In this document: positions 1-32,788 of the stretch, in pieces
Position numbering within the stretch: the stretch's first letter is position 1
Layout of the letters: each line of letters opens with the position of its first letter
Assembly: GCA_013042605.1 (NCBI GenBank)
Contig: JABDPT010000258.1
Location: 1 to 32,788, forward strand
DNA from: Paracoccaceae bacterium
GTDB taxonomy: Bacteria; Pseudomonadota; Alphaproteobacteria; Rhodobacterales; Rhodobacteraceae
Direction of reading: 5' to 3'
DNA length: 32,788 nt
Program-made: the position numbers and the translations under genes
Notes under the pieces: model-generated
Told to the model about the DNA's origin: nothing
The model's database searches: none
What the model saw: only the letters and a program-made list of their open reading frames with translations

Positions 1-1149
1 CACCACGAGGTCCGCCGCGCTGCCCGGTGTGAGCGTGCCCACTTCGTCCTGCATCTGCATCGCTTCGGCGGACCCTGCTGTGGCAAGCCACAAAAGCTCG
101 GCCGGGTGCAGCGACCGCCCGCGCAGATGCGCCACTTCATAGGCCGAGGCCATCGTGCGCAGCATCGAAAACGACGACCCGCCGCCGGTATCGGTGGCCA
201 GCCCCACGCGCAGGCCCGACGCCGTCAGCCCGTCCATGTCGAACAGCCCCGATCCGATGAAGGTGTTCGAGGTGGGACAATGGATCAGCGCCGCGTCAAC
301 CTCGGTCAGCCGCGCGCGTTCGCGGTCGGTCAGGTGGATCGCGTGGCCATACATCCCGTTCGGCCCCAGAAGACCGAAGGTTTCATAGGTATCAAGGTAG
401 TCGCGGGCGTCGGGAAAGAGGTCGTGCACCCACTCGATCTCGTCATGTTGCTCGCTCAGATGTGTCTGCATCAGGCAGCCGGGATGCTCGGCCCAGAGCG
501 CGCCGAGGGCGGCAAGCTGGTCCGGCGTCGACGTCGGTGAAAAGCGCGGTGTGATGATATAGCGCGCGCGGTTCTGCCCGTGCCAGCGTTCGAGCAACGC
601 CTTACTGTCGTCATAGGCGCTTTGGGCGGTATCGCGCAGCCCATCCGGCGCGTTGCGATCCATGCAGGTCTTGCCCGCGCCCACGGCCATGCCCCGCGCG
701 GCAGCGGCTTCGAAAAACGCGGTCACGCTGGCGGGGTGGATGGTGCAATAGCTGGCGACGCTTGTCGTGCCATGAGCGAGCAACAGATCAAGGTATCGGC
801 CTGCGATTTCAGGGGCATAGGCGGGGTCGTTGAAGCGCATTTCCTCGGGGAACGTATAGGTGTTCAGCCAGTCGATGAGCCGCTTTCCCCAGCTCGCGAT
901 GATCGCGGTTTGCGGGTAATGCGCGTGTGCGTCGACAAAGCCGGGCAGGATCAGACCCTTGCCACAATCGGTACGCGTGGCGTCGGGGTACTGTGCGGCA
1001 AGATCGCTCGCCGACCCGACCGCCAGAATGCGCCCGTCCTGCACGGCCACCGCGCCGTGGCTGTCATGCACCGCCGCCCCAACCCCGTCATGAAACGGAC
1101 TGGCGGTGAAGCTTAGCACCTGTCCGGTTATCAACTCGATCCCTGGCAT
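1..1149 (-). CDS. guaD: Guanine deaminase, 3' end cut by window edge
   Basis: Zinc-dependent hydrolase converting guanine to xanthine and ammonia in cytoplasmic purine salvage. 383 residues are visible, starting MPGIELITGQ; the C-terminus lies outside the window. Amidohydrolase landmarks read in order: PGFVDAHAHYPQ with metal ligands H75 and H77, then QTHLSE, a YGHAIHL histidine, the HCPTSN segment and ATDTGGG carrying the catalytic-type aspartate. These match the guanine deaminase pattern rather than cytosine or adenosine deaminases. The start has an AGGGG-like ribosome site upstream; another ATG 7 bases upstream is in a different frame and soon hits a stop. It is divergent from mgtE across about 120 bp, so the two probably have separate promoters there. 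Frame is open throughout the visible part. Confidence 0.9.
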   Translation of the reverse strand, partial: MPGIELITGQVLSFTASPFHDGVGAAVHDSHGAVAVQDGRILAVGSASDLAAQYPDATRTDCGKGLILPGFVDAHAHYPQTAIIASWGKRLIDWLNTYTFPEEMRFNDPAYAPEIAGRYLDLLLAHGTTSVASYCTIHPASVTAFFEAAAARGMAVGAGKTCMDRNAPDGLRDTAQSAYDDSKALLERWHGQNRARYIITPRFSPTSTPDQLAALGALWAEHPGCLMQTHLSEQHDEIEWVHDLFPDARDYLDTYETFGLLGPNGMYGHAIHLTDRERARLTEVDAALIHCPTSNTFIGSGLFDMDGLTASGLRVGLATDTGGGSSFSMLRTMASAYEVAHLRGRSLHPAELLWLATAGSAEAMQMQDEVGTLTPGSAADLVV

Positions 1150-1269
1150 CCTGCATCCCCTTCGATGCCACCCTAGGCCGCGCCCGTTCGCCCGTAAATC
1201 CGCGCAATACCTCTGTTTTCCATCAGGTCCTTCGCCTATGGTCGCGCCAAACCGACAGGAGGCAGCTCA

Positions 1270-2652
1270 ATGGCCGACGCACCCGATACGCTCGAACCGG
1301 TCGAAGACGGCGATTACGCGCTGGACAACAAGCTTTTCGGCAGCGTCCGACAGGCCGTCGCCAGTGCCGATGCCGCGCGTTTGTCCGAGCTTGTCGAACC
1401 GCTGCACGCGGCCGATATCGCCGACCTTCTTGAACAGATCGATGATGGCGAGCGGCGTGAGATCCTGCTTCTGGCCCCGTCGATCATCGATGGCGAGGTG
1501 CTGTCGGAACTCGACGAGGGTCTGCGCGAAGAGGTGATCGACTATCTGCCCAGCGAAGCGTTGAGCGAGGCTGTGCGTGAGCTGGAAAGCGACGATGTCG
1601 TCGACCTTCTCGAAGACCTTGAGGCGCCGCAGCAGGAAGCCCTTCTTGATGCGCTCGAAGACAGTGACCGGGTCGCGGTCGAACAGGCGCTGGCTTATCC
1701 CGAATATTCTGCCGGGCGTCTCATGCAGCGCGAGGTCGTCACCGCGCCCGAGCATTGGAATGTCGGCGAGACCATCGATCACCTGCGCGCGCACGATGAT
1801 CTGCCCGACGCGTTCTACCACGTGATCCTCGTCGATCCGCGCCACCGGCCCACGGGCTATGTCACGCTAGGCAAGATCATGGGCTCGCCCCGCGCGGTGA
1901 AGCTGACCGACCTTCTCGAAGACAGCTTTCGCACGATCCCGGTGTCGCAGGATGAGGGCGAGGTGGCCTATGCTTTCAACCAGTATCACCTGATTTCGGC
2001 CCCGGTGGTCGATGAAGACGGGCGGCTGGCCGGTGTCATCACCATCGACGACGCGATGGCGGTCTTGGATGAAGAGCACGAGGAAGACATTCTGCGTCTG
2101 GCCGGTGTGGGCGAGGGGCGGTTGTCCGACCGGGTGATCGACACCACGCGGCGGCGGTTCCCCTGGCTTGCGGTGAACCTTGTCACCGCGATCCTTGCGT
2201 CGCTGGTCATCGCGCAGTTCGAGGATGCGATTGCACAGGTCGTGGCCCTTGCCGTGCTGATGCCGATCGTCGCGTCGATGGGCGGGAATGCGGGCACCCA
2301 GAGTCTGACCGTGGCGGTGCGCGCGATTGCCACGAAGGACCTTTCCGGGTCGAACGTATGGCGCGTGATCCGGCGCGAGGTTCTGGTGGGCGCGGTGAAC
2401 GGCATCGCCTTTGCGGTGATCATGGGCATCGTCGGCGTGGTGTGGTTCGGCATCCCGATGCTGGGCGTGGTGATCGCGGCGGCGATGGTGGTGAACCTCG
2501 TGGTGGCGGGGTTTGCGGGCATCGGCATCCCGGTCCTGCTGGAAAAGATCGGCGTCGACCCCGCGCTTGCCTCGGGTGCGTTTGTCACGACCGTCACGGA
2601 TGTCGTTGGGTTCTTTGCCTTTCTCGGCCTCGCCGTCGTTCTTTTGCTATGA
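1270..2652 (+). CDS. mgtE: Magnesium transporter MgtE
   Basis: Inner-membrane Mg2+ channel/transporter of the MgtE family, 460 aa, normal length. An acidic helical N domain (about residues 25-135) is followed by a CBS pair (about 140-280, with DAFYHVILVD and YHLISAPVVDEDGRLAGVI) and five membrane helices (about 295-460). The pore signature GGNAGTQ is at residues 338-344. In the family, Mg2+ binding to the N and CBS domains closes the channel. The start is set by a perfect AGGAGG at 1257-1262, 7 bases before the ATG. The stop overlaps the start of the next gene (ATGA), so the cyclo-ligase is probably translationally coupled. I saw no recognisable Mg2+ riboswitch in the short leader. Confidence 0.95.
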   Translation: MADAPDTLEPVEDGDYALDNKLFGSVRQAVASADAARLSELVEPLHAADIADLLEQIDDGERREILLLAPSIIDGEVLSELDEGLREEVIDYLPSEALSEAVRELESDDVVDLLEDLEAPQQEALLDALEDSDRVAVEQALAYPEYSAGRLMQREVVTAPEHWNVGETIDHLRAHDDLPDAFYHVILVDPRHRPTGYVTLGKIMGSPRAVKLTDLLEDSFRTIPVSQDEGEVAYAFNQYHLISAPVVDEDGRLAGVITIDDAMAVLDEEHEEDILRLAGVGEGRLSDRVIDTTRRRFPWLAVNLVTAILASLVIAQFEDAIAQVVALAVLMPIVASMGGNAGTQSLTVAVRAIATKDLSGSNVWRVIRREVLVGAVNGIAFAVIMGIVGVVWFGIPMLGVVIAAAMVVNLVVAGFAGIGIPVLLEKIGVDPALASGAFVTTVTDVVGFFAFLGLAVVLLL

Positions 2653-3209
2653 GTGTCGAGGCCGCCAAGGCCGAGGCGCGCAAGGCGGCCTTCGCCCGGC
2701 GCAAGGCGGCGCATGGGCAGGGGCTTGATGCGGCGGCGCAGGCGCATCTGCGCGCCTATCTTGCCGCCCGTGCCGGGTCGGCACTGGCGGGCTATATGCC
2801 GATCCGGACCGAGATCGACCCGCTGCCGGTGATGGCCGACTGGTCCGGGCCGGTTTGCGTGCCGGTGATTGCGGGCACGGGGCAGCCGCTGATGTTCCAT
2901 CGCTGGACCCCGGGCGAAGACATGGTCGCCGGCCCGTTCGGCGCGCGGGTGCCGGCGCTTGCGGTTCCGGTGGTGCCGGACGTGCTGATCGTGCCGCTGG
3001 TGGCGTTCGATGCGCAAGGCGGGCGGCTGGGCTATGGCGGCGGGTTCTATGACCGCACGCTGGCGCGGTTGCGGGCCGCCAGACCGACGCTTGCGGTCGG
3101 CTTTGCCTATGCCGCGCAAGAGGCGGCGGACCTGCCACGGAACGCCACCGATCAGCCACTTGATGCGATTGTCACCGAAACCGGCGTGATGACCTTTTCG
3201 AAGGGCTGA
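2649..3209 (+). CDS. 5-formyltetrahydrofolate cyclo-ligase
   Basis: ATP-dependent conversion of 5-formyl-THF to 5,10-methenyl-THF, returning stored folate to the one-carbon pool. 186 aa, typical of the MTHFS/YgfA family. The N-terminal Lys/Arg-rich helix (AEARKAAFARRKAA) fits the nucleotide-binding start of the family, and the C-terminal signature GRLGYGGGFYDR is intact. The start is the ATG that overlaps the mgtE stop by four bases. The frame stays open upstream inside mgtE, but that part is mgtE coding in another frame. The coupling to mgtE has no obvious metabolic logic, although the enzyme does use Mg-ATP. Confidence 0.92.
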   Translation: MSVEAAKAEARKAAFARRKAAHGQGLDAAAQAHLRAYLAARAGSALAGYMPIRTEIDPLPVMADWSGPVCVPVIAGTGQPLMFHRWTPGEDMVAGPFGARVPALAVPVVPDVLIVPLVAFDAQGGRLGYGGGFYDRTLARLRAARPTLAVGFAYAAQEAADLPRNATDQPLDAIVTETGVMTFSKG

Positions 3210-3292
3210 GCGCCGGGCATCGGGCCAAATCCCCCGCAGAGGCCGCGATCTCTGCTTGCCCTTGGCGCGGCCGCGCCCTAGGCCTGTCGGTC

Positions 3293-4105
3293 ATGAAACT
3301 GCTTTTTCTTGGCGATGTTATGGGCCGTGCGGGGCGCGCGGCGGTGATCGGGCAACTGGCCGACCTGCGCGCGGCGTGGTCGCTCGATTTCGTTGTGGTG
3401 AACGGTGAAAACGCGACCTCTGGCGTCGGTCTGTCGGCGGCGCATGCCAAAGACCTGCTGGAGGCGGGCGTCGATGTGATTACCCTTGGGGATCACGCGT
3501 TCGATCAGAAGGACATGCTTCAGTTCATCACCACGGAACCGCGCATCCTGCGTCCGCTCAACTTCGCCAAGGACGCGCCCGGGCGCGGGGCGGGGGTGTT
3601 CGATGCCGGGCGCGGGCGCAAGATCTTGGTCACACAGGTGCTGGGGCAGGTCTTCATGAAACGCCCCTTCGATGACCCGTTCAGCGCGGTCGACACGGTG
3701 CTGAAGGCGCATCCGCGCGGCGGCATGGTGCAGGCGAGCCTTGTCGACATGCATTGCGAGGCGACCTCTGAAAAGATGGCCATGGGCCATTACTGCGACG
3801 GGCGGGCGAGTGTTGTCGTGGGCACCCACACCCATGTGCCCACGGCGGATGCGATGATCCTGCCAGGCGGCACCGGGTATCAGACCGATGCGGGCATGTG
3901 CGGCGATTACCATTCGGTGATCGGGATGGAAAAGGCCGAGCCGATGCGCCGCTTTGTCACCGGCATGCCCAAGGGGCGGTTCACCCCGGCAGCGGGCGAG
4001 GCAAGCCTTGCGGGGCTATATATCGAAACCGATGACAAGACCGGGGCGGCGACACGGGTCGTTTCAGTGCGCCGTGGCGGGCATTTGCCCGGCGCCGCGC
4101 CGTGA
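3293..4105 (+). CDS. YmdB/TIGR00282 family metallophosphoesterase
   Basis: Cytoplasmic dinuclear-metal phosphodiesterase family; the Bacillus YmdB member hydrolyses 2',3'-cyclic nucleotides and affects RNA turnover and biofilm formation. 270 aa, family-typical length. Visible motifs: GDVMG (D8), NGEN (E39, N40), GDHAFDQ (residues 66-72), MHCEATSEK (H154) and GTHTHVPTAD (H179, H181). The third motif is normally GNH with asparagine as metal ligand; here it is GDH with D67. No strong ribosome site precedes the ATG. Its stop overlaps the GTG start of the EamA gene (GTGA), so the two are probably coupled. The substrate in this organism is unknown. Confidence 0.88.
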   Translation: MKLLFLGDVMGRAGRAAVIGQLADLRAAWSLDFVVVNGENATSGVGLSAAHAKDLLEAGVDVITLGDHAFDQKDMLQFITTEPRILRPLNFAKDAPGRGAGVFDAGRGRKILVTQVLGQVFMKRPFDDPFSAVDTVLKAHPRGGMVQASLVDMHCEATSEKMAMGHYCDGRASVVVGTHTHVPTADAMILPGGTGYQTDAGMCGDYHSVIGMEKAEPMRRFVTGMPKGRFTPAAGEASLAGLYIETDDKTGAATRVVSVRRGGHLPGAAP

Positions 4106-5037
4106 CAGCCCGCGCCCGCGAGGCCGCGTTTCTGATCGCCATGCTCGCCTTTTTCGGCGCGCTTTGGGGCGGCACGCAGCCGCTGACGAAAATCGCGGTC
4201 AGCGGAGAGTATCGCGCCCCGGGGCTGATCTTCTGGCAGCTTGTGATCGGGGCGGCGTTTCTGGGTGTGGTCAACCGGTTGCGTGGCAATGGATTGCCGT
4301 TCGGGCGCGCGCAGGTGATCGTTTTCGTCTTCATCGCCCTGGTCGGCACGATCTTCCCCAACCTCGCGTCGTTCGAGGCGATCCGGCATCTGCCGTCCGG
4401 GCTGACATCGATCCTGTTGTCGCTGATCCCGATGCTGGCCTTTCCAATCGCGATCCTCATGCGCAACGAAGGCTTTTCCTGGCGGCGGTTTTCGGGGCTT
4501 GGCTTCGGATTGGTCGGGGTGATGCTGATCGTGCTGCCCGAGGCGAGCCTGCCCGACCGCGCAATGCTGATCTTCGTGCCGCTAGCGATGGTGGCGCCGC
4601 TTTTCTATGCGCTGGAAGGCAATGCCGTGGCGCGTTGGGGCACTGCGGGCATGGACCCTGTGCAGGTGCTTTACGGCGCGTCGATCATTGGGGCGGTGAT
4701 CGCCCTGCCACTGGCCGTGCTCACCGGAGAGTTCATCGACCCCCGCGGCCCATGGGGCGCGGCGGATGCCGCTGTAGTGGCCAGTTCGATCATGCATGCG
4801 GTCGCGTACACGGGATATGTCTGGATGGTGGGGCGCGCGGGGCCCGTCTTCGCGGTGCAGGTCAGTTACCTTGTCACCGGGTTTGGCGTCATCTGGGCGA
4901 TGATCTTCCTCGGCGAAAGCTATTCGGGCTGGATCTGGGCCGCGATGGGTCTGATGTTCGCGGGTATGTTCCTTGTCCAGCCCCGCCCGAAAGAGCCGCT
5001 TGCCCCGGTTGAGGCAACAGGCAAAGATACCGCCTGA
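4102..5037 (+). CDS. EamA/DMT superfamily transporter
   Basis: Inner-membrane protein of 311 aa with about ten hydrophobic segments arranged as two EamA repeats (residues about 10-145 and 155-293). The first repeat starts AFFGALWGGTQPLTKIA and the second ends FLGESYSGWIWAAMGLMFAGMF, both typical of drug/metabolite transporters that export amino acids or small metabolites. The start is a GTG overlapping the previous stop by four bases. Substrate cannot be inferred from sequence or context. It ends 20 bases before the SLC13-type permease, so the two are probably in one transcript. Confidence 0.85.
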   Translation: MTARAREAAFLIAMLAFFGALWGGTQPLTKIAVSGEYRAPGLIFWQLVIGAAFLGVVNRLRGNGLPFGRAQVIVFVFIALVGTIFPNLASFEAIRHLPSGLTSILLSLIPMLAFPIAILMRNEGFSWRRFSGLGFGLVGVMLIVLPEASLPDRAMLIFVPLAMVAPLFYALEGNAVARWGTAGMDPVQVLYGASIIGAVIALPLAVLTGEFIDPRGPWGAADAAVVASSIMHAVAYTGYVWMVGRAGPVFAVQVSYLVTGFGVIWAMIFLGESYSGWIWAAMGLMFAGMFLVQPRPKEPLAPVEATGKDTA

Positions 5038-5057
5038 TCGACCATAAAGGCGCGGCA

Positions 5058-6832
5058 ATGGAACTCTTTACGTTCAGTCCGGAGATCGAGGCCGCGCTTG
5101 CGCTGGCGGTCGTCGCGCTGATGTTCGTGCTTTTCATGCGCGAGAGCTACCCGGCCGAGGTCGTGGCCATCGGTGGCGTGGCTCTGATGCTTATCCTCGG
5201 GGTGCTGCCCTATGACGCCGCGCTGTCGGTGCTGTCGAACCCCGCCCCCTGGACGATTGCGGCGATGTTCGTGGTGATGGGGGCGCTGGTGCGGACCGGG
5301 GCGCTTGACTGGTTCACCGCCAAGGCCGAGGCGCAGGCCGACACGCGCCCTGTCGTCGCGATTGCCGCCCTCATGGGCTTCGTCATCCTGTCCTCGGCCA
5401 TCGTGTCGAACACGCCGGTGGTCGTTGTCATGATCCCGGTCTTCGTGCAACTGGCGCGGCGCTTGGGGATGCCGGCCTCGAAGCTGCTGATCCCGCTGAG
5501 CTATGCGGCCATTCTCGGTGGGACGCTGACATTGATCGGCACCTCGACGAACCTGCTGGTCGATGGTGTGGCGCGGGCCAACGGGCTTGAGGCTTTCACG
5601 ATCTTCGAGGTGACGCCGCTGGCGGTGTTTCTCGTGATCTGGGGGATGATCTATTTGCGGCTCTTCGGCCCGAAGCTTCTGCCCGAACGCGAAAGCATGG
5701 CCGACCTCTTGTCGGGCCGCGCCAAGATGAAGTTCTTCACGGAAGTGGCCATTCCCGAAGACAGTCCGCTGATCGGCGAGGCCGTGAAAGAGGTCGACCT
5801 GTTTGCCCGCGACGGCGTGCGCCTGATCGACGTGTTGCGCGGCGACGCCTCGCTTCGGCGCAACCTGACGGGGGTCACGCTTGAGGCCGGCGACCGGGTC
5901 GTGTTGCGCACCGCGATGTCCGAGCTTCTGGGCCTGCAACAGAACAAGGCCCTGCGCATGGTCGACAAGCTGTCGTCGGTCGAAACGACGACGGTCGAAG
6001 TGCTGATCTCGCCGGGCGCGCGCATGGTGGGGCGTTCGCTTGGGTCGCTGCGTCTGCGGCGGCGCTATGGCGTTTACCCGCTGGCGGTTCACCGGCGGAA
6101 CCAGAATATCGGACGGCAGCTTGACGATCTGATCGTGCGGGTGGGTGACACGCTGTTGCTGGAGGGCGCGCCCGAGGATATTCGGCGGCTGGCGGCGGAT
6201 ATGGACCTTGTCGACGTCTCGCAACCCTCGGCCCGCGCCTATCGGCGGCGCCATGCACCCATCGCCATCGGGGCGCTTCTGGCCATCGTCGCACTGGCCG
6301 CGCTGAACGTGGCCCCGATCTTCCTCTTGGCGATCCTGGCGGTGGCCCTTGTCCTGGTTTCGCGGTGCATCGACGCGGATGAGGCGTTCGGCTTTGTCGA
6401 TGGGCGGCTTCTGGCGCTGATTTTTGCGATGCTGGCCATCGGGGCCGCGCTTGAGGCAAGCGGTGCCGTCGCCCTGATCGCCAATGCCATCGCGCCAACC
6501 CTGGGCATGCTGCCGCCCTTCCTGATCGTCTGGGCAGTCTATCTGCTGACCTCTATCCTGACCGAGCTTGTGTCAAACAACGCCGTGGCCGTGGTGGTCA
6601 CGCCCATCGCCATTGGGCTGGCGGCGGCCTTGGGCATCGATGCGCGGCCCCTCGTGGTGGCGGTAATGGTGGCGGCCTCGGCGTCTTTCGCGACGCCCAT
6701 CGGCTATCAGACGAACATGATGGTCTATGGCCCCGGCGGATACCGGTTCACCGATTTCATGAAGGTCGGCATTCCGCTGAACCTGAGTATCGGGATCCTG
6801 GCCTCGGCCCTGATCCCGTTCATCTGGCCGCT

Positions 6833-6836
<4 letters not shown>
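5058..6836 (+). CDS. SLC13-family permease with two RCK_C domains
   Basis: Inner-membrane anion/sodium symporter-like protein of 592 aa. N-terminal membrane half: SNTPVVVVMIPV and LIGTSTNL. A cytoplasmic middle region carries two RCK_C (TrkA-C) domains at about residues 222-300 and 308-390. The C-terminal membrane half has ELVSNNAVAVVVTP and FATPIGYQTNMMVYGPGGY. The two SN/TN hairpin motifs are characteristic of the SLC13/ArsB fold, and members with RCK_C domains are usually called sulfate or divalent-anion permeases. The actual substrate is unknown. Its stop overlaps the stop of the opposite-strand corrinoid gene by four bases, so the genes meet tail to tail with no room for a separate terminator. 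Confidence 0.88.
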
Positions 6837-7537
<701 letters not shown>

Positions 7538-7627
7538 GGTATTCTCCCCACGGGCCGGTGGCACCGCTCGCGTTTCCTTGCATGTCATGGATATTTTGTC
7601 GCATCCGCACTTGGCGGTTTACGACAA

Positions 7628-7653
7628 GGTTCAGGCCGCAACCGACCTGAACC
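7628..7653. promoter_or_regulatory. Perfect 8-bp inverted repeat in divergent region
   Basis: GGTTCAGG and CCTGAACC flank a 10-base spacer. The site lies about 90 bases from the corrinoid start and 90 from the radical SAM start. Half-site spacing fits a dimeric repressor. Read as RNA toward the corrinoid gene it is a hairpin whose loop (AACCG complement at 7640-7644) could pair with 7615-7619, giving an H-type pseudoknot. I cannot tell operator from RNA element. Confidence 0.4.
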
Positions 7654-7689
7654 GGTGATAATGCCGTGATCTGGCGGCGTTTTTGCAGT

Positions 7690-7714
7690 TTTGCCACATC
7701 GGGGCATTGGCAAA
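7690..7714. promoter_or_regulatory. Inverted repeat TTTGCCA-N11-TGGCAAA
   Basis: Perfect 7-bp arms separated by 11 bases, directly upstream of the SOS box. The right arm overlaps the candidate -35 element (TTGGCA, 7707-7712) of the radical SAM gene, so a protein bound here could affect its transcription. The regulator is not identifiable. Confidence 0.35.
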
Positions 7715-7734
7715 TGTTCTTTCTTTGTTCTAAA
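7707..7734 (+). promoter_or_regulatory. Candidate promoter of the radical SAM gene
   Basis: TTGGCA at 7707-7712 and TCTAAA at 7729-7734 with a 16-base spacer. The predicted transcript start, about 7741-7743, coincides with the ATG at 7743, so the mRNA would be leaderless or nearly so. No Shine-Dalgarno sequence exists before that ATG, which agrees. The -10 match is only moderate. Confidence 0.4.
7716..7730 (+). promoter_or_regulatory. LexA/SOS box GTTC-N7-GTTC
   Basis: GTTC, seven bases (TTTCTTT), GTTC: an exact match to the direct-repeat LexA operator of alphaproteobacteria, defined in Rhodobacter sphaeroides and relatives. It lies between the candidate -35 and -10 elements of the radical SAM gene, 12 bases before its ATG, which is a good position for repression. 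LexA binding itself is inferred. Confidence 0.72.
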
Positions 7735-7742
7735 TTGGTGCA

Positions 7743-8828
7743 ATGCTGCTGGAAGACGGACATACCCCCGAAGCCCTTCGAAAAGGGCGCGCGGCGCGCA
7801 CCAATCGCGTCGGGCGCTATGAAGCCCGGACGCGCGCGCCGGTCGATGATGGCTGGCCCGTGGACGACCCGCTGCCGCCGCTTCGAACCGAGGTTTCGGT
7901 TGAACGCCCGCGCCGCGTGATCACGCGCAACACGTCCCCGGATCTTAGTTTCGACCGCTCGATAAACCCGTACCGGGGGTGCGAACACGGCTGTATCTAT
8001 TGCTTTGCACGCCCCAGCCACGCCTGGCTCGGGATGAGCCCGGGGCTTGATTTCGAAACCCGGCTGATCGCCCGGCCCGACGCGCCCGAGGGTCTGGCCC
8101 GGGAACTGGCGCGCAAGAGTTACCGCCCGGCGGTCATTGCCATCGGCACCAATACCGACCCCTATCAGCCGATTGAGCGCGAGCATGGGATCATGCGGCG
8201 CATTCTTGAGGTGCTGCTGGCCCATCGCCACCCCGTCGCGGTGGTCACCAAGGGCACGCTGATCGAGCGTGATGCGGATATTCTGGGCGAGATGGGGCGC
8301 ATGGGGCTGGCCCGTGTCGGCATTTCGGTGACGACGCTCGACCCGGCCGTCAGCCGCGCGATGGAACCGCGCGTGCCACACCCCGCGCGCCGGTTGCAGA
8401 CCATCCGCCGGCTGACAGATGCGGGGTGCCCGGTGCGGGTCATGGCCTCGCCCATGATCCCCGCGCTCACCGATCACGAGCTGGAGGCGATATTGGAGGC
8501 TGCGCGCGACGCCGGGGCGGTGGCCGCTAGCTGGATCATGCTGCGGCTGCCGCTTGAGGTGGCACCCTTGTTCCGGGAATGGCTGGAAGAGGCGTTTCCC
8601 GACCGCGCCGCCCGGGTGATGGGCCGCGTGCGTGACCTGCATGGCGGGCGCGACTATGACCCCGAATGGGGCAAGCGGCTGCGCGGCGAGGGTGCGTTTG
8701 CCGAGCTGATGGCCCAGCGTTTCGCCATCGCGGTCAAGCGCTTGGGCCTTGCCACCGACCTGCCGCCCCTGCGCACGGATCTTTTTGCCGTGCCGCCCAA
8801 GCCGGGCGACCAGATGGAGCTTTTCTAG
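7743..8828 (+). CDS. PA0069-family radical SAM protein (SplB/COG1533-like)
   Basis: 361-aa radical SAM enzyme of the PA0069 family, grouped in COG1533 with spore photoproduct lyase-like repair enzymes. The iron-sulfur motif CEHGCIYC gives C80, C84 and C87, preceded by SINPYRGC as usual in this family. AIGTNTDPYQPIE and VTKGTLIERD continue the radical SAM barrel. The C-terminus (ELMAQRFAIAVKRLG) is intact. The reaction is unknown for this family; a DNA-repair role is suggested by the COG name and here by a LexA box immediately upstream. The ATG at 7743 has no ribosome site, and the next in-frame ATG falls after the cysteine motif, so this start or a leaderless mRNA is required. Two same-strand genes follow at short spacing. 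Confidence 0.9.
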   Translation: MLLEDGHTPEALRKGRAARTNRVGRYEARTRAPVDDGWPVDDPLPPLRTEVSVERPRRVITRNTSPDLSFDRSINPYRGCEHGCIYCFARPSHAWLGMSPGLDFETRLIARPDAPEGLARELARKSYRPAVIAIGTNTDPYQPIEREHGIMRRILEVLLAHRHPVAVVTKGTLIERDADILGEMGRMGLARVGISVTTLDPAVSRAMEPRVPHPARRLQTIRRLTDAGCPVRVMASPMIPALTDHELEAILEAARDAGAVAASWIMLRLPLEVAPLFREWLEEAFPDRAARVMGRVRDLHGGRDYDPEWGKRLRGEGAFAELMAQRFAIAVKRLGLATDLPPLRTDLFAVPPKPGDQMELF

Positions 8829-8891
8829 AGCTTGGTCCGGCGCGCGACACGTGGTCTTATGACCCGCGACGCAGCACCCAAGGGGACCCTG

Positions 8892-9518
8892 ATGGATGAC
8901 ATGTGGAACCAGCGATACGATCAGGACGGGTTTCTGTTCGGCACCGAACCCGCCGCCTTTCTGGTGGCGCAGGCTCCGCTTCTGCCCGCCGCCTCGCGGG
9001 TGCTGTGCGTGGCCGACGGAGAGGGGCGCAACTCGGTCTATCTTGCGCAGCTTGGCCATGACGTCACGGCCTTCGATGGGTCGACCAAGGCGGTCGAGAA
9101 AGCCCGGTCGCTGGCCAAGACACGCGACGTGACGGTGGCGTTCAACCTCTCGGGGGTCGAAGACTGGGACTGGACGCAGGAGTTCGATGCCGTCGTGGCC
9201 ATCTTCATTCAATTCGCCCCGCCGGACATGCGCGCGGCGCTCTTTGCGAACATGGCACGGGCGGTCCGCCCCGGTGGCCTTTTGCTCTTGCACGGATACG
9301 CCCCGCGTCAGGTCGGGTATGGCACCGGCGGTCCGCCCTGGGCCGAAAACATGTACACCGAACCGCTGTTGCGGGACGCCTTTTCGGGATGGGACATTCT
9401 GCGGCTGGCCGATTACGATGCCGAGATCGACGAAGGCTCGGGCCATTCGGGGCGTTCGGCCCTTGTGGATTTCGTGGCGCGGCGGCCAGAGAACCAGGGC
9501 GGCGGCCCACGCGCTTGA
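8892..9518 (+). CDS. Class I SAM-dependent methyltransferase (TehB-like)
   Basis: 208-aa cytoplasmic methyltransferase. The N-terminus WNQRYDQDGFLFGTEPAAFL is characteristic of TehB/thiopurine-type methyltransferases. SAM motif I is VLCVADGEGRN (residues 37-47), the acidic ribose-binding residue is D62 (TAFDGS), and a motif IV-like segment is DAVVAIFIQF. I start it at MDDMW because AAGGGGA sits 5-6 bases upstream; the frame is open further upstream but has no ribosome site. The substrate is unknown. It lies 63 bases after the radical SAM gene and 42 before the phosphodiesterase gene, so co-transcription from the SOS-box promoter is possible. Confidence 0.87.
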   Translation: MDDMWNQRYDQDGFLFGTEPAAFLVAQAPLLPAASRVLCVADGEGRNSVYLAQLGHDVTAFDGSTKAVEKARSLAKTRDVTVAFNLSGVEDWDWTQEFDAVVAIFIQFAPPDMRAALFANMARAVRPGGLLLLHGYAPRQVGYGTGGPPWAENMYTEPLLRDAFSGWDILRLADYDAEIDEGSGHSGRSALVDFVARRPENQGGGPRA

Positions 9519-9560
9519 ATACGGCTCGCCCCCGGTGATGAGGCGGACAGGAGCTTTGTA

Positions 9561-10487
9561 ATGCGTGCGTTTCTGATTGCGATAGCCGTGCTTTGCGTGG
9601 CGGTGCTCGCACTGGGCTTTACCGGTCGGTTCCACGGGCTGGGCGACTCGCTGTCTCTGCTGCGCCCGCTGGTCGTGCCGGCTTTGGCGTTCATCTCTCT
9701 CTTGCTGCTCATCCCGGGGCCGCGCCGCCTTGCCTTGGCGGGGCTGGCGGTGGCGATCGGGGGCGGGGTCAGCCTTGTTCCGCCCAGCCCGGCGTCGATG
9801 CTGCCCGATGGGACCCAAACCTATGCGATCTATCAGAAAAACCTGCTGTTCCGCCTGCCCGACACCAACCCCGTCGCCGCGGATATCCTGGACAAGGGGG
9901 TCGATTTCGTCGCCCTGCAAGAGCTTCACCGCCGCAACCGGCCAATCCTTGGCGCACTTCGCGAAACCTTTCCCTATCAGCATTTCTGCCCCTTCGCCGC
10001 CGTGGGCGGCATCGCGGTTCTGTCGCGGTTCCCGGCGGTCGACGGGAAGACCGTTTGCGCCGAAGGGGCGGGGCTTGCCGGGATGCAGGTTCTCACCCCC
10101 GATGGTCCACTTTGGGTGGTCTCGCTTCACCTGCACTGGCCCTATCCCTATCGCCAAGCCAGCCAGGTCGAGGGGCTTTTGCCGATCTTGTCCGCGCTTG
10201 AAGGGCCGGTGGTTCTGGGCGGCGATTTCAACATGGTCGCCTGGTCGCATGCCGTGCGGGCCATCGCACGGGCCACCGGAACCGAAATGGCCGGGTTTGC
10301 CGGCGGGACATTGGCGCTGAGCTATTCCGTGGACGGCAAGAACCTGATCGACACCCTGCCGCGCCTGCCCATTGACCACGTGCTTGTGCCCGAAGGGTCC
10401 GCGACGGTCTCGGTCACGCGTTTGCCGCGGCTTGGCTCGGATCATCATGGCGTTCTGGCGCGGTTTGCCTTCGATACTGACCTCTAG
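9561..10487 (+). CDS. Membrane-anchored endonuclease/exonuclease/phosphatase family protein
   Basis: 308 aa. Hydrophobic segments in about the first 75 residues (two or three helices) anchor a C-terminal EEP domain. Catalytic-type residues are visible: N94 in YQKNLLF, E121 in ALQELHRRN, SLHLHWPYP near residues 188-196, D222 and N224 in GGDFNMV, D272 in LPIDHVLV, and D294-H295 in GSDHHGV. This is the full Mg2+-dependent EEP set, so the protein should be an active phosphodiesterase or phosphatase. The anchored domain is more likely to act in the periplasm than on chromosomal DNA. The substrate is unknown. It follows the methyltransferase by 42 bases and converges on the DUF4304 gene. Confidence 0.85.
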   Translation: MRAFLIAIAVLCVAVLALGFTGRFHGLGDSLSLLRPLVVPALAFISLLLLIPGPRRLALAGLAVAIGGGVSLVPPSPASMLPDGTQTYAIYQKNLLFRLPDTNPVAADILDKGVDFVALQELHRRNRPILGALRETFPYQHFCPFAAVGGIAVLSRFPAVDGKTVCAEGAGLAGMQVLTPDGPLWVVSLHLHWPYPYRQASQVEGLLPILSALEGPVVLGGDFNMVAWSHAVRAIARATGTEMAGFAGGTLALSYSVDGKNLIDTLPRLPIDHVLVPEGSATVSVTRLPRLGSDHHGVLARFAFDTDL

Positions 10488-10575
10488 CGTCGGCTGAAGG
10501 TACGTCCACGCCGGACGGGCAAGGGCGTCGTTGCCAATCAGCCCTGGTCCGGAAGGCGGCACGGTCCCTGCGGTA

Positions 10576-11019
10576 TCACAATGTCCGCGCATGGGTGTTC
10601 CACCAGGCTTCGCCGTCGGTTTCCACGTGTCCGACAACGTCGCGGGCAATAGCGTCGTGGTCGGACATCGGGGCAGGCGGATCATAGGACGCGGGCCCGA
10701 AGACGTACCAATGGTCGCTGATCCCCTCATGCGGGCGTGACCCAAGGCGCAACCGGTCTTTCAGATAGGTGACGTCCAGCTTGGCCACGGGCCGGTCGCG
10801 AAAGGGCCCCTCTGTCAGGCCATCGGGCCCGGTTTGCCCGATCTCGACACAGAAACTGCCACCGCTGCGTTTGAACTGGATCGACAGAAAATCGACGCGG
10901 TCATCCGTCTGGCGTCGGAAATGGGGGAAGCTGCCGCGAAAACCGCGTGCGCGCAGGTCGGGCACGAGGATGGATTTCAGCGCGGTTTCCATTGCCTGAC
11001 GATGCTCTTTATGGGTCAT
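10576..11019 (-). CDS. DUF4304 domain protein
   Basis: 147 aa, soluble. The pattern MTHKEHRQAMETALKSILVPDLRARGFRG followed by FRRQTDDRVDFLSIQFK and SFCVEIGQ resembles DUF4304, a small family without known function. No signal peptide or membrane helix. The start is uncertain: M1 or the methionine at residue 10 would both leave the domain intact, and neither has a strong ribosome site. It lies 39 bases downstream of bmt on the same strand and may be co-transcribed with it. The region 10488-10575, to the convergent EEP gene, holds only a small hairpin (CGTCC/GGACG, 10503-10517) with no T run. Confidence 0.65.
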   Translation of the reverse strand: MTHKEHRQAMETALKSILVPDLRARGFRGSFPHFRRQTDDRVDFLSIQFKRSGGSFCVEIGQTGPDGLTEGPFRDRPVAKLDVTYLKDRLRLGSRPHEGISDHWYVFGPASYDPPAPMSDHDAIARDVVGHVETDGEAWWNTHARTL

Positions 11020-11058
11020 GTCACAGCCTGTGCACCAAGGGCGGTTCCGTGTTTACGC

Positions 11059-12072
11059 CTAGCTTCTTGCGCGCCGACGCCGGGTGCGGACCGGGGCGGC
11101 GGCGCCATCGGTGCCGTCGGAGGCTGACGAAAACGCCCCCAACGCGCTGGTGATCGCGTCCAGCGTGGGGCGCGAGCCCGTGGGCCGCGTCTCAAGCGCC
11201 TCGCGCATCTTTTCAAGATGCGCCGGCGTCGTGCCACAGCACCCGCCGATGATCGTGGCGCCGCAATCGCGCGCCAGCACCGCGTAATCGGCCATCAAGT
11301 CGGGCGTGCCGTCATAGTGGATGTGCCCGTCATGGTATTTCGGAATGCCCGCATTGCCCTTGGCGATGACCGGGCGTTCGGTCCCTTGCGCGGCAAAGCC
11401 AAGAACCGTGCGCAACAGATCCGATGCGCCGACCCCGCAATTGGCCCCGAAGGCAAGCGGTTTGTGGTCGAGCTTTTCAACCATCGTGGCCATCGCGGCA
11501 GAGGTCAGGCCCATCATCGTCCGGCCCGCGGTGTCGAAACTCATCGTTCCGCACCATGGCATGCCAGCCAGAAGTGCGGCTTCGGCGGCGGCCTTGTATT
11601 CTTCCGGCGCGCTGATCGTTTCGACCCACAGCACATCCGCCCCGCCGGCCTTCAGCCCCTCGGCCTGTTCGTGAAACATCTCGACGGCAAGTTCATGGGT
11701 GAGTGCACCCATCGGGGCCATTATCTCACCCGTCGGGCCGATCGAACCCGCGACGATCACGGTGCGACCCGCGCTATCGGCCACCTCGCGCGCGATTTCG
11801 GCGCTGGCCTTGTTCAACTCGAACACCCGGTCCTGTCCGTTATGCAGTTTCAGGCGCGAGGCGTTGCCACCGAACGTATTGGTGAGAAAGAGATCGCTGC
11901 CCGCATCGACCGCGCCCTTGTAAAGGGTCTTGATGTCCGCCGGGCGGTCCACGTTCCAGAACTCGGGCGCGTCGCCCGAGGCCAGCCCCATGTTGAACAG
12001 GTTCGTGCCGGTGGCGCCATCGGCAAGGATCCATGGCCGCTCGGCCAGAAGGGTGGACAGGGCATCGGTCAT
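11059..12072 (-). CDS. bmt: Betaine/homocysteine S-methyltransferase family protein
   Basis: 337-aa zinc-dependent methyltransferase that transfers a methyl group to homocysteine to form methionine. DGATGTNL near the N-terminus and ELN in the substrate loop are family-typical. The zinc ligands are C212 (GANCGVG) and C278-C279 (GGCCGTTPAH). It is annotated as Bmt in many Roseobacters, but the methyl donor may be methyl-cobalamin on the separate corrinoid protein rather than betaine, since split methionine synthases of this type have been described for Phaeobacter (from memory). The C-terminus ends in an Arg-rich tail (RTRRRRARS). A GAAGGAT ribosome site lies about 10 bases before the ATG. Same-strand neighbours are the ATPase inhibitor upstream and the DUF4304 gene downstream. 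Confidence 0.88.
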   Translation of the reverse strand: MTDALSTLLAERPWILADGATGTNLFNMGLASGDAPEFWNVDRPADIKTLYKGAVDAGSDLFLTNTFGGNASRLKLHNGQDRVFELNKASAEIAREVADSAGRTVIVAGSIGPTGEIMAPMGALTHELAVEMFHEQAEGLKAGGADVLWVETISAPEEYKAAAEAALLAGMPWCGTMSFDTAGRTMMGLTSAAMATMVEKLDHKPLAFGANCGVGASDLLRTVLGFAAQGTERPVIAKGNAGIPKYHDGHIHYDGTPDLMADYAVLARDCGATIIGGCCGTTPAHLEKMREALETRPTGSRPTLDAITSALGAFSSASDGTDGAAAPVRTRRRRARS

Positions 12073-12100
12073 CGAGCGGCATCCTTCACAATAACAAGAG

Positions 12101-12127
12101 CGGGCCGCGGCAAGATGCGGCGGCCCG
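12101..12127 (-). terminator. Hairpin terminator downstream of the DUF1476 gene
   Basis: Perfect 8-bp GC stem (CGGGCCGC/GCGGCCCG) with an 11-base loop. On the minus strand it is followed by CTCTTGTTATT, a weak T-rich tail. It lies about 80 bases beyond the DUF1476 stop and 29 bases before the bmt start, so it could terminate the former or attenuate the latter. Confidence 0.45.
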
Positions 12128-12133
12128 TTTGGA

Positions 12134-12162
12134 GCCTCATGCCACGCGCGCGCGTGTGAGGC
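12134..12162. repeat. Inverted repeat GCCTCA...TGAGGC with inner CG palindrome
   Basis: Outer arms GCCTCA (12134-12139) and TGAGGC (12157-12162) enclose a 14-base palindrome of alternating CG (CACGCGCGCGCGTG). Second of three adjacent dyads in the DUF1476-bmt gap. Confidence 0.4.
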
Positions 12163-12172
12163 AAATGCATAA

Positions 12173-12190
12173 TCATCATCAAGATGATGA
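12173..12190. repeat. Inverted repeat TCATCATC-AA-GATGATGA
   Basis: Perfect 8-bp arms around two bases, 18 bases past the DUF1476 stop codon. AT-rich compared with its neighbours. Third of three adjacent dyads in this gap; no protein or RNA family recognised. Confidence 0.4.
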
Positions 12191-12207
12191 GGCTGGTTAA
12201 TAGAACC

Positions 12208-12522
12208 CTAAATCTCGTCGAGAAGCTGCGCCTTGGCGACGGCCATCAATTCGGCGATCTTGGCGCGGATGGTGGCCTCATCGGCTTTCTCGCCAAGGTC
12301 GCCCGCCAACTTGCGATAGACGTCTTCGTGCCCGGCCTCTTGGAAATCCGCCTTCACGACTTCCTTTGCGTAGGCCTCTGCCGCGCTGCCGTCCATGCCC
12401 ATCAAACCCGCGGCCCAGAGACCCAAAAGCTTGTTGCGTCGCGCTTCGGCCTTGAACTGCATTTCTGCGTCATGGGCGAATTTGTTCTCAAACGCGTGTT
12501 CGCGCTCATCGAATGTGGTCAT
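12208..12522 (-). CDS. DUF1476 protein, F1-ATPase inhibitor (zeta subunit) type
   Basis: 104 aa, all-helical and highly charged. The sequence MTTFDEREHAFENKFAHDAEM followed by EARRNKLLGLWAAGLMG is diagnostic of DUF1476. The Paracoccus denitrificans member is the zeta subunit, which blocks ATP hydrolysis by the F1 motor; in some relatives the inhibitory N-terminus is weaker. The four-helix C-terminal part (EVVKADFQEAGHEDVYRKL) would bind nucleotide in the family structure. I start at MTTFDE, with GGGAG 9 bases upstream; a longer frame upstream has no ribosome site and would not match the family. It is divergent from purC across 163 bases. Confidence 0.9.
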   Translation of the reverse strand: MTTFDEREHAFENKFAHDAEMQFKAEARRNKLLGLWAAGLMGMDGSAAEAYAKEVVKADFQEAGHEDVYRKLAGDLGEKADEATIRAKIAELMAVAKAQLLDEI

Positions 12523-12597
12523 GGGTGGCGTCTCCCGGCTGTAATAATGGTTTCCACAGATATGGCCTCCCGCGCGCGGAATGCCAAGAGGGTGTCC

Positions 12598-12626
12598 TTG
12601 CTCGACTGCACGATCTGCCCTATAGG
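12598..12626 (+). promoter_or_regulatory. Candidate purC promoter
   Basis: TTGCTC (12598-12603), a 17-base spacer and TATAGG (12621-12626), giving a leader of about 50 bases before the purC ATG. Spacing is ideal, but the -35 match is weak. Confidence 0.35.
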
Positions 12627-12685
12627 TCCGGCAGTCGCACGCAGGGGCATCCGGCCCCGGCGCGAGCAGTCTGTCTGGAGATACA

Positions 12686-13447
12686 ATGGCACGCCGCAAG
12701 AAGGTTTACGAAGGCAAGGCGAAGATTCTGTACGAAGGCCCCGAACCGGGCACGCTCGTGCAGTATTTCAAGGATGACGCCACGGCCTTCAACGCCCAGA
12801 AAAAGGACGTGATCGACGGCAAGGGCGTGCTCAACAACCGCCTGAGCGAGTTTTTCATGAAGGGGCTCGCGCAGATCGGCGTGCCCACGCATTTCATCCG
12901 TCGCATCAACATGCGCGAACAACTGATCCGCTCGGTCGAGATCATTCCGCTTGAGGTCATCGTCCGCAATGTCGCCGCCGGATCGATGAGCCAGCGGCTC
13001 GGGATCGAGGAAGGCACCGCATTGCCGCGCCCCATCGTCGAGTTCTGCCTGAAGGACGATGCGCTGGGTGATCCGCTGGTGGCCGAAGAGCATATCATCG
13101 CCTTCGGTTGGGCCAGCCAACAGGATCTGGACGATATGGTCGCTCTTGCCTTGCGCGTGAACGACTTTCTGTCGGGCTGCATGCTGGCGGTCGGGATCAA
13201 GCTGGTGGATTTCAAGATCGAGATCGGCCGCGTCTGGGACGGCGATTATCAGCGGCTGATCATCGCCGATGAGATCAGCCCAGACAGTTGCCGTTTGTGG
13301 GACATCGAAACCGGCGCAAAGCTCGACAAGGACGTGTTCCGCCGCGATCTGGGGTCGCTCAACGACGCCTATACCGAAGTGGCGCGCCGTCTGGGGGTTC
13401 TGCCCAGCAACGTCACGCACACGACGAAACCGACGCTGATCAACTGA
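12686..13447 (+). CDS. purC: SAICAR synthase
   Basis: Phosphoribosylaminoimidazole-succinocarboxamide synthase, the ATP-dependent condensation of CAIR with aspartate in de novo purine synthesis. 253 aa, full length for the bacterial enzyme. Motifs include [19 protein letters not shown] at the N-terminal ATP site, [25 protein letters not shown] and [10 protein letters not shown]. The start is supported by GGAGA 6 bases upstream. Its stop shares one base with the ATG of the next gene (TGATG), and that gene in turn overlaps purS, so purC, the RraB-like gene and purS form a coupled operon. Confidence 0.97.
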
Positions 13448-13896
13448 TGGCCGGCCGCCTCGGGCAGTTTCTGGGCGCGACGCTGGACCGGGTGATCGGC
13501 AAGGGCGGGCGTGTTGCCGCCTCGGGTGCCGTGCATGAGATCACGGCAGGGCCGGAAACGCCGATGGGCAGCAAGGCGGCCAATGATGCGCTGCGTCAGA
13601 TGCTGCGTATTCACGGTGACGATGGCACGGCCCCGCGCGAGGTCGTGCACTATGCCTATCCATCGAAACACCACACGCCCAGCCCGCCGCAGGCCGTGCG
13701 GGACTATCTTGCCGCCCATGAAGGCGAGGTCCGGAACGCGGCCAAGAAGGGCGGCTTGCTTTTCATCCAGCAGCGCGATGTGCTGGCCGAAACCTTCGAT
13801 CCGTTCACGGCCAAGCTGCGGGCGGATCTGGCGGCGCTTGGGTGGGATTATGACGGCTGGGAATGCGCCGTCGAAGCATCGGGGAATGACACATGA
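13447..13896 (+). CDS. RraB-like protein (possible RNase E activity regulator)
   Basis: 149 aa, soluble. The first 60 residues are unique to this protein. The second half carries an RraB-like pattern: REVVHYAYPS, then an acidic helix-strand run (GEVRNAAKKGGLLFIQQ) and LRADLAALGWDYDGWECAV, close to the EYDGWG end of E. coli RraB. RraB binds RNase E and restrains it; the RNase E gene lies 11 kb downstream. The assignment rests on pattern similarity only, so a domain search is needed. Its ATG overlaps the purC stop by one base and its TGA overlaps the purS ATG, meaning translation is coupled to both purine genes. Confidence 0.55.
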   Translation: MAGRLGQFLGATLDRVIGKGGRVAASGAVHEITAGPETPMGSKAANDALRQMLRIHGDDGTAPREVVHYAYPSKHHTPSPPQAVRDYLAAHEGEVRNAAKKGGLLFIQQRDVLAETFDPFTAKLRADLAALGWDYDGWECAVEASGNDT

Positions 13897-14132
13897 AGGC
13901 ACGGGTTCACGTAATGCTCAAAGACGGGGTGCTTGACCCACAGGGCGAGGCGGTGCGCCACGCCCTTGGTACGCTGGGGTTTTCGGGCGTCGAAGGCGTG
14001 CGACAGGGCAAGGTGATCGAACTTGATCTGGCCGAAACCGATGCCGAGGCCGCGCGCGTCACGGTGGGGGAGATGTGCGAAAAGTTGCTCGCCAATACAG
14101 TGATCGAAAGCTACCGCGTCGAGATCGTCTGA
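13893..14132 (+). CDS. purS: FGAM synthase subunit PurS
   Basis: 79-aa small subunit of the PurS-PurQ-PurL formylglycinamidine synthase complex; it helps channel ammonia from PurQ to PurL. MKARVHVMLKDGVLDPQGEAV and the FSGVEGVRQGKVIEL segment are family-typical, and the length is normal. The ATG overlaps the preceding stop (ATGA). Unusually, the next gene is an alcohol dehydrogenase starting 3 bases after the purS stop, and purQ lies 6.3 kb further on. Confidence 0.95.
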   Translation: MKARVHVMLKDGVLDPQGEAVRHALGTLGFSGVEGVRQGKVIELDLAETDAEAARVTVGEMCEKLLANTVIESYRVEIV

Positions 14133-14135
14133 GCG

Positions 14136-15179
14136 ATGCGTGCCGCGGTCCTGAGAGAGTATAACGCCGATCTTGTCATCGAAGACGTGCCCGAACCTGC
14201 CTGTCCCGAGGATGGCGTCGTGCTCAAGGTGCTGGCCTGCGGCGTCTGCCGGTCGGATTGGCATGGCTGGACGGGCGAACACCCGCGGGTGAAACCGGGC
14301 CAGATCGGCGGTCATGAATATTGCGGTGAGGTGGTCGAGGCCGGGCCGCGCGCCACCTACAAGGCCGGCGATGTGCTGGTCGCGCCCTTCATTCTGGCCT
14401 GCGGGTCCTGTCCGTCCTGTCAGTCGGGCCACGGCAATACCTGCCCGAACCAGCGCCTGCCGGGCTTTGTCGAACCCGGCGCCTTCGCCGAATACGTCGC
14501 GGTTCCGTTCGATCACAACCTGGCGCTGCTGCCCGAGAACCTGTCGCCGACGGTTGCCGCGGGGCTGGGTTGTCGTGTGACGACCGCTTGGCACGCCCTG
14601 ACGGGGCGTGCCGCGCTGCAACCGGGCGAATGGCTGGCGGTGCATGGCACGGGCGGCATCGGGCTGGCCTGTCTGATCCTTGGTCAGGCGATGGGTGCGC
14701 GGGTTGTCGTCGTCGATATCGTCGAAGAAAAATTGACCCACGCCAAGGGCTTGGGCGCCGAAGCTGCAGTGAATGCGACAGAGGGCGACACCGCCGCCCG
14801 TATCCGCGAGATCACCGGCGGCGGCGCGCATGTGTCGATCGAGGCGCTGGGCATCGCGGCCACGACCAACGCCTCAATCGAATGCCTGCGCCCCTTGGGT
14901 CGCCATGTGCAGGTCGGGATGCCCGTGGGCCATACCGCGCGCATGGAGATCAACATGAACGCGGTCTATATGGGCAACCTCGCGCTTTACGGCACGCGGG
15001 GGATGCCGTCCTGGAAATACCCCAGCCTTCTGGGCCTGATCACGGCGGGGCGGGTGGACATGACCCCGATGATCGCGCGCGAGATCGGACTGTCGGGGGT
15101 CAGCGCGGAACTGCATGCCTTCAATGGCCCCACGGCGCCGGGCGTGGCGGTGGTGACGGACTTCGCAGAGGCCGGATAG
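14136..15179 (+). CDS. Zinc-dependent alcohol dehydrogenase family protein
   Basis: 347-aa cytoplasmic MDR-type dehydrogenase. Catalytic zinc ligands C38 (CGVCRSDWHGW) and H60-E61 (GGHEYCG); structural zinc ligands C89, C92, C95 and C103; NAD(P)-binding GTGGIGLACLILGQA followed by the acidic VVVDIVEEK, suggesting NAD preference. The substrate is not clear. It starts 3 bases after purS and ends just before a strong terminator, so it is the last gene of the purC operon here. It has no ribosome site of its own beyond the tail of purS, consistent with coupling. Confidence 0.9.
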   Translation: MRAAVLREYNADLVIEDVPEPACPEDGVVLKVLACGVCRSDWHGWTGEHPRVKPGQIGGHEYCGEVVEAGPRATYKAGDVLVAPFILACGSCPSCQSGHGNTCPNQRLPGFVEPGAFAEYVAVPFDHNLALLPENLSPTVAAGLGCRVTTAWHALTGRAALQPGEWLAVHGTGGIGLACLILGQAMGARVVVVDIVEEKLTHAKGLGAEAAVNATEGDTAARIREITGGGAHVSIEALGIAATTNASIECLRPLGRHVQVGMPVGHTARMEINMNAVYMGNLALYGTRGMPSWKYPSLLGLITAGRVDMTPMIAREIGLSGVSAELHAFNGPTAPGVAVVTDFAEAG

Positions 15180-15194
15180 CGGTCAGGTCGGGCA

Positions 15195-15227
15195 GGGGTG
15201 CCGCGCCGCACGCCACCCCTTCTTTTT
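15195..15227 (+). terminator. Rho-independent terminator after the alcohol dehydrogenase
   Basis: GGGGTG (15195-15200) pairs with CACCCC (15214-15219), followed by TTCTTTTT. It closes the purC-purS-dehydrogenase transcript 16 bases after the last stop, which separates purQ from that operon. Confidence 0.75.
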
Positions 15228-15234
15228 CCAGATA

Positions 15235-15720
15235 TCAGAACGGTCCCATACCCTCATATGTCAACGGCATGGGCCGGTCCGTCGCCCAGGCGTCGCGTGC
15301 GACCCGCCAGACGCCATCCGGATCAAGCCGATAGATGTTGATCCCGTTGCCTGTGTCGGTCGAGGCCGGCGCCCCGTCACGGGGGCGGTCGACAACACTG
15401 TAGCTGTAACGCTCGAACGCCCAGCCGTCGCCGACGACGAACTCCAGTGTTTGCTTCTTCCACGTCGTCTCGACGGCGTCGAAATAGCCCGCCACCCAAG
15501 GGGCGACGGCGTCTTTGCCCACCAGCGGGGGCGCATTGGGGGCAATCAGAACGATGTCGTCGGTCACGGCATCAAGAAGCCGCGCGGTGTCGTTTGAGTT
15601 GATCGCGGCGAGATAGGTCATATGCGCTTTTTGCGCCGCATCGGTCGTGTTGTCGGCCATCGCCGTGCCGGAGACGGCCACAGCGGCAGCGGCAAGCAGG
15701 GATGTGGTTTTGCGGGTCAT
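15235..15720 (-). CDS. Secreted DUF4440/SnoaL-like protein
   Basis: 161 aa with a signal peptide (MTRKTTSLLAAAAVAVSGTAMA, cleavage near residue 22) and a cystatin-like alpha+beta domain of the NTF2/DUF4440 type: helix with YLAAINSNDTARLL, then DDIVLIAPNAPPLVGKDAV, and a C-terminal strand with DGVWRVARDAWATD. It should act in the periplasm. Members are annotated as steroid isomerase-like or SgcJ/EcaC family; activity is not predictable. AAAGGA lies before the ATG and a TATAAT-like -10 box (15740-15745 on the minus strand) just upstream. It is divergent from a LysR-type regulator that may control it. Confidence 0.75.
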   Translation of the reverse strand: MTRKTTSLLAAAAVAVSGTAMADNTTDAAQKAHMTYLAAINSNDTARLLDAVTDDIVLIAPNAPPLVGKDAVAPWVAGYFDAVETTWKKQTLEFVVGDGWAFERYSYSVVDRPRDGAPASTDTGNGINIYRLDPDGVWRVARDAWATDRPMPLTYEGMGPF

Positions 15721-15865
15721 GTCGGGTCCTTTCCAGTGGATTATAAGTGATAGTCTGTCTTACCTAATTTGTCTTTCTAACTTGATAATAGGACCACATT
15801 AGCTATGATTTTTGAGAAGTAAGAGTCAGCAATAAATCTATATCTTTAACTTGAGATATTAAATC
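15721..15865. promoter_or_regulatory. AT-rich divergent control region for DUF4440 and LysR genes
   Basis: 145 bases, much more AT-rich than the surrounding coding DNA. It holds a TATAAT box for the leftward gene and an inverted repeat, ATATCT-N8-AGATAT (15840-15859), ending six bases before the LysR ATG. Divergent LysR arrangements normally carry the regulator's binding sites in such gaps, so the dyad is a candidate autoregulatory site. Confidence 0.5.
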
Positions 15866-16750
15866 ATGAACGTCGATTGGCGCAAATCTCCTCCCCTGAC
15901 AACGCTTCGCGCGTTTGAGGCGACGGCGCGGCTTGGCGGGTATTCCGCGGCGGCACGGGCGTTGAACGTCACACCGGCGGCCATTGCGCAGCAGGTTCGC
16001 AAACTGGAAGCCGAGGTCGAAGCGGCGCTTGTCCGCCGCGAGGGGCGGGGGCTGGCGCTGACCGAGGCCGGGCAACAGCTTGCCCGACCGTTGAACGAAG
16101 CGTTCTCCCAGATCTTTGGCGCGATCGAGGATCTCAAGCATCAGCAGGCCGCGCGCGGGGTTCAGGTTTCGACCACGGATTATTTCGCCAACGCGGCGGT
16201 TCTTCCGAAGCTCGGTGAATTCTGGAAGGCCCATCCGGGCGTGCAGGTGTCCTTCACACCGGAAGGCAACCCGCAGCCCATCGATACGCGCCGGTTCGAC
16301 ATCGTCATTCGTGGCGCCGCCCCGAACCACGATTGGGGGGAGTGCAGGGCCATCCCGCTTCTGACGACAAAGATGATCATCGCGGGCGCCCCGGCGTTGG
16401 TCGGGTCCGGCGATGCCGACCTCGCAAGCCTTCCCTGGATTGCCGACCATACCATCGGTGAAGCGGTGTTCGAGGATATGATCCGCCGCGCGGGCTGTGA
16501 CCCGGACGCGATCACCCGCGTTGATCCGGGAAGCGCCCGTCTGGAGCTTGAGGCCGGCGTCATGGGCTATGGCCTGTTGGCGGGTCCCGAGATCATCATG
16601 CGCCGGCACCTGAAGGACGGTTCGCTGAGACAGGTGTGCGAATTGTCCGGGATGACCGGCGTCTATTCCGCAATTCTGGCCAAGGGGCCGATGCGCGCGC
16701 CGGTCAGGGCCTTTCTCGATTGGTTGATCGAAGCCTGCCGCGCGTATTGA
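15866..16750 (+). CDS. LysR-family regulator (GcvA-like)
   Basis: 294 aa. The N-terminal winged helix-turn-helix (about residues 10-67; RAFEATARLGGYSAAARALN and VTPAAIAQQVRKLE) is followed by a periplasmic-binding-protein-like effector domain from about residue 95 (VQVSTTDYFANAAVLPKLGEF). The sequence style is that of the GcvA subgroup. No Shine-Dalgarno sequence precedes the ATG, and an inverted repeat ends six bases before it. The obvious target is the divergent DUF4440 gene; the universal stress protein gene follows by 64 bases with its own strong ribosome site. The effector is unknown. Confidence 0.9.
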   Translation: MNVDWRKSPPLTTLRAFEATARLGGYSAAARALNVTPAAIAQQVRKLEAEVEAALVRREGRGLALTEAGQQLARPLNEAFSQIFGAIEDLKHQQAARGVQVSTTDYFANAAVLPKLGEFWKAHPGVQVSFTPEGNPQPIDTRRFDIVIRGAAPNHDWGECRAIPLLTTKMIIAGAPALVGSGDADLASLPWIADHTIGEAVFEDMIRRAGCDPDAITRVDPGSARLELEAGVMGYGLLAGPEIIMRRHLKDGSLRQVCELSGMTGVYSAILAKGPMRAPVRAFLDWLIEACRAY

Positions 16751-16814
16751 CACGGATCAGGCAGGCATGCGGCTGCGTCGGTATGGTGGGACAGCAATTC
16801 AGGAGGACCGCCCG

Positions 16815-17231
16815 ATGTATTCCCGCATTCTCGTTCCCGTTGATTTGGACAATACCGACAAGCTGACCAAGGCGCTCGACCTCGCCGCGCAAACGGCGAA
16901 GGAAAGCGACGCAACCGTGATTTACGTCGGTATCGTGGATGCCGTGCCGACCACCTCGGCGCGGACCGAAGGTGACCGTATGAAGACCCTGCTTGACGAA
17001 TTCGCCGCGAATCAGGCAAAGGCCCACGGCATCAAAGCGTCGGATCAGATCGTCCTGCGGGGGGATCTGCACCTGAATATCGGCCGGGACGTTATCGATT
17101 GTGCCAAGCGCTCAGGCTGCGACCTGATCGTCATGGCAAGCCACGTTCCGGGGATAAAAGACCACATCTTTTCATCCAACGCCGGTTACGTCGCATCTTA
17201 CGCGCCGATGTCGGTTTATGTCGTGCGTTGA
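16815..17231 (+). CDS. Universal stress protein, UspA family
   Basis: 138-aa cytoplasmic UspA domain. It begins MYSRILVPVDLDNTDKLTKAL and ends LIVMASHVPGIKDHIFSSNAGYV...VYVVR. The glycine-rich ATP loop of the UspF/G type (GLKDYLLGSNA) appears as GIKDHIFSSNA, so one glycine is replaced by serine and nucleotide binding is uncertain. The start is fixed by AGGAGG at 16801-16806, 8 bases before the ATG; the open frame upstream is not needed. It is the last rightward gene before a block of leftward genes. Confidence 0.9.
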   Translation: MYSRILVPVDLDNTDKLTKALDLAAQTAKESDATVIYVGIVDAVPTTSARTEGDRMKTLLDEFAANQAKAHGIKASDQIVLRGDLHLNIGRDVIDCAKRSGCDLIVMASHVPGIKDHIFSSNAGYVASYAPMSVYVVR

Positions 17232-17282
17232 AGGGGTTGGGTGGGGTTCTTCATAGTCTAAGCCCAGCACACAGTCGCATTT

Positions 17283-17726
17283 TCAACCGCAGTCTATCCG
17301 TTCGCCCGTAATCGGCATCCCCACGGGCAGCATTTCGGACATCCTGCGCTTGAAGTTCATGACCGACAACTGCATGCCGTCCGGCGTCCATTCATAGGTC
17401 AGGCGCGCCGCCGCAAGCTCGCCGGTCTTCATGCGGATGGCAAGGATGTGGTCTTCGTAATCCTCGCCGAGTTTCGCGACGACATACGCGTTGCCGCCGT
17501 CAAACTGAATGTCGCGGACCAGGGAAGTCAAAGTCTCGATCGCATTGTTCCGACTTTTCGGGGCCCAACGGGACGCCAGTTCGTTCAACAAGGGCTCGAT
17601 GTCCGCAGCCCTGTTTTCACTGGTCACTGAAAGCAGCCGACAGCTGTCTTCCGCAGGATCAGCATCTGCCGTTGTGGTTATCGCCGCGATTGAAAGACAA
17701 AGAAACGTTCGAACCAAATACCTCAT
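17283..17726 (-). CDS. Hypothetical secreted protein
   Basis: 147 aa, not recognised. An N-terminal signal peptide (MRYLVRTFLCLSIAAITTTADA, cleavage near residue 22-23) precedes a small soluble domain with one Cys early (SCRLLS) and one at the end (RIDCG), which could form a disulfide in the periplasm. No membrane helix after the signal. It lies downstream of the choice-of-anchor L gene on the same strand but is separated from it by a strong terminator hairpin, so it is expressed by readthrough or from its own promoter. No function is suggested. Confidence 0.6.
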   Translation of the reverse strand: MRYLVRTFLCLSIAAITTTADADPAEDSCRLLSVTSENRAADIEPLLNELASRWAPKSRNNAIETLTSLVRDIQFDGGNAYVVAKLGEDYEDHILAIRMKTGELAAARLTYEWTPDGMQLSVMNFKRRMSEMLPVGMPITGERIDCG

Positions 17727-17748
17727 GCCAGCCCCCGCACCAGAAAAC

Positions 17749-17778
17749 GCTCTCTCCCGGATAACGCCGGGAGAGAGC
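17749..17778 (-). terminator. Strong hairpin terminator after the choice-of-anchor L gene
   Basis: Perfect 12-bp stem (GCTCTCTCCCGG with CCGGGAGAGAGC) and a 6-base loop. On the minus strand it is followed by GTTTTCT. It lies 24 bases beyond the choice-of-anchor L stop and 22 bases before the next start, so it should limit transcription into the downstream secreted orphan. Confidence 0.8.
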
Positions 17779-17801
17779 TTAACACTGAAAATCCAATGGC
17801 C

Positions 17802-18719
17802 TCAGATGCGGCTTTGACGCCGGCGGATAAGGCCGAAGGCACCAAGTCCGGCAAGAAGCAGCGGCAGGCTTGCCGGGATCGGGACCACACCTGGCGGTGT
17901 GCCGGGGGGCTCGTTTCCGATCCCGCCGCCGCTGGTCGTTGTACCGGCCGTAAGGTTCGTGAAGAAGAGCGCCGAGTCGAAGATCGTGTCGCTCGTATCC
18001 GCGATGGCGATTTCGATTGTGTTGACCGCTCCACCCCCGTCGGCAAGCATGATCAGGTTGAAAACGTCCGTCAGGCCATTCCATTCAAGACCATAGCTGT
18101 CTGCCGAGGTTCCGCCGACCGGATTGGAGTTGAAAAAGTCGTTTGGGTCGCCGGATTGATTGGACACCAGATCGCCATTCGGGAAAAAGGCGTAGTTCAC
18201 GCCATTTACGAACACTCCCATGATGTCGGTCACGCCCTGAGTGGGGAATTCGTCTGTGGCAAAGATGAACTGTGCCGACACCGAATTTTCCGTTGGGTCA
18301 TCCAAAACGAAATCGAACGACAGAACGTTCGAGTCATTCTGGCTTGTGCTCAGCCCGCCTGTGGATGCCAGGTCGACGAGAGGGGCGAATGATCCCGTTC
18401 CTGTGCTGGCGGATGCCGAGTTGGACGTGTTCTCGGTCGTACTGAACGTGCCCAGACCGCTTGTCAGGACAACGCCGTCTGTGAGAGCCAGGTCGGGGTC
18501 GCTTGAATTCGAGGTTTGGTTGAAACCGGAATAGGTTCCCTGCTGGGTAGAGCCGCCGATAAGCGCCTCGGTTCCCGAGACAATCGAAATACCGCTGAGT
18601 GTTCCCAAAGTGGCGGCTGCGAGAGTGGCCGGATCACTGTCTACGGACACCGTTAGAGCCGAAGATGCACCAGCAGACATCGTAACAACACTCAGTGCCG
18701 TTAAGGTTCTGTAAAACAT
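17802..18719 (-). CDS. Choice-of-anchor L protein with VPLPA-CTERM tail
   Basis: 305-aa exported surface protein. Signal peptide in the first 21 residues (ALSVVTMSAGASSA), then a Ser/Thr/Asp/Gly-rich beta-sandwich domain of the choice-of-anchor L type (ALTDGVVLTSG, FDFVLDDPTENSVSAQFIFA, TDIMGVFVNG, EIAIADTSDTIFDSALFF). The C-terminus is a sorting signal: VPIPASLPLLLAGLGAFGLI followed by RRR, i.e. motif, transmembrane helix and basic tail, the VPLPA-CTERM form of PEP-CTERM signals processed by an exosortase. I start at MFYRTL because GGGGG lies 8-10 bases upstream; a longer frame from 18794 has no ribosome site. A strong terminator follows. Possible role in extracellular matrix or biofilm, by family association only. 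Confidence 0.82.
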   Translation of the reverse strand: MFYRTLTALSVVTMSAGASSALTVSVDSDPATLAAATLGTLSGISIVSGTEALIGGSTQQGTYSGFNQTSNSSDPDLALTDGVVLTSGLGTFSTTENTSNSASASTGTGSFAPLVDLASTGGLSTSQNDSNVLSFDFVLDDPTENSVSAQFIFATDEFPTQGVTDIMGVFVNGVNYAFFPNGDLVSNQSGDPNDFFNSNPVGGTSADSYGLEWNGLTDVFNLIMLADGGGAVNTIEIAIADTSDTIFDSALFFTNLTAGTTTSGGGIGNEPPGTPPGVVPIPASLPLLLAGLGAFGLIRRRQSRI

Positions 18720-18976
18720 GGATTTACCCCCAGAAAGACAAATACAAACAAACACGAAAAACTCGGAAATACTCTGTTTCGTAGCATGAATCATTCAAAA
18801 ATGGAAGTATTTCGCTGATTTGGCGCATGCAGGCCATGTTCCGATTGGGGTGTTGTGGCGCGCTTAGGGGGGTGAGAAATATTCCTATGACGGTCGGCCA
18901 TAACTCTTTCTTTGGGGGCGAGTGATCCGGGTGAACCGGGCCGTCTTAATCTAATCGCGAACGTTTACCGCCCACG

Positions 18977-19918
18977 TCACACATCATCCAGACTGAGGCC
19001 CGCTGCTCTCTCATGGACCGCCTCATAAGCGCCGATCACCATGGATCTGAGCCACTTGAGGCCGGGGTCTTGCGAGACACGCGCACTCCAGAAAAAGCGG
19101 AAGGTGATGTCAGGCAGATCGATTGGCGGACGTTTGGCGATAAGGCCATAGGTGCGCACGTCATCGACCATGAAAAGCGCGACAGTCGTTCCCAGCATGT
19201 TCGTGCGCGCAATCAAAGGGGCAACGCCGGAAAACTCGGGCAGGTTGGCGCCGATGCGGCGCTTGAGCCCGTCGCGCGCGACCTTGTCTTCCACGGTTTG
19301 GCGGGCGGCGTTCGACACGCCTACCATGACATGTGGCCAGTCCAGCCAGGCTTGTTTGGTCCAATTCTCTGCCGCCGGGTGGCCTTGGCGCATGTAGGTA
19401 TAGCGTTGCAGCGGCGGCATTTTCCGTTCCATCAGCCCCTCGGGCAGGGTCGTGTCGGCGCCGAGCATGGCAAGATCGACCTGCTCATCCGCCACGGCCG
19501 TGTAAAGATGCGGCCCCAGACTGACCCATTCGACCGATACGCCCGGCGCTTCGGTGCTCATCCGTGCAAAAACCTCGGAGATGAGGGGCGTGATGGCAGG
19601 CACCGCGATCCGAAAGGTGCGCGTGCTGGTTGCCGGATCAAAGGGCTGTGGCGGCACAATCGCCCGCTGGATGCTGCGCAGAATCGGGCGCACGTCTTCG
19701 ATCAGCTTCAGCGCGTGGGGGCTTGGTTGCATCTTCCCGCCGACCTTCACCATCAGGGGATCACCGACCTGTTCGCGAAGCCGGGCGAGGGCGTGACTGA
19801 CGGCAGAGGGCGTCTTGTTCAGCCGCTCGGCCGCCTTGGTGACGCTGCCCTCGGTCATAAGTGCATCGAATGTCACGAGTAAATTGAGATCGAGCCGATG
19901 AAGCTGAATATCATTCAT
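18977..19918 (-). CDS. LysR-family regulator (NodD/NahR-type)
   Basis: 313 aa. The opening HRLDLNLLVTFDALMTEGSV and the helix-turn-helix AAERLNKTPSAVSHALARLRE, followed by DPLMVKVGGKMQPSPHA, are typical of the subgroup that includes NodD, NahR and PcpR regulators. The effector domain starts near residue 92 (RTFRIAVPAITPLISEVF). I chose MNDIQLHR; an in-frame ATG 16 codons earlier is possible, and neither has a good ribosome site. It is divergent from the VOC gene across 87 bases that contain a direct repeat, so VOC, and with it purQ, could be targets. Confidence 0.88.
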   Translation of the reverse strand: MNDIQLHRLDLNLLVTFDALMTEGSVTKAAERLNKTPSAVSHALARLREQVGDPLMVKVGGKMQPSPHALKLIEDVRPILRSIQRAIVPPQPFDPATSTRTFRIAVPAITPLISEVFARMSTEAPGVSVEWVSLGPHLYTAVADEQVDLAMLGADTTLPEGLMERKMPPLQRYTYMRQGHPAAENWTKQAWLDWPHVMVGVSNAARQTVEDKVARDGLKRRIGANLPEFSGVAPLIARTNMLGTTVALFMVDDVRTYGLIAKRPPIDLPDITFRFFWSARVSQDPGLKWLRSMVIGAYEAVHERAAGLSLDDV

Positions 19919-19919
19919 A

Positions 19920-19961
19920 GTGCATGAAATCGTTTCTCTGGGTTTCTGTGCAATTTCGTTC
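19920..19961. promoter_or_regulatory. Direct repeat in the LysR/VOC divergent region
   Basis: GTGCA-N6-CGTT (19920-19934) and GTGCA-N4-CGTT (from 19948), 28 bases apart, beginning immediately before the LysR ATG. GAAA-TCG-TTTC forms a small dyad inside the first copy. Candidate binding sites for the adjacent LysR regulator. Confidence 0.3.
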
Positions 19962-20005
19962 AACATCCTAGCCGAGCGAAACACATCAAGCAAAGGGGAT
20001 CGGAC

Positions 20006-20473
20006 ATGGCTCTTGTTTCATTCGATCACGTCAATATCCGAACGGTACATCTGGAAGAGATGGTCGCGTGGTACGAGGGGGTTCTCGGGCTGCGGTCCGG
20101 AGAGCGGCCCGAGTTTCCGGTTCCCGGTGCGTGGCTTTATCTCGGCGATACATGCGTTCTGCACCTGATCCAGGCTGACCCGGCGCCGATGACCTATGCG
20201 GAAGGTGAAAGCCTTCGGATGGAACACATCGCCTTTCGCGGCGAGGGGATGGATGCCTTCATTGCCCGTCTCGAAAACCAAGGGGTCGCCTACAAGCTTT
20301 TTCCCTTTGAGGCGCTGGATATCGTGCTGGTCTTTATCCGCGATCCGGACGGCAACCGCATTCACGTGGACTTCCCGGCCTCGGAACAAGGCTCAATGCC
20401 AGAAAGGTCGATCCAGACGCCACGCAAAGGGTCTGGCATCTTCCCTGAAAATCGGGCACCACGGCGGCCATGA
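20006..20473 (+). CDS. VOC-family (glyoxalase-fold) protein
   Basis: 155 aa. Two beta-alpha-beta-beta-beta modules: [25 protein letters not shown] and [22 protein letters not shown], ending [13 protein letters not shown]. Likely metal ligands are H8 and H74; the usual glutamate of the last strand is replaced by H120-V-D122. Members include dioxygenases, isomerases and resistance proteins, so the reaction is unknown. AAGGGGA precedes the ATG. After the domain (about residue 125) a 30-residue tail ([18 protein letters not shown]...) runs into the purQ start, and the TGA overlaps the purQ ATG. It is divergent from a LysR regulator. Confidence 0.82.
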
Positions 20474-21138
20474 AAGCTGCTGTCATCGTCTTCCCCGGAT
20501 CGAACTGCGACCGTGATCTTGCGGTCGCCTGCCGCAAGGCGGGCATGGATGTCACCATGGTCTGGCACAAGGATACCGAACTGCCGCCGGGCACCGATCT
20601 GGTCGGCATTCCGGGCGGGTTTTCCTTTGGCGATTACCTGCGCTGCGGGGCGATTGCCGCGCGCTCGCCCATCATCACCGCGGTTTCCGCTCATGCGAAA
20701 CGCGGCGGCTATGCGGTGGGCCTGTGCAACGGGTTTCAGGTGCTGACCGAAACCGGACTTCTGCCCGGGGTGCTCATGCGCAACCGCGATCTGAAATACA
20801 TCTGCCGGACCATCGGTCTTCGGGTTGAAACGACCGACAGCGCCTTTACCAGCGGCTATACGCAGGGCCAGGAGATCGCGATCCCCATTGCCCACCATGA
20901 CGGCAACTATACCGCTGATTCCGAAACGGTGGCGCGTCTGAAGGGCGACGGGCGTGTGGCCTTTACCTATATCGACAACCCCAACGGATCGGTGGCCGAT
21001 ATTGCGGGCATCCTGTCCGAAAACCGCCGGGTTCTGGGCATGATGCCCCATCCCGAGCGTGCCGCCGACCCGCTGCACACCTCGCAGGACGGGGTCACCT
21101 TCTTCGCCGGGCTTGCCAGCGCCCTTGCTGACGCTTGA
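20470..21138 (+). CDS. purQ: FGAM synthase subunit PurQ
   Basis: Glutamine amidotransferase subunit of formylglycinamidine synthase; it releases ammonia from glutamine for PurL. 222 aa, normal. Class I amidotransferase residues are present: nucleophile C86 in VGLCNGFQ, the [13 protein letters not shown] loop, and the His-Glu of MMPHPERA near residue 198. The ATG overlaps the VOC stop by four bases and no Shine-Dalgarno sequence is evident, so its translation may depend on VOC translation. It is separated from purS by about 6.3 kb and a terminator, unlike the contiguous order usual in the family. purL is not in the window. Confidence 0.96.
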
Positions 21139-21169
21139 GCACGGCCCCAAAGCGGCGTAACTTATCAAC

Positions 21170-22930
21170 ATGGTAGCACGCGATCACGCCCGGGAGGCCG
21201 AGATCGAACCGGGCGCGATCTGGCGTATCCGGATCGTTTTCATCGTGTTCATCGCCATCGCGGTGTCGGTCGTTTGGATCACGAATTACTACCTGACCGA
21301 GCGTTTTACCGAGAACACGCGCAACCGGGCCGAGGTGCGGGTGGCGCTGTATTCCGGCAACCTATTGTCCGAGCTTCAGCGAAATTCGGTCGTGCCGCTG
21401 CTTCTGGCCCGCGATCCGACCTTGATCGGGGCGCTGACCTCGGGCGATTTTTCGCAATCGACGCCCCGGCTGATCAGTTACCGCGACGAGATCGGGGCAG
21501 CCGAGATCATTCTGGTCGACCGCGACGGACGCACCGTGGCCACCACCGACCGCGACGCGCTGGGCCGCCAGCTTCGGTCTGAGGCTTACGTGGTCGAGGC
21601 CCTTCGCTCGAACGACACTGTTTTCACGACGTCGCGCCATGAAAGCGGGCGGATCGACTTCAACTATTCCCGCAAGGTCGAAATCAGCGGCGATACGATC
21701 GGGGTGATCATCGTCACCGTCGATCTGGCCAAGTTCGAAGCCGCCTGGTCGGGATTTTCGGATGCGGTGATGGTCACCAATTCGGAAGGTGAGATCATCC
21801 TGTCGACGGAAAGCCGATGGCGCGGGCTGAGCGAGGAAGAGGCGCTGTCGGCGCGCTCAGCCCCCACGGCGATTCAGCGCGCGGTCGAGGTGACGGCCGA
21901 CTGGGCGGCCTTGCCGGTCGACGCCTTCCTGCGCGCCGACGCGGTGTTGCGGCAAGAGGCGCTGATCGGCTTTCAGGGCTGGCGCATGACCAGCTTCACC
22001 ACCTATGCCAGCGTGCGTGAGCGGGTTAACGCCGTTATCGCGCTTGAGATCATGGTGTTTTCGATTCTTCTGGCCGGCGCCTTCTATGTTGTCAGCCGCC
22101 GCGCCCAGACGCGGTCGGTGGTTTACCAAAGGGAATCGGCAGAGCTTCGCCAGCTTAACGTGGCGCTCCAGCGGGAAATCGCCGAGCGAAAAAAGGCCGA
22201 GCGCAACCTCGAAGTGGCCGAACAGACGCTTCAGCAAAGCTCCAAGCTGGCCATTCTGGGCGAGATGTCGGCTTCTGTCTCTCACGAGCTCAATCAGCCG
22301 CTCGCGGCGATGAAGACCTATCTCGCCGGGGCCAAGCTTCTGCTGCATCGCAAGCGCCCGGACGAGGCCCTGTCGTCATTCCAGCGCATCGACGATCTGA
22401 TCGAGCGGATGGGGGCGATCACCCGCCAGCTCAAGAGTTATGCGCGCAAGGGCGGTGACGCCTTTGAACCCATAGATGTAAGGGCTTCGGTGTCCTCGGC
22501 GCTGGAAATGATGGAACCCCAGCTCAAGCGCGGCGGGATCGAGATCAAGCGCACTTTGCCACGCGATCCGGTCATGGTGATGGCCGACCGCATTCGTTTC
22601 GAACAGGTGCTGATCAACCTGTTGCGCAACGCGGTTGATGCGACCAGCAAGGTGGACGACCCGACGATTGAAATCCTTGTCACGGTGGGGGACGAGGCCC
22701 TGATCGCGGTCAGCGACAACGGCGTGGGGATAGATGACCTCAAGGCGCTGTTCGAGCCGTTTTACACGACCAAGGCCCCCGGCGACGGGGTCGGGCTGGG
22801 GCTTGCCATTTCATCGGGGATCGTGGACGACCTCGGCGGTCGCCTGATCGCGCGTAATCGGCGCGCTGGCGGCGCGGTGTTCGAGGTGTCGCTGCCCCTT
22901 TACACCGAAGATACCAAAGCGGCGGAGTGA
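21170..22930 (+). CDS. DctB-like sensor histidine kinase
   Basis: 586 aa, inner membrane. TM1 at about 22-40, a periplasmic double-Cache/PAS-type sensor (41-285) and TM2 at about 288-308, then a coiled coil (RESAELRQLNVALQREIAERKKAER) and the kinase core. The phospho-acceptor is H372 in SASVSHELNQPLAAMKTYL. ATP-binding boxes: INLLRNAVDATSK (N), VSDNGVGIDD (G1) and GDGVGLGLAIS (G2). The architecture and the H-box match DctB, which senses C4-dicarboxylates such as succinate and malate. It precedes its response regulator by 7 bases. No dctPQM or dctA transport genes lie in the window, so the ligand is inferred from family only. Confidence 0.88.
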   Translation: MVARDHAREAEIEPGAIWRIRIVFIVFIAIAVSVVWITNYYLTERFTENTRNRAEVRVALYSGNLLSELQRNSVVPLLLARDPTLIGALTSGDFSQSTPRLISYRDEIGAAEIILVDRDGRTVATTDRDALGRQLRSEAYVVEALRSNDTVFTTSRHESGRIDFNYSRKVEISGDTIGVIIVTVDLAKFEAAWSGFSDAVMVTNSEGEIILSTESRWRGLSEEEALSARSAPTAIQRAVEVTADWAALPVDAFLRADAVLRQEALIGFQGWRMTSFTTYASVRERVNAVIALEIMVFSILLAGAFYVVSRRAQTRSVVYQRESAELRQLNVALQREIAERKKAERNLEVAEQTLQQSSKLAILGEMSASVSHELNQPLAAMKTYLAGAKLLLHRKRPDEALSSFQRIDDLIERMGAITRQLKSYARKGGDAFEPIDVRASVSSALEMMEPQLKRGGIEIKRTLPRDPVMVMADRIRFEQVLINLLRNAVDATSKVDDPTIEILVTVGDEALIAVSDNGVGIDDLKALFEPFYTTKAPGDGVGLGLAISSGIVDDLGGRLIARNRRAGGAVFEVSLPLYTEDTKAAE

Positions 22931-22937
22931 AAGAGAC

Positions 22938-24269
22938 ATGGCGCAGGCAATGAAAATCGCGATCGTCGACGACGAACAGGACATGCGGCAATCGATCAGC
23001 CAGTGGCTGGCCTTGTCGGGGTTCGACACCGAAACCTATGCAAGCGCGGAAGATGCGCTCAAGGCCGTGGGCGCGGATTATCCGGGCGTCGTGGTCAGCG
23101 ACATCAAGATGCCCGGCATGGACGGGATGCAGTTGCTCAAGCGATTGATGAGCGTGGATAGCGGCCTACCGGTGATCATGATCACCGGACATGGCGACGT
23201 GCCCATGGCGGTCGAAGCGATGCGCGTGGGCGCATTCGACTTTCTGGAAAAACCCTTCAACCCCGACCGGATGACCGAGCTTGCCAAGCGGGCGACGTCA
23301 AGCCGTCGCCTGACGCTTGATAACCGGGCGCTGCGGCGCGAGTTGTCGGATGGGTCGGGCATCATGTCCAAGCTGATCGGCTCTTCTCCGGTGATGGAAC
23401 GGCTGCGCGAGGATATTCTCGATCTCGGTCAGGCGGACGGTCATGTATTGATCGACGGCGAAACCGGCACCGGAAAGACGCTTGTCGCGCACGCGCTGCA
23501 TGCGGTGGGGGCCAAGCCCGGCCGCCGCTTCGTGATCTTCTCTTGCGCGAGCCACGACGAGGACGCGCTGGCCAAACGGCTGTTTGGCCCGATGGAAGAG
23601 GGCGGCACCCAGCCTCTCGTGGAAGAGGCGCGGGGCGGGACGCTTGTGCTGGAAGATATCGATGCCTTGTCGTCGGGCCTTCAGGGTCGGCTGCTAAGCT
23701 GGATCAACGCGCAGGGCGAGCCGCCCGAAACCCGGGTGGTCGCCATCTCGAACCTGCAGGAACAGGGCAAGACCTGCGAAGACGTGCTGCGGCCCGACCT
23801 TTTTTACCGGTTGGCGGCGATGAAGATCACCCTGCCGCCGTTGCGCGCGCGGGGCGAAGATATTCTCACCCTCTTCACGCAGTTTTCCGAGCGTTTCGCC
23901 GATGAGTATGGCTGCGAGACCCCCGAGGTCGGCGCGCAGGAAGCGGCCCAGCTTCTTCAAGCGCCGTGGCCCGGGAACATTCGTCAGCTTATCAATATCG
24001 CCGAGCGGGCGGTTTTGCAGAACCGGCGCGGATCGGGCACCATCGCCTCGCTTCTGTTGGCCGATAACGAGGCCGTGGAACCGGTCATGACGACCGAGGG
24101 CAAACCGCTCAAGGAATATGTCGAAGCGTTCGAGCGGATGCTGATCGACAACACCATGCGACGGCATCGCGGGTCGATCGCATCGGTCATGGACGAGCTG
24201 CGCCTGCCGCGCCGGACCCTGAACGAGAAGATGGCCAAGTACGGGTTGCAGCGCGCCGATTACGTCTAG
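22938..24269 (+). CDS. DctD-like response regulator lacking the GAFTGA loop
   Basis: 443 aa. The receiver domain has D11-D12, phospho-acceptor D55 (VVVSDIKMPG), T83 and K105. The AAA+ domain starts near residue 145, with Walker A GETGTGKT at 174-181. The helix after Walker A should carry GAFTGA, the sigma54-contact loop; here the segment reads LFGPMEEGGTQPLVEEARGG with no such loop. Walker B reads LVLEDI (E239-D240) where the family has LDE, so the acidic pair is swapped. The C-terminus has a Fis-type helix-turn-helix (SIASVMDELRLPRRTLNEKM). It is probably a DNA-binding regulator that does not activate sigma54 promoters, as known for Rhodobacter capsulatus NtrC. Partner of the upstream kinase. 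Confidence 0.88.
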   Translation: MAQAMKIAIVDDEQDMRQSISQWLALSGFDTETYASAEDALKAVGADYPGVVVSDIKMPGMDGMQLLKRLMSVDSGLPVIMITGHGDVPMAVEAMRVGAFDFLEKPFNPDRMTELAKRATSSRRLTLDNRALRRELSDGSGIMSKLIGSSPVMERLREDILDLGQADGHVLIDGETGTGKTLVAHALHAVGAKPGRRFVIFSCASHDEDALAKRLFGPMEEGGTQPLVEEARGGTLVLEDIDALSSGLQGRLLSWINAQGEPPETRVVAISNLQEQGKTCEDVLRPDLFYRLAAMKITLPPLRARGEDILTLFTQFSERFADEYGCETPEVGAQEAAQLLQAPWPGNIRQLINIAERAVLQNRRGSGTIASLLLADNEAVEPVMTTEGKPLKEYVEAFERMLIDNTMRRHRGSIASVMDELRLPRRTLNEKMAKYGLQRADYV

Positions 24270-24286
24270 TCGTTGACAGAACGGGG

Positions 24287-24319
24287 CGGTTCGGGCGTTT
24301 CTGTGAGCGTTCCGAACCG
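24287..24319 (+). terminator. Hairpin between dctD-like and phosphatase genes
   Basis: Perfect 8-bp stem CGGTTCGG/CCGAACCG with a 17-base loop, then AAAGGCTTTTTCG. The T5 run is 7 bases past the stem, so this is an imperfect terminator. The AAAGG ribosome site of the next gene directly follows the stem, so it could also protect or expose that site. Confidence 0.4.
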
Positions 24320-24332
24320 AAAGGCTTTTTCG

Positions 24333-24908
24333 ATGCCCCGTTTCTCGCGCCGCCATTTCCTTGCCCTGTCCCTTGCCGCCGCAGGCGCCGCCTGTGCCCG
24401 CACCCAAGCCTCGCCAGAGGTGCTGCGCGGATTGCAGGATGGGGGGCACGTCATCTATTTCCGCCACGCCGCGACCGCGTGGAAGGGCAAGGACCTGCAA
24501 TCCTGGCCACGCGAGGAACAACGGCCGCTGTCAGAGGACGGCATCGCCCAGTCGCGGCGCATCGGCGCGCGCTTTGCCGCGCTTGGCGTGCCGGTGGACG
24601 AGGTGCGCGCGAGCCCGTTCTACCGTTGCACCGACATGGGCGAGATCGCCTTTGGCAGCGCGACCCGCGACGATGGGCTTCTCAGCCCGACCAACCCGTC
24701 GACTACGCCGCGCCGGTCGCTGGGATACCTTGCCGAACGCTTGTCGACCCCGCGCGATGGGCAGGGAAACCTTGTATTGATCGCCCACACCACCAATCTA
24801 CAGCTCTTGGAAGGTATGTCGCTGGCCGAAGGCGAAGCGGCGGTCTTCCGGCCCATGGGCGGCGGCGAATACGCGTTTCTCGGACGGGTGCTTCCCGACG
24901 ACTGGTAA
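24333..24908 (+). CDS. Tat-exported histidine phosphatase family protein
   Basis: 191 aa. The N-terminus SRRHFLALSLAAAGAACA is a twin-arginine signal (R6-R7), possibly with a lipobox-like cysteine at 21, so the protein should be periplasmic. The phosphohistidine motif is YFRHAATAW (R44, H45; RHA in place of the common RHG). R92 lies in VRASPFYRC and the second catalytic histidine is H152 (VLIAHTTN). Short for the superfamily but complete. The substrate is unknown. I start at MPRFSRR, with AAAGG 8 bases upstream; an upstream in-frame TTG has no support. A hairpin separates it from the dctD-like gene. Confidence 0.83.
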   Translation: MPRFSRRHFLALSLAAAGAACARTQASPEVLRGLQDGGHVIYFRHAATAWKGKDLQSWPREEQRPLSEDGIAQSRRIGARFAALGVPVDEVRASPFYRCTDMGEIAFGSATRDDGLLSPTNPSTTPRRSLGYLAERLSTPRDGQGNLVLIAHTTNLQLLEGMSLAEGEAAVFRPMGGGEYAFLGRVLPDDW

Positions 24909-25307
24909 CGCGACCGCCAATTTGGTGATTGTCATCGCCGATGCTTCCGCTCTATGGTGTCCCGACGGGCGCGATCCCGTGTTTCAGGATCGGTGAACCC
25001 GCATTGGTTTCGCTGTTTCAAGCCAAAGACCGGGAAGATACCGGGTTGATTTGAAACGCAAAGAACGGGCCATTTGGCCAGAGATTGCCTGCGCGCCGCA
25101 ACCGGTGGCCGGGTGTAAGAACAGGCTTCCGAAGTGAAGCCGGAGAAGAAACGCGATGACGCGAGCGAGGGTAGTCGAGCGAAAGGCAGTGGCCAAACGG
25201 GCCGCGCTTCGCTTTGGCACGCCTCACGCCATCGCCCAAACAAGCCACCGACGATTGACAGCTGCGCCCCCGGGCGAGGACCGTTCACGCCGGTGCCGAA
25301 AGTTAAC
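24909..25307 (+). promoter_or_regulatory. Gene-free 399-base region: long structured rne leader
   Basis: No convincing gene. A candidate promoter TTGTCA-N18-TATGGT lies at 24929-24958, giving a leader of roughly 340 bases. Hairpins within it: GTTTCAA (25015-25021) with TTGAAAC (25051-25057); GGCC-ATTT-GGCC (25068-25079); GGCTTC-CGAAGT-GAAGCC (25123-25140). The final bases before the ATG lack a clear ribosome site. In E. coli, RNase E autoregulates through its 5' UTR; a similar role is inferred here. An open frame extends back to 25134, but it lacks family similarity and a ribosome site. Confidence 0.5.
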
Positions 25308-28019
25308 ATGCCAAAGAAGATGCTTATCGATGCCACCCACGCGGAAGAAACCCGCGTCGTGGTGGTTGACGGAAACAAGGTCGAAGAATTCGACTTTGAA
25401 TCAGAGAACAAGCGCCAGCTAGCCGGAAATATCTATCTCGCCAAAGTCACCCGTGTGGAGCCTTCGCTTCAGGCGGCCTTTGTCGATTATGGCGGGAACC
25501 GCCACGGTTTTCTCGCGTTTTCGGAAATCCACCCGGACTATTACCAGATCCCCGTCGCGGATCGCGAAGCCTTGCTGGCCGAAGAAGCCGCCTATGCACA
25601 GGCCGATGCCGACGAAGAGGATGAGGACAAGCCCAAGCGGTCGCGCGGCCGCGGACGCGGGCGGGGCCGGGGACGCAGCACCAGGGCCGAAGCCACGAAA
25701 TCCGATGATGCCGTCGAAACCCGCGACGTCGATGCGGGCATTCCCGGCATGGATGTGGTTGATCTGGATGACGACGACGATGCCAACCTTGTCGACGGTG
25801 ACGAGGGCAGTTCGCCCGTAGATCGCGTCGCAGAGACGCCGGTCGAAACACCGGATGCCGCTGAAGACGAGGCCGCGGCCGATATCGAGGCCAAGGATGC
25901 GCCAGAAGCGGATGCGGAAGCGGAGGCAGAGGCCCCCGCCGAAACAGATGACGTCGACGGCGAAGACGATGCCCCCTATGTGGCGATGGACGACGCGGCA
26001 GACCGGGATGACAGCATCGAATCCGTCGCGGACGAGGACGTGACAGAAGAAATCCGTCAGCCGCGCAAACCGCGCCCGCGCAAATACAAGATCCAAGAGG
26101 TCATCAAGGTCCGCCAGATCCTGCTTGTGCAGGTCGTCAAGGAAGAGCGTGGCAACAAGGGCGCCGCACTTACCACCTATCTCAGCCTGGCCGGGCGCTA
26201 TTGCGTGTTGATGCCCAACACCGCACGCGGTGGCGGTATCAGCCGCAAGATCACGAATGCCGCGGATCGCAAGAAACTCAAAGAGATCGCGGGCGAAATT
26301 GATGTGCCCAAGGGCGCAGGCCTGATCGTTCGGACAGCGGGCGCAAAGCGTACCAAGACCGAGATCAAGCGCGACTATGAATACCTTCAGCGGTTGTGGG
26401 AGCAGATCCGCGAACTGACGCTGAAATCCATCGCGCCCGCGCAGATCTACGAAGAAGGCAACCTTATCAAACGGTCGATCCGCGACCTTTACAACCGTGA
26501 GATCGACGAGGTTTGGGTCGAAGGCGAAGACGGGTACCGCGTCGCCAAGGACTTCATGAAGATGATCATGCCGTCCCACGCCAAGAACGTGAAGCTTTAC
26601 ACCGAAGGCATGCCGCTTTTCGCGCGCCATCAGGTGGAAAGCTACCTGTCGGGCATGTTCAACCCGACCGTTCAGCTGAAATCCGGCGGCTATATCGTGA
26701 TCGGCATCACCGAGGCTTTGGTGGCGATCGACGTGAACTCGGGCCGGGCCACGAAAGAAGGCTCGATCGAAGACACCGCTCTCAAAACCAACCTTGAGGC
26801 CGCCGAAGAAGTGGCGCGCCAGTTGCGGCTGCGCGACCTTGCCGGTCTGATCGTGATCGACTTCATCGACATGGAAGAGCGGCGCAACAACGCTGCCGTG
26901 GAAAAACGGTTCAAGGACAAGCTCAAGACCGACCGCGCGCGCATTCAGGTGGGCCGCATCTCGGGCTTTGGCCTGATGGAAATGAGCCGTCAGCGCCTGC
27001 GCCCCGGCATGCTGGAGGCCACGACGCAACCATGCCCGGCCTGCCATGGCACGGGCCTTGTACGCTCGGACGACAGCCTTGGCCTGACCATCCTGCGCCA
27101 GCTTGAGGAAGAGGGCACACGCCGCCGGTCGCGCGAGGTTCTGGTCAAAGCGCCGATCAGCATCGTCAACTTCCTGATGAACCACAAACGCGAACATATC
27201 GCCCAGATCGAGGCGCGCTACGGCATGGCCGTGCGGATCGAGGCCGATCCGTTCCTGATCAGCCCAGACTTCTCGCTTGAGAAATTCAAGACCGCGACGC
27301 GCGTCGTGCGGGCGGCGGCCCCGGTGGTGTCGGTCGACGCATCGCTGATGGCCGATATCGACGAGGAAAGTGCTGTTGCCGAGGATGTGGACGAGGTCGA
27401 AGTTGAGGTCGCGACCGCGCCCGAGGGTGACGGAGAAAACCAGCCGAGAAAGCGCCGCCGTCGGCGTCGCCGCCGTCGTGGCGGTGGTGGAGAGGCCAAC
27501 GGCGAGAACAACGGTGAGAACAACGGCGAGGCACAGGCCGAAACCGCCGCGGATGAGGCCAAGCCTGCGGAAGATGCGGACGCCGTAGAGGCAAGCCCGG
27601 AAGCCGAACCTGCCCCCGAGGCAGAGCCGGAGGTCGAGGAAAAGCCCAAGCGCAAGCGCACACGCAGCCGCAAGAAGGCAGCAGAGCCCGAGGTCGCCGA
27701 GGTCGCCGCACCGGAAGCCGAGGCTGCCGAGGTCGAAGCAGCCCCAGAGGCCGAAACGGTCGAGGAAAAGCCGGCCCCGCGCAAGCGCAAGCCGCGCACC
27801 CGCAAGAAGGCCGAACCCGAGGTCGCAGCCGAGCCTGCGCCCGAAGCCGAGCCCGAAGCCGAGGCGGCAGCAGAGCCGGAGCCTGCGGCAGAAGCCACGC
27901 CGGAGCCCGAGCCTGTCGAAGATACCGCGCCCGAGCCCGACAAGACCCCGGAAATGGCCGGGGCCGACTCCGATCCCGACAAGCCCCGCAAAAAGGGCTG
28001 GTGGTCTCTGGGGCGGTAA
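25308..28019 (+). CDS. rne: Ribonuclease E (alphaproteobacterial type)
   Basis: 903-aa endoribonuclease that starts mRNA decay and processes rRNA and tRNA. It begins MPKKMLIDATHAEETRVVVV. The S1 domain is split: its first half ends near residue 95, then a 165-residue acidic insert with an RGRGRGRGRGR patch follows, and the second half runs 260-310. Catalytic aspartates D475 (AIDVNSGRATKEGS) and D518 (VIDFIDMEE) are 43 residues apart, as in E. coli, and the zinc link CPACHGTG gives C576 and C579. After about residue 690 the C-terminal half is disordered: RRRRRRRRR-GGGG, GENN repeats and Glu/Ala/Pro-rich repeats alternating with KRKR blocks, ending KKGWWSLGR. Such tails bind RNA and degradosome partners. 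The next gene starts 3 bases after its stop. Confidence 0.96.
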   Translation: MPKKMLIDATHAEETRVVVVDGNKVEEFDFESENKRQLAGNIYLAKVTRVEPSLQAAFVDYGGNRHGFLAFSEIHPDYYQIPVADREALLAEEAAYAQADADEEDEDKPKRSRGRGRGRGRGRSTRAEATKSDDAVETRDVDAGIPGMDVVDLDDDDDANLVDGDEGSSPVDRVAETPVETPDAAEDEAAADIEAKDAPEADAEAEAEAPAETDDVDGEDDAPYVAMDDAADRDDSIESVADEDVTEEIRQPRKPRPRKYKIQEVIKVRQILLVQVVKEERGNKGAALTTYLSLAGRYCVLMPNTARGGGISRKITNAADRKKLKEIAGEIDVPKGAGLIVRTAGAKRTKTEIKRDYEYLQRLWEQIRELTLKSIAPAQIYEEGNLIKRSIRDLYNREIDEVWVEGEDGYRVAKDFMKMIMPSHAKNVKLYTEGMPLFARHQVESYLSGMFNPTVQLKSGGYIVIGITEALVAIDVNSGRATKEGSIEDTALKTNLEAAEEVARQLRLRDLAGLIVIDFIDMEERRNNAAVEKRFKDKLKTDRARIQVGRISGFGLMEMSRQRLRPGMLEATTQPCPACHGTGLVRSDDSLGLTILRQLEEEGTRRRSREVLVKAPISIVNFLMNHKREHIAQIEARYGMAVRIEADPFLISPDFSLEKFKTATRVVRAAAPVVSVDASLMADIDEESAVAEDVDEVEVEVATAPEGDGENQPRKRRRRRRRRRGGGGEANGENNGENNGEAQAETAADEAKPAEDADAVEASPEAEPAPEAEPEVEEKPKRKRTRSRKKAAEPEVAEVAAPEAEAAEVEAAPEAETVEEKPAPRKRKPRTRKKAEPEVAAEPAPEAEPEAEAAAEPEPAAEATPEPEPVEDTAPEPDKTPEMAGADSDPDKPRKKGWWSLGR

Positions 28020-28022
28020 CGC

Positions 28023-29000
28023 GTGAGCGTTGTCATCACTGGCGGCGCTGGCTTTCTGGGCCAGCGCCTTGCCCGTCGGCTTCTCGATCTGGGTCACTTG
28101 CCGTTGCCGGATGGCACCGAGCTTTTGCACCCGAAGATCGTGCTGGCCGACCGGCCCGGGGCCGTGCTCGCCCCTGATCTGGCAGGTCGCGTCACCCAGG
28201 TCGCCCTCGACATCACCGACCCCGCCGCCACCCGTGCCGCCCTTGCCGATGCACAGGCGGTGTTCCACCTTGCCGCCGTGGTTAGCGGTCAGGCCGAGGC
28301 CGAGTTCGATCTTGGCATGGCCGTCAATCTGGACGGTACGCGCAGCGTGCTTGAAGCCGCGCGGGCCGCGGGGCGAACCATTCCCGTCATCGGCACCTCA
28401 TCGCTTGCGGTGTTCGGGGCCAATGTGCACGAACCCCTGACCGAAGCCGCGCCGACCCAACCGCTCAACAGCTATGGCGCGGCCAAGGCGATGGCAGAAA
28501 TCTTGATGTCGGACTATCGCCGCAAGGGGTTTGCAGAAGCGCGCAGCCTGCGCCTGCCGACCATCGTCGTGCGGCCCGGCGCGCCCAACGCCGCGGCGTC
28601 GTCCTTTGCGTCGTCGATCTTCCGCGAACCGCTGGCAGGCCAGCCCGCGCGGTGCCCGGTCGATCCGGGCCTGCCGATGTGGCTTGCCTCGCCCGATACG
28701 GCCGTAAACGCGATGGTGCAGGCCATGACGGTGCCAAGCGCGGACTGGCCGGATTTCAGCGCGCTGAACGTGCCGGGTCTGACCGTCACGGTTGCCGAGA
28801 TGCTGGAAGCTCTGGCGGATGTCGGCGGGGCCGAGGCGCGCGCGCGCGTCACGCTCGACCCCGACCCGGCGGTCGAGGCGATCGTCGCAAGCTGGCCCGC
28901 GCAGTTCGACACAGCACTTGCCGGATCGTTGGGGTTCGAGGCCGCCGAGACGTCGATGCGCGACATCCTGCGCGCCTATCTGGCCGATGCCCCCGCTTAA
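28023..29000 (+). CDS. DenD-like NAD-dependent epimerase/dehydratase (D-erythronate dehydrogenase type)
   Basis: 325-aa extended SDR. The Rossmann motif GGAGFLG is at residues 7-13, the catalytic Y151-x-x-x-K155 is in SYGAAKAMAE, and TSS is at 125-127. The stretch RLPTIVVRPG...PNAAASSFASSIFREPLAG is the pattern of the DenD family, which oxidises D-erythronate to 2-oxo-tetronate. No other tetronate pathway genes (otnK, otnC or denK type) are nearby, so the substrate is uncertain. The start is a GTG 3 bases after the rne stop, implying co-transcription. Its TAA overlaps the stop of the opposite-strand tusA gene. Confidence 0.82.
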   Translation: MSVVITGGAGFLGQRLARRLLDLGHLPLPDGTELLHPKIVLADRPGAVLAPDLAGRVTQVALDITDPAATRAALADAQAVFHLAAVVSGQAEAEFDLGMAVNLDGTRSVLEAARAAGRTIPVIGTSSLAVFGANVHEPLTEAAPTQPLNSYGAAKAMAEILMSDYRRKGFAEARSLRLPTIVVRPGAPNAAASSFASSIFREPLAGQPARCPVDPGLPMWLASPDTAVNAMVQAMTVPSADWPDFSALNVPGLTVTVAEMLEALADVGGAEARARVTLDPDPAVEAIVASWPAQFDTALAGSLGFEAAETSMRDILRAYLADAPA

Positions 29001-29227
29001 GCCGATTTGCGGATGAAGTGGTGCTGCGCGCCGTCGACCTCTTCCAGCCCCAGATACGTGTTACCGCTTTCGGTGCAGTAATGCGGCACATCGACGATGG
29101 CCGCCGGATCGTCGGCCTGCACCCGTATCACCTGACCTGCCCCAAGCGACCGCAGCCGTTTGGCGGCCTTCAGGACGGGCAGGGGGCACAAAAGCCCGCG
29201 GGCATCGAGATCATGGTCAAAGGTCAT
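28997..29227 (-). CDS. TusA-family sulfurtransferase
   Basis: 76-aa sulfur carrier protein. MTFDHDLDARGLLCPLPVLKAAK places the persulfide-bearing C14 in the diagnostic RGLxCPxPV motif, followed by GQVIRVQADDPAAIVDVPHYC. It could relay sulfur for tRNA thiolation or cofactor synthesis; the partner is unknown. I start at MTFDHD to give the usual family length, although a GTG 18 codons earlier is in frame and neither start has a clear ribosome site. Tail-to-tail overlap with the DenD-like gene: both stops lie within the TTAA at 28997-29000. It is divergent from the ccdA-like gene. Confidence 0.9.
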   Translation of the reverse strand: MTFDHDLDARGLLCPLPVLKAAKRLRSLGAGQVIRVQADDPAAIVDVPHYCTESGNTYLGLEEVDGAQHHFIRKSA

Positions 29228-29338
29228 GGGGGCGCGGGGTAAGGCGAATGTTACATCTTGTCCACCGACTTGTGACCGCACCCCGCGTGACGCGCCCGCG
29301 CGCGTAGCCTAAAGGTGTGTCCGGGACCCGGGATACGT

Positions 29339-30097
29339 ATGTTCGGATTTGACATCATCGACGCAAGTCTTCTGCCTGCCATGGCGATTGCAGCCCTGGC
29401 GGGTCTTTTGTCGTTTCTAAGCCCCTGCGTCCTTCCCATCGTACCGCCCTATCTGGCCTATATGGGCGGCATCACGATGACCGAGATGGGCGAAAAGGCC
29501 GACCGTGCCGCGCGGCGTCGGGTTATCATATCGGCCCTGTTCTTCGTGCTGGGCCTTTCGACCGTCTTCCTGTTCCTCGGGTTCACGGCCTCGGCTTTCG
29601 GGCGCTTTTTCCTGATGAATCAGGAATGGTTCGTCATGGCGGCGGGCGCGATCATCATGGTCTTTGGCGCGCATTTCATCGGGATCTACCGCATTTCCTT
29701 CATGGATCGCGAGGTTCGGGTGGATGCTGGCGACCGGGGCGGATCGGCCTTTGGTGCCTATGTGCTTGGCCTTGCCTTCGCCTTTGGATGGACACCTTGC
29801 ATCGGACCGATTCTCGGCGCGATCCTGTCCATCGCCGCATCCGAGGCGGATGTGGCGCGCGGCACGACGCTTTTGGCCGCCTATGCCGTGGGGCTTGGCG
29901 TGCCGTTCCTTCTTGTCGCGGCCTATTTCCCGCGCTTGACCGGTCTGATGACGTGGATGAAGCGGCATATGGAACGGATCGAGCGGATCATGGGCCTTTT
30001 GCTCTGGACCGTGGGTCTTTTGATGCTGACCGGCAAGTTCACCGATTTTGCGTGGTGGCTGAACGAGCAGTTTCCGGCGCTTCAGGCCTTTGGCTAA
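29339..30097 (+). CDS. ccdA: Cytochrome c biogenesis protein CcdA
   Basis: 252-aa inner-membrane protein with about six helices. Two redox cysteines, C30 in LSPCVLPIVPPYLAYMGG and C154 in GWTPCIGPILGAIL, are in the paired half-repeats typical of CcdA/DsbD. It moves electrons from cytoplasmic thioredoxin to periplasmic thiol proteins during cytochrome c maturation. The ATG at 29339 has GGGAT just upstream; a GTG 8 codons earlier is less likely. No ccm genes or periplasmic thioredoxin are adjacent. The divergent neighbour is tusA, another thiol/sulfur protein. Confidence 0.93.
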   Translation: MFGFDIIDASLLPAMAIAALAGLLSFLSPCVLPIVPPYLAYMGGITMTEMGEKADRAARRRVIISALFFVLGLSTVFLFLGFTASAFGRFFLMNQEWFVMAAGAIIMVFGAHFIGIYRISFMDREVRVDAGDRGGSAFGAYVLGLAFAFGWTPCIGPILGAILSIAASEADVARGTTLLAAYAVGLGVPFLLVAAYFPRLTGLMTWMKRHMERIERIMGLLLWTVGLLMLTGKFTDFAWWLNEQFPALQAFG

Positions 30098-30167
30098 GCA
30101 TTTCTTGCCTTTTACTGCTATTTCAGGCGATGCTTTGCGCCGGGCGGGCACCGATTAGCAAGGATTA

Positions 30168-30182
30168 CGGCATACCGTGCCG
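30168..30182 (+). promoter_or_regulatory. Small hairpin between AAGGA and the hydrolase start
   Basis: CGGCA-TACCG-TGCCG. The only Shine-Dalgarno-like sequence, AAGGA (30160-30164), is 23 bases from the ATG. Folding the 15-base hairpin would shorten the effective spacing to about 8, a normal value. Suggestive only. Confidence 0.3.
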
Positions 30183-30187
30183 CACCC

Positions 30188-31468
30188 ATGACAGGCAGCA
30201 ACGCAAAACAGCCACAGGTGAAATCGCGCCGGGTCTTTTATATTCCCGGCTTCGATCCCTATCCGCCGCGCCGATATCGTGAGCTTTACCGCCGCGAGGG
30301 CAAGCGGCAGGGTAAAATCTCGGGCTATGAAATCGAAATCGCCCCGCGCGAGGGGCCGCGCTATGGCTGGTATGTCGGTGGCCGCATGGAAGAGGCCGAA
30401 GTCTTTACCGAGGTCGAAACGCTCACATGGTCGGACATCGTGCGGGGCACGATGGGCGCCAGTGTTGCGGCAACTTACCTTCAGCTTTTACGCGTCGTCT
30501 GGGTCTATATCGCCAGCGGCACTGCGCGGCGGCTTTTCTGGCTGCGCAAGGGGCCGGTTCTGGCGGGGTTCTATCCTGTAACCGCCCTGCTGTTGCAGCT
30601 TCTGGTGGCGTTTCTTGCGGGGTCGCTGCTGGCCGTGGCTGTCATTGCGGCGGTGCAGGGGATCGCTGCCCTTGTGACGGGCGGCACGGCGGCGCAAGGC
30701 GCGGGCTGGCAACTGGCCATGACGCTGGCCGGTTGGGCGATCACGCTGCCGGTGATGTACGGGGTCCTGCGCTGGTTCCGCGCCCGCGATGGCAAGGCCT
30801 ATGCCTGGTACCTGATGCATGACCTTGCCTTTTCCACATCGGGCAACGGTGCCTATCCAAAGGCGCTGGAACCCCGCCTTGCCGAGTTTGCCGACGCGAT
30901 TGCCGAGGCGCTGGCGGGCGATGCCGACGAGGTGCTGGTCGTCGGCCATTCGTCGGGCGCGCAACTGGCCGTCACGGTGCTTGCCGACCTTATCCGCGCG
31001 GGCCGGGTGCCACAGGGCGGGCCGGTTCTGTCGCTTCTGACGTTGGGCCAGGCGATCCCGATGGTGTCCTTCCTGCCCAAGGCCACGCGGTTGCGCGCGG
31101 ACCTGCATTACCTGTCGGTCCGCGATGAGGTGACCTGGGTCGATGTAAGCGCCCCGGGCGATGGCTGTTCCTTCGCACTCTGCGACCCGGTGGCGGTGTC
31201 GGGCGTGGCCCCGGTCGGCCAGCGCTGGCCGCTGGTGATCTCGGCGGCGTTCAGCAAGACCTTGTCCCCCGAGGTTTGGGCGGCGATGCGCTGGCGCTAT
31301 TTCAAGCGGCATTTTCAGTATCTCTGCGCCTTCGACCAGCCCAGCGGCTACGACTACTTTCGCATCACGGCAGGTCCGCTTACGCTTGGCAGACGTTTTG
31401 CAGACCGGAAACCTTCGATGAACCGTATCGACGTGGCCGCCTCGCGCTATACCGATATCGCGGCATGA
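30188..31468 (+). CDS. Membrane protein with alpha/beta-hydrolase-like GHSSG motif
   Basis: 426 aa, function not recognised. The soluble N-terminus starts with a strand and loop (RRVFYIPGFDPYPPRRYRELYRRE), then membrane segments at about 128-160 and 174-195. A second soluble part contains VLVVGHSSGAQLAVTVL, where S255 fits a serine-hydrolase nucleophile elbow (GxSxG) after a strand. The N-terminal IPGF would be the oxyanion-type first strand, so the membrane helices look inserted into one hydrolase fold. The acid and histidine of a triad cannot be placed confidently. Its TGA overlaps the ATG of the P450 gene, so the two are probably coupled. A lipid or ester substrate is possible but unproven. 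Confidence 0.75.
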   Translation: MTGSNAKQPQVKSRRVFYIPGFDPYPPRRYRELYRREGKRQGKISGYEIEIAPREGPRYGWYVGGRMEEAEVFTEVETLTWSDIVRGTMGASVAATYLQLLRVVWVYIASGTARRLFWLRKGPVLAGFYPVTALLLQLLVAFLAGSLLAVAVIAAVQGIAALVTGGTAAQGAGWQLAMTLAGWAITLPVMYGVLRWFRARDGKAYAWYLMHDLAFSTSGNGAYPKALEPRLAEFADAIAEALAGDADEVLVVGHSSGAQLAVTVLADLIRAGRVPQGGPVLSLLTLGQAIPMVSFLPKATRLRADLHYLSVRDEVTWVDVSAPGDGCSFALCDPVAVSGVAPVGQRWPLVISAAFSKTLSPEVWAAMRWRYFKRHFQYLCAFDQPSGYDYFRITAGPLTLGRRFADRKPSMNRIDVAASRYTDIAA

Positions 31469-32788
31469 CGCTGCCGCCCAAGCCGCCGACGCGGCCCGGG
31501 CGGGTGCCGCTTTGGCGGTATCTGCGGCTTTTCCGGCAAGACATTCTGTCGGCCCAGCCCGCGCGGCTGTTCGGGGCGTGGATGGCGGAGTTTCGCACGC
31601 CCTTCTTTCGGTCTTACCTTGTGAACGAACCTAAACTCTGGCGCACGGTTCTGACCGAGCGGCCCGGGGATTTCCCCAAATCCGACCGCGTGGGCGAGGG
31701 GCTGCGCCCGCTTCTGGGCCGTTCGGTTTTCGTGACCAATGGCGCAACCTGGGCCCGCCAGCGCCGCATCATCGATCCGGCCTTCGCGGGCGGGCGGCTG
31801 CGCGATACCTATCCGGCGATGCTGGACGCCGCGCGCGCCGCGACCGGCCGCCTGACCCCCGGACGCCATGAGGTCGAGGCGATCACCGCCCATGCCGCCG
31901 CCGACGTGATCTTTCGCACGCTCTTTTCACTGCCCATCGACGACAGGCAAGCGATGCGCGTCTTCACCGCCTTCCGCGCCTATCAACGCTGCCAACCCAT
32001 CGTGAACCTTGGCGCGTTCCTGCCCTTGCCGCGCTGGATGCCGCGCGCCCATCCCAAGGCGGCGACAAAGGCCGCCGGTGACATCCGCACGCTCTTGCGC
32101 GCCATGACCGACCGGCGCGCGGCCGAGATCGCGGATGGGACCGCGCCCGACGACCTTGCCACCAAGATCATGACGACGCCTGACCCCGAAACCGGCGAAA
32201 CCTTCGAGCCGGGGGAAATGGCCGATCAGGTGGCGATCTTCTTTCTGGCCGGGCATGAAACCTCGGCCAGCGTGCTGGCCTGGGCGCTTTATCTTCTGGC
32301 GACGCATCCGGATGCGCAGGAAACGGTGGCGAATGAAGCAGTCGTTTTCGCCAAAAACCCCACCTTTTCAAATCTTTCACAACTGGCCTTCACGCGCGAC
32401 GTGTTCCGCGAGGCGCTTCGCCTCTATCCGCCCGTCCCGATGATGGTGCGCGAGGCCACGAAGACCGAAACCTTCCGCAAACGCACCATCCGGCGCGGTG
32501 CGCAGATCGTCATCTCGCCCTGGCACCTGCATCGGCATACCCGGCTTTGGGACGATCCTGATGCCTTCGACCCCGCACGCTGGCAAAGCGACGCCGGACG
32601 CGCCAGCGCGCGCGACGCCTATCTGCCGTTTTCCACCGGCCCGCGCGTCTGCCCCGGCGCAGGGTTCGCCATGGCCGAAGGGGTGCTGATGCTGGCCATG
32701 ATCCTTGCCAAATGGCGGATTGCGCCGGTCGAGGGGGCGATTCCCCGCCCCGTGGCGCATCTGACGCTGCGCGCGAAGGACGGCATCC
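31465..32788 (+). CDS. Cytochrome P450, 3' end cut by window edge
   Basis: 441 complete codons are visible from MTLPPKPPTRPGR, and the frame is open to the edge. P450 landmarks: I-helix oxygen-binding AGHETS (262-267), K-helix EALR, PERF-region DPARW, and the heme-binding FSTGPRVCPG with thiolate ligand C396. No N-terminal membrane anchor is obvious, so it should be soluble and rely on separate ferredoxin or reductase partners, none of which are in the window. The substrate is unknown; the CYP family cannot be set by eye. The start overlaps the stop of the membrane hydrolase-like gene (ATGA), suggesting a joint pathway. Confidence 0.93.
   Translation, partial: MTLPPKPPTRPGRVPLWRYLRLFRQDILSAQPARLFGAWMAEFRTPFFRSYLVNEPKLWRTVLTERPGDFPKSDRVGEGLRPLLGRSVFVTNGATWARQRRIIDPAFAGGRLRDTYPAMLDAARAATGRLTPGRHEVEAITAHAAADVIFRTLFSLPIDDRQAMRVFTAFRAYQRCQPIVNLGAFLPLPRWMPRAHPKAATKAAGDIRTLLRAMTDRRAAEIADGTAPDDLATKIMTTPDPETGETFEPGEMADQVAIFFLAGHETSASVLAWALYLLATHPDAQETVANEAVVFAKNPTFSNLSQLAFTRDVFREALRLYPPVPMMVREATKTETFRKRTIRRGAQIVISPWHLHRHTRLWDDPDAFDPARWQSDAGRASARDAYLPFSTGPRVCPGAGFAMAEGVLMLAMILAKWRIAPVEGAIPRPVAHLTLRAKDGI

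Follow-up and report, generated by a model that had tools for sequence, protein, structure and literature searches.

Introduction

The locus described here raises two questions: whether a radical SAM gene that usually goes by the name of photolyase belongs to the SOS regulon of its host, a member of the Paracoccaceae, and what the encoded enzyme would do there. The connection between LexA and such genes has a history. A study of 2012 predicted LexA control of COG1533/splB in alpha- and betaproteobacteria, with a species list that includes P. denitrificans and S. meliloti, and described splB as the first SOS-controlled enzyme of photoreactivation (PMC3323433). SOS regulation of SplB (COG1533) has been described as shown in several species (PMC8565304), a radical SAM protein is listed in the Gram-positive SOS core and in Balneolaeota (PMC7739468), a radical SAM gene of Streptomyces venezuelae is MMC-induced and LexA-bound (PMC9380542), and SplB-like genes have been linked to ImuB-C operons (PMC3765255). 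The link of LexA to a radical SAM gene is, then, sound but already known. In the literature that we found on the P. aeruginosa LexA regulon PA0069 is not named; it is reportedly part of a 15-gene list by Cirz et al. in 2006, which we take as a lead only.

A LexA box in the spacer of a promoter

The features of the locus are collected in Table 1, with coordinates referring to the window, i.e., the whole 32,788-nt stretch of DNA that was analysed.

Table 1. Features of the radical SAM locus in the window.
Feature	Position	Strand	Basis
-35 element TTGGCA	7707..7712	+	promoter scan and ortholog alignment
LexA box GTTCTTTCTTTGTTC (GTTC-N7-GTTC)	7716..7730	+	exact pattern match; conserved in orthologs
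-10 element TAAATT, directly 3' of the LexA box	7731..7736	+	promoter scan and ortholog alignment
Predicted start of a leaderless mRNA, on or next to the A of the ATG	7743	+	inferred
PA0069-family radical SAM gene (361 aa; residues 80-87 form CX3CX2C)	7743..8828	+	NF033668, PF04055
Divergent neighbour: corrinoid (B12-binding) protein	6833..7588	-	ORF list and family match

A preliminary description of this DNA had placed an exact GTTC-N7-GTTC 12 bases 5' of the ATG of the radical SAM gene and between candidate -35 and -10 elements; the sequence, the coordinates and the distance are exact, and an independent promoter scan returned a promoter at this position. This is the single sigma-70-like promoter found here (TTGGCA-N18-TAAATT, with 0.1 expected in shuffles), and the box lies inside its 18-bp spacer.

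The bare pattern occurs four times in the window, with 1.13 expected, and the other three sites (10017, 19188 and 30557) all fall within coding sequence, while the genome-wide count is 134 vs. 130 for the reversed control pattern. Most true LexA boxes have a T before the second GTTC, and with this T included the genome-wide numbers become 41 vs. 21 in the control. By count alone a bare site is unremarkable and not significant; it is the position of the box and its conservation, not its count, that exceed chance.

Conservation and promoter registers in Alphaproteobacteria

The comparison covered the upstream regions of 110 alphaproteobacterial orthologs: 80 from named genome contigs, 29 from whole-genome relatives and the one in the window; these loci are mutually related and include two duplicates (L017/L075), so that a binomial value computed over them is not a true probability. 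An exact GTTC-N7-GTTC is present within 260 nt upstream of the gene in 104 of the 110, and every one of the 106 boxes found upstream of these orthologs lies on the coding strand. For comparison, twelve control patterns (reversed, with other spacings, permuted, or representing other LexA motifs) gave 0 to 4 matches in the same regions, and of 2042 background windows drawn from these loci, each 280 nt long, 8 have a match (0.4%). Six loci have no exact box within this distance: L089 carries it farther upstream (-385), L099 is truncated by the contig end and the remaining four show versions with one mismatch. Among the named records, the PA0069-family gene of Sinorhizobium meliloti is preceded by GTTCTTGCTTTGTTC, and that of Paracoccus denitrificans by GTTCTCTAAATGTTC, 12 nt before the ATG, which is the same gap as in the window. 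Absence of the box from close orthologs had been named at the outset as the observation that would speak against SOS control, and the comparison strongly supports the claim instead.

The promoters fall into two registers. In class 1, formed by 48 orthologs with the window's arrangement (most of them from Rhodobacterales), a conserved -35 element TTGCAA is found at -8 to -3 relative to the box and a -10 element TAnnnT at +15 to +20, with the ATG near +27. In class 2, formed by 20 other Alphaproteobacteria, the whole promoter set is moved by 12 bp relative to the box, with the -10 at +27 to +32, the ATG at about +39 and a -35 TTG inside the box in 16 of 20 cases, vs. 7 of 48 in class 1; the preference of the class 2 box spacer for TTG is explained by the -35 lying inside the box. 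LexA would be expected to cover the spacer in class 1 and the -35 element in class 2. Transcription looks leaderless in both classes, because the ATG follows the last base of the -10 by 7 nt in both and Shine-Dalgarno-like sequences are rare (3/48 in class 1 and 1/20 in class 2). A narrow literature search returned no paper describing a leaderless start or two registers of PA0069 promoters, and the leaderless look and the two registers 12 bp apart are what the present analysis adds.

The LexA motif changes between classes

A second, independent sample consisted of 299 Pseudomonadota genomes, 144 of which encode a PA0069-family protein above the cut-off; upstream regions were taken from 53 Alphaproteobacteria and from 47 genomes of other classes, the class of the latter being inferred. 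The exact alphaproteobacterial box is present in 49 of the 53, and the other four differ from it by one mismatch. The LexA box of beta- and gammaproteobacteria is CTGT-N8-ACAG, and precisely this pattern precedes the gene in 32 of the 47 non-alphaproteobacterial orthologs, with no instance of the N7 or N9 spacings. The named record of Aeromonas caviae, a gammaproteobacterium, has CTGTATATATAAACAG upstream. In two further non-alphaproteobacterial genomes, of family f63, the upstream sequences TTAGTAATAATACTA and TTAGCAATAATACTA match TTAG-N6-TACTA, which we take to be the xanthomonad-type LexA motif, the identity of the family being likewise our assumption. The PA0069 gene thus appears to keep its LexA control while the LexA motif itself changes between classes, which further backs the SOS control proposed in the preliminary description.

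Predicted LexA control of the family is nevertheless not universal. An exact CTGT-N8-ACAG is missing in 15 of the 47 non-alphaproteobacterial orthologs, and only some of these have another plausible box. No recognisable LexA motif was seen upstream of some f63 orthologs, both f84 and both f55 orthologs (including L253, L262 and L265), in which either LexA control would have been lost or the LexA motif would be of an unfamiliar type.

Predicted SOS control of the radical SAM gene

The window's own genome encodes lexA, with two overlapping boxes in front of it, and boxes also precede recA, uvrA and the imuA-like and imuB-like genes; the organism therefore has the usual alphaproteobacterial LexA system. 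The presence of the box in nearly all orthologs, the exchange of motif outside the Alphaproteobacteria and this resident LexA system together make the sequence at 7716-7730 almost certainly a real LexA binding site and SOS control of the gene close to certain, both LexA binding and induction by damage being read from sequence. A chance match in front of a gene outside LexA control is extremely improbable: the bare pattern is indeed as frequent in the genome as its reversed control, but the box recurs on the same strand and at the same promoter position in near-universal fashion among orthologs, and it is replaced correspondingly by CTGT-N8-ACAG outside the Alphaproteobacteria, so that conservation refutes the chance reading as far as sequence allows.

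Since two divergent genes share the intergenic stretch, the box might instead serve the corrinoid-protein gene, whose start lies at 7588 or 7539. We give this very little credence, because the box is embedded in a plus-strand promoter just before the radical SAM ATG and because it stays with the radical SAM gene in Rhizobiales, Caulobacterales and other loci despite different neighbours. As far as can be seen, the corrinoid-protein gene is outside the SOS unit. Its product resembles parts of MetH/MtbC, and a homocysteine S-methyltransferase-like protein, so judged from its sequence, is encoded nearby (11059-12072, minus strand); the two possibly represent a methionine synthase split into separate genes. 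More generally, the search for conserved neighbours of PA0069 found shared context among Alphaproteobacteria only, none of it reaching the other classes, with spurious ORFs in GC-rich DNA blurring the clusters. Defence-system models gave no match, and the search for phage copies gave only distant radical SAM proteins, with less than 65% of the protein covered.

With the box assigned to the radical SAM gene, LexA bound to GTTC-N7-GTTC in the undamaged cell would fill the spacer between -35 and -10 and block RNA polymerase. Upon DNA damage, RecA filaments would bring about LexA self-cleavage, the promoter would open and the PA0069-family enzyme would be made, the operator serving a single, probably leaderless, SOS gene.

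The protein has the predicted fold of spore photoproduct lyase

Assignment of the gene to the PA0069/COG1533 group, as originally proposed, is confirmed by a full-length match to NF033668 ("PA0069 family radical SAM protein") of 499.3 bits, well above the cut-off of 360. The only domain found in the protein is PF04055 (Radical_SAM); the FAD DNA photolyase domain PF00875 was not found in it. In an alignment of 37 relatives the only invariant cysteines are C80, C84 and C87 of the CX3CX2C motif. A PDB sequence search with the single window protein gave no match. The best structural match of its AlphaFold2 model (pLDDT 80 on average, with low values in the N-terminal part and in the region of residues 88-104) is spore photoproduct lyase (SPL) 4FHC, with Z 19.3 over 261 residues and rmsd 3.4, and the next structural family is NifB with Z 15.6.

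The name SplB/photolyase suggests a true SPL that repairs 5-thyminyl-5,6-dihydrothymine, and this possibility can be weighed at the level of single residues. SPL requires Cys141 and Tyr99 in the Bacillus numbering (PMC3742179). The SPL residues were placed on the window protein through SPL homologs that align to 4FHC and by profile comparison. Tyr97 (Bs) is kept as the invariant Y86 and the Thr-Lys pair as T169-K170, which, like the structural match, is what a true SPL would show. At or next to the position of Cys141, however, lies T136, a variable residue (T/I/A/V/G/S across the family), and the place of the relay Tyr99, beside the last cluster cysteine, is taken by F88, a position at which 25 of the 37 relatives have Phe and 12 have Tyr. 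The SPL models TIGR04070 and TIGR03886 gave no match to the window protein at E values of up to 1, the best match of any relative to them being 5e-6. Lacking Cys141 and a match to the SPL models, and with Phe for Tyr99, the protein has the SPL fold but falls outside the SPL family, and a true SPL is an improbable identity for it. SPL proper was not found in the own genome and, in the 299-genome sample, is confined to a single genus, for which reason the splB published for proteobacteria most likely corresponds to the PA0069 family.

Possible role of the enzyme

With its [4Fe-4S] cluster and SAM the enzyme would generate a 5'-deoxyadenosyl radical. The balance leans slightly towards a predicted action on damaged nucleic acid by a reaction other than spore-photoproduct cleavage. 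SOS control had been regarded in the preliminary description as direct evidence of a DNA-damage role; for the role of the enzyme itself it is circumstantial. SOS regulons include non-repair genes, and the enzyme might be LexA-controlled and yet modify RNA, a nucleotide or a protein in damage tolerance, a reading that we regard as a serious minority view. It is favoured, in addition, by the missing SPL-type H-donor and by the presence of the family, which tracks the DnaE2 mutagenesis polymerase more closely than photolyase: in the 299 genomes, with phylogeny ignored, 123 have both PA0069 and DnaE2, 21 and 26 have one alone and 129 have neither (phi 0.69), vs. phi 0.36 for PA0069 and photolyase, likewise with phylogeny ignored. 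The association with DnaE2 is also present within Alphaproteobacteria and within the other classes separately, again with phylogeny ignored. The same co-occurrence would, however, be expected of a DNA-damage enzyme, and the nearest fold by a clear margin is that of a DNA-lesion lyase. Co-occurrence with DnaE2 is compatible with a role in the damage response, without pointing to UV lesions in particular.

As a tentative proposal, the PA0069 family may form a separate SOS-induced class of radical SAM enzymes, which would reverse or process some DNA lesion distinct from the spore photoproduct and would do so with no cysteine as H-donor, combining the SPL fold with a new chemistry and staying under LexA through several changes of LexA's motif. 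It is very improbable that a gene kept under LexA despite class-specific LexA motifs is only a bystander when DNA is damaged, and the presence of PA0069 in about half of the sampled Pseudomonadota (144/299) makes it a widespread SOS enzyme. The SPL cysteine is missing in all 37 relatives, thus "photolyase" is not a safe name for the function, and biochemists are pointed first to other lesions.

Other candidate SOS sites in the own genome

Three further boxes of the own genome are recorded here as observations in their own right. The sequence GTTCTTGTTATGTTC (L112, G000:C5:11832-11846) is identical to the box of two Caulobacter SOS promoters (PMC12700426) and stands 2 nt in front of a putative start codon of prfC, the gene for peptide chain release factor 3, a possible candidate for SOS control of a translation factor. 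A second box, GTTCTATTTTTGTTC (L136, G000:C230:27278-27292), is found 2 nt before the ATG of a short ORF whose match to the error-prone polymerase DnaE2 is limited to the C-terminal ~100 residues of the polymerase; the ORF is either an independent OB-fold SOS protein or the end piece of a broken dnaE2. The third, GTTCACCTATTGTTC (L116, G000:C14:4771-4785), is located close to the start of an ORF of 173 aa, which has no NCBIfam match and, we presume, resembles the SOS-controlled putative nuclease MmcB.

Comparison with known systems

Within NF033668 the window protein is a plain member, with no difference seen. The Rv2578c family (NF038135) is related to it, yet the match of 218.8 bits misses the family cut-off of 430. 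One Streptomyces relative from this sister family has GAACATGTGTTC upstream, a Gram-positive-type LexA box GAAC-N4-GTTC, whereas the Arthrobacter and Tsukamurella relatives have no exact match to it (one of three actinobacterial records from the plasmid collection). With spore photoproduct lyase (4FHC; TIGR04070) the window protein has in common the fold, the CX3CX2C motif, Tyr97 (Bs) and the Thr-Lys pair, but it has no equivalent of Cys141, has Phe in place of the relay Tyr99 and lies far below the family cut-off. The published LexA-controlled SplB/COG1533 proteins belong to the same COG and are likewise under a LexA box (PMC3323433; PMC8565304; PMC7739468; PMC9380542). The 2012 study did not see this trait in gammaproteobacteria and read SplB as a photoreactivation enzyme (PMC3323433), whereas here Aeromonas, a named gammaproteobacterium, has the box and the cysteine of SPL is missing.
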